A stretch of DNA of 64,000 bases from Agromyces sp. H17E-10 (GTDB lineage Bacteria > Actinomycetota > Actinomycetes > Actinomycetales > Microbacteriaceae). The stretch is from positions 4,154,001 to 4,218,000 of the forward strand of contig NZ_CP095042.1 in assembly GCF_022919715.1 (NCBI RefSeq). The letters are read 5' to 3'. The translations under genes were made by a program, and so were the position numbers. The notes below the pieces were generated by a model that worked only from the letters and a program-made list of their open reading frames with translations, was not told where the DNA came from and did no database searches. Position 1 is the first letter of the stretch; each line of letters begins with the position of its first letter. Positions 1 through 64,000 of this stretch are shown here, in pieces.

Positions 1-18
1 ACGGAAGGAGCACCAGCC

Positions 19-681
19 GTGGCCAAGACCGACCGGCCGATCGCCCCGCGCATCGAGGAGATCGTGCTGGTCGACCTCGACGACGGCGCCGTCGCGGAGC
101 TCACGGCAGGCGCCAGGGTCGAGGCGCGCCGGTTCACCGACATCGATCTGGCCGGGCGTGATCTGAGCGGGATGCGGCTCGACGAGTGCGAGCTGTCGGG
201 GGTGTTCGCCCATGAGGCACGGCTCCGCGGGACGGTGCTGCGGGACGTCGTCGTCGAGCGGCTCGAGGCACCGGTGCTGCACGCGCCGTACCTCGACCTG
301 CGCGACGTCTCGGTCACGTCATCGCGGCTCGGTTCGGTCGAGTTCCACGACGGGCGTTGGCAGTCGGTGCGGTTCGTCGGCTGCAAGCTCGGCTTCGTGA
401 ACCTCCGCGGTGCCGAGATCCGCGACGTGCGCTTCGTCGACTGCACGATCGACGAACTCGATCTCGGCAACGCGAGCGCCGAACGCGTCGCCTTCGACGG
501 CAGCGAGATGCGCGCACTCGACGTCACCGGGGCGCGGCTGCGCGACGTCGATCTCCGGGGCCTCGACCCCGCGGTGATCGACGGCATCGCCGGCCTCAGC
601 GGTGCGACACTCGACGCACTGCAGGTGGCGATGCTCGCGCCGCACCTCGCGCGACATCTGGGCATCAGGGTCGTCGGCTGA
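19..681 (+). CDS. Pentapeptide-repeat protein
   Basis: 220 aa, GTG start preceded by the Shine-Dalgarno-like GGAAGGAG at 3-10. From about residue 40 to 185 the protein is a run of five-residue units of the A(D/N)LXX type, for example DLAGRDLSGMRLDECELSG, which fold into a right-handed quadrilateral beta-helix. The rest is short flanking sequence with no signal peptide or membrane segment. Such proteins include gyrase-protecting DNA mimics, but most have no known role and nothing here points to one. The gene sits at the window edge and its start spacing suggests it may follow an upstream gene. The repeat assignment is secure; the function is unknown. Confidence 0.8.
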   Translation: MAKTDRPIAPRIEEIVLVDLDDGAVAELTAGARVEARRFTDIDLAGRDLSGMRLDECELSGVFAHEARLRGTVLRDVVVERLEAPVLHAPYLDLRDVSVTSSRLGSVEFHDGRWQSVRFVGCKLGFVNLRGAEIRDVRFVDCTIDELDLGNASAERVAFDGSEMRALDVTGARLRDVDLRGLDPAVIDGIAGLSGATLDALQVAMLAPHLARHLGIRVVG

Positions 682-741
682 AACCGCCTCCACCGTCGCA
701 TCGAGGTCGCCATATGCCACTCATCCGATGATCGAACTCCA

Positions 742-758
742 CGCCCCTTCTCGGGGCG
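742..758 (+). terminator. Short GC hairpin, possible terminator
   Basis: CGCCCC (742-747) and GGGGCG (753-758) pair around a 5-nt loop, 61 bases after the pentapeptide-repeat gene. There is no clear U-tract. It lies just upstream of the next gene's -10 hexamer at 767-772. Confidence 0.4.
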
Positions 759-779
759 GCTCGAAGTAGCCTTGCGGTC

Positions 780-1430
780 ATGGCCACCGACGCCCTCCGC
801 GACGATGCACGTCGCTTCTCCGATCGTCGACGCGCGTGGCTGCTCGGCGGTTCATTGCTGCTGGCCTCCACCATCGTGGACTTCGTCGTGCGGCCATGGC
901 TCTTCGCGATGCCGGGCTCCCGGCTCGTCGGAGAGGTCCTGTATGCGCTCGCACTGCTCGTGTTCGCCTTCGGCCTTCGCGGGCAGGGCAGCATCACGGC
1001 TCGCCGCCCGCTCGGCACGACAGCGCTCGTGCTGCTCGCGGTCTGGGGCTTCGCTCACGAGGTCGTATTCGGCCTCGTGCCGATCGACCCGTCGAACATG
1101 GGCCCCGCTCAGGTGCTGGGCACCACGCTCTCGCTCCTGCAAGGCGCAATAGCGCTCATCGCCGTCGTGCAGATCGGACGTGCGCACGCGGTTCAGCGGC
1201 CGTGGAACTGGGCGCCGGCCTGGGTGCTGGGCGCCGTCGCGGCGAGTACCGTGCTCCAATACCTCGTCTTCGCCGGAGGCACCGAATCGCAGGAGGTCCT
1301 CGGTGCCGTCGTGGCCGTCGACCTCCTCGCACGTGTCGGTGGCTCGACCTTCCTCGGCGTCCTTGCGATCGTGCTGGCCAACTGGCCGGCACCCACACGG
1401 ACCGTCTCGATCATCGACTCGGAGTCGTGA
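780..1430 (+). CDS. Six-helix integral membrane protein of unknown function
   Basis: 216 aa with about six hydrophobic helices (roughly residues 19-38, 48-66, 78-100, 110-132, 143-165 and 172-202) and a short Arg-rich cytoplasmic N-terminus. I recognise no family. The ATG is preceded by TAGCCT at 767-772, seven bases upstream with no Shine-Dalgarno, so it is probably a leaderless transcript. Its last 20 bases overlap the 3' end of the convergent gene on the other strand (1411-1884), so the two messages could pair. Coding status is supported by the hydrophobic pattern and codon bias; the function is unknown. Confidence 0.7.
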   Translation: MATDALRDDARRFSDRRRAWLLGGSLLLASTIVDFVVRPWLFAMPGSRLVGEVLYALALLVFAFGLRGQGSITARRPLGTTALVLLAVWGFAHEVVFGLVPIDPSNMGPAQVLGTTLSLLQGAIALIAVVQIGRAHAVQRPWNWAPAWVLGAVAASTVLQYLVFAGGTESQEVLGAVVAVDLLARVGGSTFLGVLAIVLANWPAPTRTVSIIDSES

Positions 1431-1884
1431 CCCCGGGCCGTTCGTCGACCGCGCCCGGGGCGACGGGTTGCTTCTCCTGCCGCTCACAGTGCGACGGCCA
1501 CCGCCACGACCAGACGGTCAGCCCGACCGTCAGCACGATGACGATGACCCCGAGCGGCACGTGCAGAGCGACGAGCGAGCGGAATCCGGCGAACGCCTGC
1601 AGCGACATCAGGCCGAGGAGCCCGATCGAAGCGCCGATCGGCCACCGCGGCGAACGGCTCACGATGCGAGCGACGATCGTCGTCGCGATGCCGACCATCA
1701 GCGCGATCCCCGAGATCGTCGCCATGTCGCGATGCAGGTCGAACGCCGCCGGCGCCCCGCCCATGAAGAGGCCCGCCAGCACGGACTGCCCGAACATGAG
1801 CGCCGCAGTGACGGTCCATGCCCATCGGAGGAGCCGGATCGACCATCGAGGAGCATGCGGCAGAGCAGCGGTTGCGGTCGACAT
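1411..1884 (-). CDS. Four-helix membrane protein, DUF6220-like
   Basis: 157 aa. Four transmembrane helices, with a QSVLAG segment near residue 33, an LHRD segment after helix 1, a Q in helix 3 (LQAFAG) and an ALHVPLG segment before helix 4. These match my memory of the DUF6220 family, whose function is unknown. The C-terminal ~25 residues are polar. It is divergent from the MarR gene across only 69 bases. Its promoter can be read directly: TTGATT and TACGGT on the minus strand, 17 bases apart, ending six bases before the ATG. A palindrome covers that spacer, so MarR repression of this gene is likely. Confidence 0.75.
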   Translation of the reverse strand: MSTATAALPHAPRWSIRLLRWAWTVTAALMFGQSVLAGLFMGGAPAAFDLHRDMATISGIALMVGIATTIVARIVSRSPRWPIGASIGLLGLMSLQAFAGFRSLVALHVPLGVIVIVLTVGLTVWSWRWPSHCERQEKQPVAPGAVDERPGVTTPSR

Positions 1885-1890
1885 GAGAGC

Positions 1891-1938
1891 ACCGTAGCAA
1901 TTAGATCCATTTGAATCAATCCCAGATGGATCTATCTG
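1891..1938. promoter_or_regulatory. Divergent promoter with two overlapping MarR-type operators
   Basis: For the minus-strand gene, -35 TTGATT lies at 1914-1919 and -10 TACGGT at 1891-1896 with a 17-base spacer. A 21-base imperfect palindrome (1900-1920) covers the -35 and spacer. A second palindrome, CAGATGGATCTATCTG (1923-1938, two mismatched positions), lies just upstream of the marR start. The two share GATCCAT/ATGGATC halves: TAGATCCAT at 1902-1910 and ATGGATCTA at 1926-1934 form a perfect 9-base inverted repeat. The layout predicts repression of the membrane protein gene and autoregulation of marR. Confidence 0.7.
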
Positions 1939-1953
1939 TGCGATGATCGAGCC

Positions 1954-2403
1954 ATGAGCGAACGCGGGGGAGAGGACGCCATCGGTGTGGCCGTGCTGTT
2001 CCATCAGGTGTATGCCGCGGCGACCGAGCGTCTCGATGCCATCCTGCGCCCCATGGATCTCACAGCCCGCCATCTGTCGGTGATGTTCTTGATCAGGGAT
2101 GGTGTGCAGACCCAGCGCGACCTCGTCGCACGACTGGGCATGGACAAGACGGGGATGGTCCGAACCGTCGACGATCTCGAACGCCAGGGCTTCGTCTCGA
2201 GGACACCGTCGGCGATCGACCGCAGGGTCGGCATCCTCGAGCTCACCGACGCAGGCCTGCAAGCCCTCCGAACCGCTCAGACTCACACCAGGGGAGTCGC
2301 CGACGAGTTGTTCGCCGCTGTCAGCGCCGACGAGCTCACCGTGCTGAAGTCGACGCTCGCTCGGGCGCTCGAAGGCCTGCGGGCATCGAGCGAGGGCGGG
2401 TAG
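1954..2403 (+). CDS. MarR-family transcriptional regulator
   Basis: 149 aa, the usual length for a MarR homodimer. An N-terminal helix for dimerisation is followed by a winged helix-turn-helix: the segment around DGVQTQRDLVARLGMDKTG (about residues 49-67) is the DNA-binding helix pair. The wing contains the D-R-R signature as SAIDRRVGILELTDAG (about residues 89-104), and a C-terminal helix completes the dimer. MarR proteins bind palindromes and release on binding small phenolic or oxidising ligands; the ligand here is unknown. It is divergent from the DUF6220-like membrane gene, and the gap between them carries two related palindromes, so both genes are the obvious regulon. Confidence 0.9.
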   Translation: MSERGGEDAIGVAVLFHQVYAAATERLDAILRPMDLTARHLSVMFLIRDGVQTQRDLVARLGMDKTGMVRTVDDLERQGFVSRTPSAIDRRVGILELTDAGLQALRTAQTHTRGVADELFAAVSADELTVLKSTLARALEGLRASSEGG

Positions 2404-2467
2404 CGCCGGGGGAGTTGCTGGCGAAGTCTTCGCCTCTCCGTGCCGCTGAGCGCGCATAATCGATTCC

Positions 2468-2790
2468 ATGGGATCGGAGCACGCCTCGGTCGTCCTCGCC
2501 GTTCTCGGCTGGTGGTTCACCGCACTGTCGACGCTGCTGGTCGTCGTCTGCGTTCTCGCGAGTCGTGGTTCGATCCACGTGAACCGATACTTCGGGCTCA
2601 AACTCCCGGCGCTGCTGCAGAGCGATTCCGCCTGGCGGAAAGGTCACGCTGCAGCGATCGTTCCATCGGCCGCCATGGCGGCAGTCGGCCTGACCTGCGC
2701 GATCATCGGAATCAGGGGTCAATCGGCGCGTTCGTCATCGGCGTCGCGTGGTCGGCCGCGACGCGCGCTGCGCGCGCCATCTCCAGGTGA
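2468..2790 (+). pseudogene. SdpI-like small membrane protein, broken by a 1-base frameshift
   Basis: The ATG frame gives an N-terminal helix, then the motif NRYFGLKLPALLQSDSAW with RKGHAAA, which resembles the SdpI / immunity-type motif (conserved G-x-R/K-x-P, W, H), then the start of helix 2. At the G-run 2715-2718 the frame becomes Arg/Ser-rich low-complexity sequence. The next frame instead continues with a good membrane helix, SIGAFVIGVAWSAATRAAR, and a stop at 2788-2790. Restoring one G (5 instead of 4) joins them into a protein of about 107 aa. This is either a real frameshift or a sequencing slip. CATAAT at 2455-2460 is a likely leaderless -10. Confidence 0.6.
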
Positions 2791-2836
2791 TCGCGCAGAT
2801 CGAATCGGCCTCACGGCCCATTCGGCAGGAGCGCCG

Positions 2837-2850
2837 ATAATGCACATTAT
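2837..2850. other. AT-rich inverted repeat
   Basis: ATAATG (2837-2842) and CATTAT (2845-2850) are perfect inverted arms around CA. It sits in the 215-base gap between the broken SdpI-like gene and the DUF805 gene, in sequence clearly less GC-rich than its surroundings. It could be an operator; the binding protein is unknown. I see no other feature in this gap apart from the DUF805 -10 hexamer. Confidence 0.35.
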
Positions 2851-3005
2851 GTCGGAATAGAATGCAAAGACGCTCTGGCGTCGGTCGGATTTCACTCCTC
2901 CTAACCGACTGCTCCGCGAGGATCTGGTGGTCCGCTGACTCTGGTTCAACCCAAGGCGGCTCTGCGCGAACGCGACTGGACGCCGCGTTGCCCTAGCATC
3001 GGCGT

Positions 3006-3509
3006 GTGACATATGTCGGTACAGCCCATCGGGTTGAACTGCCTTGGCCAGGCGCGTCGCTCGGGCGGGCCATGAGCAGGTTCGCGGCCGGTGCGTTCCG
3101 TCTCCGGGGCCGGGCAAGTCGAAGCGAGTACTGGTGGTGGATGCTCGTCAACATCGTTGTACTGGCGGTGACGCTCGTGCTCGTACCGGCGCTCATCTCT
3201 GGACCGGCGACACAGCAATCGCTGATGGTCGGCCCATTCGGTTCGTGGCTCTTTGCAAGCGTGGCGTTGTTCAGCACTCCTTCGCCAGAGGTCTCCAACT
3301 CGTCGTTCGTCGCGTTCTCATTTTTCTGCGCGGGAGTGTGGCAATGGGTTACCGTTCTCCCCGGCTTCACAGTGGCGGTGCGCCGCCTGCACGATTCGAA
3401 CCTGTCCGGATGGTGGGTGCTGCTGGCGCTCATCCCTCCGGGTCCGTTCGTCCTGCTCCTTCTCGCCCTCCGGAGATCGCGATTCGAAGGCACACGCTTC
3501 GACGACTAG
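3006..3509 (+). CDS. DUF805 membrane protein
   Basis: 167 aa. It carries the DUF805 hallmarks: an early FRLRGRASRSEYWWW segment (about residues 31-45), a long hydrophobic middle with a variable loop, and the late VRRLHDSNLSGWWVLL segment (about residues 124-140) before the last helix. About four membrane segments are visible. Family function is unknown. The GTG at 3006 is six bases after TAGCAT (2994-2999), fitting leaderless expression; an in-frame ATG at 3072 begins closer to the conserved domain and is the alternative. Base use in and before the gene is less GC-rich than its neighbours, which may mean recent acquisition. Confidence 0.8.
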   Translation: MTYVGTAHRVELPWPGASLGRAMSRFAAGAFRLRGRASRSEYWWWMLVNIVVLAVTLVLVPALISGPATQQSLMVGPFGSWLFASVALFSTPSPEVSNSSFVAFSFFCAGVWQWVTVLPGFTVAVRRLHDSNLSGWWVLLALIPPGPFVLLLLALRRSRFEGTRFDD

Positions 3510-3621
3510 TTGGCATTTTCGCGGCGCCCGTGGCCGGTCCCCGCCCGTTCCAAATCGCCTCGCCATCTGCCAGATTGAGTGGACGTGCCGAGTGCGTGCG
3601 CCATCAAGGGAGAGCAACGGG

Positions 3622-4191
3622 ATGAGAACGCTTCGATACTCGATCAACGTCACGCTCGACGGCTGCTGCCATCATGAGGCGGGTCTCCCGCCTGACGAGG
3701 ACTCGATGCGATACTGGGCCACCGAGATGGAACAGGCCGATGCACTGCTGTTCGGCCGGGTGACCTACGAGATGATGGAGTCGGCGTGGCGGAAACCCGC
3801 CACGGGCGCCTGGCCCGACTGGGTGGACGAGCTGCAGCGCCCGTTCGCCGAGGCCATCGATGGCGCGAAGAAGTACGTCGTGTCGAGCACGCTGGAGACT
3901 GCCGACTGGAATGCCGAGCTCCTGCGCGGCGACCTCGAGCAGGCGGTGCGCCGGCTCAAACAGGAGCTGGGCGGGCGACTGTGGGTCGGCGGTGTGACGC
4001 TCCCCCGGGCTCTGGCCGACGCAGGACTGATCGACGAGTACGAGTTCCTCGTGCAGCCGGTCCTCGCCGGGCACGGCCCGACGTTGCTCGCAGGCCTGCG
4101 CGAGCGCATACAGCTCGAGCTCGTGGACCGGCGTGAGTTCAGGTCAGGAGCGGTGGCCATGCGCTATCGGCCCACGCGAGGCACCGCGTGA
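3622..4191 (+). CDS. Dihydrofolate reductase family protein (RibD C-terminal-like)
   Basis: 189 aa, the usual length. It begins with the short strand MRTLRYSINVTLDG and continues with LLFGRVTYEMM (about residues 41-51), KKYVVSST, and a late GGRLWVGGVTLPRALADAGLIDE region, all characteristic of the COG0262 / RibD C-terminal fold that binds NADPH. The substrate is not known for most members; some reduce folate- or riboflavin-type compounds. The ATG follows AACGGG, a weak ribosome-binding match. It stands alone, between the DUF805 gene and the convergent YCII gene, so context gives no role. Confidence 0.8.
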   Translation: MRTLRYSINVTLDGCCHHEAGLPPDEDSMRYWATEMEQADALLFGRVTYEMMESAWRKPATGAWPDWVDELQRPFAEAIDGAKKYVVSSTLETADWNAELLRGDLEQAVRRLKQELGGRLWVGGVTLPRALADAGLIDEYEFLVQPVLAGHGPTLLAGLRERIQLELVDRREFRSGAVAMRYRPTRGTA

Positions 4192-4258
4192 CGCGATTCC
4201 GCCGGCTTGGTCGACTCGACCCTCGACTCTCCCCCAAGCGCCACCAGAATCGACCGCG

Positions 4259-4600
4259 TCAGCTCTCGGGGTCGTACTGGAACGCACGCACCTCTTGCGC
4301 ACAACGGCACGCGGCCGCGATCTTCGCCGCCCAGGCGAGCGCCTCATCGCGACTCGTCAGCTCGAGCACCGTGTAGCCGCCTTCGATGCGCTCGGTCTCG
4401 GGATAGGTCCCCTCAGTCACGGTTCCGCCGGCGTCGACCCGGACCGGCGGCACGGTCTCGTCGATCCCGCCGCCGAAGACCCACACCCCGGCGGCCTTCG
4501 CCTCGCGCACGACCTCGTGCGCGGCATCCGCGACGGCTTGCATCTCTGCGGCGGCAACCTGCATCGCACCGCTGGGAAACGAGATCAGGTACTTCGTCAT
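4259..4600 (-). CDS. YCII-related domain protein
   Basis: 113 aa. MTKYLISFPSGAMQV opens an alpha-beta sandwich of the YCII/DGPF type, with GGYTVLELTSRDEALAWAAK (about residues 76-95) as the later strand-helix. These small ferredoxin-like proteins are of unknown function; in Actinobacteria they often lie beside sigma factors, but none is adjacent here. The ATG overlaps the stop of the upstream beta-lactamase-fold gene by four bases (ATGA) and follows a GAGGAGAGAG ribosome-binding site, so the GNAT, beta-lactamase and YCII genes form one translationally coupled minus-strand operon. Confidence 0.85.
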   Translation of the reverse strand: MTKYLISFPSGAMQVAAAEMQAVADAAHEVVREAKAAGVWVFGGGIDETVPPVRVDAGGTVTEGTYPETERIEGGYTVLELTSRDEALAWAAKIAAACRCAQEVRAFQYDPES

Positions 4601-5484
4601 CGAACTCTCTCCTCGTTCGCGAGCACCGTCGCCGCGATCACGGCGAGGCGGTTGTACTGCTCCTCTTCGTGCGCCGTGATCGTCACGACGGCGTCGCGCG
4701 CGTCGTCGACGACCACGAACTGGCCGTATCGTCCGTCGAGTCGCCAGCATTCACCCGGGCCGTCCCAGACCGCGAGGCCGTATCCGGCGGACGATCCGCC
4801 GTAGCCGGTGTCGATCCACGACCGGTGCATTCCGTCGACCCACGCAGCGTCCACGAGCTGCGACGAGCCCCATCGACCTCGGTCGCGCAACAGGCGCCCG
4901 ATTCGTGCGAGCTCCTCGGTGCGGAGCTCGAGCCCCGATCCGCCCATGATCCAGCCGAGTGGGCAGCGGTGCCACTGCGGATTGTGGATCTCGAGCGGGT
5001 CGAACAGTCGCAGCATGAGCCAGTCGCGAACGTCGCCCACGACGGCGCCGAGCATGCGCATCGCGACGTAGGTGCTCGCGTCGGTGTACTGGAAGGCCGT
5101 GCCCGTGCCGACCGCGGGCCGGCGAAGCACCTCCTGTGCGAGATCGGGCCAGGGAACGGGTTCGTGCGAGAACCACACGAAGTCGATGCCGCTCGTCATC
5201 GTCAAGAGGTGCCGCAGAGCGACTCGCTCGACGCCGTCCCCCAGGCTGACCGACGGCAGCAGCTCGCCGACGGTCGTGTCGAGCGACAGCAGGCCCTCGT
5301 CGACGGCGATGCCGGCCGCGAGCGCCGAGACGCCCTTCGACGCCGAGTAGACGTTCACGCGGTCGTCGCTGCGCCAGCGATGCTCCGCGACGTCGTCGCC
5401 GACCAGCACGTGGAGTCCGTACGCCCCGAGACGTTCGGCGTCGACTTGCGCGATGATCTCGTCGCACACCGACGCCGCGCTCAC
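4597..5484 (-). CDS. Serine beta-lactamase-fold hydrolase (class C / EstB type)
   Basis: 295 aa. YSASKGVSALAAG (about residues 45-57) holds the SxxK nucleophile and general base. FQYTDASTYVAMRMLG supplies the Y-x-D/N motif, and GYGLAVWDG is the usual late strand. Members are esterases, D-aminopeptidases or penicillin-binding-like proteins far more often than true beta-lactamases. No signal peptide is visible, so it is probably cytoplasmic. The GTG start is chosen because it overlaps the GNAT stop as GTGA (5481-5484) and sits just before the conserved domain. The substrate cannot be told from sequence. Confidence 0.8.
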   Translation of the reverse strand: MSAASVCDEIIAQVDAERLGAYGLHVLVGDDVAEHRWRSDDRVNVYSASKGVSALAAGIAVDEGLLSLDTTVGELLPSVSLGDGVERVALRHLLTMTSGIDFVWFSHEPVPWPDLAQEVLRRPAVGTGTAFQYTDASTYVAMRMLGAVVGDVRDWLMLRLFDPLEIHNPQWHRCPLGWIMGGSGLELRTEELARIGRLLRDRGRWGSSQLVDAAWVDGMHRSWIDTGYGGSSAGYGLAVWDGPGECWRLDGRYGQFVVVDDARDAVVTITAHEEEQYNRLAVIAATVLANEERVR

Positions 5485-5963
5485 AGCGCCTTCCGCATCT
5501 GCTGGGTCGTGACCTCGTAGCCTGCCGAGTCGTAGAGTCCGATCGCGACGGCGTTGCCGCCGAACACGTTGAGCTCGAGCGCTGAGGCGCCGGCCGCCCG
5601 GGTCGCAGCCTCGACCGCAGAGAGGAGCGCACGGCCCAGCCCGCTCCCCCGACGCGTTTCGAGCACCTCGATGTCGTAGAGGAACGCCACCTCGGGCGTG
5701 CCTCGGGGATGGTCGAGCCCCACCCAGGCACGGCCGACCGGGATGCCGTCGTCGTCGACGCCGCGGAGTACGAGCATCCGACGCGTGGCCAGCCCGTCGG
5801 GAAGCAGCCGCGCATTCTCGTCGAGCGCGCGCTCCACCGCACCGTCGCGAGACCAGTTGCCCGCCGACACCTGCTCCTCCGCGTACTCCTGCGCGATCGC
5901 GAGCTGCCATTCGTCGAACTCGGACTCGGTCATCGGCCGCACGTTCACCGTCATGTCAGTCAT
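5481..5963 (-). CDS. GNAT-family N-acetyltransferase
   Basis: 160 aa. It has the GNAT acetyl-CoA site: VAFLYDIEVLETRRGSGLGR (about residues 90-109), where R-x-x-G-x-G binds the pyrophosphate, followed by helix alpha3 and a late LELNVFGGNAVAIGLYDSAG strand-helix, with the final YDSAGYE typical of the fold. The substrate is unknown. ATG at 5963 is used; the ATG at 5954 is equally possible because CAGCAT lies seven bases before it. It is the first gene of a coupled operon with the beta-lactamase-fold and YCII genes. Confidence 0.85.
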   Translation of the reverse strand: MTDMTVNVRPMTESEFDEWQLAIAQEYAEEQVSAGNWSRDGAVERALDENARLLPDGLATRRMLVLRGVDDDGIPVGRAWVGLDHPRGTPEVAFLYDIEVLETRRGSGLGRALLSAVEAATRAAGASALELNVFGGNAVAIGLYDSAGYEVTTQQMRKAL

Positions 5964-6068
5964 GCTGACACGACCCGACGACAGCCGCGACCGTCGGCGC
6001 GACCACGATGGTGTGCGCCGCTCCCCCGAGCGGCGCACTCCCCCGATCCCCCCGGTTGTTCCCCCGGC

Positions 6069-6425
6069 TCAGCCCGTGGCTTCAGCCTCGGATTCGGCTT
6101 CGCGTTCCTCGTAACGCTCGAGCCGCCGACCGGTCGCCGGCATGCCGAGCTCATTGAGCGGACCGGCCGTCGACCGCTCGGGCAGGCGCTCATCGGTCGG
6201 ACAGGTCATGACGATGTTGCCGTTCGCGTCATCGAACGTGTGTTCGAAGATCGGGCGCCCGCACACGGGGCAGGGTCGCTCCTGCAATTCCCGCTCGTCG
6301 GCCTGCTCGGTGCCCTCGGTGATGGGCGGTGCGCCGAAGATCGGCTCGAGTGCGTTGTCGACTCGATCGAAGAATCTCGTGAATGCGTTGCCGTCGTCTG
6401 GGCGGCTCGCCGCGTCGCGTGCCAT
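6069..6425 (-). CDS. Hypothetical protein with a zinc-ribbon-like CPxC motif
   Basis: 118 aa. The N-terminal third is polar, with a helix NAFTRFFDRVDNALEPIFG. In the middle, CPVCGRPIFEHTF (about residues 56-68) followed by MTCPTDERLPE looks like a treble-clef or ribbon metal site, though with only three cysteines. The tail is rich in Glu/Arg. I do not recognise a named family. The start is supported by TACGAT (ATCGTA at 6433-6438), seven bases upstream, a leaderless arrangement. It is divergent from the SDR gene, whose own -10 lies 50 bases away. Confidence 0.6.
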   Translation of the reverse strand: MARDAASRPDDGNAFTRFFDRVDNALEPIFGAPPITEGTEQADERELQERPCPVCGRPIFEHTFDDANGNIVMTCPTDERLPERSTAGPLNELGMPATGRRLERYEEREAESEAEATG

Positions 6426-6500
6426 ACGGGAGATCGTACGCCCCGAGGCATCCTCATCACCAGAGGCGCGCGCGGGCCGCGCCGCGCCTAGGCTGACGGT

Positions 6501-7265
6501 ATGACGGATGCCTCGCTCCCCCGCCCGGTCACGATCGTCACCGGCGCGAGCCGGGGCATCGGCGCCGCGATCGCCGAACGGCTCGCGGCAGAGGGGCACG
6601 ACCTCGTCATCACCTATCGCGATCGCGCGGCCGACGCCGACGCGGTCGCACGCCGCTGCACCGCGTCCGGCTCTCGCGTGCTCGTGCTCCAGGTCGACCT
6701 GGCCGACCTCGACGCGGCGGCCTCGGTGGTGCCCGCCGCGATCGACGCGTTCGGCCGGGTGACCGGGCTCGTGAACAACGCGGGCATCACCGGCAGGATC
6801 GGCCCGTTCCTCGACGTCGCCCTCGACGAGGCCGAAGCGGTGTTCCGCATCAACGTCGTGGCTCCGCTCCTCATCACGCAGGCGGCGATCGCGCACATGT
6901 CGACCGATCGCGGCGGGTCGGGGGGTTCGATCGTGAACATCTCGTCGGGCGCCGCCAAGTCGGGTGCCCCCAACACCTACATCCCGTACGCCATGAGCAA
7001 GGCCGCCCTCAACGCCCTCACCACCGGAACATCGAAGGAGTTCGGCCCCGTCGGTGTCCGCGTCAACACCGTGTCGCCCGGTACCACGAGAACCGAGATC
7101 CACGCGTCGGGCGGCCGCCCGCAGGCTGCAGACGAACGAGCGCCCGGCATCCCGATGCGGCGGGCCGGCGAACCGCACGAGATCGCCGGCGCGGTCGCAT
7201 ACCTGCTCTCCGACGACGCCGGCTACACCTCGGGCGCCGACATCCGCGTGGCGGGCGGCAACTGA
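6501..7265 (+). CDS. SDR-family oxidoreductase
   Basis: 254 aa, a classical short-chain dehydrogenase/reductase. The NAD(P)-binding motif is TGASRGIGAAIAE (TGxxxGxG, about residues 14-26), NNAG follows at about residue 91, and the catalytic Ser-Tyr-Lys are in NISSGAAKSG and YIPYAMSKAAL. The C-terminus ends in the common YTSGADIRVAGGN form. The TYRDR stretch after strand 2 suggests NADP preference. The substrate is unknown; homologues are often annotated as glucose 1-dehydrogenase or 3-oxoacyl-ACP reductase. TAGGCT at 6489-6494, six bases before the ATG, suggests leaderless expression. Confidence 0.85.
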   Translation: MTDASLPRPVTIVTGASRGIGAAIAERLAAEGHDLVITYRDRAADADAVARRCTASGSRVLVLQVDLADLDAAASVVPAAIDAFGRVTGLVNNAGITGRIGPFLDVALDEAEAVFRINVVAPLLITQAAIAHMSTDRGGSGGSIVNISSGAAKSGAPNTYIPYAMSKAALNALTTGTSKEFGPVGVRVNTVSPGTTRTEIHASGGRPQAADERAPGIPMRRAGEPHEIAGAVAYLLSDDAGYTSGADIRVAGGN

Positions 7266-7281
7266 CCGGCCGTCGCCCGGC

Positions 7282-7983
7282 TCAGGACTCGCCGAAACCC
7301 GACCGCGCCAGCTCGGCGATCGCTTCGACCGCGTCCGCCGCGTCCGCGTCGTCGCTCGCGATCTCGAGGCTCGCGCCCTTCGTCAGCCCGAGCGACATGA
7401 TGCCCAGCAGGCTCTTCGCGTCGGCACCGTTCACCGTGATCCGCTGCGGGTAGCGCGCCGCGAGCTTGACGAGCTCGGCGGCCGGACGAGCGTGCAGGCC
7501 GTCCGCGTTGACGAGGGTGACCGTGCGCGCATATCGGGATGCCTCGGGGCCGGCGCCCTCCGCAACGGACGGCGCTCCGCCGGCTGCCGTCGGGTGTTCG
7601 CCGCGTGCGCTCTCCGCCGCTCGCACGACCGCATCGAGCTCGTCACCGGACTCGGCCGCGACCGCCGCCGCGACGGCGCCCTCCACGAGCGGCGCATCGG
7701 CGATCCTCGTGCGGGCGCGGGCCTCGTCGTCGAGGAAGTCGAGCACGGTCTCCGCCGTGAGGATCGCCGATCCGAGGTCGCAGAGCACGACCGCGCCGGC
7801 GCCCGAGTCGGCCTCGGCGACGGCAGCGGCGACGAGATCGAAGCTCGTACCGATGCGGCCGTCGTCGGTGCCGCCCGCCGGCACCAGCGCGACGGTCGGC
7901 GCCATCTGCCGCGCGAGCTTCGCAAGCCCCGAGGCGATCTCCGCAGAGTGCGAGACGAGGACGAGCCCCACCGTGCCGCCCAT
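7282..7983 (-). CDS. dhaM: Dihydroxyacetone kinase phosphotransfer subunit DhaM (EIIA-HPr fusion)
   Basis: 233 aa. The N-terminal domain (about 1-130) is a mannose-type EIIA with VGLVLVSHSAEIASGL, whose His near residue 12 accepts phosphate; the C-terminal domain (about 150-233) is HPr with NADGLHARPAAELV, carrying the HPr active-site His. DhaM passes phosphate from the PTS to ADP bound on DhaL, so dihydroxyacetone is phosphorylated at the expense of phosphoenolpyruvate. Unlike E. coli DhaM it has no enzyme I domain, so a separate PtsI is needed. ATG at 7983 is chosen because AGGGG lies about seven bases before it; GTG at 7989 overlaps the dhaL stop. Confidence 0.9.
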   Translation of the reverse strand: MGGTVGLVLVSHSAEIASGLAKLARQMAPTVALVPAGGTDDGRIGTSFDLVAAAVAEADSGAGAVVLCDLGSAILTAETVLDFLDDEARARTRIADAPLVEGAVAAAVAAESGDELDAVVRAAESARGEHPTAAGGAPSVAEGAGPEASRYARTVTLVNADGLHARPAAELVKLAARYPQRITVNGADAKSLLGIMSLGLTKGASLEIASDDADAADAVEAIAELARSGFGES

Positions 7984-7985
7984 CG

Positions 7986-8633
7986 TCACGCCCCTGCCGC
8001 GCCGTCTGCGGCATCGGCGGCCGCGCGCAGCAGCAACGCGCTCGACTCCGCGCCGGGATCGCGATGGCCGGCGGAGCGTTCGCCGAGGTAGCTCGCACGC
8101 CCCTTGCGGGCGACGAGCGGCTCCGTGGCCACGGCGCCCGCCTCGGCCGCGGATGCCGCAGCGTCGAGCACCTCGGTCGCGTCGGCGCCGGCCGCCGCGA
8201 CCGCAGCCGCCGCCTCGACGGCCGGGGTCCAGGCGTCGACCATCGTCTTGTCGCCGGGTTCGGCCTTGCCGCGGAGGACGATGCCGTCGCGAGCGGCCTC
8301 GAGGAGGCTCGCGATCGCGGGACCGTCGAGCGAGTCCCGCCCCGCGACGGCGGCCGCCGCCTTGAGGTACGCCGTGCCGTACAGCGGCCCTGCGGCGCCA
8401 CCCACCGTGGAGATGAGCGTCGTGGCGACGAGCTTCAGCACGTCGGCCGGAACCGCACCCGCGGCGAGATCGTCGAGTTTCGCGGCGACCGCCTGGAACC
8501 CGCGATCCATGTTCTCGCCGTGATCGCCGTCGCCGATCTCGCGATCGAGCGTGATCAGCTCCACCCGGTGCTCGCCGATGCGCTCGGCGCTCAGCCGGGT
8601 CCAGTCCACCGCCCACGTGATGTCGAGGCCCAC
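7986..8633 (-). CDS. dhaL: Dihydroxyacetone kinase ADP-binding subunit DhaL
   Basis: 215 aa, the standard DhaL length. The nucleotide and magnesium site is visible as LDREIGDGDHGENMDRGF (about residues 28-45), with three clustered aspartates. The later TVGGAAGPLYGTAYLK and GDKTMVDAWTPA segments are also family signatures. ADP stays bound and is rephosphorylated by DhaM, then the phosphate goes to substrate on DhaK. The GTG start follows AAGGAGGGGC; it lies 17 bases after the dhaK stop. Gene order dhaK-dhaL-dhaM on the minus strand is that of a PTS-dependent operon. Confidence 0.9.
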   Translation of the reverse strand: MGLDITWAVDWTRLSAERIGEHRVELITLDREIGDGDHGENMDRGFQAVAAKLDDLAAGAVPADVLKLVATTLISTVGGAAGPLYGTAYLKAAAAVAGRDSLDGPAIASLLEAARDGIVLRGKAEPGDKTMVDAWTPAVEAAAAVAAAGADATEVLDAAASAAEAGAVATEPLVARKGRASYLGERSAGHRDPGAESSALLLRAAADAADGAAGA

Positions 8634-8650
8634 CGCCCCTCCTTCTTCCG

Positions 8651-9652
8651 TCACCGGCCCCAGCGGAGTGCAGCCGTCTGCACCGGGGCATCCCAGAGTT
8701 CGATCATCTCGTCGTCGAGCTTCAACAGGGTGATCGACATCCCCTGCATCTCGAGGGAGGTGATGTAGCTGCCGACGAGCGAGCGGGCGATCCGGATGCC
8801 CCGTGCCTCGAGCACCTCGACGGCGCGACGGAACGCGATGTACAGCTCGATCTGCGGCGTGCCGCCCATGCCGTTCACGAAGAGCAGCGTTTGCTCGCCG
8901 GACTCGTACGGCAGATCGTCGAGGATCGGTTCGAGCAGTCGATCGACCAGCCGGTCGGCGGGCTCGAGTCCGACGCGCTCGCGACCGGGCTCGCCATGGA
9001 TGCCGATGCCGATCTCGATCTCGTCGTCGGCGAGCGTGAAGCTCGGCTCGCCCGCGTGCGGCACAACGCAGGGCGTGAGCGCGAGGCCCATCGAGCGCGC
9101 GGCCGCGTTCACCCGTTCGGCGATCGCGGCGACCTCCTCGAGGGAATCGCCCCGTTCGGCCGCGGCCCCCGCGATCTTCTCGACGAGCACCGTCCCCGCC
9201 ACGCCGCGCCGGCCGGCGGTGTAGAGCGAGTCGCGCACGGCGACGTCGTCGTTGGTGACGACGGCACGCACCTCGATGCCCTCGGCAGCCGCCAGATCTG
9301 CGGCCGTCTCGAAGTTGAGCACGTCGCCCGTGTAGTTCTTCACGATGTGCAGCACGCCCGAGCCCCCGTCGACGGCCTTCGTCGCCTCGAGGATCGGATC
9401 TGGCGTCGGCGACGTGAACACGGCGCCGGGCACTGCGGCATCCAGCATGCCGAACCCGACGAAGCCCGCGTGCAGCGGCTCGTGCCCGCTGCCTCCGCCG
9501 CTCACGAGCCCGACCTTCCCGGCGATCGGCGCGTCCGCACGCACGACCCGGATCGGATCGACCTCCACGCGGACGAGATCCGCGTGCGCGAGTGCGAACC
9601 CCGCGACCGACTCGTCGACGACGCGCTTCGGGTCGTTGATGATCTTCTTCAT
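8651..9652 (-). CDS. dhaK: Dihydroxyacetone kinase substrate-binding subunit DhaK
   Basis: 333 aa, typical length. It has [21 protein letters not shown] (split as GGGSGHEP, about residues 46-53), which lines the dihydroxyacetone site, and [11 protein letters not shown] (about residues 212-222), whose His forms the covalent hemiaminal with the substrate carbonyl. [10 protein letters not shown] and [14 protein letters not shown] are further signatures. It is the first gene of dhaKLM and is divergent from glpF-glpK, so both routes from glycerol meet here. A GGAAAGGGG ribosome-binding site stands five bases before the ATG. Confidence 0.92.
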
Positions 9653-9795
9653 CGTCACCCCTTTCCGTCTCCGCCAGGGGCATGTCGCGGCGCGGCGGCC
9701 CCGGCGCAGCGCTCCCTCCGCAAACCTACGCCCCGACCGCATCCCGCCGTAAGGCCGGTCCGCCAACTCGCGGCAGATCGTTCCCCCCGAAGGGG

Positions 9796-9812
9796 TCACG
9801 GCGCTATCGTGA
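9796..9812. promoter_or_regulatory. Inverted repeat overlapping a possible glpF -10
   Basis: TCACG (9796-9800) and CGTGA (9808-9812) flank GCGCTAT, and TATCGT at 9804-9809 is a possible -10 for glpF, giving a leader of about 40 bases. The site lies in the 206-base dhaK-glpF divergent gap. The arms are only five bases, so this is a weak call. Confidence 0.3.
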
Positions 9813-9858
9813 CAGACGAGCGGCTGCGACGGCGCACCGCCAACGAAGGGGGTTGCAC

Positions 9859-10626
9859 ATGAATCTCGGCACCATCTTCCTCTCGGAACTGGTCGGCACC
9901 GCCATGCTGGTGCTGCTCGGTTGCGGTGTGGTCGCGAACGTCGCGCTCATCCGCAACAAGGGCCACAACGGCGGGTTCCTCATGGTGAACATCGGCTGGG
10001 GCCTCGCGGTCTTCGCCGGCGTCATCGTCTCGTACGCCTCGGGTGCGCACATCAACCCGGCCGTCACGCTGGGGCTCACGGTCAACCTCCTCGGCGAGGG
10101 CAAGACCGAGTTCGTCCCGGGCGTGCCCATCGACGGCGCATCCATCGCGACCTACATCAGCGCGCAGCTGATCGGCGCCATCATCGGTGCCATCGTCTGC
10201 TGGCTGGCGTACAAGCAGCACTTCGACGAGGAGCCCGACGCGGCCAACAAGCTCGGCGTGTTCTCCACCGGTCCGGCGATCCGCTCCTACGGGTGGAACC
10301 TCATCACCGAGATCATCGGCACGTTCGTGCTCGTGTTCGTCGTCGTCGGCTTCGGTCGCAACGGCGACGCGTCCGGACTCGCGTCGCTCGGCGCGCTGCC
10401 GGTGGCCCTGCTCGTGATCGGCATCGGCGCGTCGCTCGGTGGACCGACGGGGTACGCCATCAACCCGGCACGTGACCTCGGGCCGCGCATCGCGCACGCC
10501 ATCCTGCCCATCAAGGGCAAGGGCGGCTCGGACTGGTCGTACTCCTGGGTGCCCGTCGTCGGGCCCATCATCGGCGGACTCATCGCCGGCTGGGCGGCGC
10601 TCGTGCTGCTTCCCATCATCACGTGA
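9859..10626 (+). CDS. glpF: Glycerol facilitator / aquaglyceroporin
   Basis: 255 aa with six membrane helices and the two half-helices that meet in the channel: [10 protein letters not shown] (about residues 67-76) and [11 protein letters not shown] (about residues 199-209). The second motif is followed by Asp-Leu-Gly, as in glycerol-conducting members rather than water-only aquaporins. It lets glycerol in by diffusion; GlpK then traps it by phosphorylation. The ATG follows AAGGGGG. It is 89 bases upstream of glpK and most likely cotranscribed. A TATCGT hexamer and small inverted repeat precede it. Confidence 0.92.
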
Positions 10627-10715
10627 GGCGCCCGGTCCCGTTCGTCGAACCGGCCAGTCTCCAGATCAACCACGTGCGCGCCGTGACTTCCTGCGCGCAG
10701 GAATGAGAGGAACCC

Positions 10716-12230
10716 ATGCCCGACTACATCCTCGCGATCGACCAGGGCACCACGAGCTCGCGCGCGATCATCTTCGACAAGGCCGGATCGATCGTCGCGA
10801 CCGGGCAGCTCGAGCACGAGCAGATCTTCCCGAAGGCCGGCTGGGTCGAGCACGACCCCGCCGAGATCTGGCGCAACACCCGTGAGGTGATCGGCCAGGC
10901 GCTCGGCAAGGCCGACCTCACCCGCCACGACATCGCCGCGGTGGGCATCACGAACCAGCGCGAGACGGCCGTGGTCTGGGACAAGCACACGGGCGAGCCG
11001 GTGTACAACGCGATCGTCTGGCAGGACACCCGGACGCAGCCGATCGTCGACCGGCTCGCCGCCGACGGCGGCGTGGAGCGCTTCAAGCCGAAGGTCGGCC
11101 TGCCGCTCGCGACGTACTTCTCGGGCACGAAGATCGTCTGGATCCTCGAGAACGTCCCTGGTGCGCGCGAACGCGCCGAGGCCGGCGACCTGCTGTTCGG
11201 AACGACCGACTGCTGGGTGCTCTGGAACCTCACCGGCGGCCACGAGGGCGGCGTCCACGCGACCGACGTCACGAACGCGAGCCGCACGATGTTCATGGAC
11301 CTCGAGACCCTGCAGTGGGACGACGAGATCCTCGCCGCCTTCGGCGTCCCGCGCTCGATGCTGCCCGAGATCAAGAGCTCGTCCGAGGTCTACGGCACCG
11401 TCGAGCCCTCGAGCCTGCTGCGCGAGGTCCCGGTCGCGGGCATCCTCGGCGACCAGCAGGCCGCGACCTTCGGGCAGGCGGCCTTCGATCCGGGCGAGTC
11501 CAAGAACACCTACGGCACCGGCAACTTCCTGATCTTCAACACGGGCGAGGAGATCGTCCACTCGAAGAACGGGCTGTTGACGACGCTCGGGTACAAGCTC
11601 GGCGACGACGCTCCCCACTACGCACTCGAGGGGTCGATCGCGGTGACCGGATCGCTGATCCAGTGGCTCCGTGACAACCTCGGGCTGTTCCAGAGCGCAC
11701 CCGAGGTGGAGGAGCTGGCGAAGTCGGTCGAGGACAACGGCGGTGCGTACTTCGTGCCGGCGTTCTCGGGGTTGTTCGCGCCCTACTGGCGACCCGATGC
11801 GCGCGGTGCCCTCGTCGGCCTCACGCGGTTCGTGAACAAGGGACACATCGCCCGTGCCGCGCTCGAGGCGACCGCGTTCCAGACGCGCGAGGTGCTCGAC
11901 GCGGTCAATGCCGACTCGGGTGTCGAACTCACCGAGCTCAAGGTCGACGGCGGCATGATCGCGAACAACACGCTCATGCAGTTCCAGGCCGACATCCTCG
12001 GAGTTCCCGTCGTGCGTCCCGTCGTCGCCGAGACGACGGCCCTCGGCGCGGCGTACGCCGCCGGTCTCGCTGTCGGCTTCTGGGCGAACCTCGACGAGCT
12101 CCGCGCCAACTGGCAGGAGGACTCGCGCTGGGAGCCCGCGATGGAGCCCGACGAGCGCGAGCGGCGCCTGCGGCTCTGGAAGAAGGCCGTCACGAAGACC
12201 TTCGACTGGGTCGACGACGACGTGGAGTGA
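10716..12230 (+). CDS. glpK: Glycerol kinase
   Basis: 504 aa, the family length (FGGY carbohydrate kinases). The N-terminal phosphate-binding motif is [12 protein letters not shown] (about residues 6-17). [18 protein letters not shown] sequence ([14 protein letters not shown], about 77-90) carries substrate residues, and the C-terminal FGGY signature region includes [18 protein letters not shown]. It converts glycerol and ATP to sn-glycerol 3-phosphate in the cytoplasm. It lies downstream of glpF and ends seven bases before a strong 17-bp hairpin. A GAGAGGAA ribosome-binding site precedes the ATG. Confidence 0.96.
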
Positions 12231-12237
12231 CCGGTTC

Positions 12238-12274
12238 GCAGCGGGGGCCCGTGGAGTCCACGGGCCCCCGCTGC
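12238..12274. terminator. Strong bidirectional terminator between glpK and trpD
   Basis: A perfect 17-bp stem, 12238-12254 with 12258-12274, closes a 3-base loop. There is no U-tract, as is common in high-GC actinobacteria. It lies between convergent glpK and trpD and can serve both. Confidence 0.85.
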
Positions 12275-12334
12275 GTGCGTGCGGCGCGCCGACGGCTCGG
12301 CCAGGTGGGCGACCGAGCTCCCTAGGCGCCCCCG

Positions 12335-13387
12335 TCAGCGTCTGGTCGCCTCGATCCACTCGGCGAGCTTCGCGGCGGCGGCGCCGCTGTCGATGGCTTC
12401 TTCGGCGACCGCCATCTTGTCGCGGAAGCGGTCGAGGATCGGCCGCTGGAACTGACCCGGATCCTTCGCGAGGTCGAACGAGACGAGTCCTGCTGCGGCG
12501 TTGAGCACGACGATGTCGCGCACCGGCCCGCGTGCGCCCGCCAGCACGTCGTGCACGATCGTCGCGTTGTGCGCGGAGTCGCCGCCCATGAGCTGGTCGA
12601 TGCTCGCACGCGGGATGCCGAGGTCGCGCGGTTCGAGGTCGTGCTCCTTCACCGTTCCGCCTGACACCTCCCACACGTGGGAGTGACCCGTCGTCGTCAG
12701 TTCGTCGAGCCCGTCGTCGCCACGGAACACGAGCGCCGTCGCACCACGGGTCTGGAACACCCCGACGATGAGCGGAACCCGGTCGAGGTGGGCGACGCCC
12801 ACTGCTGACGCCTCGGGGCGGGCCGGATTGCAGAGCGGCCCGAGGAAGTTGAACACGGTCGCGATGCCCAGCTGTGCGCGCACGGGGCCCGCGTGCCGGA
12901 ATCCGGGATGGAACGCCGCCGCATAGGCGAACGTGATGCCCGCGTCGTCGAGCACGGATGCAACGCGCTCAGGAGGGAGCGCGAGGTCGAGTCCGAGCGC
13001 CGCGAGCACGTCCGACGAGCCCGACGCGCTGCTCGCGGCGCGATTGCCGTGCTTGATCACGGGAACCCCCGCTGCCGCGGCCACGATCGACGCCATCGTC
13101 GAGACGTTCACCGTGCCGAACCGGTCACCGCCGGTGCCGACGATGTCGAGCGCCATCGGATCGGCGCGAAGCGGCACGGCGTGGTCGAGAACCGCATCTC
13201 GGAAGCCGACGATCTCGTCGACCGTCTCCCCCTTGATGCGCAGCGCGACGAGGAACGCCGCCAGTTGCGCCTCGGTCGCCTGGCCGGTCATGACCTGCTC
13301 CATGCACCAGGCGGCGTCCGAAACGCTGAGGTCTTCTCCCTGTACGAGGGAGTTCAGAATGTCTGGCCAGTTCTGGTGCGCGGGCAT
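12335..13387 (-). CDS. trpD: Anthranilate phosphoribosyltransferase
   Basis: 350 aa. It joins anthranilate and PRPP in tryptophan synthesis. [17 protein letters not shown] (about residues 81-97) binds PRPP, and [21 protein letters not shown] (given in two parts: [16 protein letters not shown]) lines the anthranilate and PRPP sites. [13 protein letters not shown] is a further signature. It stands apart from other trp genes, as in many Actinobacteria where it neighbours the bc1-aa3 genes. The ATG at 13387 is supported by TAGGAT seven bases upstream (13395-13400); a longer start at 13414 would lie upstream of that box. Confidence 0.94.
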
Positions 13388-13444
13388 GCAGCCGATCCTA
13401 TCGGCCCGATTCACGGCGGATTCCCGGGCGTTGCACAGTGCGAC

Positions 13445-13458
13445 TTAGGGTTCCCTAA
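13445..13458. promoter_or_regulatory. Palindrome upstream of the ctaE-qcrCAB operon
   Basis: TTAGGG (13445-13450) and CCCTAA (13453-13458) are perfect arms around TT, in the 141-base trpD-ctaE divergent gap. It lies about 60 bases before the probable ctaE -10 (CATAAT, 13516-13521), a place suited to an activator or operator. It is too short and wrongly spaced for the 19-bp DtxR/IdeR box. Confidence 0.4.
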
Positions 13459-13528
13459 CCACGAGGCCTGCGACACGACGGCCGATGATGACGAAAACTC
13501 CGCCGGGATTTCGGCCATAATGGGGAGC

Positions 13529-14164
13529 GTGACGAGCACCTCAATCACTTATCAGGCGAGCGCGCCCGTGATCAATCGACCGAACACCGTAGCGGTGGGC
13601 ACGATCGTCTGGCTGGGCAGCGAGGTCATGTTCTTCGCGGGTCTCTTCGCGATCTACTTCACGCTGCGCTCGACGTCGCCCGAGCTCTGGGAGGCGCAGG
13701 CCGGTCGGCTCAACTTCCCGTTCGCGCTGACGAACACGATCATCCTGGTCCTGTCGTCGTTCACCTGTCAGTTCGGCGTGTTCGCGGCGGAGCGACTGCA
13801 GCCGTACGCGCGCGGCCCGTGGTGGAACCCCGCCAAGTGGGGCATGGTCGAGTGGTTCTTCCTCACGTACGCCATGGGCGCCATCTTCGTCGCCGGCCAG
13901 ATCTGGGAGTACGCGACGCTGGTCTCCGAGGGCATCTCGATCAGCTCCGACTCCTACGGCTCGGCGTTCTACCTGACGACCGGCTTCCACGGCCTGCACG
14001 TCACCGGCGGTCTCATCGCCTTCCTCCTCGTCATCGGACGAGTGTTCGCGATCAAGAACTTCGGTCACCGTGAAGCGACCAGCGCGATCGTCGTCTCGTA
14101 CTACTGGCACTTCGTCGACGTCGTCTGGATCGGCCTGTTCCTCGTCATCTACGTCTTGAAATAG
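13529..14164 (+). CDS. ctaE: Cytochrome c oxidase subunit III
   Basis: 211 aa with five membrane helices, the short actinobacterial form. [17 protein letters not shown] (about residues 28-44) and [15 protein letters not shown] (about residues 145-159) are the subunit III signatures, the latter with the conserved His, and [14 protein letters not shown] ends it. It belongs to the aa3 oxidase, which in this phylum forms a supercomplex with the bc1 complex encoded next. GTG at 13529 is preferred to ATG at 13520 because CATAAT (13516-13521) overlaps the ATG and places the transcript start at the GTG. Confidence 0.93.
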
Positions 14165-14214
14165 TCCACCACCCGATGCGTCAGACCCGAAAGCCCGCGA
14201 ACAGGAAGAACCAC

Positions 14215-15009
14215 ATGACCCGCCAGAAGCGTCGCACCGGCCGCCGGCACCCGCTCGCAACCGTCGCGCTCCTCGCCCTGGGCCTCGTCTTCACCGGCGG
14301 CGCCTACGCCGCACTGAGTGCCGGCACGGTCGCCCAGGCAGAGGGCGACCCGACGTCGCAGCAGACCATCGACGAGGGCAAGAAGCTCTTCCAGGCGAAC
14401 TGCGCCACCTGTCACGGTATGAACGCGCAGGGTACCGACGACGGCCCCAGCCTCATCGGCGTCGGCGCGGCGGCGGTCGACTTCCAGGTCGGCACCGGGC
14501 GCATGCCCATGCAGATGCAGGGACCGCAGGCGCCGCAGAAGCCGCCGCAGTTCACCGACGAGCAGGTCAAGCAGCTCGCCTACTACGTCGCGTCGCTCGG
14601 GCCCGGGCCCGAGATCCCCGCCGACCACCTCGTCAACGGCGGCGGCGATGCAGCGAACGGTGCGGAACTCTTCCGCATCAACTGCGCGATGTGCCACAAC
14701 GTCGCCGGCGCCGGCGGCGCCCTCACCGAGGGCAAGTACGCTCCCCCGCTCACCGAGGTCACGGGCGTCCACATCTACGAGGCGATGGTCACGGGCCCGC
14801 AGAACATGCCGGTCTTCAACGACCTCAACATCTCGCCTGAAGACAAGCGCGACATCATCACGTACCTCAAGTACGTCCAGGACAACCGTTCACCCGGCGG
14901 ATTCGAGCTCGGCTCGCTCGGCCCGGTCTCGGAGGGCCTGTTCATCTGGATCTTCGGTCTCGGCACGATCGTCGCGATCACCGTGTGGATCACGGCGAAG
15001 TCCAACTAG
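14215..15009 (+). CDS. qcrC: Diheme cytochrome c subunit of the bc1 complex
   Basis: 264 aa. A twin basic start and one hydrophobic segment (about residues 15-35) anchor the protein with its haem domains outside. Two CxxCH haem c sites appear, CATCHGM (about residue 63) and CAMCHNV (about residue 160), each in a cytochrome c domain, followed by a C-terminal helix GLFIWIFGLGTIVAITVWI. The diheme form bridges bc1 and aa3 directly, so no soluble cytochrome c is needed. ATG at 14215 follows AGGAAG; an upstream start at 14176 would add 13 residues. Confidence 0.94.
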   Translation: MTRQKRRTGRRHPLATVALLALGLVFTGGAYAALSAGTVAQAEGDPTSQQTIDEGKKLFQANCATCHGMNAQGTDDGPSLIGVGAAAVDFQVGTGRMPMQMQGPQAPQKPPQFTDEQVKQLAYYVASLGPGPEIPADHLVNGGGDAANGAELFRINCAMCHNVAGAGGALTEGKYAPPLTEVTGVHIYEAMVTGPQNMPVFNDLNISPEDKRDIITYLKYVQDNRSPGGFELGSLGPVSEGLFIWIFGLGTIVAITVWITAKSN

Positions 15010-15047
15010 CGGCAGCCCGGCACCGAAGAAGACTCAGAAGGAGAACC

Positions 15048-16124
15048 ATGGCACAGGACGACCACAGCGGCGCGGAAGTCGCCGCTGCCGACTCGTCGCA
15101 CGCCGCGCACGATTCGAACGTCTCGCACGGCACCGCGGTGATCGCGGCCGACACGTTCGAGAACCCCGGCTTCCCGCCGCACCGCCCCCGCGTGACCGAC
15201 GAGGACCCCAAGCGCGAGAAGCGCGCCCAGCGCACCGTCTACACGCTGTTCTACCTGTCGATCCTCGGCAGCGTCTGGGCGATCGCCGCGTACATGCTCT
15301 TCCCGATCGAGTCGAACGACGTCGGCATGGTCCGACTGAACAACATGTTCTTCGGACTCGGCGCGACCCTGGCCCTGCTCGGGATCGGCTTCGGTGCCGT
15401 GCACTGGGCCAAGGCGCTCATGGCCGACGTCGAGCTCGCCGACGAGCGCCACCCCATCGGCGGTACGCCCGAGACGCAGGCGGCGGCCGCCAAGGTGTTC
15501 GCCGACGCCGACCAGGAGTCCGGCTTCACCCGCCGCGCGGTCGTCCGCAACAGCCTCATCGGCGCCCTGCTCGTCTTCCCGCTGCCGGCGATCGTGCTGT
15601 TCCGCGGCTTCGCGCCCCAGGACCAGAACCCCATCGAGCTGCTGAGCCACACGATGTGGCAGAAGGGCAGCCGCCTCACGCTCGATCCGTCGGGCACGCC
15701 CATCAAGGCGGCCGACGTGACGATCGGCAGCGCGTTCCACGTCATCCCCGAGGGCCTCGCCGAGCTCGAGCACGGCAAGCTCGAAGAGAAGGCGAAGGCT
15801 GCGGTCCTGCTCATGCGTCTCAACCCGGCCGAGCTCAACGAGCTTCCCGAGCGCAAGGACTGGTCGTACGACGGCATCGTCGCCTACTCGAAGATCTGCA
15901 CGCACGTCGGCTGCCCCGTCGCGCTGTACGAGCAGCACACGCACCACCTGCTGTGCCCGTGCCACCAGTCGCAGTTCGACGTCACGAACCACTGCGAGGT
16001 CATCTTCGGCCCGGCCAAGCGTCCGCTGCCGCAGCTGCCGATCACCGTCGACGACGAGGGCTACCTCGTCGCGCAGAGCGACTTCACCGAACCCGTCGGC
16101 CCGAGCTTCTGGGAGCGCCATTGA
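15048..16124 (+). CDS. qcrA: Rieske iron-sulfur subunit of the bc1 complex
   Basis: 358 aa, the long actinobacterial form with three membrane helices (about residues 65-85, 105-125 and 170-190) rather than one. The 2Fe-2S site is CTHVGCP and CPCHQSQFD near residues 284-310, with two Cys and two His ligands. It takes electrons from menaquinol and passes them to the diheme QcrC. A GAAGGAGA ribosome-binding site precedes the ATG. Its stop codon overlaps the TTG start of qcrB, which couples their translation. Confidence 0.94.
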   Translation: MAQDDHSGAEVAAADSSHAAHDSNVSHGTAVIAADTFENPGFPPHRPRVTDEDPKREKRAQRTVYTLFYLSILGSVWAIAAYMLFPIESNDVGMVRLNNMFFGLGATLALLGIGFGAVHWAKALMADVELADERHPIGGTPETQAAAAKVFADADQESGFTRRAVVRNSLIGALLVFPLPAIVLFRGFAPQDQNPIELLSHTMWQKGSRLTLDPSGTPIKAADVTIGSAFHVIPEGLAELEHGKLEEKAKAAVLLMRLNPAELNELPERKDWSYDGIVAYSKICTHVGCPVALYEQHTHHLLCPCHQSQFDVTNHCEVIFGPAKRPLPQLPITVDDEGYLVAQSDFTEPVGPSFWERH

Positions 16125-17728
16125 GCACCGCACCGTCCGCCACCGCGCCGCAGAAGCGGTCGTTCACCGCGGCAGCCTCCGTCTACGTCAACGAGCGAAC
16201 GAGCATCGCCGGCTTCGTCAAGGAGCTCGGTCGCAAGGCGTTCCCCGACCATTGGTCGTTCCTGCTCGGTGAGGTCGCGCTCTTCGCGTTCGTGGTCGTG
16301 CTCATCTCCGGCACGTTCCTGACCTTCTTCTTCCAGGCCTCCATGGCCGAGGTGCACTACGACGGATCGTACGTGCCGCTCAAGGGCGTCGAGATGTCGG
16401 TCGCCATGGCCTCGTCGCTCGACATCTCGTTCGACATCCGCGGCGGACTCTTCGTGCGCCAGATGCACCACTGGGCGGCACTGCTGTTCGTGGCTGCGAT
16501 CGGCCTGCACATGCTGCGCATCTTCTTCACGGGTGCGTTCCGCAAGCCCCGTGAGCTCAACTGGGTGATCGGCTTCACGCTCTTCGTCCTCGCGATGGCC
16601 GAGGGCTTCACGGGATATTCGCTCCCCGACGACCTCCTCTCGGGCAACGGCCTCGCGATCATCAACGGCATGGTCAAGGGCATCCCGGTCGTCGGCACCT
16701 GGACCTCGTTCCTGCTGTTCGGCGGCGAGTTCCCGGGCACCGCGATCGTCGGCCGCCTCTACACGCTGCACATCCTGCTGCTTCCCGCGCTCGTCGTCGC
16801 CCTCGTCGCACTCCACCTCGTCTTCGTGGTCGTACACAAGCACACGCAGTACGCCGGACCGGGCAAGACGCAGCAGAACGCGGTTGGTCCGCCCATCCTC
16901 CCCATCTACGCGGCGAAGGCCGGCGGGTTCTTCTTCATCATCTTCGGTGTGCTCGCGCTCATCGCCTCCATGTTCACGATCAACCCGATCTGGAACTACG
17001 GCCCGTACGACCCCTCCCCCGTCTCCGCCGGCACCCAGCCCGACTGGTACATCGGATTCGCGGACGGCGCCCTGCGTCTCATCCCGCCGGGCTGGGAGTT
17101 CGTCTGGCTCGACCGCACGTGGTCGTTCAACATCCTCGTGCCGCTCATCGGCATCGGTGTGTTCCTGGTCCTCGTCCTCCTATACCCGTTCATCGAGGCG
17201 TGGGTGAAGGGCGACCAGCGCGAGCACCACATCGCCGACCGTCCCCGCAACGCCCCGACCCGCACCGCGATCGGCGCCGCCGGCGTGACGTTCTACGCGG
17301 GCCTCTGGGCGGCTGCGAGCTCCGACATCCTCGCGACCCACTTCTCGCTGACCATGGAGGGCGTCATCCACGCGCTCCAGGCCGTCGTGATCATCGGGCC
17401 GTTCATCGCCTACTTCATCACGAAGCGCGTCTGCATCGCGCTCCAGAAGAAGGACCGCGAGATCGTCCTGCACGGTTACGAGTCGGGTCGCATCGTGAAG
17501 CTGCCCGGCGGTGAGTTCATCGAGGTGCACCAGCCGCTCGACGAGTACGACCGGTGGAAGCTCGTGAGCTTCGAGAGCTACGAGCCGCTCATGATCCGCC
17601 CGAACGCTCGCGGCAAGATCACGTTCGGCCAGCGCGTGCGCGCCTCGCTGTCGCGCTGGTTCTTCGAAGACCGCATCGCACCGGTCTCGAAGGGCGAACT
17701 CGAGTCCGGCCACGACGGCCACCACTGA
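16121..17728 (+). CDS. qcrB: Cytochrome b subunit of the bc1 complex
   Basis: 535 aa. Haem b ligands sit in two helices as MHHWAAL...GLHMLRI and YTLHILLLP...LHLVFVVVHKH. PDWYIGFADGALR is the quinol-site region, in place of the PEWY motif of proteobacteria. The ~130-residue C-terminal extension after the last helix is typical of actinobacterial QcrB. The start is TTG, overlapping the qcrA stop as TTGA (16121-16124), which explains why no ATG is found near the N-terminus. It is the membrane core of menaquinol oxidation and the target of drugs such as telacebec in mycobacteria. Confidence 0.94.
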   Translation: MSTAPSATAPQKRSFTAAASVYVNERTSIAGFVKELGRKAFPDHWSFLLGEVALFAFVVVLISGTFLTFFFQASMAEVHYDGSYVPLKGVEMSVAMASSLDISFDIRGGLFVRQMHHWAALLFVAAIGLHMLRIFFTGAFRKPRELNWVIGFTLFVLAMAEGFTGYSLPDDLLSGNGLAIINGMVKGIPVVGTWTSFLLFGGEFPGTAIVGRLYTLHILLLPALVVALVALHLVFVVVHKHTQYAGPGKTQQNAVGPPILPIYAAKAGGFFFIIFGVLALIASMFTINPIWNYGPYDPSPVSAGTQPDWYIGFADGALRLIPPGWEFVWLDRTWSFNILVPLIGIGVFLVLVLLYPFIEAWVKGDQREHHIADRPRNAPTRTAIGAAGVTFYAGLWAAASSDILATHFSLTMEGVIHALQAVVIIGPFIAYFITKRVCIALQKKDREIVLHGYESGRIVKLPGGEFIEVHQPLDEYDRWKLVSFESYEPLMIRPNARGKITFGQRVRASLSRWFFEDRIAPVSKGELESGHDGHH

Positions 17729-17759
17729 CTCGCTGACTGACGGATTCGGGCACCGAGCC

Positions 17760-18623
17760 ATGTCGATCGATTCGACGTGGCTTCGGTGCCCGAACTGTTT
17801 CCAGGACCTCTCCCCCATCACCGATCGCACCTTCGGATGCGAATCCGGCCATCGGTTCGACCGATCGAAGTACGGCTTCCTCACGCTGCTTCCACCGAAG
17901 GCGCCGAAGACCATGGGCGACGACCGCAGCATGCTCGACGCTCGCGCCGCCTTGCTCGGCAGCGGAGCCTATCGTCCGATCTCAGATGCGCTCGTCGACG
18001 CCGCCGGTCGCATCCTCGGGTCGGGCGTCGATCCGAGCCTGCGGGTCGCCGACCTCGGCTGCGGCACCGGCCATTACTCGGCCGAACTCGCTCGTGCGAT
18101 TCCGGGTCTGCGGCTCCTGCTCGCCGATCGCTCACCTGACGCCGTTCGGGTGAGCCTCCGTGCGATCCCCGGGTCGACGGGCGTGGTCGTCGACATCTGG
18201 CGTCCCCTCCCCCTCCGCTCGTCGACCGCCGACCTGGTGCTCAACGTGTTCGCGCCGAGGAACGGGCCCGAGTTCGCGCGGATCCTCCGCCCAGGCGGTC
18301 GGCTTTTCGTGGTCGTTCCCACTGAACGCCATCTTCTCGAGCTCCGCGATGCGGGTCTCATGCTCGACGTGCCACCCGGAAAGTCGGAGCGGGTCGCCGC
18401 CCAGCTCGCCGCCGACGGTTTCGTTCCCGGCGCGATCCGGCGCATCGAGTACGAGCTCACCGCCGATCGTGCGACACGCGGGCTGCTCGCAGGCATGGGT
18501 CCGTCAGCCCATCATGCGGGAGCCGGCTCGGCTGCCGAGCCGGATGCGTCGTCGACGACGGTGACGGTGTCCGTCGAGCTCCTCGAACTCGAGCGTTCGG
18601 CAACTGACGCAGAACCCGAGTGA
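17760..18623 (+). CDS. RlmA-family 23S rRNA (guanine-N1) methyltransferase
   Basis: 287 aa. An N-terminal zinc ribbon, LRCPNCFQDL then FGCESGHRFDRSKYGFLTLL (about residues 8-46), is diagnostic of RlmA(I)/RlmA(II)/TlrB enzymes. The methyltransferase motif I is VADLGCGTGHYS (about residues 97-108). RlmA(I) modifies G745 and RlmA(II)/TlrB G748 in 23S rRNA, the latter affecting tylosin binding. Gram-positive members are usually the G748 type, but sequence alone does not settle it. It follows qcrB by 31 bases on the same strand, with no visible terminator between. Confidence 0.85.
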   Translation: MSIDSTWLRCPNCFQDLSPITDRTFGCESGHRFDRSKYGFLTLLPPKAPKTMGDDRSMLDARAALLGSGAYRPISDALVDAAGRILGSGVDPSLRVADLGCGTGHYSAELARAIPGLRLLLADRSPDAVRVSLRAIPGSTGVVVDIWRPLPLRSSTADLVLNVFAPRNGPEFARILRPGGRLFVVVPTERHLLELRDAGLMLDVPPGKSERVAAQLAADGFVPGAIRRIEYELTADRATRGLLAGMGPSAHHAGAGSAAEPDASSTTVTVSVELLELERSATDAEPE

Positions 18624-18657
18624 TGCGTCGGTCGCCCGCAGGGTCGATACTTGCAGC

Positions 18658-19323
18658 ATGGACGACTGCTGCTCGGCCGCCGCGGACGGCGCCGACAGGT
18701 ATGAGCCCGTCTTCACCGGGCGCTTCGCCGAGCGCATCGCACGGCGCTACGCGAAAGACGGCCTGACCCTGCCCGAGCAGGGCATCGTCTCCTACCTTGC
18801 GGATGAGGTCGGCATCGACGGCGCGACCGTGCTCGAGATCGGGGGCGGCATCGGCGAGATCCAGATCGAGTTGATCAGACGCGGCGCCGCCGCATCGGTG
18901 AACCTCGAACTCTCGCGTGCGTACGAGACCGTGGCCGCGCGAGTGGCCGCCGAGGCCGGTACGGCGCACGCGATGAGCCGGCGCACGGGCATCGACCTGG
19001 CCCTGCATCCGCACGCGGTCGAGCAGGCCGACGTCGTGATCCTCCATCGAGTGGTCTGCTGCTACCCCGATGCGACGCGACTGCTCGAAGCGGCTGCCGG
19101 GCGCGCGAAGCGGGCCGTCGTCTTCACGCACCCGCCTCGCGATCTGCTCACGCGCTTCGCCGCGGCATCCGGGAATCTCCTCATGCGGCTGCAGCGCAAG
19201 ACGTACCGGGGCTACGTCCATTCACCCGAGGCGATGGTCGCCGTGCTCGAGCACCGGGGGTTCAAGGCCGAACACCACCAGCGGGCAGGCTCCTGGCGCG
19301 TCGTCGGCGCCGTTCACGACTGA
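18658..19323 (+). CDS. Class I SAM-dependent methyltransferase, substrate unknown
   Basis: 221 aa. SAM motif I is VLEIGGGIGEIQIELI (about residues 58-73), followed by SVNLELSRAYE at the acidic end of strand 2. A CCYPDATRLLEAA stretch follows the post-I region. The N-terminus MDDCCSAAADGADRYE contains a Cys pair that may bind metal. The domain resembles magnesium-protoporphyrin and ubiquinone-type methyltransferases, but I cannot assign a substrate. GATACT (18646-18651) lies six bases before the ATG, so it is probably leaderless and separately promoted from the rlmA-like gene. Confidence 0.75.
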   Translation: MDDCCSAAADGADRYEPVFTGRFAERIARRYAKDGLTLPEQGIVSYLADEVGIDGATVLEIGGGIGEIQIELIRRGAAASVNLELSRAYETVAARVAAEAGTAHAMSRRTGIDLALHPHAVEQADVVILHRVVCCYPDATRLLEAAAGRAKRAVVFTHPPRDLLTRFAAASGNLLMRLQRKTYRGYVHSPEAMVAVLEHRGFKAEHHQRAGSWRVVGAVHD

Positions 19324-19337
19324 GCCCCCTCACACGA

Positions 19338-19368
19338 CGAAGCCCCGGACACGAGGTCCGGGGCTTCG
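19338..19368. terminator. Bidirectional terminator after ctaF
   Basis: A perfect 13-bp stem, 19338-19350 with 19356-19368, and a 5-base loop ACGAG. It lies between the convergent methyltransferase and ctaF genes. Confidence 0.85.
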
Positions 19369-19383
19369 AGGTGGAGCCGGCGA

Positions 19384-19800
19384 TCAGCGAGCGAAGTTGC
19401 CGCGGTAGTACTCGTAGACCCAGCCGACGAGGCTGATGACGCCGATGCCGACTGCGATGAAGGAGATCCAGAAGCCCACTGCGAGTCCGAGGAACAGCAG
19501 CGCGGCCGCGCCGGCCAGCATGATCGGCCACCAGCTCCACGGGCTGAAGAAGCCGAGCTCGGCGTCGCCGTCGTCGATGTTGGCGTCGAGCCGGTCCTCG
19601 GGCAGCTCAGCGCCCTGGGCGCTGTGCACGCGACCGAGGTAGAACGCGATGAACGCCGCGAGGATCGCGCTGAGCGTGATCGCGATCGATCCGGCCCACT
19701 CGGGCTGGCCGTACTCGAGGGTGGTCCAGGTCCAGTAGACCCCGGCCATGATCAAGAAGAAGACCGAGAGGATCCAGAACAGGATGACGTTGGCGCGCAT
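19384..19800 (-). CDS. ctaF: Cytochrome c oxidase subunit IV (actinobacterial type)
   Basis: 138 aa with four membrane helices: two near the N-terminus (about residues 5-25 and 38-60) and two near the C-terminus (about residues 88-125), ending VYEYYRGNFAR. The middle loop is acidic, with LPEDRLDANIDDGDAELG. This subunit is found only in actinobacterial aa3 oxidases and is needed for assembly of the bc1-aa3 supercomplex. Its ATG overlaps the ctaD stop by one base (TAATG), so it is the third gene of ctaC-ctaD-ctaF, followed by a strong hairpin. Confidence 0.9.
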   Translation of the reverse strand: MRANVILFWILSVFFLIMAGVYWTWTTLEYGQPEWAGSIAITLSAILAAFIAFYLGRVHSAQGAELPEDRLDANIDDGDAELGFFSPWSWWPIMLAGAAALLFLGLAVGFWISFIAVGIGVISLVGWVYEYYRGNFAR

Positions 19801-21536
19801 TACTTGATCTCCTCCGTGGCCGCGTCGTACGTCGGCGCCTCAGGGGCGTCCTTCGCCGGGCCGATGCCGACGGGGATGCCGGCCTCGGGGTGGTTGAGGT
19901 CGAACGCCGGACGCTCCGAGCGGATGCGCGGGATCGACGTGAAGTTGTGGCGCGGCGGCGGGCAGCTGGTCGCCCACTCGAGCGAGCCGCCGTAGCCCCA
20001 CGGGTCGTTGACCGTGACCTTGGGTGCGCGGCGAGCCGTGATGTACACGTTCAGGAAGAACGGAATCAGCGAGATCGCCAGGATGCCGGCGCCGATCGTC
20101 GACAGCTGGTTCATCCACGTCACGTTGTCTTCGGGGAGGTACGAGAAGTACCGGCGAGGCATGCCGACGACACCGATCCAGTGCTGGATGAGGAACGTCG
20201 TGTGGAAGCCGATGAAGAGCAGCCAGAAGTGCCACTTGCCGAGCGTCTCGTTGAGCATCTTGCCGGTCCACTTGGGCCACCAGAAGTAGAAGCCGGCGAA
20301 CATCGCGAACACGACGGTGCCGAACACCACGTAGTGGAAGTGCGCGACGACGAAGTACGTGTCGGACACGTGGAAGTCGAGCGGCGGCGACGCCAGGATG
20401 ACGCCCGTGAGACCACCGAAGACGAACGTGATGAGGAAGCCGAGCGACCAGATCAGCGGCGTCTCGAACGTGATCGATCCGCGCCACATCGTGCCGATCC
20501 AGTTGAAGATCTTCACGCCCGTTGGCACCGCGATGAGCATCGTCATGAGGGCGAAGAACGGCAGCAGCACCGAGCCGGTGACGTACATGTGGTGGGCCCA
20601 CACCGTGACCGAGAGCGCAGCGATCGCGATCGTCGCGTAGATGAGGGTCTTGTAGCCGAAGATCGGCTTGCGGCTGAACACCGGGAAGATCTCCGACACG
20701 ATGCCGAAGAACGGCAGGGCGATGATGTAGACCTCGGGGTGTCCGAAGAACCAGAACAGGTGCTGCCACAGGATGACGCCGCCGTTGGCGGGGTCGTACA
20801 CGTGGGCGTCGAACACACGGTCGGCGCCGGCGGCGAGCAGGGCGGCCGCGAGCACCGGGAACGCCATCAGGATGAGGATCGAGGTGACGAGCGTGTTCCA
20901 GGTGAAGATCGGCATGCGGAACATCGTCATGCCCGGGGCGCGCATCGTGATGATCGTCGTGATGAAGTTCACCGCGCCGAGGATCGTGCCGAAGCCCGAG
21001 AGGCCGAGGCCGAGCATCCAGAGGTTGCCGCCGACACCCGGCGAGAACGTCGTCGAGGCGAGCGGCTGGTAGGCGAACCAACCGAACGAGGCGGCGCCCT
21101 GCGGCGTCAGGAAGCCCGCGACCGCCATGAGCGAACCGAAGTTGAACAGCCAGTAGGCGAATGCGTTCAGCCGCGGGAACGCGACGTCGGGCGCGCCGAT
21201 CTGCAGCGGCATGAGCACGTTGGCGAACCCGGCGAACAGCGGCGTCGCGAACATGAGCAGCATGATCGTGCCGTGCATGGTGAACAGCTGGTTGTACTGC
21301 TCACGCGTCTGCAGCAGCTCGAGGCCGGGCTCGAAGAGCTGGGCGCGGATGATCAGCGCCATCACGCCGCCGATGCAGAAGTAGATGAACGAGGTGATCA
21401 GGTACATGTACCCGATGACCTTGTGGTCGGTGGAGGTGATCCACTTGACCAGGATGTTGCCCTTGCGCTCGACCTTGGAGGTGCCGAACGGCAAGCTGCT
21501 CGACTGCGGCCGAGCCGGTGCGGTCGTGGTGCTCAT
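19800..21536 (-). CDS. ctaD: Cytochrome c oxidase subunit I
   Basis: 578 aa with twelve membrane helices. Haem and copper ligands are visible: FTMHGTIM (low-spin haem His), GHPEVYI with the His-Tyr pair of the copper site, WAHHMYVTG (two copper His) and [11 protein letters not shown] (haem a3 and a His ligands). It reduces oxygen to water and pumps protons. The ATG overlaps the ctaC stop as ATGA (21533-21536). GHPEVYI with a downstream Glu-containing helix marks an A-type proton-pumping oxidase. Confidence 0.97.
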
Positions 21537-22435
21537 TCGGCTTCTCGCTCTTCCTTCAGGTCGGGTGCGCCTGCGCCGGGCAGGTTCTGGTTGCGGTCGT
21601 ACTCGTTCGACAGCTGGCCTTCCTGGCCGGCGTCGCGGAGCGACTGGATGTAGTCGTCGTACTCGGCCTGCGAGACGACCTTGACGTTGAAGAGCATGAG
21701 CGAGTGGTACTCGCCGCAGAGCTCGGCGCACTTGCCGGCGTACGTGCCCTCGCGCTCGGGGACGAACGACATGTAGTTCGTCTTGCCCGGGTACATGTCC
21801 TTCTTGTAGAGGAAGTCGACGACCCAGAACGAGTGGATCACGTCGCGCGACTCGAGTTCGATCTCGACGTTCGCACCGACGGGCAGGTACAGGGTCGGCA
21901 GCTCGGACTGCACGAGCGAGCCCTTCGGGCCCTCTTCATCGAGCTGGCCCTGGATGCCGGGCGAGTAGACGTCTTCCTTCACGTAGTTGAAGTCCCAGGC
22001 CCACTGCTTCGCGATGACCTCGACCTGCACGTCGACGTCGTCGGCGGCGAAGCGCTGCTCGATCTGCTGCTGGTCACGCGCGGTGAACGCGAAGAATCCC
22101 AGCACGAGGATGAGCGGGACGATCGTGTAGAAGACCTCGATCGGCATGTTGTAGCGCAGCTGGACGGGCAGCCCGGTCTGGCCCTTGCGACGGCGGTACG
22201 CGATGACGGCCCAGATCGTCAGACCCCACGTGAGGATGCCGACGATGAGGAGCACGATCCACGACGTGACCCACAGGCCGGAGACGGTCTCGGTGTGATT
22301 CGTGACCGGTGCTTCGCCCTCGACGAAGCCGGGCAGGAAGCCGTTGAGCTGCGCCTGCGTGCACCCGGCGAGCACGAGGCTGAGAGACGCTGCGATCGGG
22401 ATTGCAGCCCATCGGAGACGGCGATTGTGGCGCAC
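21533..22435 (-). CDS. ctaC: Cytochrome c oxidase subunit II
   Basis: 300 aa. A lipoprotein-type signal, [11 protein letters not shown], predicts lipidation at Cys near residue 25. Two membrane helices follow, then an outward cupredoxin domain. The binuclear CuA site is [12 protein letters not shown] with the upstream His in DVIHSFWV. It takes electrons from QcrC. Start GTG at 22435 has AAAGG six bases upstream. It heads ctaC-ctaD-ctaF; a 19-base palindrome lies between its -10 and start codon, which suggests control of the whole oxidase core. Confidence 0.95.
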
Positions 22436-22460
22436 CGGTGACCTTTCGGGAGACTCGAAG

Positions 22461-22499
22461 GCGCTTCACAGTGAAGCGCGGTGATCGATGCCTAGCCTA
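22461..22499 (-). promoter_or_regulatory. ctaCDF promoter with a 19-base palindrome in the leader
   Basis: TAGGCT on the minus strand (22494-22499) is a likely -10 placing the start near 22487. Just downstream, GCGCTTCACAGTGAAGCGC (22461-22479) is a perfect palindrome with 9-base arms around one base. It could be an operator blocking the polymerase, or a 7-bp hairpin in the mRNA leader. Confidence 0.5.
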
Positions 22500-22587
22500 C
22501 TCCGACTCGGCACCCGAGGTGTGCACCGACGGCCCATGTCGGGCGCGCCGCCGCGCAGAATCATCCGTCGATCAGCCTGAATACGCA

Positions 22588-22615
22588 AAAGGGGGCCGCA
22601 GATGCGGCCCCCTTT
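22588..22615. terminator. Terminator downstream of erpA
   Basis: Arms 22588-22600 and 22603-22615 form a 12-bp GC-rich stem with a small loop. On the minus strand it is followed by TTTT, so it best serves the Fe-S carrier gene that stops at 22635. Confidence 0.85.
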
Positions 22616-22634
22616 CAGGAAGTTGCGGTAGCGC

Positions 22635-22985
22635 TCAGTGGAACGAGTCGCCGCACGCGCAGCTGCCCTGCGCGTTCGGGTTGTCGATCGTGAACCCCTG
22701 CTTCTGGATCGTGTCCTCGAAGTCGATCGCCGCACCGTCGAGGTAGGGCACGCTCATCTTGTCGACCACGACCTCGACGCCGTCGAAGTCGACGACGGCG
22801 TCGCCGTCGAGGAGTCGCTCGTCGAAGTAGAGCTGGTAGATGAGACCCGAGCAGCCGCCGGGCTGCACGGCCACACGCAGACGGAGGTCGTCGCGGCCCT
22901 CCTGCGCGAGCAGGCTGCGCACCTTGTCGGCGGCGGGGTCGCTCAGCTTCACGCCGTGCGTGGTCTCGGTGATCGTGTCGCTCAT
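22635..22985 (-). CDS. erpA: A-type iron-sulfur cluster carrier (HesB/IscA/ErpA family)
   Basis: 116 aa. The three conserved cysteines are seen: one in QPGGCSGLIYQLYFDE (about residue 45) and two in GSCACGDSFH at the C-terminus (about residues 109-111). The protein accepts an iron-sulfur cluster and hands it to apo-enzymes. Which of IscA, SufA or ErpA it replaces cannot be told; it is the single-copy form usual in Actinobacteria. Nearby clients include the Rieske protein and LipA. GAGGAG precedes the ATG, and a strong hairpin follows the stop. Confidence 0.88.
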   Translation of the reverse strand: MSDTITETTHGVKLSDPAADKVRSLLAQEGRDDLRLRVAVQPGGCSGLIYQLYFDERLLDGDAVVDFDGVEVVVDKMSVPYLDGAAIDFEDTIQKQGFTIDNPNAQGSCACGDSFH

Positions 22986-23066
22986 GTCTCTCCTCGATGC
23001 GTCAGGAACGCGGATTCCTCACTCCATGGTAGCCGCCGTGAGCGGCACGACGGCTGTGAGTCGTCA

Positions 23067-24509
23067 TCATTCCGCGAAGCGGCCGTCGAGCCGCGCGAGG
23101 AACAACGCCTCGGCGAGCACCGAGCGACGGAACACGCCGAGGTGCAGCGACTCGTTGGGGCTGTGCGCCCGCGAGTCGGGGTCCTCGACGCCGGTCACGA
23201 GGATCTGCGCGGACGGGAACTCGTCCACGAGCTCGGCGATGAACGGGATCGACCCGCCGACGCCCATCTCGACGGGTTCACGGCCCCAGGCCTCGGCCAT
23301 CGCGGCACGAGTCTCGGCCACCGCCCAGCCACTCGTGTCGACGAGGAACGGCTGGCCCGTGTCGACGTCGTCGAAGGTCAGCTTCGCGCCGAATGGCGCG
23401 TTCGCCTCGAGATGTGCGCGGATCGCCTCGTAGGCCTCTCGAGCGTCCTGACCGGGGGCCACGCGCGCGCTCACGCGCACCTTCACACCGGGGACGAGGG
23501 TGTTCGACGCGTTCGCGATGTCGGGTGCGTCGATCCCGGTGATCGTGATCGACGGCTTCGCCCAGATCCGGGAGAGGATCGAGTCGCGCCCGACCGGCTC
23601 GACGCCGTCGAGCAGGCCGGTCTCCGCGCGCAGCTGGGCCTCGTCGTACGCGGGGGTCTCGAACGCGGCCGAGGTGAGGCCGTCGACCGCCACGGCGCCG
23701 TCGCCGTCCCAGAGCGTGTCGAGCAGCCGGATCGCCGCGAACATGGCGTCGGGGACGGCACCGCCGAACATGCCCGAGTGCGACGCGTGGCCGAGCGTGT
23801 CGATCCGCAGGTTGAACGCGACCGCGCCGCGCAGCGCCACGGTGATCGCCGGGGTCTCGAGGTCCCAGTTGCCGGAGTCGGCCACGATGATCGCGTCGGC
23901 GGCGAGCAGCTCGCGGTGTTCGCGCAGGAAGTTGCCGAACGACTGCGAGAGGTACTCCTCCTCCCCCTCGATGAACACGGCGATGCCGAGGTCGAGGTCG
24001 TCGCCGAGCACCTCGGTCAGTGCGCGGATCGAGGCGACGTGCGCCATGATGCCGGCCTTGTCGTCGGCGGCACCGCGGCCGTAGAGGCGGTCGCCGCGGA
24101 GGGTCGGCTCGAACGGCGCGGACTCCCAGTCCTCGTCGCGGCCGGGCGGCTGCACGTCGTGGTGCGCGTAGAGCAGCACGGTCGGGCGGCCGTTGCGGGC
24201 CGCGCGATGCGCGATCACCGCGGGCGCACCCAGCTGCGGGTCGGCCTCGCCTTCGGCGCCGGCGACTGGCGCGCGCCGCACGTCGACGAGGTCGAACACG
24301 CCGAGTCCGCGCACGAGCTCGGCGACGGCCTCGGCACTCGCCTGCACGTTCGCCGGATCGAACGCCGGCCACGACACCGAGGGGATCTTCACGAGGCGGG
24401 TGAGCTCGGCGATCGTCGTCGGAAAACCCGCCTCGACGGCTGCCCGCAGTTCGTCGGCCTTCGGGGTGGTTGCCGCGGCGGCGGCCTCGGTGGGAAGAGA
24501 GTCGGTCAT
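23067..24509 (-). CDS. M20-family zinc dipeptidase
   Basis: 480 aa, the size of carnosinase-like M20 peptidases. Metal ligands are in LLYAHHDVQPPG (about residues 104-115, His and Asp), RGAADDKAG (bridging Asp), FIEGEEEYLS (general-base Glu and metal Glu) and late SPNESLHLG. A dimerisation domain separates the two halves. It likely cleaves dipeptides in the cytoplasm. The ATG is supported by TAAGAT seven bases upstream (24517-24522); the TAATCT hexamer of the divergent DUF3043 gene overlaps it, so one AT patch serves both strands. Confidence 0.88.
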   Translation of the reverse strand: MTDSLPTEAAAAATTPKADELRAAVEAGFPTTIAELTRLVKIPSVSWPAFDPANVQASAEAVAELVRGLGVFDLVDVRRAPVAGAEGEADPQLGAPAVIAHRAARNGRPTVLLYAHHDVQPPGRDEDWESAPFEPTLRGDRLYGRGAADDKAGIMAHVASIRALTEVLGDDLDLGIAVFIEGEEEYLSQSFGNFLREHRELLAADAIIVADSGNWDLETPAITVALRGAVAFNLRIDTLGHASHSGMFGGAVPDAMFAAIRLLDTLWDGDGAVAVDGLTSAAFETPAYDEAQLRAETGLLDGVEPVGRDSILSRIWAKPSITITGIDAPDIANASNTLVPGVKVRVSARVAPGQDAREAYEAIRAHLEANAPFGAKLTFDDVDTGQPFLVDTSGWAVAETRAAMAEAWGREPVEMGVGGSIPFIAELVDEFPSAQILVTGVEDPDSRAHSPNESLHLGVFRRSVLAEALFLARLDGRFAE

Positions 24510-24547
24510 GCCGGTAATCTTAAGGGGAACCGATTCGAGGGATCCCC

Positions 24548-25135
24548 GTGGCAAAGCACCCCAACAGCACCGATCAGCCGAGCGCCGAGACGCTCGAAGA
24601 GACCCAGGCACGCCTGAAGCAGGGTGGCAAGGGTGCCCCCACTCCGAAGCGCGCCGACCGCGAGGCCGCGAACAAGCGGCCCCTCGTGCCGAACGACCGC
24701 AAAGAGGCGGCGAAGCAGGCGCGGGTGCAGGCGGCCGACGCCCGCGAGAAGGCCCGCATCGGCATGGCGATGGGTGACGAGAAGTACCTCCCCGCCCGCG
24801 ACCGCGGCCCGCAGAAGAAGTACGTGCGCGACTACGTCGACGCGCGCTTCAGCGTCGGCGAGGTGCTCATCCCCGTCATGTTCGCCGTGATCGTGCTCAC
24901 CTTCATCCCGAGCGCGCAGGTCCAGGCCTCGAGCATCATGCTGCTCTGGGCGTTCTTCCTCATCGCGCTGGTCGACGTGATCATCCTGGGCTTCACCCTG
25001 CAGCGGAAGCTCACGGCGAAGTTCGGTGCCGGAAAGGTCGAGAAGGTGCGCTGGTACGCGGCGATGCGTGCGCTCCAGCTGCGTGCGCTCCGGCTCCCGA
25101 AGCCGCAGGTCAAGCGTCGCCAGTACCCGTCCTGA
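24548..25135 (+). CDS. DUF3043 membrane protein
   Basis: 195 aa. The N-terminal half is highly charged and Lys/Arg/Ala-rich, with PTPKRADREAANKRPLVP and DEKYLPARDRGPQKKYVRDY typical of DUF3043. Two membrane helices follow (about residues 110-130 and 137-157), then a basic tail with VRWYAAMRALQLRALRLPKP. The family is confined to Actinobacteria and its role is unknown. GTG is used as start with GAGGGA upstream. It is divergent from the M20 peptidase gene, 38 bases away. Confidence 0.88.
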   Translation: MAKHPNSTDQPSAETLEETQARLKQGGKGAPTPKRADREAANKRPLVPNDRKEAAKQARVQAADAREKARIGMAMGDEKYLPARDRGPQKKYVRDYVDARFSVGEVLIPVMFAVIVLTFIPSAQVQASSIMLLWAFFLIALVDVIILGFTLQRKLTAKFGAGKVEKVRWYAAMRALQLRALRLPKPQVKRRQYPS

Positions 25136-25160
25136 ACCGTTGCACCCTCGGGTGCGCGCA

Positions 25161-25195
25161 CGAGCCCGGCCGAGGATGCCTCGAGCCGGGCTTCG
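25161..25195. terminator. Terminator between DUF3043 and phosphodiesterase genes
   Basis: A compound hairpin: outer arms CGAGCCCGGC (25161-25170) and GCCGGGCTTCG (25185-25195) enclose an inner CGAGG/CCTCG stem. It lies between convergent genes. A smaller GCACCC/GGGTGC hairpin (25142-25155) precedes it. Confidence 0.75.
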
Positions 25196-25200
25196 TCGTC

Positions 25201-26346
25201 TCAGTCGCGTGCGAACGCACCGAGCCGGATGAGCGGGACCCGCGTCTCCTCGTCGGTGAGTGAGCCGTGCTGGCCGATCATGCGTTCCGCCTTCCGGTCG
25301 GCCAGCCGCCCGTCGTAGTAGGCGACGCCTGCGCGAGCCGCCACGATCAGGTCACCGATGCGCGGCACGACCTCGGGCGACACCTCGCCGAAGAGGCCGG
25401 CCGCGATCGCCTCCTCGCGCGTCGCGACCCACGCACGCGACGACTCGGCCTCGCGCCAGCGATCTACGAGCGACACCCGGCCGGCCGCGTCGAGGTCGGG
25501 CTCGACGTAGAGCTGCAGACCGCGCGGCTCGCCGCCGATGTGCCGCACCCCGTCGACGAGTTCGGGCCGACGGTCCACGAGCACGTGCCGGTGGGCCGGC
25601 ACGTCGACCACGCCGTGGTCGGCGGTGACGAGCACACCCGTCCCGCGCGGCATCCGCCGTTCGAACGACGCCGTCTCGGCGTCGAGCTGTTCGAGCAGGC
25701 ACAGCCAGCGGTCGGACTCCCAACCGTGCGCGTGCGCGGCCTGATCGAGCTCGGGTACGTAGAGGTAGACGAGGGCCGGGCCGGCGGCGAGCACGTCGAG
25801 CGCCGCCTCGAACCGGTCGGCGATGCTCGCTCCCGGCACGTAGCGCGCGCCGCGCAGCACGGCGCGGGTGAATCCCGAGTCGACGTGCTTCGGCCCCCCG
25901 ATCGCGACGGCGTCGACGCCCTGCTCTCCCGCGGCCTCGAAGACGGTCGACCGGAGCTGCCACTCGTCGGGTCGCATCCGGTCGTCCCAGCCGTTCAGCT
26001 GGTTGACGAGCCGGTCGTGGGCGGCGTCGAGCGTGCGGTAACCGACGAGGCCGTGCTCGCCGGGCGAGGCACCCGTCGTCAGGCTCGCGAGCGCGGCGGC
26101 GGTCGTCGACGGGAAGACGGTGCGGGCGACGTCGCGTTTCGCGAACCGCGAGGCGAGGAACCGGGCATGGCCGGCGCGGCTGCGGAGGTTCGCCGCGCCG
26201 AGCCCGTCGACCAGCACGACGACCGCGCCGCCGGCCGAAGGCAGACCGAGCGGGTTCTGCGTCCCGCCGATGCTCGCGAGGCAACTGCCGAGCACGTCGG
26301 TGAGGCGCGGGGTCGTGTCGGCGGGCACCGGTAGCATGGCAGACAT
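25201..26346 (-). CDS. Alkaline phosphatase superfamily protein (nucleotide pyrophosphatase/phosphodiesterase type)
   Basis: 381 aa. [13 protein letters not shown] (about residues 41-53) gives the first metal Asp. [19 protein letters not shown] (about residues 73-91) contains the Thr nucleophile of the NPP-type active site. [13 protein letters not shown] supplies Asp and His ligands, and [10 protein letters not shown] the final Asp-His pair. It probably hydrolyses phosphodiesters, but the substrate is unknown. There is no signal peptide. ATG at 26346 follows CAGACT by seven bases (26354-26359). It is divergent from parC. Confidence 0.85.
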
Positions 26347-26421
26347 CGCGCCCAGTCTGGCACAGGCCGGGCGCGCCCCCGTTCCACCGCGTGCCAGGCA
26401 CGCACGGCACAGAGAACACGG

Positions 26422-28896
26422 ATGACCCGAGCGAAATCGCAGCCCGCCGACGAACCGATCGTCGAGCGCATCGAAGACGTCGACGTCGCCACCGAGATGC
26501 AGGGCTCGTTCCTCGAGTACGCGTATTCGGTGATCTACTCGCGCGCGCTTCCCGACGCCCGTGACGGGCTCAAGCCCGTGCAACGTCGCATCATCTACCA
26601 GATGACCGAGATGGGCCTCCGGCCCGACAAGGGCCACGTGAAGTCGGCTCGTGTCGTCGGCGAGGTGATGGGCAAGCTGCACCCGCACGGCGACACGGCG
26701 ATCTACGACGCCCTCGTCCGCATGGCGCAGCCGTTCACCCTGCGGGTGCCGCTCGTCGACGGCCACGGCAACTTCGGCTCGCTCGACGACGGGCCGGCCG
26801 CGCCGCGCTACACGGAGGCGCGTCTCGCCTCCCCGGCGCTCGCGATGGCCGAGGGCCTCGACGAGGACGTCGTCGACTTCGTGCCGAACTACGACAACCA
26901 GCTCACGCAGCCCGAGGTGCTGCCGAGCGCCTACCCGAACCTCCTCGTCAACGGTGCGAGCGGCATCGCGGTCGGCATGGCCACGAACATGGCTCCGCAC
27001 AACCTCATCGAGGTCGTCGGGGCGGCGCGCCACCTCATCGCGCACCCGAACGCGACCCTCGACGAGCTCATGGAGTTCGTGCCCGGCCCCGACCTGCCGA
27101 CGGGCGGCACGATCGTCGGCCTCTCCGGCATCAAAGACGCGTACGCGACCGGTCGCGGCAGCTTCAAGACGCGGGCGAAGGTGTCGGTCGAACAGCTCAC
27201 GGCGCGCAAGACCGGACTCGTCGTCACCGAGCTCCCCTACCTCGTCGGACCCGAGAAGGTCATCGAGAAGATCAAGGACGGCGTCAACGCCAAGAAGATC
27301 AACGGCATCTCCGACGTCACCGACCTGACCGACCGCGCGAACGGCCTGCGCCTCGTCATCGGCATCAAGACGGGCTTCAGCCCCGACGCCGTGCTCGAGC
27401 AGCTCTACCGGCTCACGCCGCTCGAGGACTCGTTCAACATCAACAACGTCGCGCTCGTCGACGGCGGGCCGCAGACGCTCGGGCTGCGCGAACTGCTGCA
27501 GGTCTACGTGGGCCACCGCATCGCGGTGGTCACCCGCCGGTCAGAGTACCGGCTGGCCCGTCGGCGAGAGCGCCTCCACCTCGTCGACGGACTGCTCATC
27601 GCGATCCTCGACATCGACGAGGTCATCCAGGTCATCCGCTCGAGCGACGACACGGCCGCGGCCCGCACCCGCCTCATGGAGGTCTTCGACCTCAGCCAGG
27701 TGCAGGCGGAGTACATCCTCGAGCTGCAGCTGCGCCGGCTGACGAAGTTCTCGCGCATCGAGCTCGAGGCCGAGCGCGACCGCCTTCGAGCCGAGATCGA
27801 GGAGCTCGAGGCCCTGCTCGCGAGCCGCCACCGCATCGAGGCGCTCGTCTCCGACGAGCTCGCCGAGGTCGCAGAGCGGTTCGGCACCCCGCGCCGCACC
27901 CTCCTCACCGACGCGCGGCCGTCGATCGCCGGTGCCGCCGCCAAGCGCGCCGCCGCCGTGCTCGAGGTGGCCGACGTGCCGTGCCGGGTGTTCCTCTCCG
28001 CGACAGGTCGCATCGCCCGCGTCGACCTGCCCGACGGCCCCGAGGGCGCACCCACGATCACCCCGCCGGCGCGCCGCAGCAAGCACGACGCGATCCGGTC
28101 GTCGCTGGACACCACGAGCCGCGCCGAGATCGGTGCGGTCACGAACCTCGGCCGACTCATCCGGTTCACCCCGGTCGACCTGCCGATGCTCCCGCCCACG
28201 TCCGTGCAGCTCGGCGCCGGGGTCAAGATCGGCGACTACCTCGCACTGCCGAACCGCGACGAGCGGGTGCTCGCGATCGTGTCGCTCGACGGCGACCGCT
28301 CGATCGCGCTCGGCACGAAGCTCGGCGTCGTGAAGCGCGTCGCGACGGGCGCCTATCCGAACAAGCCCGAGTTCGAGGTGATCGGGCTCAAGGCCGGCGA
28401 CGAGGTCGTCGGGGCCGTGCAGGGCGACGAGACCGACGAGCTCGTCTTCGTCGCGTCCGATGCGCAGCTCCTCCGCTTCCCGGCCGCCTCGGTGCGACCG
28501 CAGGGTTGCCCCGCCGGGGGCATGGCGGGCATCAACCTCGGCGGCGGCGCGCACGTGATCCACTTCACGAGCATCCCGGCGGCGGTCGCCGACGAGACCG
28601 TCGTCGTCACGGTCGCCGCCTCGAGCGACACGCTGCTCGGCACCGACCCCGGCAGCGCGAAGGTCAGCGAGTTCGCCGAGTTCCCGGCGAAGGGTCGTGC
28701 GACTGGCGGCGTGCGCGCGCAGCGGTTCCTGAAGGGCGAGGACGCGCTGCATCTCGCCTGGGTCGGTCCCACTCCGCCGCTCGCCGTCGGCGCAGACGGC
28801 TCGGCCCGCGAGCTGCCCGACGCCGGGGCGAAGCGGGATGCCTCCGGGCAGGCGCTCGGTGCCGTCGTCGCCGCCGTCGGTCGACGAGTCGGCTGA
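26422..28896 (+). CDS. parC: Type II topoisomerase subunit A (topoisomerase IV ParC / GyrA paralogue)
   Basis: 824 aa. [22 protein letters not shown] (split: [18 protein letters not shown]) and the winged-helix catalytic region [13 protein letters not shown] hold the active-site Tyr, near residue 133 in the PRYTEARL segment. GrlA-type coiled coil and C-terminal beta-pinwheel follow. No GyrA-box QRRGGKG is evident in the C-terminal domain, which argues for decatenating topoisomerase IV rather than supercoiling gyrase. The parE gene is convergent and 135 bases away. In Actinobacteria this pair lies near sigA, apart from gyrB-gyrA at the origin. Confidence 0.9.
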
Positions 28897-28919
28897 GGTC
28901 CGCTTCGACCATTCGTACG

Positions 28920-28955
28920 CGATGAAGGCCGCCCCGAACGGGGCGGCCTTCATCG
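28920..28955. terminator. Bidirectional terminator between parC and parE
   Basis: A perfect 16-bp stem, 28920-28935 with 28940-28955, and a GAAC tetraloop, located between the convergent topoisomerase genes. Confidence 0.85.
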
Positions 28956-29030
28956 TTCGTCGGAGCAGTCGTCGCGACGCCGGACTCCTGGGCGCCGCGG
29001 TCGGCCCCGAGCGTGCGGCGGTTCAGGCGT

Positions 29031-31109
29031 TCAGGCGTCGATGCGGTCGCGCTCGAGCGCGTCGGAGCTCTCGATGATGAACTCCTTGCGGGGAGCCACG
29101 TCGTTGCCCATGAGGAGCTCGAACACCCGCCCGGCGTTCTCCGCGTCACCGATGCCGACGCGGCGCAGGGTGCGGTGGCGACGGTCCATCGTCGTCGTCG
29201 CGAGCTGGTCGGCGTCCATCTCGCCGAGGCCCTTGTATCGCTGGATCGGGTCCTGGTACCGCTTCTTCTGCTTGTCGAGTCCGGCGAGCACCGCCGCGAG
29301 CTCGGCCTCGGAGTAGGTGTAGATCGTCTCGTTCGGCTTCGATCCGGGGTTCATGACGACGACCCGGTGCAACGGAGGTACGGCTGCGAACACGCGGCCT
29401 TCCTCGATCATCGGCCGCATGTAACGGAAGAACAGGGTGAGCAGGAGGGTGCGGATGTGTGCGCCGTCGACGTCGGCATCGGCCATCAGGATGACCTTGC
29501 CGTAGCGGGCCTGGGCGAGGTCGAAGCTGCGACCGGAGCCCGCACCGATCACCTGGATGATCGACGCGCACTCGGCATTGCCGAGCATGTCGGCCACGCT
29601 CGCCTTCTGCACGTTGAGGATCTTGCCGCGGATCGGCAACAGCGCCTGGTGCTCGCTGTCGCGCGCGAGCTTCGCCGTGCCGAGCGCCGAGTCGCCCTCC
29701 ACGATGAACAGTTCGGAGTGCGCGACGTCGTTCGACCGGCAGTCGACGAGCTTCGCCGGCAGCGACGAGCTCTCGAGTGCGTTCTTGCGACGCTGCGTCT
29801 CTTTATGGGCTCGCGCGGAGATGCGCGACTTCATCTCGGCGACGACCTTGTCGAGCAGGAGCGCGGACTGCGTCTTGTCGTCGCGCTTGGTCGACGCGAA
29901 CCGCTCCTTCAGCTCCTTCGTGAGCACGTTCGTGACGATGCTTCGCACGGCCGGTGTGCCGAGCACCTCTTTCGTCTGGCCCTCGAACTGCGGCTCGGGG
30001 AGGCGCACCGTGATGACCGCGGTGAGCCCGGCGAGCACGTCGTCCTTCTCGAGCTTGTCGTTGCCGGCCTTGAGCCGGCGCGCGTTCTGCTCGACCTGCT
30101 GGCGGAGGAACTTCAGGAGGCCCTGGTCGAAGCCGGCCTGGTGCGTGCCGCCCTTGGGCGTCGCGATGATGTTGACGAACGACCGCACGACCGTGTCGTA
30201 CCCGGTGCCCCACCGCAGGGCGATGTCGACCTCGCACTCGCGCGAGAGCTCGGTCGGCACCATCGCGCCCGAGTCGCTCAGCACGGGCACGGTCTCGGTG
30301 AAGTTCCCGGTGCCCGTGAGCCGCCAGATGTCGGTGATCGGCGAGTCGGGCGAGAGGTGCTCGACGAACTCGGAGATGCCGCCGTCGAACTGGAACGACG
30401 TCGTGTGCGGCGTCTCGCCCCGTTCGTCGGTCACGTCGATCGCGAGTCCGGGCACGAGGAATGCGGTCTGGCGGGCGCGCCCGATGAGGTCGTCGGTCTG
30501 GAACTCGGCGCCCTTCGTGAAGATCTGCCGATCGGCCCAGTAGCGGATGCGGGTGCCGGTGACGCCCTTCTTGACCTTGCCGACGACGCGCAGCTCGCTG
30601 CGCTCCTCGAAGGGGGTGAACGGGGCGTCGGGCGACGGCACCCCGTCGTCGGCGAAGATGCCCGGCTCGCCGCGGTGGAACGACATCGCATAGGTCTTTC
30701 CGTCGCGGTCGACCTCGACGTCGAGCCGCTCGCTGAGCGCGTTCACGACGGAGGCGCCGACGCCGTGCAGACCGCCGGACGCCGCGTACGAGCCGGTTCC
30801 GAACTTGCCGCCGGCGTGGAGCTTCGTGAAGACGACCTCGACGCCCGTGAGACCGGTCTTCGGCTCGACGTCGACGGGGATGCCGCGGGCTCGGTCTCGC
30901 ACCTCGACACTGCCGTCGGGGTGCAGCAGCACCGCGATCTCGGTGCCGTGACCCCCGAGCGCCTCGTCGACCGAGTTGTCGATGATCTCCCACAGGCAGT
31001 GCATGAGGCCTCGGGAATCGGTCGAGCCGATGTACATGCCGGGGCGCTTGCGCACCGCCTCGAGTCCTTCGAGGACGGAGAGATGGCGGGCGGAATAGTC
31101 GGAGCTCAC
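29031..31109 (-). CDS. parE: Type II topoisomerase subunit B (topoisomerase IV ParE)
   Basis: 692 aa. The GHKL ATPase has EAVRKRPGMYIGST, the Asn and Asp of EIIDNSVDEALGG (about residues 40-52), and the ATP lid GGLHGVGASVVNAL. The transducer follows, then TOPRIM with LFIVEGDSALG (catalytic Glu) and ILMADADVDGAHI (DxD), and the C-terminal RYKGLGEMD signature. It supplies ATP-driven gating to ParC. GTG at 31109 is preferred because TAGGCT (AGCCTA, 31118-31123) ends eight bases upstream. Confidence 0.92.
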   Translation of the reverse strand: MSSDYSARHLSVLEGLEAVRKRPGMYIGSTDSRGLMHCLWEIIDNSVDEALGGHGTEIAVLLHPDGSVEVRDRARGIPVDVEPKTGLTGVEVVFTKLHAGGKFGTGSYAASGGLHGVGASVVNALSERLDVEVDRDGKTYAMSFHRGEPGIFADDGVPSPDAPFTPFEERSELRVVGKVKKGVTGTRIRYWADRQIFTKGAEFQTDDLIGRARQTAFLVPGLAIDVTDERGETPHTTSFQFDGGISEFVEHLSPDSPITDIWRLTGTGNFTETVPVLSDSGAMVPTELSRECEVDIALRWGTGYDTVVRSFVNIIATPKGGTHQAGFDQGLLKFLRQQVEQNARRLKAGNDKLEKDDVLAGLTAVITVRLPEPQFEGQTKEVLGTPAVRSIVTNVLTKELKERFASTKRDDKTQSALLLDKVVAEMKSRISARAHKETQRRKNALESSSLPAKLVDCRSNDVAHSELFIVEGDSALGTAKLARDSEHQALLPIRGKILNVQKASVADMLGNAECASIIQVIGAGSGRSFDLAQARYGKVILMADADVDGAHIRTLLLTLFFRYMRPMIEEGRVFAAVPPLHRVVVMNPGSKPNETIYTYSEAELAAVLAGLDKQKKRYQDPIQRYKGLGEMDADQLATTTMDRRHRTLRRVGIGDAENAGRVFELLMGNDVAPRKEFIIESSDALERDRIDA

Positions 31110-31252
31110 GTCGACCAAGCCTAGTGAGCGCGACCGACACCGGCGTGCAGGCGCTACGCGCTGAGCGAAATGCCCGGCGGAACGGAAGTCTCGGGCTCTC
31201 GAGCGTGTTTTCATTGATGAACGGACAGAGCATGAGCGACGGAGGAGGAGCC

Positions 31253-31486
31253 ATGACCCAGTACACCGAGACCACCGGTGCGGTCGAAGCCGAGACCCCT
31301 TACGAGCTCACGGCGCTCGACCGCTGCGACGCGTGCGGCGCCCAGGCGTACATCCGCGTCGTCGTCGCGAGCGGCGAGCTGCTGTTCTGCGCGCACCACG
31401 GCCGCAAGCACCAGGAGAAGCTCTCGCAGATCGCGCATTCGTGGCACGACGAGAGCGACCGTCTCCTCGTCGACGACGGTCGCTGA
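31253..31486 (+). CDS. Small DUF7455-type protein
   Basis: 77 aa. The core LDRCDACGAQAYIRVVV and LLFCAHHGRKHQEKL has a Cys-x-x-Cys and a Cys-x-His-His cluster, which could bind one zinc. This small family is found across Actinobacteria, often beside sigA and topoisomerase genes as here, and has no known role. GGAGGAG lies just before the ATG at 31253. An in-frame start at 31208 would overlap less good signals. It is divergent from parE and ends before a strong hairpin. Confidence 0.8.
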   Translation: MTQYTETTGAVEAETPYELTALDRCDACGAQAYIRVVVASGELLFCAHHGRKHQEKLSQIAHSWHDESDRLLVDDGR

Positions 31487-31529
31487 GACTCGTCGCACGC
31501 CGCACCGACGGCGGCCGCCCAGAGCAACG

Positions 31530-31558
31530 GAAACGCCCCGGCATCGCCGGGGCGTTTC
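31530..31558. terminator. Bidirectional terminator between the DUF7455 and gatD genes
   Basis: A perfect 13-bp stem, 31530-31542 with 31546-31558, and an ATC loop, flanked by A and T residues that act as short U-tracts on both strands. Confidence 0.88.
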
Positions 31559-31599
31559 GCGTACGACACCTCACCCGTCGTGAGTGGCCGTGCCGGGTT

Positions 31600-32337
31600 T
31601 CAACGGGCGGACGCCTCGACCCCGGCCGCGCGCGACTGCGCGTCGCGCGCGGCCGACGCGTAGGCGTCGACCTCGGCGGCGCGACCGCCCGGCGTGTAGC
31701 CGAGCCCGGCCCGCTCGGCCATGACGCCGATCAGGTGGTCAGCGAAGGCCGGGTTCTTGGCGAGGACGGGCCCGTGCAGGTGGGTGCCGTAGACCGACCC
31801 CATGACCACGCCCTCCTGGCCGGAGTCGCGACCGTTGCCGACGCCGGCCAGCACTCGCCCGAGTGGGGAGCCCTCTGCGCCGCGGTAGTCGCGGGCGTGG
31901 TTCTCGAAGCCCACGAGCGTGCCGAACGCGGACGAGCGCACCACGAGGTCACCCGTGACGCGGGCTGTGCGGGGCACTGCGCGGCCGGGCAGGATGCCGA
32001 GGCCCTCGATGCTGCGCCCGTCGCCGGTCTCGACCCCCCAGCTCAGCAGCTCCCAGCCGGTGCCGACGGCGAGGATGGGCACGCCCTCCGTGCCCCACCG
32101 GCGGAGTTCGTCGTGCAGGGCGAGCAGGCGCGAGCGGCTCTCCTCGAGCGAGGCGTCGCTGCCCGAGCCGAGCACGACCGCGTCGACGCGATCGGGCAGC
32201 CGGTCGGCGTCGTCGACGGCGATCACCTCGGCGTCGAGGCCGGCCCACGCCGCCCGCATCGCGAGCACCTGGGCGTTCTGCGCGTCGCCGTTGGTGTTCT
32301 GCAGGGCCGGCAGCAACGAGACGATCGTGAGGCTCAT
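31600..32337 (-). CDS. gatD: GatD-like glutamine amidotransferase homologue lacking the catalytic cysteine
   Basis: 245 aa, a class I amidotransferase fold. In GatD of S. aureus, C94 and H189 release ammonia from glutamine for MurT to amidate D-Glu of lipid II. Here the region reads PILAVGTGWELL, where the family has a Cys-Gly-Gly-Tyr-Gln core; the nucleophile position is Gly92. No cysteine occurs anywhere in the protein. The rest is well kept: GLGIL, VGFENHARDY, AGVGNG and GTHLHGPVLAKNP, with His188 at the catalytic His position. So the fold and partner surfaces are retained and the glutaminase should be dead. Its ATG overlaps the murT stop (ATGA). Confidence 0.88.
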   Translation of the reverse strand: MSLTIVSLLPALQNTNGDAQNAQVLAMRAAWAGLDAEVIAVDDADRLPDRVDAVVLGSGSDASLEESRSRLLALHDELRRWGTEGVPILAVGTGWELLSWGVETGDGRSIEGLGILPGRAVPRTARVTGDLVVRSSAFGTLVGFENHARDYRGAEGSPLGRVLAGVGNGRDSGQEGVVMGSVYGTHLHGPVLAKNPAFADHLIGVMAERAGLGYTPGGRAAEVDAYASAARDAQSRAAGVEASAR

Positions 32338-33605
32338 TCGGTACCCGTCAATCCGAGGTGTGCACGCGTGCGCCGCATCGAGTCGGCCGAGAAGACGATC
32401 GTCTTCACTCCCGAGGTGGGAGCCGGTGCAGCGAGGAAGTCGTCGAGCGCGCGACCGAGGTCGGGTTCGACCCGGTCGATCTCGACGCCGTCGTAGGCGA
32501 GCATGAGCGCCGCCTCGCCGGCCTTCGAACCGCTCACGATCGCGACCCGACCGAGCGACGAGGCATCCGCCGGCCAGAAATAGGAGGGATCGCGCACGTC
32601 GGAGCCGATCGCGAACAGGATGTCGCTCGTGCCGGGTTCGATGCTGTCGACGTTGAGCTGGTAGCTCGCGGGATTCTGGATGAGGACGAACTCGACGTCC
32701 TGACCGCGCACGCTCAACCGCTCGCCGCGACCGAACACGGCCGGGATCGCGGTGAGCGCCGCAGCTGCGGTCTCCGCCGAGAAGCGCTCGCCGAGGACGG
32801 CCTTCGCGGTCGAGTACGCGGCCGCCGCATCGACGGCGTAGTGCGTGCCGCGCGCCGGCAGTCCGGCCTCGACCCGCAACCCGTCGTCGAGGAGCACGAC
32901 CTCGCGGCCGTTCACCGCCTCGATCACGACGCCGACGGCCGGGTCGAGGCGATCGGTCGACGTCTCGGTGTAGCCGAGGCCGCGGGGCGACGCATCGAGC
33001 ACCGCCTGCGAGACCCCGTAGCGCCGCACCGCGACGCCGGGGCGAACCTTCGCGGCGAGCCGCTCGAGGTAGGCGTCGTCGGCGTTCACGACCACCGACT
33101 CCCCCGCCCGCGCGGCGATGCGCTCGAGCATGCCGGCGACCATCTCGGAGTCGTGGAAGCGGTCGATCTGGTCGACCATGACGTTGGTGAGGCAGACGAC
33201 ACGGGCGTCGACACCCTGCATGACGAGGGCGCCATGTCCTTCGTCCATCTCGAGCACGGCGACGTCACCGGGCACTCGTCCGCGCCAGTCGGCCTGCTCG
33301 AGCAGCGCCGAGGTCAGCCCCTGGCTGATGTTCGCGGTCGACGGGTTCGTGAAGACGTCGACGCCGTGCTCGCGCAGGATGGCGACGAGCATCTTCGTGG
33401 TCGTCGACTTTCCCGCCGAACCCGACACCACGACGAGCCCCTGCGGGAAGCCCGACAGGGTGCGCTTCAGGTAGTTCGGCGCGATGCGGTTGACGACGAG
33501 CCCGGGAACCGCAGAACCGCCGCCCGGCTTGCGCAGCCGGGCGGCGAATCTGGTGAGTCTGCCGACGAGGATCGCCGGCCCATAACGCAGGGATCCAGCG
33601 CGCAC
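32334..33605 (-). CDS. murT: MurT-like Mur ligase without the zinc ribbon
   Basis: 423 aa, a Mur-ligase central domain plus DUF1727 C-terminal domain. MurT normally activates the alpha-carboxyl of D-Glu in lipid II with ATP so that GatD-derived ammonia can amidate it. The P-loop is VVVSGSAGKSTTTKML (about residues 58-73). The Cys4 zinc ribbon usual in MurT is absent: only one Cys exists (RVVCLTNV). Near the end, SDVRDPSYFWPAD (about 335-347) replaces the usual DGRDxSWxWD, so the Asp that completes the GatD catalytic triad is displaced. GTG start lies seven bases after sigA; gatD overlaps its stop. Confidence 0.85.
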   Translation of the reverse strand: MRAGSLRYGPAILVGRLTRFAARLRKPGGGSAVPGLVVNRIAPNYLKRTLSGFPQGLVVVSGSAGKSTTTKMLVAILREHGVDVFTNPSTANISQGLTSALLEQADWRGRVPGDVAVLEMDEGHGALVMQGVDARVVCLTNVMVDQIDRFHDSEMVAGMLERIAARAGESVVVNADDAYLERLAAKVRPGVAVRRYGVSQAVLDASPRGLGYTETSTDRLDPAVGVVIEAVNGREVVLLDDGLRVEAGLPARGTHYAVDAAAAYSTAKAVLGERFSAETAAAALTAIPAVFGRGERLSVRGQDVEFVLIQNPASYQLNVDSIEPGTSDILFAIGSDVRDPSYFWPADASSLGRVAIVSGSKAGEAALMLAYDGVEIDRVEPDLGRALDDFLAAPAPTSGVKTIVFSADSMRRTRAHLGLTGTE

Positions 33606-33612
33606 CGGCGGC

Positions 33613-34938
<1,326 letters not shown>

Positions 34939-35053
34939 ACGTATGAACCTCTCCTACCGTCGCGCGGCGTGTGCCCTCTCGGAAGGCGCGGCTCGTGCAG
35001 TCGGTCCGGTCGTTTTCGGACACTATGAGGACCCATGTCAAGTCCGCGTGATC

Positions 35054-35105
35054 GGTACGACGACCGTCGTACCCGCGAACCCGAACGGGTCCTGCCTTAA
35101 TTATA
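35054..35105 (-). promoter_or_regulatory. sigA promoter -10 and 20-base leader palindrome
   Basis: TATAAT on the minus strand (35100-35105) is the best -10 in the window and would start sigA about 155 bases before its ATG. Some 20-40 bases downstream lies GGTACGACGACCGTCGTACC (35054-35073), perfect 9-base arms around AC. It may be an operator or an RNA hairpin in the leader. A TTGACA at 35036-35041 has no matching -10. Confidence 0.5.
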
Positions 35106-35206
35106 CAGACCCTTGACCGCTGACGCGCACACCGAACACCCCGCCGCTCATCAAGTGACAACACCGACGAACGATCGGTCATTCCCCGGCCGCACGGCCG
35201 CGCGGC

Positions 35207-36133
35207 TCAGCCGCCGAGTGGCGGCTCGTCGTCGCTCGAACGCCGGAAGGCGAGGAACTTCTCGAGCTCGGCCGCGATCTCGTCGGCGCTCGGCAGCTCG
35301 CCGTCCTCGTCGGTCAGCGGCGATCGCAGGGTGGTGCCCTCCATGTAGGCGTCGTGACGCTGCTCGAGGGTGCCGACGAGCTTCGCCAGCTCGCCGTTCT
35401 CGGCCACCTGTTCGTCGATCCGCGCGATGAAGTCGCGGCCCTGTTCGCGGAGCGCGTCGGTCGGGAAGATGCGACCGGTCGCGGCGCTGATCGCCTCGAG
35501 CGCGGCGACCGCAGCCGACGGATACTCGGTGTCGCCGAGGTAGTGCGGGATCAGCAGCACGAATCCGGTCGTCGGATGCCCGAGTTCGACCAGACGGTAC
35601 TCGACGAGGTGGAGGGCGTTGCCCGGCACCTGCGTCGTCGGCCGCCACACCGACATCGCATCGATCAGCTCGTCGCGGTTGCCGCTCACCGTCATGCGGA
35701 TCGGTCGCGTGTGCGGCACCGGCATCGGGATGGCGTTCACCCAGGTCGTCGACGAGACCTGCAGGTCATCGACGAGCTGCAGCACCGCGGCGGTGAACCA
35801 CTCCCATTTGAAATCGGGCTCGAAACCCGTGAGCAGCAGGAACGGCCGACCGAGCTCGTCGTTCGCGAGTTCGAGCGCGAGCCGTGGCGGCGTGTACTCG
35901 GTGAAGTGGTCGCCTTCGAAGAGCATGATCGGCCGGCGCGCCCGGTAGTCGAGCAGCTCGTCGACGTCGAACGCGGCGACGGTCGTCGTGTCGAGCGTCT
36001 CGCGAAGGTACTCGGTCGTCTGCGCGACCGCCCCGCCGGCATCGGCGAAGCCCGTGAGCCCGGCGACGAGCGGCAGCCCCGGCGGCACCATGACCTCGGT
36101 GTTCAGCTCGTAGAGGGATCGTGGATCACGCAT
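35207..36133 (-). CDS. PAC2-family protein
   Basis: 308 aa. The fold is that of proteasome assembly chaperone 2 relatives: VAGLTGFADAGGAVAQTTEYL (split as GFADAGGAVAQ) near residue 25, FLLLTGFEPDFKW near residue 100, and GFVLLIPHYLGDTEYPSAA near residue 195. Actinobacterial members are common near sigA; a link to the proteasome is not shown and no proteasome gene is in view. The C-terminal ~60 residues are helical and acidic. The ATG is six bases after TAGGCT (AGCCTA, 36140-36145). It is divergent from pepA across 89 bases. Confidence 0.85.
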   Translation of the reverse strand: MRDPRSLYELNTEVMVPPGLPLVAGLTGFADAGGAVAQTTEYLRETLDTTTVAAFDVDELLDYRARRPIMLFEGDHFTEYTPPRLALELANDELGRPFLLLTGFEPDFKWEWFTAAVLQLVDDLQVSSTTWVNAIPMPVPHTRPIRMTVSGNRDELIDAMSVWRPTTQVPGNALHLVEYRLVELGHPTTGFVLLIPHYLGDTEYPSAAVAALEAISAATGRIFPTDALREQGRDFIARIDEQVAENGELAKLVGTLEQRHDAYMEGTTLRSPLTDEDGELPSADEIAAELEKFLAFRRSSDDEPPLGG

Positions 36134-36222
36134 GATTCCAGCCTACTGACGCGGTGCCGGCCGCCCGCCGCGGCAGGCTTCCGCCAGAACATGCCCAGAG
36201 CGAACACGTAACATCTGGAGCC

Positions 36223-37695
36223 ATGACCGTTCCCGTGCTTTCCGTGTTCGATACCCCTGCGGCCGCCTCCGACGCCGATGTCGTCCTCCTCGTCGCCCGT
36301 GCCGGCGACGACGGGCCCGAGCTGCTCGCCCCCGAGGGGTTCGACTGGGTGCTCCCCCAGCTCGTCGCACTCGGCGCGACGGGCGCCGCCGACGAGCTGA
36401 CGCGACTTCCCGGCGTCGAAGGCGGACCGCGCGTCGTCGCGGTGGCCGGCGTGGGCGATGCTGCGGATGCCGCGAGCCTGCGTCTCGCGGCCGGTTCGGC
36501 CGTCCGTCGCCTCGCCAAGACCGAATCGGTGGCCGTCGCCGCCCCGTTCGACGAGGCCGGGTCGGTCGCGGCCATCGTCGAGGGCGCCGCCCTCGGCGCA
36601 TACGCCTTCGACGAGTACCGCAGCGACGCGAAGCCGCGCATCTCGCGCATCGACCTGCACACCGCGTTCGACGCCGAAGCGGTCGGGTTGGACCGCGTGC
36701 GTGCCGTGGTCGCCGCGATGGCCCGCACGAAGGACCTCGTGAACACGTCGCCCTCCGAGCTCTTCCCGGCGAGCTTCGCCGAGCTCGCCGTCGCGGCAGC
36801 GGCCGAGGTCGGCGTGACCGCCACCGTGTGGGACGAGCGGGCGCTCGCCGCCGACGGGTTCGGCGGGATCCTCGGTGTCGGCCAGGGTTCGAGTCGGGGG
36901 CCGCGACTGGTGCGCCTCGAGTGGGCCCCGGCCGGAGCATCCACCCATCTCGCCCTCGTCGGCAAGGGCATCACCTTCGATTCGGGCGGCCTCTCGCTGA
37001 AGCCCATGCTCTCCATGGTGGGCATGAAGACCGACATGGCCGGCGCGGCCGCGGTGCTGTCGGCGATGATCGCGTTCGCCGAGCTCGGCGTCCCGATCCG
37101 CGTGACCGGCTGGCTGTGCCTCGCGGAGAACCTGCCGTCGGGCACCGCGACGCGCCCGAACGACGTGCTGCGGATCCGCGGCGGCAAGACGGTCGAAGTC
37201 CTGAACACCGACGCAGAGGGCCGGCTGGTGCTCGCCGACGGCCTCGTCGCGGCGAGCGAGGAGCAGCCCGACGCGATCGTCGACGTCGCGACGCTGACCG
37301 GCGCGCAGATGGTCGCCCTGGGCGGCCGCATCTCGGGCCTGCTCGGCGACGACGAACTGGTCGCGACCGTGCGACGGGCCGCCGACGGCGTCGACGAGGC
37401 CGTCTGGCCCATGCCGTTGCCGAGGGACCTGATGCCGCTCCTCAAGTCGGACGTGGCCGACCTCGCCAACACGAAGCTCGGTCAGACCGTGCCGGGGATG
37501 CTGCTCGCCGGTGTCTTCCTGCAGGAGTTCGTCGGCACGCGCGAGGGTACGGACGCACGGATTCCGTGGGCGCACCTCGACATCGCCGGGCCGTCGCACA
37601 ACGCGGGAGCGGGCTGGGGCTTCACCGGAACCGGCGCCACCGGAGCGGCAGTCCGCACGCTCGTCCGGCTGGGCGAGGACCTCGCCGCCAGGTAG
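36223..37695 (+). CDS. pepA: Leucyl aminopeptidase (M17 family)
   Basis: 490 aa. The C-terminal catalytic domain has the di-metal site: VGKGITFDSGGLSLKP (Lys and Asp, about residues 245-260), MKTDMAGAAAV (Lys and Asp) and NTDAEGRLVLADGL (Asp and Glu, the M17 signature, about residues 328-341). The N-terminal domain is the smaller, variable alpha-beta part. It removes N-terminal residues, Leu best, in peptide turnover as a cytoplasmic hexamer. TAACAT (36209-36214) stands eight bases before the ATG, with GGAG also present. Confidence 0.94.
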   Translation: MTVPVLSVFDTPAAASDADVVLLVARAGDDGPELLAPEGFDWVLPQLVALGATGAADELTRLPGVEGGPRVVAVAGVGDAADAASLRLAAGSAVRRLAKTESVAVAAPFDEAGSVAAIVEGAALGAYAFDEYRSDAKPRISRIDLHTAFDAEAVGLDRVRAVVAAMARTKDLVNTSPSELFPASFAELAVAAAAEVGVTATVWDERALAADGFGGILGVGQGSSRGPRLVRLEWAPAGASTHLALVGKGITFDSGGLSLKPMLSMVGMKTDMAGAAAVLSAMIAFAELGVPIRVTGWLCLAENLPSGTATRPNDVLRIRGGKTVEVLNTDAEGRLVLADGLVAASEEQPDAIVDVATLTGAQMVALGGRISGLLGDDELVATVRRAADGVDEAVWPMPLPRDLMPLLKSDVADLANTKLGQTVPGMLLAGVFLQEFVGTREGTDARIPWAHLDIAGPSHNAGAGWGFTGTGATGAAVRTLVRLGEDLAAR

Positions 37696-37793
37696 TAAGG
37701 TCGTTCAGGGCGAGAACGTCGCCCGAACGCCTGCCCGGGCGACACGCCTGAGGCAGTCCGTGTCGCAGATCAGGTGCGCAAGGGAGATTGCGG

Positions 37794-39167
37794 TTGTCCG
37801 AGCAGAACTTTGACATTGTCGTCCTCGGCGGGGGCAGCGCGGGCTATGCCGCAGCGATCCGCGCGGTGGAACTCGGCCTCACCGCCGTGGTGATCGAGAA
37901 AGACAAGCTCGGCGGCACGTGTCTGCACCGCGGATGCATCCCCACCAAGGCGCTCCTGCATGCGGCCGAGGTCGCCGAGGTCTCGAAGGAGTCGGCGAAG
38001 TACGGCGTCAAGACCGCGTTCGAGGGCATCGACATGGGCGGCGTCACCGCCTACCGCGAGGGCATCGTCTCGAGCAAGTGGAAGGGCCTGCAGGGCCTCC
38101 TGAAGGCGCGCGGCATCACCGTCGTCGAGGGCGAGGGCCGCCTCGTCTCGTCGAACACCGTGCAGGTCGGCGACGACCGCTACGTCGGCAAGAACGTGCT
38201 GCTCGCGACCGGTTCGTACTCGCGCTCGCTGCCGGGCCTCGAGATCGGCGGCCGGGTCATCACGAGCGAGCAGGCGCTCGAGCTCGACTTCGTGCCGAAC
38301 AAGGTCGCCGTGCTCGGCGGCGGCGTCATCGGCGTCGAGTTCGCGAGCGTGTGGCGCTCGTTCGGCGCAGAGGTGACGATCATCGAGGCGCTCCCCCACC
38401 TCGTCCCCAACGAGGAGGAGTCGGTCTCGAAGCAGCTCGAGCGCGCCTTCCGCAAGCGCGGCATCGACTTCTCGCTCGGTGTTCGTTTCCAGAGCGTCAC
38501 GCAGAACGACCAGGGCGTCGTCGTGACCCTCGAGAACGGCTCGACCTACGAGGCCGACCTGCTGCTCGTGGCCGTCGGTCGCGGACCCGTCACCCAGAAC
38601 CTCGGCTATGAAGAGGCCGGCATCACGATCGACCGCGGGTTCGTCATCACCGACGAGCGCCTGCAGACGAGCGTCCCCGGCGTCTACGCCGCCGGCGACA
38701 TCGTGCCGGGCCTCCAGCTCGCGCACCGCAGCTACCAGCAGGGCATCTTCGTCGCCGAGGAGATCGCGGGCCTGAACCCGATCATCGTCGAGGACATCAA
38801 CATCCCGAAGATCACCTACTGCGAGCCCGAGGTCGCCTCGATCGGCTACACCGAGGCGAAGGCCGCCGAGAAGTTCGGTGCCGAGCAGGTCAGCTCGTTC
38901 GACTACAACCTCGCGGGCAACGGCAAGTCGAGCATCCTCGGCACGGGCGGCTCGATCAAGGTCATCCGGGTGAACGACGGCCCGATCGTCGGCGTGCACA
39001 TGATCGGCGGCCGCGTCGGCGAGCTCATCGCCGAGGCGCAGCTCGCCGTCAACTGGGAGGCGTACCCCGAGGACATCGCCCCGTTCATCCACGCGCACCC
39101 GACCCAGGGCGAGGCGTTCGGCGAAGCCGTGCTGAAGCTCGCCGGCAAGCCGCTGCACGCCATCTGA
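37794..39167 (+). CDS. lpdA: Dihydrolipoamide dehydrogenase (E3)
   Basis: 457 aa. FAD binding is by DIVVLGGGSAGYAAA (about residues 6-20); the redox disulfide is GGTCLHRGCIPTK (about residues 42-54); the NAD site is VAVLGGGVIGVEFASV; and the C-terminal HAHPTQGEAFGEA supplies the His-Glu base. It reoxidises dihydrolipoyl groups of the pyruvate and 2-oxoglutarate dehydrogenases. TTG at 37794 is chosen because GGGAGA (37782-37787) is six bases upstream; TTG at 37788 would have no spacing. It is followed 68 bases later by the E2 gene. Confidence 0.95.
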   Translation: MSEQNFDIVVLGGGSAGYAAAIRAVELGLTAVVIEKDKLGGTCLHRGCIPTKALLHAAEVAEVSKESAKYGVKTAFEGIDMGGVTAYREGIVSSKWKGLQGLLKARGITVVEGEGRLVSSNTVQVGDDRYVGKNVLLATGSYSRSLPGLEIGGRVITSEQALELDFVPNKVAVLGGGVIGVEFASVWRSFGAEVTIIEALPHLVPNEEESVSKQLERAFRKRGIDFSLGVRFQSVTQNDQGVVVTLENGSTYEADLLLVAVGRGPVTQNLGYEEAGITIDRGFVITDERLQTSVPGVYAAGDIVPGLQLAHRSYQQGIFVAEEIAGLNPIIVEDINIPKITYCEPEVASIGYTEAKAAEKFGAEQVSSFDYNLAGNGKSSILGTGGSIKVIRVNDGPIVGVHMIGGRVGELIAEAQLAVNWEAYPEDIAPFIHAHPTQGEAFGEAVLKLAGKPLHAI

Positions 39168-39235
39168 GTCCGCTGCCCGTACCCACGACTGCAATAAGCT
39201 AGAACGCGTTCCCACGCTGTGAAGGAGACAAGCGC

Positions 39236-40792
39236 ATGAGCGAATCCGTCAGCCTCCCGGCACTCGGCGAGAGTGTCACTGAAGGCACGGTCACCCGCTG
39301 GCTGAAGAATGTCGGCGACCGTGTCGAGGTCGACGAGCCGCTGCTCGAGGTCTCGACCGACAAGGTCGACACCGAGATCCCGTCGCCCGTGGCGGGTGTC
39401 ATCGAGGCGATCCTCGTCCAGGAGGACGAGACCGTCGAGGTCGGCACCGCACTGGTCACGATCGGCGACGGTTCCGGTGCTGCCGCGCCCGAGGCCGCCG
39501 CTCCGGCGCCGGCCGAGGCGCCGGCCGCCCCCGTCGAGCAGGCCGCGCCCCCTGCGCCCGAGCCAGTGGCGGCCCCGCCCGCTCCCGAGCCCGTGGCCGC
39601 CCCGCCTGCTGCTCCGGCTGCAGCACCGGCGCCCGCGCCCGCCGCTCCGGCCGAGCCCGCGGCGCCCGCCGCGCCTGCTGCTCCCGCGCCCGCCGCAGAG
39701 GCACCGGCTCCGGCCGCGCCGGCTGCTCCCGCGCCCGCCGCAGAGGCCCCCGCTCCCGCTGCACCGGCTGCCGCTCCCGCGGCACCTGCCGCTCCGGCAG
39801 CACCTGCGGCTCCGGCCGCTCCCGCAGCGCCGGCGGCTCCGGCAGCACCTGCAGCTCAGGCTGCGCCTGCGGCATCGTCGGGTGCGCACGCCGGCCCGTC
39901 GGGCTACGTGACGCCGATCGTCCGCAAGCTCGCGAACGAGCAGGGCGTCGACCTCGCCTCGGTCACCGGCACCGGCGTCGGCGGTCGCATCCGCAAGCAG
40001 GACGTGATCTCCGCACAGGCCGCTCCGGCAGCCGCTGCTTCCGCCGCACCGGCGCGCCAGCCGCTCGAGACGTCGCCGCTGCGCGGCACGACCGTCCCGA
40101 TGACGCGCCTGCGCAAGGTCGTCGCCGAGCGAGCCGTCGTCTCCATGACCTCGACCGCCCAGCTCACCACCGTCGTCGAGGTCGACGTCACCCGCATCGC
40201 GCGCCTGCGCGACCGGGTCAAGGCCGACTTCCTCGCGAAGACGGGCAACAAGCTGTCGTTCCTGCCGTTCTTCGGTCTGGCCGCGGCTGAGGCGCTCAAG
40301 GCGTACCCGATCATCAACTCGACCGTCGACGGCGACAGCATCGTCTACCCGGCGCAGGAGAACATGAGCATCGCGGTCGACACCGAGCGCGGCCTGCTCA
40401 CTCCGGTGATCCGCAACGCCGGCGAGCTCGACATCGCGGGTCTCGCCGCGCAGATCGCCGACCTCGCCGACCGCACGCGCAACAACCAGCTGAAGCCCGA
40501 CGAGCTCGCCGGGGGCACGTTCACGCTGACCAACACCGGTTCGCGTGGCGCGCTGTTCGACACGCCCGTCGTCTTCCTGCCGCAGTCGGCGATCCTCGGC
40601 ACGGGTGTCGTCGTCAAGCGTCCGGTGGTCGTCAGCCAGGACGGCGCTGACGCGATCGCGATCCGCTCGATGGTCTACCTCGCGCTGTCGTACGACCACC
40701 GCATCATCGACGGTGCCGACGCCGCCCGCTTCCTGACGGCCGTCAAGGAGCGCCTCGAGGAGGGTGCGTTCGAGGCCGACCTCGGCATCTAG
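39236..40792 (+). CDS. sucB: Dihydrolipoamide acyltransferase (E2) of 2-oxoacid dehydrogenase
   Basis: 518 aa. One lipoyl domain (1-80) with [18 protein letters not shown], where Lys near 43 is lipoylated. Then an exceptionally Ala/Pro-rich linker of about 130 residues containing a 15-residue tandem repeat. The E1/E3-binding domain is [16 protein letters not shown]...GRIRKQDV (about 222-257), and the catalytic domain ends with [15 protein letters not shown] (HxxxDG). Actinobacterial proteins named SucB act mainly as the E2 of pyruvate dehydrogenase, and aceE lies 18 kb away. GAAGGAGA precedes the ATG. The stop overlaps that of the next, convergent gene. Confidence 0.93.
39677..39766 (+). repeat. 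45-bp tandem repeat in the E2 linker
   Basis: Two adjacent 45-bp units; the first 26 bases of each (39677-39702 and 39722-39747) are identical. They encode a 15-residue Ala/Pro/Glu unit of the flexible linker, so the linker has grown by in-frame duplication. Confidence 0.8.
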
Positions 40793-42519
40793 TCGAACAG
40801 TTCCCGAAGCCGCCAACCGGCCTCGCCCCTCATCACGAGGAGCGAGGCCGGTTCGCGTTGCGGGTCGAGGTACGGGAGGCGCAGCAGCACGGCTTCGCCC
40901 ATCTCGGCCGACACCGACATCGCGTCGAGCGCATGGTCGGCGACGACGGGGTCGTCGCCTTCGCGCGCCGCCGCGAGCATCGCCCGGTCGGCACGCTCGA
41001 TCGCAGAGCCGGGCTGGTCGACGCCGTCGAGGCAGCCGGCGTCGAGCTTCGCCAGGCACTCGGCACGGACCGACATCAGTTCGATCGCCGCGGCGACGGG
41101 GTCCGCTGCGGCGCCGATGGCGGCGCCGGCCTCCATGTCGGCTGCCCCGGCACTCGAGCCGGTCGCGCCCGGGCCCGCGGACGGCACGTCGGAAGGCTCG
41201 TCACCGGAGCCGTCGCCGAGTCGCGCGGCGCCGCCCGACGGTGCGCCCGCGGTCGTCCCGACCGGCGACGACGAGGCGGACGACGACTCGGCCGATCCCG
41301 ACGCCGGCACCTCGACCGCCGCCGCGTCCTGGGTTCCAGCCGACCGCCCGGCGTCGGCCGACGGCGGCACGAGCGTGAGCAGCAGCACGAGGGCGGCACC
41401 GCCCGTCGCCGCTCCGACGACCAGCGTGCGTCGTCGCCCCGCGACGAACGCTCGCGCGCGTCGGCGGAGTGCTCCGGCGGGTTCTGCATCGGCGGCGTCG
41501 GCGACCCGATCGACGACCACCGGCGGCAATTGCGCGACCTCGCCGAGCACCTTCCGCCAGCCACGTGGGCGACTCGTGCTCGTGCTCACCGGCACGATGG
41601 TGCCCACGTGTGCGACGTCGGCATCGTGCCCGGTCGCGGTGATGACGCCCGTCGAAGGCCCGAAGCGGGTCGGCAGCGCCTCGCGACCCGGCTGATTCAC
41701 GCCCGTCCGCAGCGGCACCGCCGGCGCGGCCGCGAAGAGCGCACGTTCGATCTCGCCCTCGGTCCGCTCGAACGGTCGGGAGTCGGCACCCGCGCGCGCG
41801 ACCGCGACCGCCCGCTCGAACGCGGCCGGCCGACGCGTCGATCGCGCGACCTCCTCGATGAGGCCGGCGAGTCGACGATGCCCGTCGCGCAGCAGCTCCG
41901 TCCGGGCGACCGCGCCGCCGGCGGCGTCGAGCGCGCGGACGGCCCCCAGGCCGATGAGCCGAGGCCGGCCGGTCTCGTCGATCATGACGTCGCTCGTCGC
42001 CAGGCGACCGTGCACGAAACCGACGTCGGTGAGCTCGGCAGCTGCCGCGACGAGCGGCGCGAGGATCGTGGTCGCCTCGCCGGGATCGAGCACCCGCTCG
42101 CCGAGGACGCGTGCGAGCGTGGGGCCGCCGATGCGTTCGACGACGAGGATGCGGCGCCCGTCTTCGAGGACGGCGACGTCGACGAGGGCGGGGAGCGTGC
42201 CGGAGGCGTCGGCCGACATCGCGGCGATCTCGGTGCCGATCCTGTCGTCGTCGCTCCCTGGCCGGTAGATCCGGACGGCGAGTGCACGACGGGCGACGTG
42301 ACGTGCGGCGTCGTGGTCGGCGGGCTCCGTCGCCTCGACCGCCAGGTGCACCTCCGCACGATCCCCCGTCGCGACCCGTCGGAGCAGCCGATACCCCGCG
42401 ACGACCCCGGATCCGGCCGCCTGGGGCATCGTGTCCGTGTCGGGCGCCGACGTCATGCGCGGTGCGCTGCCGGGTTCGGCCGATTGCGACGTCGATCCCG
42501 TCTTCGCTGAGCGTCTCAT
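40789..42519 (-). CDS. Membrane-anchored Ser/Thr pseudokinase-like protein
   Basis: 576 aa. Residues about 40-290 have a protein-kinase outline, but the catalytic residues are lost: RALAVRIYR where the ATP-binding Lys should be, [14 protein letters not shown] in place of HRDLKPxN, and RLIGLGAV in place of DFG. A membrane helix (about 365-385, [21 protein letters not shown]) leads to a Ser/Gly/Ala-rich stalk and a C-terminal outward domain of about 100 residues with two Cys. Such pseudokinases can be phosphopeptide or envelope scaffolds; the role here is unknown. CAGACT six bases before the ATG supports the start. Confidence 0.75.
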
Positions 42520-42627
42520 GCCGCCAGTCTGCGTCGCCGCGCCGCCCGGACGGGCCGGCTCGGGGCAGGATGTACGCCGGTCCGCGGCATCCCCGGCTGT
42601 GGAGGAGAAGTCGCCTAGACTGGCCGA

Positions 42628-43269
42628 ATGCTCGACATCGTCGTCACGGGGCTAAGCGCCAACTCCGTGCCGTACATCGAGGGTCTCGACCTTCAGCGCG
42701 CCGTCCATCGCGCGGTCGTCGCGGGCGAACGCCCCGACACCGTCCTCCTCCTGGAGCACCCCTCCGTCTACACCGCCGGGAAGCGAACGTCTCCCGACGA
42801 GCGGCCGACCGACGGCACACCCGTCATCGACGTCGACCGCGGCGGCAAGATCACCTGGCATGGCCCCGGCCAGCTCGTGGGGTATCCGATCCTGCATCTC
42901 GCCGAGCCGATCGACGTGGTCGGCTACGTGCGCCGGCTCGAAGGCGTGCTCATCGACGTCCTGCGAGCGCTCGGCGTCGACGGCCGCCGCGTCGACGGGC
43001 GCTCGGGAGTCTGGGTCGGCTCCCCCGGCCTCGAGAACAAGATCGCGGCCATCGGCATCCGCGTCGCCGACGGCGTCACGATGCACGGCTTCGCCCTCAA
43101 CTGCTCGAACTCGCTCGAGCCGTACGAGCGCATCGTCGCCTGCGGCATCCGCGATGCCGGGGTGACGACGATCACGCGCGAACTCGGCCGCACGGTGATG
43201 CCGAGCGACCTCGTCGACGCCGTCGGCACCCGTCTGCGAGTCGAGTTCGAGCAGGCGATCGCCGCATGA
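42628..43269 (+). CDS. lipB: Lipoyl(octanoyl) transferase
   Basis: 213 aa. [14 protein letters not shown] (about residues 47-60), [19 protein letters not shown] (about residues 71-89) and KIAAIGIRV (about 136-144) are LipB signatures; the catalytic Cys is in [11 protein letters not shown] (about residue 172) with Lys in NKIAAIG. It moves octanoate from acyl carrier protein to the lipoyl domains. LipA then inserts sulfur. It overlaps lipA by four bases (ATGA). TAGACT (42616-42621), six bases before the ATG, indicates a leaderless message for lipBA. Confidence 0.95.
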
Positions 43270-44255
43270 CCACCGCACCCGAGGGGCGCAGGATGCTGCG
43301 CCTCGAAGTCCGCAATGCCCAGACGCCCATCGAACGCAAGCCCGAGTGGATCAAGACCAGGGCGAAGATGGGGCCCGAGTACCGCGCCCTGCAGTCGCTC
43401 GTCAAGAGCGAAGACCTGCACACGGTCTGCCAGGAGGCCGGCTGCCCGAACATCTACGAGTGCTGGGAGGATCGCGAGGCGACCTTCCTGATCGGCGGCT
43501 CGCAGTGCACCAGGCGGTGCGACTTCTGCCAGATCGACACCGGCAAGCCCGCCGAGTTCGACGCCGACGAGCCGCGCCGCGTCGGCGAGTCGGTCGTGCG
43601 CATGCAGTTGCGCTACTCGACCGTCACCGGCGTCGCCCGCGACGACCTGCCCGACGGCGGTGCGTGGCTCTACGCCGAGACGATCCGCGAGATCCACCGC
43701 CAGTCCCCCGGCACCGGAGTCGAGATCCTCGTTCCCGACTTCAACGGCGAGCCCGACCTCCTGCAGCAGGTCTTCGACGCCCGGCCCGAGGTCTTCGCGC
43801 ACAACGTCGAGACGGTGCCGCGCATCTTCAAGCGCATCCGCCCCGCCTTCCGCTACGAGCGCTCGCTCGACGTCATCACGCAGGGCCGAGATGCCGGCCT
43901 CATCACGAAGTCGAACCTGATCCTCGGCATGGGCGAGGAACGGGCGGAGATCTCGCAGGCGCTGCGCGACCTGCACGACGCGGGCACCGACATCATCACC
44001 GTCACGCAGTACCTGCGTCCGAGCCCCCGCCACCTGCCGGTGGCGCGGTGGGTGCGCCCCGAGGAGTTCGTCGAGATCAAGGCGGAGGCCGAGGAGATCG
44101 GTTTCCTCGGCGTCCTCGCCGGTCCGCTCGTCCGCTCCTCGTACCGCGCCGGGCGTCTCTGGGCGCAGTCGATGCAGGCGAAGGGCCGCGAGCTTCCCCC
44201 CGAACTGGCGCACCTGGCAGACGCATCGCTCGGCTTCGCACAGGCGGTCGGCTGA
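43266..44255 (+). CDS. lipA: Lipoyl synthase
   Basis: 329 aa, a radical SAM enzyme. The auxiliary 4Fe-4S cluster that gives up sulfur is bound by [12 protein letters not shown] (CX4CX5C, about residues 56-67); the radical SAM cluster is CTRRCDFC (CX3CX2C, about residues 82-89); the C-terminal RSSYRAG Ser is the extra ligand. It adds two sulfurs to octanoyl groups on E2 proteins such as the one at 39236. It is coupled to lipB by ATGA overlap. Confidence 0.96.
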
Positions 44256-44352
44256 CCGCCACCGGGAGGGGCTTCCGGCGACGCGCCCCGGGGTCGTTCG
44301 GCCGTGCTCGACGCGGTCCGAGCGACCCCCGCGCGCCGGTATCCTAGAGACC

Positions 44353-45066
44353 ATGGCACGCACGAAGGACGCATCGAAGGCTCAGAAGGAGCCGGGCCGG
44401 CTCAAGCAGATGTGGCAGGTCTTCCAGATGACCCGCCGCTACGACCCGACCGCTCAGTGGCTGATGCTCCTCGCGTTCCTCGTGCCCGTGCTCGCGGGCC
44501 TCGCGCTCGCGCTGTGGCTCAGCGAGGGCAACGGCTTCACGATCGCTCTGTGGATCGTTGCGGGCGTGCTCGCCGGCCTCCTGCTCGCCCTCGTGATCCT
44601 CGGCCGTCGTGCCGAACGTGCCGCCTACGCGCAGATCGACGGCCAGCCCGGCGCGGTCGGCGCCGTGCTCCGCAGCGGACTCCGTGGTGCGTGGGTCGGC
44701 AACGAGATGCCCGTCGCCGTCAACGGCAAGACGCAGGACGCGGTCTACCGGGCCGTCGGCCGCGGCGGCGTCGCCCTCATCAGCGAGGGCCCCGCCTCTC
44801 GCACGAAGCGGATGCTGGACGACGAGCAGCGCAAGGTCGCCCGCGTGCTTCCCAACGTGCCCATCACCCTGATCTCGGTCGGCCACGACGAGGGCTCGAT
44901 CGAGCTCTACAAGCTTCCTGCGACCCTGCGCAAGACCAAGAAGGCCCTCACCAAGCCCGAGGTGCTCGCGGTCACGAACCGCCTGAACTCGCTGCAGACC
45001 GCGCTGCCGATCCCGAAGGGCATCGACCCGATGAAGGTCCGCCCGCAGCGCGGCAAGATGCGCTGA
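44353..45066 (+). CDS. DUF4191 membrane protein
   Basis: 237 aa. A basic start (MARTKDASKAQKEPGRLKQM) is followed by QVFQMTRRYDP, two membrane helices (about residues 35-55 and 60-82), then a cytoplasmic domain with GLRGAWVGNEMPVAVNGKTQDAVYRAVGRGGVAL (given in part: VYRAVGRGGVALISEG). The ending LPIPKGIDPMKVRPQRGKMR-like tail is family-typical. DUF4191 occurs only in Actinobacteria, nearly always next to lipA, and has no known function. TATCCT (44340-44345) precedes the ATG by seven bases, so it can be transcribed apart from lipBA. Confidence 0.88.
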   Translation: MARTKDASKAQKEPGRLKQMWQVFQMTRRYDPTAQWLMLLAFLVPVLAGLALALWLSEGNGFTIALWIVAGVLAGLLLALVILGRRAERAAYAQIDGQPGAVGAVLRSGLRGAWVGNEMPVAVNGKTQDAVYRAVGRGGVALISEGPASRTKRMLDDEQRKVARVLPNVPITLISVGHDEGSIELYKLPATLRKTKKALTKPEVLAVTNRLNSLQTALPIPKGIDPMKVRPQRGKMR

Positions 45067-45154
45067 GCGCATCCGTCGACCACGCGGCATCCGTCATCGA
45101 GGCGGGTGCCGCTTCGTCGTTCAGGCGGCATCCCGGTCGGATGCCCCGCAGCCG

Positions 45155-45589
45155 TCAGGCGCGGATGAGGACCGTGCCCGCGACCTTGTCGTGGAAGCCG
45201 CGCTGGTCGGAGTCCCACACGAGTGCGGGAACGACGATGAGGAGCAGCGCCGTGCGCACGACGGGCCGCCAGAGACCGATCCACCCGCCCTCGAGCGGCA
45301 CGACGTGCATGCCGAGCAGGCGGTGGCCGATGCTGCCGCCGATCGTGGGGATGAACACCACCTGGAGCACGGCGAACACGAGGGGCACGACCCACGTGTA
45401 GGCGACCGACTCGTACGGCGTGAACAGCAGCGAGATGAGCATCGCGCTCGCCCAGTCGATGCAGATCGCGGCGATGCGCCGGCCGGCCCGGCCGACCGAT
45501 CCGCGTCCGTGGTCGGGGAGTCCGAGTCGTTCGCCGGGCCACCGGCTCGGTTCGAGGTCTCCGAATGTCTGGGGCTTCGCGTCGGGCAC
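45155..45589 (-). CDS. RDD-family membrane protein
   Basis: 144 aa. The Arg-Asp-Asp type motif appears as AGRRIAAICIDWASAMLISL (about residues 33-52), with Arg and Asp at the ends of helix 1. Helices 2 and 3 follow, with GSIGHRLLGMHVVPLEGG between them, the usual second RDD signature. Some members are Na+/H+ antiporters, but most are unassigned. In Actinobacteria an RDD gene next to DUF4191 and glnA is common. GTG is the start, six bases after TAGACT (AGTCTA, 45596-45601). Confidence 0.88.
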   Translation of the reverse strand: MPDAKPQTFGDLEPSRWPGERLGLPDHGRGSVGRAGRRIAAICIDWASAMLISLLFTPYESVAYTWVVPLVFAVLQVVFIPTIGGSIGHRLLGMHVVPLEGGWIGLWRPVVRTALLLIVVPALVWDSDQRGFHDKVAGTVLIRA

Positions 45590-45617
45590 CCGACGAGTCT
45601 ACCGATCGTGCATGGGC

Positions 45618-45671
45618 GTAACATGGCCGAAACATTCCGGTCACGGTCGGGAAACGGCGCCCGGATAGCGT
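45618..45671 (+). promoter_or_regulatory. GlnR box and -10 of glnA
   Basis: Four half-sites with exact six-base spacing: GTAAC (45618-45622), GAAAC (45629-45633), GTCAC (45640-45644) and GAAAC (45651-45655). This is the full a1-b1-a2-b2 GlnR pattern described in Streptomyces and mycobacteria. TAGCGT at 45666-45671 is a plausible -10, so the box overlaps the -35 region of glnA. Confidence 0.85.
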
Positions 45672-45726
45672 CGCCGTTGGCTGTGCAAGTCCATCTGTTC
45701 GACCCCGCCCCCTGGAGATCCGTCAC

Positions 45727-47151
45727 ATGTTCAGTGATTCGTCCGAAGTGCTCAAGTTCATCAAGGAGACGGAGGTCAAGTTCCTCGACATCCGTTTCAC
45801 CGATCTCCCGGGCGTGCAGCAGCACTTCAACATCCCGGCGTCGACCGTCGACGAGGAGTTCTTCACCGTCGGCCAGCTGTTCGACGGCTCCTCCATCCGC
45901 GGCTTCGCGTCGATCCACGAGTCCGACATGCAGCTCATCCCCGACGTGTCGACCGCCTACATCGACCCGTTCCGCGCCGAGCGCACGCTCATCATGGTCT
46001 TCGACATCTACAACCCGCGCAACGGCGAGATCTACTCGAAGGACCCGCGCCAGGTCGCGAAGAAGGCCGAGAAGTACCTCGCGTCGACGGGCATCGCCGA
46101 CACGGCTTACTTCGCCCCCGAGGCCGAGTTCTACATCTTCGACGACGTGCGCTACGAGGTGAACCAGCACTCGAGCTTCTACACGGTCGACTCCGAGGAG
46201 GGTGCGTGGAACACCGGCCGCGCCGAGGAGGGCGGCAACCTCGGCAACAAGACCCCCTACAAGGGCGGCTACTTCCCGGTCTCCCCCGTCGACAAGCAGG
46301 CCGACCTGCGCGACGACATCTCGCTCAAGCTCATCGACGCGGGCCTCCACCTCGAGCGCGCGCACCACGAGGTGGGCTCGGGCGGCCAGGCGGAGATCAA
46401 CTACCGCTTCGACACGATGGTCTCCGCCGCCGACGACATCCTGAAGTTCAAGTACATCGTCAAGAACACCGCCGAGCAGTGGGGCAAGACGGCGACCTTC
46501 ATGCCGAAGCCGCTGTTCGGCGACAACGGCTCGGGCATGCACACGCACCAGTCGCTCTGGAACGACGGCAAGCCGCTGTTCTACGACGAGGCGGGCTACG
46601 GCGGCCTCAGCGACGTCGCGCGCTGGTACATCGGCGGCCTGCTCAAGCACGCCCCCGCGGTGCTCGCCTTCACGAACCCGAGCGTGAACTCGTTCCGCCG
46701 CCTCGTGCCCGGCTTCGAGGCGCCCGTGAACCTCGTGTACTCGGCGGGCAACCGCTCGGCGTGCATCCGCATCCCGATCACGGGCACCAACCCGAAGGCG
46801 AAGCGCATCGAGTTCCGCGTTCCCGACGGCGCGTCGAACCCGTACCTCGCGTTCGCCGCGCAGCTCATGGCGGGCCTCGACGGCATCAAGAACCGGATCG
46901 AGCCGCACGAGCCGGTCGACAAGGACCTCTACGAGCTGCCGCCCGAGGAGGCCAAGGCGATCCCGCAGCTGCCGGCGTCGCTCGACGCCGCCCTCGACGC
47001 ACTCGAGGCCGACCACGACTTCCTCCTCGAGGGCGGCGTGTTCACCAAGGAGCTCATCGAGACCTGGATCGACTACAAGCGCGAGCGCGAGCTCAAGCCG
47101 CTCGCCCAGCGCCCGCACCCGTTCGAGTTCGAGCTGTACTACGGCGTCTGA
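45727..47151 (+). CDS. glnA: Glutamine synthetase type I (GSI-beta)
   Basis: 474 aa. [17 protein letters not shown] is the N-terminal signature, [14 protein letters not shown] and the ATP-binding [18 protein letters not shown] follow, and [24 protein letters not shown] sequence carries the active-site Arg and Glu. The adenylylation site is present as [10 protein letters not shown] with Tyr near residue 402, so GlnE, encoded just downstream on the other strand, can switch it off. It makes glutamine from glutamate and ammonia with ATP as a dodecamer. A GlnR box lies 72 bases upstream. GGAG precedes the ATG. Confidence 0.96.
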
Positions 47152-47178
47152 CCGTCCCCCTGCAGCCCCTGCTGCGCT

Positions 47179-47214
47179 CGAAGGGCCGTCCCGCACACGC
47201 GGGGCGGCCCTTCG
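47179..47214. terminator. Terminator between glnA and glnE
   Basis: A 16-bp stem (47179-47194 with 47199-47214, one G-U wobble) and an ACAC loop, between convergent glnA and glnE. Confidence 0.85.
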
Positions 47215-47288
47215 GGCGTACTCGGCCGAGCACGGGTCGGATGCCCCGTGGTGACCGGTCGCGCGAGCGCGGCGACGGGCGGGAGGGG

Positions 47289-50200
47289 TCAGACGGTGGG
47301 CTCGCGCTTGGGCTCGAGCCCGTAGAAGCCCCGCTCGAACACGGCGCGGGCGCGCCGCGTGAGCTGGAGGTAGTCGTGCTCGAGCTGCGTCGCCGACCCC
47401 GGCGGGTACCCCATGATGCGGGCCACGCCCTCGAGCTGCGAGCGCTCGACGGGCAGCACGTCGGTCGTCTTGTCGAGCCACAACGTGAGCGCCGACCGGG
47501 CGCGTGAGGCGAAGATCCAGGCCGAGCGCAGCGTCTCGGCGTCGTCGGCGGCGATGAGTCGGGCGTCGGCCGCGGCATCCAGGGCCTCGAGGGTCGAGGT
47601 GGTGCGGAGCGCCGGCAGGTCTGCGCCGTGCTGGAGCTGCACGAGCTGGACGAACCACTCGACGTCGGAGATCGATCCGCGCCCGAGCTTGAGGTGGCGC
47701 GTGGGGTCGGCGCCCTGCGGCAGCCGCTCGTTCTCGACCCTGGCCTTGATGCGCTTGACCTCACGCACCTCCTGCTCGGTGATCTCGGCCGGGTATCGCA
47801 CCGTGTCGGCGAGCTCGGTGAACTCGGCCACGAGCCCGGGGTCACCGGCGACGCCCCGCGCACGGAGCAGCGCCTGCGCCTCCCACGTCAGCGACCACCG
47901 CGAGTAGTAGGCGCGATACGCATCGAGCGATCGGGCGACGACGCCGTTGCGTCCTTCGGGGCGGAGATCGGCGTCGAGCTCGAACGGGAGTCGCGCGTCC
48001 TCCGAGAGCCGGACGAGGTCGCCGACGATCCGGAGCGCGCGGGTGTGTGCGGCGTCGGGCTCGGCGCCCAGCGCACGGTACACGTAGATGATGTCGGCGT
48101 CCGAGCCGATGCCGAGCTCGCGCCCCCCGAACCTCCCCATGCCGATCACCGCGAACTCGATGCCGTCGGGCTCGTCGCCGCGGATCGCCGACACGAGGGC
48201 GGCGATGTGGTTCTCGGTCAGGTCGCTGAGACCGTGGCCGAGTTCCTCGACCGTGGTCACGTCGAGGATGCCCGCCAGGGCGAGTCGCAGCATCTCGCGC
48301 CGACGGACGGCACGGAAGATCTTCGCGGCGTCGTCGGCCTCGCCGTGCCGTTTCAGCACGGCCCGCGTCTCGTCCTGCAGGGCGGCGAGCGACCGTGGGC
48401 GCAGTTCGTCGAGATCCTCGAGCCAGGCGACGGCTTCGGGGGTGCGCTCGAGCAGTTCGGCGGCGTAGCGCGAACCCGACAGCACCCGGGTCAGCCGCAG
48501 CGCCGCGTCGGACGAGTCGCGCAGGAGACGGAGGTACCAGTGCGTCGTGCCGAGCGTGTCGCTCAGGCGCCGGAACGAGAGCAGGCCGAAGTCGGGATCG
48601 GTGCCCTCGGCGAACCACGAGATCAGCACCGGCATGAGGTGACGCTGGATCGCCGCCCGGCGCGAGAGGCCCGACGTGAGCGCCGCGATGTGCGCGAGCG
48701 CACCGCGCGGGTCGCGGAACCCGATCGCCGCGAGGCGCGCCTCGGCCTGCGCGCTCGTGAGCTCGAGACCCGAAGCCGGCAACGCCGCGACCGCCGACAG
48801 CAGCGGCCGGTAGAAGAGCCGCTGATGGAGACCTCGCACGCGCTGGCGCGTCGACTGCCAGACCTTCGTGAGCTCCGCGGCGTCGCGGCCCAGCCCCGAC
48901 GCCCTCGCGAGCACGCGCAGCCGATCGCCGTCGCGCGGCATCAGGTGCGTGCGGCGAAGACGCTCGAGCTGCAGCCGGTGCTCGAGCACACGCAGCACCC
49001 GGTAGTCGCGCGCGAACTCCCCCGCCTCCTCGCGGCCGACGTAGCCTGCATCGGCCAGGGCGTCCAGTGCGGCCAGCGTGCCGCCCTGCCGGATCGAGTC
49101 GTCGTTCGCACCGTGCACGAGCTGCAGCAGTTGCACCGTGAACTCGATGTCGCGGAGTCCGCCCGGGCCGAGCTTCAGCTGCACGTCGACCTCGTCGGCG
49201 GGGATGTGCTCGGTGACCCGCTCCCGCATGCGCTGCACCGACTCGACGAAGCCCTCGCGGCTCGAGCTCGACCAGACCATGGGAGCGACGCCCGCGGCGT
49301 ATCGAGCGCCGAGCTCGCGGTCGCCGGCCAGCGGCCGAGCCTTCAGGAGCGCCTGGAACTCCCAGCTCTTCGCCCACCGCTCGTAGTACTGCAGGTGCGA
49401 GTCGAGCGTCCGCACGAGCGCACCGTCCTTGCCCTCGGGGCGCAGGTTGGGGTCGACCTCCCAGAGCGGCGGCTCGATGCCGGGCTCGTGGATGAGCCGC
49501 ATCGCGACCATCGCGAGGCGGGTCGCGATCTCGACGGCGCGCGGCGTCGGCGTCGTCTCGTCGTCGGCCGACTCCCCGACGAAGATGACGTCGACGTCGC
49601 TCACGTAGTTGAGCTCGCGCGCGCCGGCCTTGCCCATGCCGATGACGGCGAGCCTCGTCGCGGCCACCTCGGCGGCCGGGTACCGGCCGGGTGCGGCGGG
49701 GCCGCCGTCGGCTCGGGCAACGAGGCGCCGCGCCCCTGCCAGCGCGGCGTCGAGCGCGGCGCCCGCCAGATCGGCGAGCCCCGCAGACACCACGTCGACG
49801 ACGTCGACGGGATCGAGTCGCGTGAGGTCGTAGACGGCGATGCCCACGAGCAGGCGACGATATCGAATCCGGAGCGCCGATGCCACGGCGTCGTCGACGG
49901 CCTCGGCGGGCAGGTCGTCGACGGCACCGACGAGAAGGGCCCGCGCCTCCTCGGCGGTGGGCGGCGGTGCCGGCACCGCGTGCAGCAGGGCGATCTCGGT
50001 GGGATGCCGCTGCAGGAACTCGGCCAGACCGCGAGACGCGCCGACGAGGCGTGCGAGACGCTCGGCCGCGGCCGGTTCGGCGAGCACCGCGGTGACCTCG
50101 GCGGGCGCGCGCTCGTGCAGCCGGCCGAGCTCGATCAGTGCCGAGTCGGGGTCGGCGGCCGCGCCCAGCGCCGCGAGCAGGTCCTCGCCGTCGACACCGG

Positions 50201-50297
50201 TCGCGACCGTGAGCTGTTCGAGCACGGTCGATGCCCGGCCGAGATCGTCGAAGCCGGCGCGTGCGAGTCGGCCGAGGGTCGGCGCCTGTCGAGACAT
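47289..50297 (-). CDS. glnE: Bifunctional glutamine synthetase adenylyltransferase/deadenylase
   Basis: 1002 aa. Two nucleotidyltransferase domains are seen, each with G-x-G-x-x-G-x-R-E-L-x-x-x-S-D-x-D: VIGMGKAGARELNYVSDVDV in the N-terminal half and VIGMGRFGGRELGIGSDADI in the C-terminal half, with helical GlnD-like linkers. One half removes and the other adds AMP on the GlnA tyrosine. It is essential in mycobacteria. The ATG at 50297 begins nine bases after the glnA2 stop on the same strand, so glnA2-glnE form an operon. Confidence 0.95.
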   Translation of the reverse strand: MSRQAPTLGRLARAGFDDLGRASTVLEQLTVATGVDGEDLLAALGAAADPDSALIELGRLHERAPAEVTAVLAEPAAAERLARLVGASRGLAEFLQRHPTEIALLHAVPAPPPTAEEARALLVGAVDDLPAEAVDDAVASALRIRYRRLLVGIAVYDLTRLDPVDVVDVVSAGLADLAGAALDAALAGARRLVARADGGPAAPGRYPAAEVAATRLAVIGMGKAGARELNYVSDVDVIFVGESADDETTPTPRAVEIATRLAMVAMRLIHEPGIEPPLWEVDPNLRPEGKDGALVRTLDSHLQYYERWAKSWEFQALLKARPLAGDRELGARYAAGVAPMVWSSSSREGFVESVQRMRERVTEHIPADEVDVQLKLGPGGLRDIEFTVQLLQLVHGANDDSIRQGGTLAALDALADAGYVGREEAGEFARDYRVLRVLEHRLQLERLRRTHLMPRDGDRLRVLARASGLGRDAAELTKVWQSTRQRVRGLHQRLFYRPLLSAVAALPASGLELTSAQAEARLAAIGFRDPRGALAHIAALTSGLSRRAAIQRHLMPVLISWFAEGTDPDFGLLSFRRLSDTLGTTHWYLRLLRDSSDAALRLTRVLSGSRYAAELLERTPEAVAWLEDLDELRPRSLAALQDETRAVLKRHGEADDAAKIFRAVRRREMLRLALAGILDVTTVEELGHGLSDLTENHIAALVSAIRGDEPDGIEFAVIGMGRFGGRELGIGSDADIIYVYRALGAEPDAAHTRALRIVGDLVRLSEDARLPFELDADLRPEGRNGVVARSLDAYRAYYSRWSLTWEAQALLRARGVAGDPGLVAEFTELADTVRYPAEITEQEVREVKRIKARVENERLPQGADPTRHLKLGRGSISDVEWFVQLVQLQHGADLPALRTTSTLEALDAAADARLIAADDAETLRSAWIFASRARSALTLWLDKTTDVLPVERSQLEGVARIMGYPPGSATQLEHDYLQLTRRARAVFERGFYGLEPKREPTV

Positions 50298-50305
50298 CCG
50301 TGCGG

Positions 50306-51643
50306 TCAGAGGATCTCGAGGTTGCGGTGCAGCTCGAAGGGCGTGACCTGCGAGCGGTAGTCGCGCCATTCGCGGCGCTTGTTGGCGAGCACGTAGTTGT
50401 AGACCTGCTCGCCGAGCGTCTCGGCGACGAGCTCGGATCCCTCCATGTACTCGATCGCGTGGTCGAGGCTCGCGGGCAGCGGGTGGTAGCCGAGGGCACG
50501 TCGCTCGCTGTCGGTGAGCGCCCACACGTCGTCCTCCGCCTCGGGCGGAAGGTCGTAGCCCTCTTCGATGCCCTTCATGCCCGCGGCGAGCAGCAGCGAG
50601 AATGCGAGATACGGGTTCGCGGCCGAGTCGATCGCGCGGTACTCGACGCGGGCGCTCTGCCCCTTGTTCGGCTTGTACAGCGGCACGCGCACGAGGGCCG
50701 AACGGTTGTTGTGGCCCCAGCAGATGAAGCTCGGCGCCTCGTCGCCGCCCCAGAGCCGCTTGTACGAGTTCACGAACTGGTTCGTCACGGCCGAGATCTC
50801 GTTGGCGTGCCGCAGGAGGCCGGCGATGAACTGGCGGCCGATCTTCGAAAGCTGGTACTGTGCGCCCGGCTCGTAGAAGGCGTTCGTGTCACCCTCGAAG
50901 AGCGACAGGTGCGTGTGCATGCCCGAGCCCGGGTACTGCGAGAACGGCTTCGGCATGAACGTCGCATAGACGCCCTGCTCGATCGCCACCTCTTTCACGA
51001 CGGTGCGGAAGGTCATGATGTTGTCGGCCGTGGTGAGCGCGTCGGCGTACCGCAGGTCGATCTCGTTCTGGCCGGGCCCCGCCTCGTGGTGGCTGAATTC
51101 GACCGAGATGCCGAGGTCTTCGAGCATGCGAACCGAACGCCGGCGGAAGTCGTGCGCGGTGCCGCCCGGCACGTTGTCGAAGTAGCCGGCCGAGTCGACG
51201 GGGATCGGGCCCTCGTCGCCGAACTTCGACGAGCGCAGCAGGTAGAACTCGATCTCGGGGTGCGTGTAGAACGTGAACCCGCGGTCGGCGGCCCGCTCGA
51301 GCGTGCGCTTCAGCACGTTGCGGGGGTCGGCGACGGCCGGTTCGCCGTCGGGCGTCGTGATGTCGCAGAACATGCGCCCGGTCGGGTCGATGTCGCCGCG
51401 CCAGGGAAGCGTCTGGAAGGTCGACGGGTCGGGGAACGCCAGCAGGTCGGACTCGTACGTCCGGCTGAGCCCCTCGATCGCGGAGCCGTCGAAGCCGATG
51501 CCCTCGGTGAAGGCGCCCTCGACCTCGGCGGGCGCGATCGCGACCGACTTCAGGGTGCCGACGACGTCGGTGAACCAGAGCCTGACGAACTTGACCCCTC
51601 GCTCCTCGATCGTGCGAAGAACGAAGTCGCGCTGCTTATCCAT
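50306..51643 (-). CDS. glnA2: Second glutamine synthetase (GlnA2 type)
   Basis: 445 aa, the shorter GlnA2 length. [20 protein letters not shown] (split: [17 protein letters not shown]) replaces the GlnA1 signature. [20 protein letters not shown] binds ATP and [18 protein letters not shown] is the late signature. Around the adenylylation region it reads [13 protein letters not shown], and GlnA2 proteins are not known to be adenylylated, despite the Tyr. In Mycobacterium GlnA2 is a low-activity synthetase of unclear role; some Streptomyces paralogues act on polyamines. It is upstream of glnE in one operon. Confidence 0.92.
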
Positions 51644-51753
51644 CCACACCCTCTCTCGCGGTCTCCAGCGTACCGGTTCGACCCCGCCGGGCACGGCGCG
51701 GCGGCAGCATCCGGCGGGCACGACCGCGATGCCGCGTGTGCGAGGATGGCGAC

Positions 51754-52662
51754 ATGTCAGGCGAGCCCCAGACCTCAGCATCCGACGTCTCCCCCGCTGC
51801 CGGCGATGCCGCCGACGCGACGGTCGTGCAGAACCCCTACGGCGGTGCCGCGGCCGCCGGCGGGCCGAAGCGGGTGCGCACCCGTCACTTCCAGAACGCG
51901 AAGCGCGACGGCATCAAGATCACGGGTCTCACGAGCTACGACCAGCTCACGGCGCACATCTTCGACGAGGCGGGCATCGACTTCCTGCTCGTCGGCGACT
52001 CGGCGGGCAACAACGTGCTCGGGTACGAGACGACCCTGCCGGTCAAGGTCGACGACCTGATTCCGCTCACGCGCGCCGTCGCGGGTGCCGTCAAGCGCGC
52101 GTTCGTCATCGCCGACATGCCGTTCGGCTCGTACGAGAACGGCCCCGAGGAGGCCCTGCACACCGCCGTGCGCTTCATGAAGGAGACGGGCGCCCACGCC
52201 GTGAAGCTCGAGGGCGGCGAACGCAGCGCCAAGCAGATCCGGCGCATCGTGCACGCCGGTATCCCCGTCATGGCGCACATCGGCTACACGCCGCAGAGCG
52301 AGCACGGCCTCGGCGGCCACGTCATCCAGGGGCGCGGCGAGGGACTCGACCAGCTCCTCGCGGACGCGCGCGCCGTGCAGGAGGCGGGGGCGTTCGCCGT
52401 CGTGCTCGAGATGGTCCCCGCCGAAGCGGCCCGCCAGGTCACCGAGCTCCTCGACATCCCGACCATCAGCGTCGGCGCGGGTCCGCACACCGACGGGCAA
52501 CTGCTCGTCTGGACCGACTGGGCTGGCCTCACGACGGGACGCGTGCCGCGCTTCGTGAAGAAGTACGCCGACCTCGCGAGCGTGCTGAGCAACGCGGCGA
52601 ACGCCTGGCGCGCCGACGTCGAGTCGGGGGCGTACCCGACGGCCGAGCACTCGTTCGAGTAG
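51754..52662 (+). CDS. panB: 3-methyl-2-oxobutanoate hydroxymethyltransferase
   Basis: 302 aa. After a ~45-residue Ala-rich N-terminal extension not found in E. coli PanB, the TIM barrel shows [19 protein letters not shown] (metal Asp, about residues 74-92), [11 protein letters not shown] (Lys) and [14 protein letters not shown] (catalytic Glu). It makes ketopantoate from 2-oxoisovalerate and methylene-tetrahydrofolate, first step to pantothenate and CoA. No panC or panD is in view. The ATG has only GAGGAT six bases upstream, a weaker leaderless candidate. It is divergent from glnA2. Confidence 0.94.
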
Positions 52663-52667
52663 CCCGG

Positions 52668-52853
52668 TCAGTCGTCGGCGGCGTCCTCCTCGGCCCACTT
52701 CGCGCTGTTCGCACGCAGGATCTCGAGCGCCCGCTCGGCCTCCTCGCGGGTCTCGAACGGGCCGACTCGATCGACCGACTGCGAGACGAATCCCTGCTCG
52801 ACCTCGCCGGTCTTGAGGTTGTACCAGAACATGTGCTCGACGTTCTCGGTCAT
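52668..52853 (-). CDS. Small SPOR-domain-like protein
   Basis: 61 aa. The core FWYNLKTGEVEQGF, then DRVGPFETREEAERALE, resembles a single SPOR-type repeat (beta-alpha-beta with GPF). In Actinobacteria such tiny proteins are annotated as SPOR-domain proteins, but without a signal peptide they are not expected to bind septal glycan; the role is unknown. The start codon is unusual: its -10, TAGGAT, overlaps the start codon of the divergent map gene. The stop is six bases from the stop of convergent panB. Confidence 0.8.
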   Translation of the reverse strand: MTENVEHMFWYNLKTGEVEQGFVSQSVDRVGPFETREEAERALEILRANSAKWAEEDAADD

Positions 52854-52867
52854 AGGCTGATCCTATG
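52851..52867. promoter_or_regulatory. 17-bp bidirectional leaderless promoter
   Basis: CATAGGCTGATCCTATG holds both start codons and both -10 hexamers. On plus, TAGGCT (52853-52858) is six bases before the map ATG (52865). On minus, TAGGAT (52860-52865 reversed) is six bases before the SPOR ATG (52853). Each -10 shares a base with the other gene's start codon. The element is a near-perfect palindrome. Confidence 0.7.
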
Positions 52868-53728
52868 CCCAAAGACGCCGCCGGCCACCTGATCCCCGGA
52901 CGACTCTCGCCCGCCCGAGCAGTGCCCGCAGGCATCGCGCGACCCGAGTACGTCGGCCGTCGGGCGCCGCAGCCCAACACCGGGGGCGATCGCTACACCG
53001 CCGACGAGGTGGAGCGGATCCGTACCGCCGGCCGTATCGCCGCGGGCGCGATCGAGGCGGCCGCAGCGGCGATCCGGCCGGGGGTCACGACCGACGAGCT
53101 CGACCGCATCGTGCACGAGTACGTCACCGGTCACGGCGCCTACCCGTCGACGCTCGGCTACCGCGGCTACCCGAAGTCGAGCTGCACCTCGATCAACGAG
53201 GTCATCTGCCACGGCATCCCCGACGACACCGTGCTCGCCGACGGCGACCTCGTGAACCTCGACGTCACGGCCTACCTCGACGGCATGCACGGCGACCTCA
53301 ACCACACCTTCCTCGTCGGCGAGCCGACCGAGGAGGCGGCGCTGCTCGTCGACCGCACGCGCGAGGCGCTCGCCCGGGGCATCCGCGCCGTCGCCCCCGG
53401 CCGGCAGGTCAATGTGATCGGCCGTGCGATCGAGGCGTACGCGAAGCGGTTCGGCTACGGCGTCGTGCGCGACTACACGGGTCACGGGGTGGGGCGCGCG
53501 TTCCACACCGGCCTCGTCATCCCCCATTTCGACGACCCGAACGCGACGACCGTCATCGAAGAGGGCATGGTCTTCACGATCGAGCCGATGCTCACCCTCG
53601 GCACGATCGAGTGGGACGTCTGGGCCGACGACTGGACCGTCGTGACGCGCGACCGTTCGCTCACCGCCCAGTTCGAGCACACGCTCGTCGTCACCGAGCG
53701 CGGAGCCGAGATCCTGACGCTCCCCTGA
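52865..53728 (+). CDS. map: Methionine aminopeptidase type I
   Basis: 287 aa, with a ~40-residue N-terminal extension like mycobacterial MapB. Metal ligands: [19 protein letters not shown] (two Asp, about residues 136-154), GHGVGRAFH (His), FTIEPML (Glu) and QFEHTLVVT (Glu). CHGIPDD gives the substrate His. It removes the initiator Met from new proteins. The extension starts [16 protein letters not shown] and contains a PxxPxR-like patch that in MapB contacts the ribosome. The -10 TAGGCT six bases upstream fixes the start. Confidence 0.95.
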
Positions 53729-53776
53729 CGCGGACGGCGACACGTCGGTCGTTCGCCGCCGCGATAGTGTGAGCGC

Positions 53777-54529
53777 ATGGCCACGGAACTCGCGATCGGC
53801 ATCGACATCGGCGGCACGGGGATCAAGGGGGCGGTGGTCGACCTCGGCGAGGGCATCCTCGTCTCCGATCGCATCAAGGTCAGGACGCCCGAGGGCGGCC
53901 GGCCTGCTGACATGCTCGCCGCGACGTCCGAACTGCTCGACCGCCTCTCCGCCGACTTCGACGACTCGCTGCCGCTCGGCGTCTGCTTCCCGTCGATCGT
54001 CAAGCGCGGGCGCACCCTCTCGGCGGCGAACATCTCGCCCGAGTGGATCGGGCTGCCCGCCGAGGAGCTCTTCGAGGAGACGTTCGGCCGCGAGATCCAC
54101 TTCATCAACGACGCGGATGCCGCCGGCTACGCCGAATCGCGGTACGGCGCGGCCGTCGATGCCGACGGGCTCGTCATCCTCACGACCCTCGGCACGGGCA
54201 TCGGCTCCGCGTTCCTGTACGACGGCGTGCTCGTGCCGAACACCGAGCTCGGTCACCTCGAGCTCGACGGCGCCGAGGCCGAGAAGCGCGCCGCCTACTC
54301 GGCGATGGAGCGCGAGTCGCTCGACTGGGCCTCCTGGGCGACGCGGCTCCAGCGCTTCTACGCCCACGTCGAGTTCATCTTCTCGCCCGACCTGTTCGTC
54401 GTCGGCGGCGGCGTCTCGAAGCACCACGAGCAGTTCCTGCCGCTGCTCGACCTGAAGACCCCGATCGTTCCGGCCCGGCACCGCAACAACGCCGGCATCA
54501 TCGGCGCGGCCTCGCTCGCGGCGAGGTAG
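53777..54529 (+). CDS. ppgK: Polyphosphate glucokinase
   Basis: 250 aa, ROK family. GIDIGGTGIKGAVVD (about residues 7-21) is the phosphate-binding motif, SPEWIG and FINDADAAGYAES hold the glucose-binding and catalytic Asp, and TLGTGIGSAFLYDG follows. The ELGHLELDG segment and the length match actinobacterial PpgK, which phosphorylates glucose with polyphosphate in preference to ATP. TAGTGT (53765-53770) is six bases before the ATG. It is followed by rnpB on the other strand. Confidence 0.9.
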   Translation: MATELAIGIDIGGTGIKGAVVDLGEGILVSDRIKVRTPEGGRPADMLAATSELLDRLSADFDDSLPLGVCFPSIVKRGRTLSAANISPEWIGLPAEELFEETFGREIHFINDADAAGYAESRYGAAVDADGLVILTTLGTGIGSAFLYDGVLVPNTELGHLELDGAEAEKRAAYSAMERESLDWASWATRLQRFYAHVEFIFSPDLFVVGGGVSKHHEQFLPLLDLKTPIVPARHRNNAGIIGAASLAAR

Positions 54530-54589
54530 TGCGCACCGCGCGGCCGGCACCGCACCGCGCCGGTCGCCCGGGTCTGGTCGATGAGCGGT

Positions 54590-54973
<384 letters not shown>

Positions 54974-55037
54974 CCGTCAAGTCTAGCGGCAGGCGACTCC
55001 GCCGAGATCGACCGGGGGCGACGTCGGCGTCCCGGCG

Positions 55038-55775
55038 TCAGAGCCCCGACTCGTCGGTGCGCACGAGGATGCGGTCGCACTCGGGGCACTGCACGACGTC
55101 GTCGGGGGCGGAGCGGCGCACCTGCTCGAGGTCGGAGCCCGTGAGCGTCATGGTGCAGCCGCCGCACGTGCGCTGCCGAAGGAGGGCGGCGCCGACCCCG
55201 GCGCCCCGCGCCCGTCGCTGCTCGTAGAAGGCGAGGAGCTCGGCGGGAACGCCCGCGGCGACGACCTCGCGGTCGCGCTCCGTCTGCTCGCGCTCGACCC
55301 CGATTCCGCCGGCGGCGGCGTCGCGCTCGGCCTCGAGCTCGGCGACCTCGGACTCGATCGCGGCGCGCTGGAGGTCGATGCTCGACACCACGACCTCCGC
55401 GTCCTCGACCCGCTCCATGACGACGAGCTCCTGGTCTTCCAGGTCGCTGCGCCGCTTCGCGAGCGAGGCCAGCTCGGCCTCGAGCGCCTGGACGTCCTTC
55501 ACCGACGAGGTGTGCTGCAGCCGGTCCGTGTCACGGGCGATGCGGGCCTCGACGACCGCGACGTCGGACTCGAGCCGGGTGAGCTCGGACCGCGCGTCCT
55601 CGAGGGCGCCGATCGCCTCGGCCCGGGTCCCGCGCACCGCGGTCTCGCGCTGGGCGAGCTCGGCGAGCGGTGCCGTCTGCGGCAGCGCGCCGAGCTTGTG
55701 CGCGAGCTGCTGGAGTCGGGTGTCGATCGACTGGAGCCGCAGCAGTTCCTGCTGGTCGGCGGGGGTGGCCTTCAC
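55038..55775 (-). CDS. Coiled-coil zinc-ribbon protein (C4-type, CT398-like)
   Basis: 245 aa. Residues 1-170 are almost wholly coiled coil (heptads such as LLRLQSIDTRLQQLAHKLG). The C-terminal ribbon has two CxxC pairs, RTCGGCTMTL and VVQCPECDRIL (about residues 203-235). Relatives such as chlamydial CT398 and Helicobacter HP0958 bind sigma54 or flagellar RNA, but actinobacterial members have no known role. It commonly follows the Nif3-like gene, as here with 37 bases between. The GTG has GAGGAG six bases upstream. Confidence 0.85.
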   Translation of the reverse strand: MKATPADQQELLRLQSIDTRLQQLAHKLGALPQTAPLAELAQRETAVRGTRAEAIGALEDARSELTRLESDVAVVEARIARDTDRLQHTSSVKDVQALEAELASLAKRRSDLEDQELVVMERVEDAEVVVSSIDLQRAAIESEVAELEAERDAAAGGIGVEREQTERDREVVAAGVPAELLAFYEQRRARGAGVGAALLRQRTCGGCTMTLTGSDLEQVRRSAPDDVVQCPECDRILVRTDESGL

Positions 55776-55812
55776 GTGGTGCTCCTCGCGGGGGTCGGGG
55801 CTGGACTCGTCA

Positions 55813-56631
55813 TCATTGCACGACCTGGAAGTCCCAGGGGTCGGTGCGCAGTTCGCTCACGACGACCTCGAGCCCCGGCAGCGCGTCGCGGAGCTCGGCG
55901 GCGGCGACGTCGAGCCACAGCCACTCGCTCGCCCAGTGCGAGACGTCGACGAGGGCCGGTCCTCCGCCGAGCGCCGCCTGTTCGCGGGCCTCGGAGGCCG
56001 GGTGGTGGCGCAGGTCGGCGGTGACGTAGACGTCGGCGGCGCGCACGAGCGGGTGGCCGAGTAGCGAGTCGCCGGCACCGCCGCACACGGCGACCGTCTC
56101 GACGAGGTCGTCGAAGCCGCCGGCGACCCGCACGCCGGTCGCCGTCGCCGGCAGCAGGTCGGCGAGCTGTCGCGCGAGCCGGCCCAGCGTGATCGGCTCG
56201 GCGAGGCGGCCCACCCTCCCGATGCCCGTCGCACCGTCGTCGGATGCCTCGATCGGACGCTGCCCGGCGAGCCCGAGCCGGTCGGCGAGCACGGCCGAGG
56301 TTCCCGTCGCGACGACGTCGGCGTTGGTGTGCGCGGCGAGCAGCGCGCAATCGGCGCGGATGAGTTTCGCGAGCAGCGCACCCTTGTAGCGGTCCTCTGC
56401 GACCGTGGTCACGCCGCGCAGCAGCAGCGGGTGGTGTGCGATCAGCAGGTCGGCGCCGTCGGCCACGGCCTCGTCGACCGTGGCGGCCACGGCGTCGACC
56501 GTCAGGAGCAGCCGTCGCACGGGGGCGTCGAGGGCGCCGGAGACGAGCCCCGAGGCATCCCACGCCTCGGCACCCGCCGCGGGCCACAGGCGTTCGGTGG
56601 CGGCGAGCACATCGGCGAGGACGAGCGACAT
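55813..56631 (-). CDS. Nif3-like dinuclear metal centre protein
   Basis: 272 aa. AWDASGLVSG (about residues 22-31) and LLIAHHPLLLRG with the His-His metal ligands (about residues 62-73), AAHTNAD, and late VDVSHWASEW with His and Glu match the Nif3/YbgI family (GTP cyclohydrolase I type 2 fold). These form toroidal hexamers with two metals per subunit; the activity is unclear. The start codon lies one base after the 3' end of tRNA-Val, so the message may be released by tRNA processing. It heads a pair with the zinc-ribbon gene. Confidence 0.88.
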   Translation of the reverse strand: MSLVLADVLAATERLWPAAGAEAWDASGLVSGALDAPVRRLLLTVDAVAATVDEAVADGADLLIAHHPLLLRGVTTVAEDRYKGALLAKLIRADCALLAAHTNADVVATGTSAVLADRLGLAGQRPIEASDDGATGIGRVGRLAEPITLGRLARQLADLLPATATGVRVAGGFDDLVETVAVCGGAGDSLLGHPLVRAADVYVTADLRHHPASEAREQAALGGGPALVDVSHWASEWLWLDVAAAELRDALPGLEVVVSELRTDPWDFQVVQ

Positions 56632-56632
56632 G

Positions 56633-56705
56633 TGGGCCCTGCCGGGCTCGAACCGACGACATCCACGGTGTAAACGTGGCGCTCTACCAACTGAGCTAAA
56701 GGCCC
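56633..56705 (-). tRNA. tRNA-Val (anticodon TAC)
   Basis: 73 nt without encoded CCA. The acceptor GGGCCTT pairs with AGGGCCC (one G-U), the D-arm is AGCTCAGTTGGTAGAGC, the anticodon stem CCACG/CGTGG encloses TTTACAC with anticodon TAC, and the T-arm has GTTCGAG. The discriminator base A is at 56633. It reads GTA and related valine codons, rare in this GC-rich genome. The ATG of the Nif3-like gene (56631) follows after one base. Confidence 0.95.
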
Positions 56706-56765
56706 TCGCGCGGCGGGCCGCGCGGTCATCCCATCCTATGGCCCACCCGGTCGTACACTCGGCTC

Positions 56766-57467
56766 ATGTCGAGCGATGCACCGCACTCCGACGCGCAGGA
56801 ACGCCGCGCGGAGACGCGCTGGCCGGCGTTCCTCGGCATCGTCGTGGCCGCCGTGCTCGTGGCCTCGGTGCCGCAGCCCGGCACGGCGACGCTGCGCACG
56901 ATCGCGCTCGTCGCGCTCACGCTGATGGCGGTGCCGCTCTTCGTCGTGAACCCGCACCGGCTCGACCGCGAGACGCAGTGGTCGCGGGCCCTGGCGATCG
57001 CCTTCGCCTTCGTGCTCGTCGGCGTCAACCAGGTCAGCGTCGTCGGGGTCATCGCACGTCTCCTCGACGGCAGCGCGGAAGGCGCCGAGGTGCTGCTCGA
57101 GGCCGGGCAGGTGTGGGTGACGAACATCATCGCGTTCGGCCTGCTGTTCTGGGAGCTCGACCGCGGCGGCCCCGTCTCCCGGGGCACGCTCGACCGAGGG
57201 AAGCTGCCGCTCGCGGACTTCTCCTTCCCGCAGGACGATCAGGCGGATGCCGCGCCGGAGGTCTCGGCGGGCTCGACCCGGCGCGCCGACTGGCGAGCGG
57301 GGTTCGTCGACTACCTGTACGTGTCGTTCACGAACACGGTCGCGTTCAGCCCGACCGACGCCATGCCGCTGCGCTCGCGCACCAAGCTGCTCATGGCGGT
57401 GCAGGCGCTCACGGGATTCGTGCTGCTCGCGCTCGTGATCTCTCGAGCAGTCAACATCCTGTCGTGA
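56766..57467 (+). CDS. Membrane protein, DUF1345-like
   Basis: 233 aa with about five membrane helices (about residues 20-40, 45-63, 74-95, 115-130 and 210-230). The segment [21 protein letters not shown] (split: [17 protein letters not shown], about residues 180-197) followed by [19 protein letters not shown] is like the DUF1345 and ion-channel pore-region families, with a T-N-T turn where a selectivity filter would lie. The function is unknown. TACACT (56754-56759) six bases before the ATG marks a leaderless start. Confidence 0.75.
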
Positions 57468-57519
57468 AGCCGGGGCGAACCCGGCCGGTCCCTGCATTCC
57501 GCCGAGGCATCCCGCTCGG

Positions 57520-57990
57520 TCAGGCCGCCGACCTCAGGGAGGCGAGCGCCTCGCGGTACCGGTCGAGCGGGCGAGCCTCGCCCTTGGGCGTCGCGAAGCT
57601 GTCGACGACGACGCCGTCGGCGCCGATGAGGAACGTCGCCCGGGCCGCGATGCCGTGCTCGGCGTCGAACGCCCCGTACGCCGCCGCGACCTCGCCGTGC
57701 GGCCAGAAGTCGGCGAGCAGCGGGAAGTCGTAGCCCTGCGCCTCGCTCCACGCGCGGAGCGTGTGCTTCGAGTCGACCGACACGCCGACGAGCTCGACCG
57801 CGTTGTCGGCGAACATCGCGACGTTGTCGCGCAGCTCGCACAGCTCGCCCTGGCAGATGCCCGAGAAGGCGAGCGGGAAGAACACGAGGGCGGCCGGCCG
57901 TGCACCGCGGAAGTCGGCGAGGCGCACGGTGCGGCCGTGCTGGTCGACGAGCTCGAAGTCGGGTGCGACGGCACCGGGGGCGAGGATCAT
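57520..57990 (-). CDS. Peroxiredoxin (AhpE/BCP-like)
   Basis: 156 aa. The peroxidatic Cys is in [18 protein letters not shown] (about residue 46), with a second Cys five residues later, a C-x4-C pair like BCP/PrxQ rather than one-Cys AhpE. The thioredoxin fold continues with [13 protein letters not shown] and [15 protein letters not shown]. It reduces hydrogen peroxide and organic peroxides using a thiol donor. GGAGGGAACC lies before the ATG. It is divergent from aceE across 162 bases. Confidence 0.9.
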
Positions 57991-58152
57991 GGACGGGTTC
58001 CCTCCGATCGGAACGGCCCATCATGGTACCGCCCCCGATTCCCGACGAGACTCATTAGGATGGCGGGGTGCCATGCGACCGCGAGGCGGTCAGCCTCGGC
58101 GTGCGCACGTCCACACCACGCAGGTGATCCCTGCAGAGAAGAGAGGTCGAGT

Positions 58153-60879
58153 GTGACTGTCAACGACCAGGATCCTTACTCGGTCGAGGCGATGGACTCG
58201 GATCCCGAGGAGACGAACGAGTGGGCCGAGTCGCTCGACTCGCTCGTCGCCGAGAAGGGCCACCAGCGGGCGCGTGAGATCATGCTGAGCCTGCTCAAGC
58301 GCTCGAAGGAGCTGCACCTCGGCGTGCCGATGGTGCCGACCACCGACTACCTGAACACCATCGCGCCCGAGAACGAGCCCGAGTTCCCCGGCGACGAGGA
58401 GACCGAGCGCCGCTACCGCGCCTGGATCCGCTGGAACGCGGCCATGCTCGTGCACCGCGCGCAGCGCCCCGGCATCGGCGTGGGCGGCCACATCTCGACC
58501 TACGCGTCGAGCGCCGCCCTGTACGAGGTCGGCTTCAACCACTTCTTCCGCGGGCAGGACCACCCCGGCGGCGGCGACCAGGTCTTCTTCCAGGGCCACG
58601 CCTCCCCCGGCATGTACGCCCGCGCATTCCTCGAGGGGCGCCTCTCGAGCGACCAGCTCGACGGCTTCCGGCAGGAGAAGTCGCACGCGCCGAACGGCCT
58701 CTCGAGCTACCCGCACCCGCGGCTCATGCCCGAGTTCTGGCAGTTCCCGACCGTGTCGATGGGTCTCGGACCGATCAACGCGATCTACCAGGCTCAGCTC
58801 AACAAGTACCTCACCAACCGCGGCATCAAGGACGCGTCCGACCAGCACGTCTGGGCCTTCCTCGGCGACGGCGAGATGGACGAGGTCGAGAGCCGCGGCC
58901 AGCTCCAGGTCGCGGCGAACGAGGGCCTCGACAACCTCACCTTCGTCATCAACTGCAACCTGCAGCGCCTCGACGGCCCCGTGCGCGGCAACGGCAAGAT
59001 CATCCAGGAGCTCGAGAGCTTCTTCCGCGGCGCCGGCTGGAACGTCATCAAGGTCGTGTGGGGCCGCGAGTGGGACTCGCTGCTCGCGAACGACCACGAG
59101 GGTGCGCTGCGCAACCTCATGAACGTCACGCCCGACGGCGACTACCAGACCTACAAGGCCGAATCGGGCGCGTACGTGCGCGAGAACTTCTTCGGACGCG
59201 ATCCGCGGGCTCTCGAGCTCGTGAAGGACCTCAGCGACGACGAGATCTGGGGCCTCAAGCGCGGCGGCCACGACTACCGCAAGGTCTACGCGGCGTTCAA
59301 GGCCGCGACCGAGCACAAGGGCCAGCCCACCGTCATCCTCGCGAAGACCATCAAGGGCTACGGCCTCGGTCCCGCCTTCGAGGGCCGCAACGCGACCCAC
59401 CAGATGAAGAAGATGACGCTCGAGAACCTCAAGACGTTCCGCGACTCGATGCGCATCCCGATCACCGACGCGCAGCTCGAGGAGAACCCCTACCTGCCGC
59501 CGTACTACACTCCGGGCGACTCCGACCCGGCGATCCAGTACCTGCACGAGCGGCGTCGCGAGCTCGGCGGCTACACGCCCGAGCGTCGTACCAAGTACAC
59601 GCAGGTGACGCTGCCCGACGACTCGGCGTACGCGATCGCCAAGAAGGGCTCGGGCACGCAGGAGATCGCCACCACCATGGCGTTCGTGCGACTCCTGAAG
59701 GACCTGATCCGGTCGAAGGACTTCGGCAACCGCATCGTGCCGATCATCCCCGACGAGGCCCGCACGTTCGGCATCGACGCGTTCTTCCCGACCGCGAAGA
59801 TCTACAACCCGAACGGCCAGCACTACACGTCGGTCGACCGGGAGTTGCTCCTTGCGTACAAGGAGAGCCCGCAGGGCCAGATCGTGCACGTCGGCATCAA
59901 CGAGGCGGGCGCGCTCGCCGCGTTCACCAACATCGGCACGTCGTACTCGACGCAGGGCGAGCCGCTCATCCCGATCTACGTGTTCTACTCGATGTTCGGG
60001 TTCCAGCGCACGGGCGACGCGATGTGGGCCGCCGGCGACCAGATGGCGCGCGGCTTCATCATCGGCGCGACCGCCGGTCGCACGACGCTCACGGGCGAGG
60101 GCCTGCAGCACGCCGACGGCCACTCGCCGATGCTCGCGGCGACGAACCCCGCGGTCGTCTCGTACGACCCGGCGTACGGCTACGAGATCGGCCACATCAT
60201 GCGTTCGGGCCTCGAGCGCATGTACGGCGGCCAGCACCCCGACCCGAACGTCATGTACTACCTCACGGTGTACAACGAGCCGATCGTGCAGCCCGCCGAG
60301 CCCGAGGGCGTCGACGTCGAGGGCATCGTCCGCGGCATCCACCGCCTCTCCGTCTCCGACGCCGCCGGCCCCAAGGCGCAGCTGCTCGCTTCGGGCGTCG
60401 CCGTGCCGTGGATCCTCGAGGCGCAGCAGCTCCTCGCGGAGGACTGGGGCGTCTCGGCCGACGTCTGGAGCGTGACGAGCTGGAACGAGCTCCGCCGCGA
60501 CGGCCTGGCCGCCGACGAGCACAACTTCCTGAACCCCGACGCCGAGCGCCAGGTGCCCTACGTGACGCAGAAGCTCACCGGGTTGCAGGGGCCGTTCGTC
60601 GCCGTGTCGGACTACGCGCACTCCGTGCCCGACCAGATCCGGAAGTACGTGCCGGGCGAGTTCGCGACGCTCGGCGCCGACGACTTCGGTTTCTCCGACA
60701 CGCGTGCCGCCGCACGTCGCTACTTCAAGATCGACGGCCCGTCGGTCGTGGTCCGTACCCTCGAGCAGCTCGCCGAGCGCGGCGAGGTCGACCGTTCGCT
60801 GCCGGCCCGTGCGATCGAGAAGTACCGTCTGCACGATGTGAACGCCGGCACGACCGGATCGGCCGGCGGCGAGAGCTAG
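58153..60879 (+). CDS. aceE: Pyruvate dehydrogenase E1 component, homodimeric
   Basis: 908 aa, typical. The thiamine diphosphate motif is [16 protein letters not shown] with the closing Asn in [11 protein letters not shown] (about residues 233-265). [10 protein letters not shown] contains an active-site His, and [13 protein letters not shown] carries another late His cluster. It decarboxylates pyruvate and loads acetyl onto E2 (39236); E3 is at 37794. GTG start with GAGAGG upstream. The leader carries TAGGAT near 58055 and a GACCGC/GCGGTC inverted repeat near 58080. It is followed 11 bases later by a FasR-like gene. Confidence 0.96.
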
Positions 60880-60890
60880 CGGGCAGCGAG

Positions 60891-62099
60891 GTGGCGACGA
60901 GGCCGAAGACGAAGGCGGAGACGCTCGCATGGTTGCGTACCATCGCGGGTGAGCTCGCGACCGCGACGCTCAAGCGACTCGAGGACACGTTGCCGTGGTA
61001 CGGCGACATGCCCCCGAGCCGCCGCTCCGCCGTCGGCCTCGTCGCCCAAGCCGGCATCTCCTCGTTCATCGCCTGGTTCGACGACCCGCGGTCGACGCCG
61101 TGGATCGCGGCCGACGTGTTCGGAGCGGCCCCCAGGGAGCTGCTCCGTTCGGTGAGCCTGCAGCAGACGCTGCAGCTCATCCGCGTCGTCGTCGAGGTCG
61201 TCGAGGAGCGCGTGAAGGACGGCGGCGAGCCGCTGCGCGAGGCGATCCTGCTGTACTCCCGTGAAATCGCGTTCGCGGCGGCCGACGTCTACGCACGGGC
61301 CGCAGAGGCCCGCGGACTGTGGGACGCGCGCCTCGAGGCGCTCGTCGTCGACTCGATCCTCTCGGGCGAGGCCGACGACGAGCTGCCGAGCCGCATCGCC
61401 GCCCTCGGCTGGCACGGTCACGGCGAGGTCGCGGTGCTCGTCGGCACCGCGCCGAAGCAGCTCGACGTCGACCACGTCCGACGGGCGGCACGGCACATGC
61501 ACGCCGATGTCCTCATCGGCGTGCAGGGCAATCGCCTCGTGCTCGTGATCGGCCGAGCCGACCCGCTCTCGGTCGACGGCGACGAGTCGATCGGCACGGC
61601 GCCTGCGCTCACCTTCCTCGAGATCGCGACCCAGCTCGAGCCGCACTTCGGACCCGGTCACCTCGTGCTCGGCCACGCCGTGCCCAATCTCGTCGATGCG
61701 TCGAAGAGTGCGAAGGCGGCGCTCGCGGGGTTCGCGGTCGCCCGCTCGTGGCGGCACGCGCCCCGCCCGGTGCACGCCGACGACCTGCTCCCCGAGCGTG
61801 CGCTCGCCGGCGACCCGCTCGCGCGAGCGACCCTCGTGCACCGCATCTACCGTCCGTTGCAGGCGCATTCGACCGAGCTGCTCACGACCCTCTGGAGCTA
61901 TCTCGACAACGGCCGGTCGCTCGAGGCGACCGCCCGCGAGCTCTTCGTGCATCCGAACACCGTGCGGTACCGCTTGAAGCGCGTCTCCGACGTGATCGGG
62001 TGGGATGCGACAGGTGCACGCGAGGCGCTGATCCTGCAGTCCGCGCTCATCATCGGGTCGATGAGCGACCACGAGCATCCCCCGCGCCGACCGTCCTGA
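60891..62099 (+). CDS. PucR-type regulator, FasR-like
   Basis: 402 aa. The C-terminal helix-turn-helix is LDNGRSLEATARELFVHPNT with VRYRLKRV (about residues 342-369), the PucR/CdaR form. The N-terminal region (about 1-170) is helical, with SRRSAVGLVAQAGISSFIAW, and the middle is a GGDEF-like fold. In Streptomyces the equivalent gene, placed between aceE and fabD, encodes FasR, which activates the fab operon. Position and length are the same here. GTG start; 11 bases after aceE, so cotranscription links acetyl-CoA supply to lipid synthesis control. Confidence 0.85.
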   Translation: MATRPKTKAETLAWLRTIAGELATATLKRLEDTLPWYGDMPPSRRSAVGLVAQAGISSFIAWFDDPRSTPWIAADVFGAAPRELLRSVSLQQTLQLIRVVVEVVEERVKDGGEPLREAILLYSREIAFAAADVYARAAEARGLWDARLEALVVDSILSGEADDELPSRIAALGWHGHGEVAVLVGTAPKQLDVDHVRRAARHMHADVLIGVQGNRLVLVIGRADPLSVDGDESIGTAPALTFLEIATQLEPHFGPGHLVLGHAVPNLVDASKSAKAALAGFAVARSWRHAPRPVHADDLLPERALAGDPLARATLVHRIYRPLQAHSTELLTTLWSYLDNGRSLEATARELFVHPNTVRYRLKRVSDVIGWDATGAREALILQSALIIGSMSDHEHPPRRPS

Positions 62100-62171
62100 G
62101 CGACCGGCGCGGGCAACGCGGCCCCGGTTGCCTGTGCAGTCGATACAACGGTTGCGCGAAGAGCTTGTGGC

Positions 62172-62181
62172 GTGTGCACAC
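62172..62181. promoter_or_regulatory. Palindrome upstream of fabD
   Basis: GTGTGCACAC is a perfect 10-base palindrome, with partly symmetric flanks, in the 115-base fasR-fabD gap. It lies about 20 bases before CAGACT (62203-62208), the probable fabD -10, so it is well placed for an activator. FasR is the natural candidate. The site is also where a -35 would be. Confidence 0.45.
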
Positions 62182-62214
62182 CACACTTCGCCCCGTGATT
62201 GGCAGACTGGGGTG

Positions 62215-63135
62215 GTGATCGTCGTCGTCTGCCCTGGACAGGGCTCTCAGACCCCCGGATTCCTCGCCCCCTGGCTCGCCGAGCCGGGCTTCGCCGCGCG
62301 CCTCGACGCGCTCTCGGCCGCCGCCGGCGTCGACCTGGCGACGCACGGCACCGTGAGCGACGCCGACACCATCCGCGACACCGCGGTGGCGCAGCCGCTC
62401 ATCGTCGCGGCCGGACTGCTCACGCTCGACGCACTGCTCGCCGACGGCCGCGCGGCCCGCATCGGCGGCATCGCCGGCCACTCGGTCGGCGAGATCACCG
62501 CCGCCGCGGGCGCGGGCGTACTGAGCGGCACCGACGCGATGGGGTTCGTGGCCGAGCGCGGCCGGGCCATGGCCGAGGCGGCCGCGCTCGAGCCCACGGG
62601 CATGAGCGCCGTGCTCGGCGGCGACGAGGCCGGACTGCTCGCGCGTCTCGACGAGCTCGGTCTCGAGCCCGCGAACTTCAACGGCGGCGGCCAGATCGTC
62701 GTCGCCGGCGCGGTCGATGCGCTCGAGCAGCTGAAGGCCGAGCCGCCGGCAGGGGCCCGCGTCATCCCGCTCCAGGTCGCGGGCGCGTTCCACACCCGCT
62801 ACATGCGACCTGCCGTCGAACGGCTCGCGAAGGTCGCCGAGGAGCTCTCCCCCGCCGACCCGACGCTCCCCATCTGGACCAACCGCGACGGCAGCGTCGT
62901 CGCCTCGGGCGCCGAGTTCCTCGAGCTGCTCGTCGGCCAGGTCTCCTCGCCCGTGCGCTGGGACCGCTGCATGGAGTCGTTCGCCGCGGCGAACGTCACG
63001 GGCATCATCGAACTCGCTCCGGCCGGTGCTCTCGTCGGCCTCGCCAAGCGCGGACTCAAGGGCGTTCCGACCGTCGCCGTGAAGACGCCCGACGACCTGC
63101 CCGCCGCCATCGAACTCATCGATCAGGCCGCCTGA
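62215..63135 (+). CDS. fabD: Malonyl-CoA:ACP transacylase
   Basis: 306 aa. CPGQGSQTPGF is the N-terminal signature; the nucleophile is GHSVGEITAA with Ser near residue 90; QVAGAFHTRYM supplies the His near residue 191, and an Arg lies in FVAERGRAMA. It loads malonyl onto acyl carrier protein for the type II fatty acid synthase. The GTG at 62215 is six bases after CAGACT; a neighbouring GTG at 62212 is possible. fabH follows after 31 bases. Confidence 0.94.
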   Translation: MIVVVCPGQGSQTPGFLAPWLAEPGFAARLDALSAAAGVDLATHGTVSDADTIRDTAVAQPLIVAAGLLTLDALLADGRAARIGGIAGHSVGEITAAAGAGVLSGTDAMGFVAERGRAMAEAAALEPTGMSAVLGGDEAGLLARLDELGLEPANFNGGGQIVVAGAVDALEQLKAEPPAGARVIPLQVAGAFHTRYMRPAVERLAKVAEELSPADPTLPIWTNRDGSVVASGAEFLELLVGQVSSPVRWDRCMESFAAANVTGIIELAPAGALVGLAKRGLKGVPTVAVKTPDDLPAAIELIDQAA

Positions 63136-63166
63136 TCCGCTTCGCCGAACCACGAGAAAGCCGAGC

Positions 63167-64000
63167 ATGACGAGACCAACCCTCCAGCAGTCGCACGGAC
63201 CCGCCTACACGCGCATCTACGCGCTCGGCGCCGCGCGCGGCGAGAACGCCGTGCCGAACGACGACCTCGTCGGGCCGATCGACTCGTCCGACGAGTGGAT
63301 CCAGCAGCGCACCGGGATCATCACCCGCACCCGCGCCGGTGCCGACGTCCTCGCGGTCGACCTGGCCACCGCCGCCGCGACCGAGGCGATCGAGCGTTCG
63401 GGCGTCGCCCCCGAACTCATCGACCTCGTGATCATCGCCACGATCTCGAACGTGCAGCAGACCCCGTCGATGGCGGCCGTCGTCGCCGACCGTGTGGGCG
63501 CCAACCCGGCCGCGGCATACGACGCGAACGCCGCCTGCGCGGGCTACGCCTACGCGATCGCGCAGGCCGACGCGCTCATCCGCGCGGGCGCCGCGCACTA
63601 CGCGCTCGTGATCGGCGCCGAGAAGCTCTCCGACGTCGTCGACCCGACCGACCGCTCGATCTCGTTCCTGCTCGGCGACGGCGCCGGCGCCGCAGTCATC
63701 GGCCCCAGCGACACGCCCGGCATCGCCCGTACCGTGTGGGGCTCAGACGGCTCGAAGGCGGGCGCGGTCGGCATGAACGGCACGCTCGTCGAGTTCCGCG
63801 ACGGCGCCGCCGAGTGGCCGACGCTCCGCCAGGAGGGGCAGACGGTCTTCCGCTGGGCCGTGTGGGACATGGCGAAGGTCGCCAAGCAGGCGCTGGATGC
63901 CGCGGGCGTGACCAGTGCGGATCTGGCAGCCTTCATCCCCCACCAGGCGAACATGCGCATCATCGACGAGTTCGCCAAGCAGCTGAAGCTTCCCGAGTCG
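63167..64000 (+). CDS. fabH: Beta-ketoacyl-ACP synthase III (partial, runs off the window)
   Basis: The first 278 aa are present; no stop before the end. The catalytic Cys is in ANAACAGYAYAIAQ (about residue 124) and the His in FIPHQANMRII (about residue 259); the Asn of the Cys-His-Asn triad lies beyond the edge. GDGAGAAVIG is a family signature. It starts fatty acid chains from acyl-CoA; branched primers such as isobutyryl- or anteiso-type are expected in this phylum. An ATG with weak GAGAAAG upstream follows fabD. Confidence 0.94.
   Translation, partial: MTRPTLQQSHGPAYTRIYALGAARGENAVPNDDLVGPIDSSDEWIQQRTGIITRTRAGADVLAVDLATAAATEAIERSGVAPELIDLVIIATISNVQQTPSMAAVVADRVGANPAAAYDANAACAGYAYAIAQADALIRAGAAHYALVIGAEKLSDVVDPTDRSISFLLGDGAGAAVIGPSDTPGIARTVWGSDGSKAGAVGMNGTLVEFRDGAAEWPTLRQEGQTVFRWAVWDMAKVAKQALDAAGVTSADLAAFIPHQANMRIIDEFAKQLKLPES

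What the first reader, a model, noticed from the sequence alone, without database searches (positions are those of the whole stretch)
31600..32337. GatD homologue with no cysteine: a glutaminase without its nucleophile
Seen: the protein is GatD-like along its length, including GLGIL, VGFENH and the His of GTHLHGPVL at residue 188. The nucleophile elbow reads AVGTGWELL, so the Cys (C94 in S. aureus GatD) is Gly92 and the following Gln is Glu. No Cys occurs in 245 residues. Known: GatD uses Cys-His to free ammonia from glutamine, which MurT uses to amidate the D-Glu alpha-carboxyl of lipid II. Also known: Microbacteriaceae make group B peptidoglycan, cross-linked through that same alpha-carboxyl. 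Inference: this complex no longer amidates. It may pass another amine (Gly or a diamino acid) to the activated D-Glu, or act as a scaffold for group B cross-link assembly.
Basis: partly seen in the sequence, partly recalled or inferred. Interest (0 to 1): 0.9.

Follow-up and report, generated by a model that had tools for sequence, protein, structure and literature searches.

The report
Dead glutaminase in cell-wall ligase locus
A bacterium that appears to be an Agromyces, and many of its relatives, make a wall-modifying enzyme whose ammonia-making half has lost its working cysteine, and the gene sits at a spot where relatives swap in other amino-acid-joining enzymes, which suggests that it now helps build this family's unusual wall cross-links.

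Summary
The ORF at 31600-32337(-) is a GatD homologue with Gly92 in place of the nucleophilic Cys, His188 kept, and no Cys in 245 residues. It is the only MurT-GatD pair found in this complete genome (inferred genus Agromyces). It is no local accident: 116 of 131 GatD sequences fetched from this family (Microbacteriaceae) lack the Cys, against 0 of 35 from nine other families of the order. The partner MurT keeps P-loop Lys, Mg Glu and acceptor-binding Asn, but the Arg facing the ammonia gate is lost (0 of 105, against 50 of 50 canonical). The pair sits between sigA and parE. In relatives that interval holds such a pair or a CofE-like ligase, some with ATP-grasp or racemase-like genes; it is empty in 15 of 19 resolved genomes that keep a canonical pair. 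In Microbacterium the racemase agrees with ornithine versus lysine in the wall for 10 of 12 documented species. Best reading: MurT joins an amino acid, not ammonia, to the D-Glu alpha-carboxyl for group B cross-links, with GatD kept as an obligate scaffold. Against it: Leucobacter is described as group B yet keeps a canonical pair. No activity was tested.

The parts
31600..32337 (-). gatD* : GatD-like subunit, 245 aa, no Cys; elbow Gly92 in place of the nucleophile
32062..32064 (-). codon of Gly92, position of the catalytic Cys (C94 of S. aureus GatD)
   Evidence: reading frame aligned; coordinates by arithmetic
31774..31776 (-). codon of His188, position of the catalytic His (H189 of S. aureus), retained
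   Evidence: reading frame aligned; coordinates by arithmetic
32334..33605 (-). murT*: MurT-like Mur-type ligase, 423 aa, overlaps gatD* by 4 nt; P-loop Lys, acceptor Asn, Mg Glu and D349-equivalent kept; gate Arg and the Lys of the KNP loop replaced; one Cys, so no Cys4 zinc ribbon (also true of canonical MurTs of its family, 0-3 Cys)
33613..34938 (-). sigA-like sigma-70 factor, upstream flank of the cassette, conserved synteny
   Evidence: Pfam Sigma70 regions; synteny
31253..31486 (+). DUF7455 small protein, flank of the cassette on the other side
   Evidence: Pfam PF24254 85.1 bits; synteny
29031..31214 (-). parE/gyrB-like topoisomerase subunit, outer flank
   Evidence: Pfam; synteny

Best explanation
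The pair is a MurT-type ligase (MurT*) with a glutaminase-dead GatD (GatD*). MurT* would phosphorylate the alpha-carboxyl of the stem-peptide D-Glu with ATP, as MurT is thought to do, but the attacking amine would be a free amino acid rather than ammonia; in Agromyces most likely D-diaminobutyrate. This creates the branch through which group B peptidoglycan is cross-linked. GatD* is kept because MurT is inactive without GatD even when its glutaminase is not needed (shown in S. aureus); it would fold or close the ligase and may bind the incoming amino acid. The sigA-parE interval is the family's cross-bridge locus: MurT*-GatD* or a CofE-like protein is the first ligase, an ATP-grasp protein would add a second residue where there is one, and an alanine-racemase-like enzyme would supply a D-diamino acid. 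Shown: loss of Cys, kept ATP-site and acceptor residues, loss of the gate Arg, locus swapping, near-exclusion with canonical pairs, racemase mostly tracking ornithine versus lysine. Inferred: the reaction, substrate, order of addition and the role of GatD*.
For: (1) 116 of 131 GatD fetched from the family lack the Cys; 35 of 35 from nine other families keep it. (2) MurT* keeps the P-loop Lys, the Asn that contacts the acceptor carboxylate, the Mg Glu, a conserved FGR Arg (taken to be the hinge Arg) and the D349-equivalent in 105 of 105, while the gate Arg is lost in 105 of 105 and present in 50 of 50 canonical partners (residue roles from passages of PMC6085368 and PMC6113224). (3) The same interval holds MurT*-GatD*, CofE-like, ATP-grasp and racemase-like genes in varying sets. 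(4) Cassette and canonical pair nearly exclude each other: 127 cassette only, 4 both, 15 canonical with empty interval, 3 neither, 6 unresolved of 155 genomes; Fisher p 2e-14, not corrected for relatedness. (5) Within Microbacterium, 7 of 9 ornithine species and 0 of 3 lysine species have the racemase (wall states from passages of PMC10757982 and PMC10978784). (6) Rhodoluna lacicola, matched by its exact genome length of 1,430,433 bp, has a Cys-less type-I pair, and its wall was measured as B2beta with a D-Ala-D-Dab peptide. (7) S. aureus MurT needs GatD even with free ammonia, and C94G GatD still serves. (8) Outside the family a CofE-like domain occurs in long proteins, in three of four scanned clearly behind an AsnB-type amidotransferase; no genome is on both the list of its carriers and the list of GatD carriers (19 carriers lay in the GatD sample).
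Against: Leucobacter is described as B-type cross-linked with Dab, yet its proteins on record are canonical Cys-containing GatD, and the three genomes whose GatD is closest to Leucobacter (G014, G047, G158, 79-81% identical) have an empty interval. Four genomes have both a canonical pair and a cassette and three have neither. The ligase side is not wholly conserved: the Lys of the KNP loop (K321 of S. pneumoniae) is Gln in 42 of 42 type-I MurTs, and the Asn after it is Ser in 3 of 3 Ib. M. radiodurans and M. schleiferi are listed with ornithine but lack the racemase at the locus, several loci are not from type strains, and the correlation rests on few independent changes (4 on the tree; one-sided p 0.045). 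The window's genome has one PF00842 racemase, so a source of D-Dab is not identified. No cassette gene was assayed. The wall of this strain is not known to me from any call; Agromyces as B2gamma is recalled.
Confidence: 0.58

Rival explanations
1. Ammonia-dependent amidation: the complex still makes D-isoglutamine, taking free ammonia, as the Cys-less glutaminase domain of vertebrate carbamoyl-phosphate synthetase I does (recalled parallel).
For: S. aureus MurT with GatD C94G, the very substitution seen here, still amidates lipid II with NH3 at pH 8.5 (PMC3266927 passages). His188 is kept in type I (42 of 42).
Against: No NH3 use at pH 7.5 in that study. The gate Arg is lost in 105 of 105 type I, Ib and II partners, and 27 of 60 type-II GatD lost the His as well. 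Near-exclusion with canonical pairs and swapping with CofE-like, ATP-grasp and racemase-like genes are not expected of an amidation locus.
Confidence: 0.15
2. The ligase adds an amino acid such as Gly to the D-Glu alpha-carboxyl as a cap, and cross-links are made by other enzymes.
For: Same ligase and locus evidence; the AsnB-CofE fusions in other families fit a capping reaction on walls that are not group B (recalled: Gly or amino-acid amides on D-Glu in Micrococcaceae).
Against: The racemase association with ornithine versus lysine points at the bridging diamino acid; Rhodoluna has D-Ala-D-Dab peptides.
Confidence: 0.14
3. GatD* and MurT* are only a scaffold or regulator for another, unseen cross-bridge enzyme.
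For: GatD* lacks its nucleophile; the pair's neighbours differ between lineages; the KNP-loop Lys of MurT is Gln in type I.
Against: P-loop Lys, Mg Glu and acceptor Asn of MurT* are invariant in 105 of 105, and the 35 type-I loci with a complete interval hold no other cassette gene. A pure scaffold need not keep an ATP site.
Confidence: 0.08
4. Decaying remnant of a canonical pair without a function.
For: Catalytic residues vary in type II (His lost in 27 of 60).
Against: Open reading frames, conserved synteny and conservation across many genera.
Confidence: 0.02

Closest known systems
MurT-GatD lipid II isoglutaminyl synthase (S. aureus 6gs2/6h5e, S. pneumoniae 6fqb, S. pyogenes 9sq9)
   Same: Fold, murT-gatD gene order, P-loop Lys, Mg Glu, acceptor Asn, MurT D349-equivalent and GatD His
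   Different: No nucleophilic Cys, no gate Arg in MurT, KNP-loop Lys is Gln, shortened ADGRD loop; GatD scores 122.6 and 89.2 bits against NCBIfam cut-offs of 450 and 400. The missing Cys4 ribbon does not separate it from canonical MurTs of its own family
CofE / F420-0:gamma-glutamyl ligase (PF01996)
   Same: Occupies the same place after sigA in relatives, and belongs to a family that forms amide bonds
   Different: Different Pfam family from MurT or GatD; the Microbacterium form scores 30 bits against an equivalog cut-off of 180.65, so it is probably not a true CofE
AsnB-type amidotransferase fused to a CofE-like domain in other families
   Same: Apparent alternative to MurT-GatD in the order; 9 of 12 have an N-terminal MCGI motif, 3 do not
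   Different: Class II amidotransferase; no sigA or parE in the 3 kb around it in the 12 loci fetched
Archaeal MurT-like ligases without GatD and pseudomurein pMur ligases
   Same: MurT relatives without glutaminase chemistry (PMC11915815 passages); 6vr7 and 7tzi are structural neighbours of the MurT* model
   Different: No GatD partner; archaeal; different wall
Carbamoyl-phosphate synthetase I (recalled)
   Same: Glutaminase domain kept after loss of its Cys
   Different: Uses ammonia; not a wall enzyme

Membership tests
MurT-GatD isoglutaminyl synthase | GATase_3 domain with GatD-like sequence and fold | tested here: met
   Pfam 63.9 bits; 5n9m E 2.3e-31; model TM 0.89 to 6gs2_A
MurT-GatD isoglutaminyl synthase | Nucleophilic Cys at the elbow | tested here: not met
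   Gly92; no Cys in the protein
MurT-GatD isoglutaminyl synthase | Catalytic His and the MurT Asp (D349) of the third site | tested here: met
   His188; Asp conserved in 42 of 42 type I
MurT-GatD isoglutaminyl synthase | Adjacent MurT with Mur-ligase ATP site and acceptor Asn | tested here: met
MurT-GatD isoglutaminyl synthase | MurT gate Arg (R135 of S. pneumoniae) | tested here: not met
   0 of 105 type I, Ib and II partners, 50 of 50 canonical
MurT-GatD isoglutaminyl synthase | NCBIfam equivalog cut-offs | tested here: not met
   GatD 122.6 and 89.2 against 450 and 400; MurT 86.8 and 85.9 against 800
MurT-GatD isoglutaminyl synthase | Glutamine-dependent amidation of lipid II | not testable with these tools
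   needs enzyme assay
Group B cross-bridge ligase (proposed) | Present only where D-Glu alpha-carboxyl carries the bridge | tested here: inconclusive
   Cys-less in 116 of 131 family GatD and in none of 35 from nine other families, positive for Rhodoluna, but Leucobacter is a counter-case
Group B cross-bridge ligase (proposed) | Joins an amino acid to D-Glu | not testable with these tools
   needs assay or muropeptides
Ammonia-dependent pseudo-glutaminase complex (CPS I-like) | Cys lost, ammonia channel kept | tested here: inconclusive
   Cys lost; gate Arg changed; the channel itself was not modelled

The most novel reading that the evidence does not exclude
The sigA-parE interval of Microbacteriaceae is the long-missing group B cross-bridge locus, a swap site where MurT*-GatD* and CofE-like proteins are alternative ligases for the D-Glu alpha-carboxyl. 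In MurT*-GatD* the old glutamine pocket of GatD has become the binding site of the incoming short diamino acid, so that a dead glutaminase now delivers D-Dab in place of ammonia.
Probability: 0.4. Interest if true: 0.92.

Novelty: new variant of a known kind. Interest (0 to 1): 0.85.

Why it matters
Group B peptidoglycan has been known chemically for half a century (recalled). In what I saw of ten literature searches (listings, with passages of 13 papers, not whole texts) no paper named the enzymes that attach the bridge to the D-Glu alpha-carboxyl. If right, this gives a candidate locus, shows how an ammonia-channelling complex becomes an amino-acid ligase, and makes the change from group A to group B testable by removal of two genes. 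It also means that labels such as 'Lipid II isoglutaminyl synthase' seen on Cys-less homologues are probably wrong.

Tried and rejected
Rejected: sequencing error (fixed across relatives); rescue by a second canonical pair; simple absence of the pair in about 40 of 199 family genomes. Of 32 such or weakly matching genomes looked at by synteny, 30 gave a locus: 12 hold a far-diverged MurT after sigA, most of the others CofE-like genes, G019, G051 and G062 are empty, and G020 and G044 are unresolved. An early worry that G194, in the window's own genus, had lost the system was resolved: it has CofE plus ATP-grasp there.

Led nowhere: group B Firmicutes (Erysipelothrix, Acetobacterium, Eubacterium) were not searched for want of a named centre, so the independent-lineage test is not done. 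The one genome-contig scan went to CofE and kept the best 80 of 504 relatives, almost only Microbacterium. Paper searches on MurT, GatD and Microbacterium (0 papers), F420 ligase with peptidoglycan and Microbacteriaceae (0) and group B phrases (0) found nothing. A spurious 'ATPgrasp' label in the window locus (L006) comes from an over-extended query ORF that overlaps DUF7455 and was disregarded; at a stricter threshold it is gone.

Limits of counts. The 131 family GatD are 117 from 110 of the 156 genomes with a match, 9 type III (L153 left out as the same gene as L121) and 5 more. The tool scores only 6-13 first-look candidates per genome in most searches, so absences are provisional unless checked by synteny. 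Canonical status rests (plus G059 and G083); ten of the 155 genomes were not and rest. Outside the family I fetched 35 of 78 genomes with a match. Racemase and ATP-grasp counts in the family are lower bounds because loci are short. The 12 Microbacterium species are those among the 80 loci whose diamino acid I could read; wall data are for type or study strains, while several loci (maritypicum, oxydans, hydrocarbonoxydans, schleiferi and others) are other strains. For M. enclense strain NIO-1002 (L299, taken as the type strain from recall; no racemase, interval not intact) was counted and ZYFD042 (L252, racemase present) was not. For schleiferi and saccharophilum the isomer is not given. L291 is counted as without racemase but shows broken racemase pieces. 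M. lacticum, hominis, flavum, oleivorans (no racemase) and barkeri, aerolatum, murale (racemase) fit lysine and ornithine as I recall them, but were left out of the count.

Full report
WHAT IS THERE. The ORF at 31600-32337 on the minus strand encodes 245 aa with no cysteine, an elbow reading AVGTGWELL (Gly92 where S. aureus GatD has Cys94) and the His of GTHLHGPVL at 188. It is a full-length GatD: PF07685 at 63.9 bits, S. aureus GatD as best solved relative by sequence and by the fold of a confident model (pLDDT 96.1, TM 0.89 to 6gs2_A). It overlaps by 4 nt a MurT-like gene at 32334-33605, whose model (pLDDT 89.6) is closest to MurT of S. pyogenes and S. aureus, then to pseudomurein ligases, MurF and MurE. 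The nearest named homologues are Agromyces (82% identity to A. italicus), family Microbacteriaceae. This is the only MurT found in the 4,250,163-base single-contig genome.

HOW WIDESPREAD. I examined 131 GatD sequences from the family: 116 lack the Cys and 15 have it. By tree and partner they fall into type I (window type, 42; Gly, Ala or Asn at the elbow; His kept in 42), type II (60; Gly, Ala, Ser, Thr or Asn; His kept in 33), three Ib, one unplaced with its MurT cut off, ten type III (9 His and 1 Gly at the elbow, catalytic His lost in 10) and 15 canonical. The 101 type I, Ib and II pairs of the first set form one side of a branch in the concatenated tree (SH support 0.97, FastTree, root placed by me). 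In the three type-III MurTs printed in full a zinc ribbon is recognisable (one Cys is Ser in L157) and the P-loop is GTNGK. The single type-III member in the tree lies outside the type I, Ib, II and canonical groups, so a separate loss is likely but not proven. Of 78 genomes of other families with a GatD match I fetched 35, from nine families: 35 of 35 have Cys and His.

THE LIGASE HALF. In all 105 type I, Ib and II MurTs the P-loop Lys, the Asn that contacts the acceptor carboxylate (N85 of S. pneumoniae), the Mg Glu (E108 of S. aureus), a conserved FGR Arg that I take for the hinge Arg, and the D349-equivalent are kept. One residue separates the classes completely: the Arg of the loop facing the GatD active site (R135 of S. 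pneumoniae, which closes the gate in one model of PMC6085368, passages) is present in 50 of 50 canonical MurTs and in 0 of 105 of these. Two other places changed: the Lys of the KNP loop is Gln in 42 of 42 type I but kept in type II, and the ADGRD-like loop, near the motif implicated in stem-peptide binding, is shortened. So the ATP-dependent carboxylate activation looks largely kept while the ammonia side and substrate contacts have changed.

WHY KEEP A DEAD GLUTAMINASE. Work on S. aureus answers this. MurT alone is inactive even with ammonia supplied, and GatD C94G, the same change as here, no longer uses glutamine but still supports ammonia-dependent amidation at pH 8.5, not at 7.5 (PMC3266927 passages). 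GatD is thus needed as a partner apart from its chemistry.

THE LOCUS. In the window the pair lies between a sigA-like gene (33613-34938) and DUF7455-parE (31253-31486 and 29031-31214). Across the family this interval is a swap site. Directly after sigA stands MurT*-GatD* or a CofE-like protein (PF01996, 46.5 bits in one Microbacterium, far below the CofE equivalog cut-off). Then, depending on lineage, come an ATP-grasp protein (PF14397) and/or an alanine-racemase-like enzyme (PF01168 and PF00842). The 35 type-I loci with a complete interval hold none of these extra genes; a racemase is beside 35 of 58 type-II pairs, a lower bound. Of 155 family genomes tabulated, 131 have a cassette, 18 an empty interval and 6 are unresolved. 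Split by canonical pair: 127 cassette only, 4 both, 15 canonical with empty interval, 3 neither, and 1 canonical and 5 others unresolved (Fisher p 2e-14 on the resolved ones, uncorrected for relatedness). G016 shares a genus with two type-I genomes yet is canonical and empty, which suggests that the switch happened more than once.

A LINK TO WALL CHEMISTRY. Of 71 loci with parE in reach and enough flanking genes, 50 have the racemase and 21 do not, needing 4 changes on a tree of flanking genes. Diamino acids that I could read in two papers (PMC10757982 and PMC10978784, passages) give: ornithine species with racemase 7 (testaceum, proteolyticum, maritypicum, oxydans, hydrocarbonoxydans, galbinum, excoecariae), ornithine without 2 (radiodurans, schleiferi), lysine with 0, lysine without 3 (arborescens, saccharophilum, enclense NIO-1002) (one-sided p 0.045). 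D-ornithine needs a racemase and L-lysine does not, so the locus appears to follow the bridge residue. Type II was matched to Leifsonia, Diaminobutyricibacter, Conyzicola and Planctomonas, whose wall types I did not read.

OUTSIDE THE FAMILY. Strong CofE-like matches (414 bits or more) occur only in this family among 396 genomes of the order, 13 of them. A weaker relative (159-208 bits) occurs in 41 genomes of three other families, mostly inside long reading frames. The 12 that I fetched have it at the C-terminal end; 4 of these were run against Pfam, and 3 showed a clear AsnB-type amidotransferase ahead of it, the fourth only part of its glutamine domain. No genome is on both this list and the list of 78 with a GatD match; 19 of the 41 lay in the GatD sample. 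That search scored at most 11 candidates a genome, so misses are possible. I recall that some Micrococcaceae carry glycine or amino-acid amides on the D-Glu alpha-carboxyl, which would fit a ligase plus amidotransferase; I could not check it here.

MECHANISM. The simplest account is that MurT* activates the D-Glu alpha-carboxyl and an amino acid takes the place of ammonia. Type I, alone in its interval, fits a one-residue bridge such as Dab; CofE plus ATP-grasp in Microbacterium fits its two-residue Gly-diamino acid bridge (bridge structures recalled). This last point is inference.

AGAINST. Leucobacter is described as B-type with Dab (PMC4511665 and PMC4804768 passages), but its GatD is canonical (of the 120 listed proteins 111 matched a Cys elbow pattern and 9 did not match the pattern), and the genomes with the closest GatD have an empty interval. 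Either its cross-link is made otherwise, or the B label, drawn from a Gly-D-Glu peptide, does not prove an alpha-linked bridge. Lysinibacter, also canonical and empty (G024, contig 2,918,483), is listed with L-Lys and unknown peptidoglycan structure (PMC7033078 passages). Own-genome searches show one PF00842 racemase and only a 20.5-bit match to the CofE-like profile, so a D-Dab source is unidentified.

VERDICT. It fails the membership test for an isoglutaminyl synthase on the Cys and gate Arg, while it still looks like an ATP-dependent amide ligase that works on the same carboxyl.

Noticed in passing
L153-L162 (type III pairs, most at the sigA locus): A far-diverged MurT-GatD, elbow LFTHNALEVL-like and GTSLIGP-like in most (Cys and catalytic His both lost), MurT rich in Cys with a zinc ribbon in those printed, in several next to an ATP-grasp gene; possibly a second independent loss of glutaminase chemistry.
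   Followed up: partly
L159 (G123): CofE-like gene, a diverged MurT-GatD and a racemase-like gene all together in one interval.
   Followed up: no
L239, L241, L243, L244, L266, L272, L277, L278: Microbacterium of the arborescens, oleivorans and saccharophilum group show two tandem ATP-grasp matches after CofE.
   Followed up: no
L320, L322, L327: Three of 12 AsnB-CofE fusion frames of other families lack the N-terminal MCGI motif, L322 reading MSAI; a possible parallel loss of a glutaminase nucleophile in a different class of amidotransferase.
   Followed up: no
L240 and L311: Contigs filed as Stenotrophomonas maltophilia P13 and as Candidatus Microthrix carry a Microbacterium-like sigA-CofE locus with DUF7455 and parE; probably mis-binned or contaminated records.
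   Followed up: no
L299 (M. enclense NIO-1002): sigA and CofE are present but ATP-grasp, racemase, DUF7455 and parE are not found in the next 7 kb, unlike its relatives; the species is reported with L-lysine in an ornithine clade.
   Followed up: partly
L163 (G194): A species of the window's own genus has CofE plus ATP-grasp in place of murT*-gatD* at the same locus.
   Followed up: partly
database names: Cys-less homologues are labelled Lipid II isoglutaminyl synthase or cobyric acid synthase in public records.
   Followed up: no
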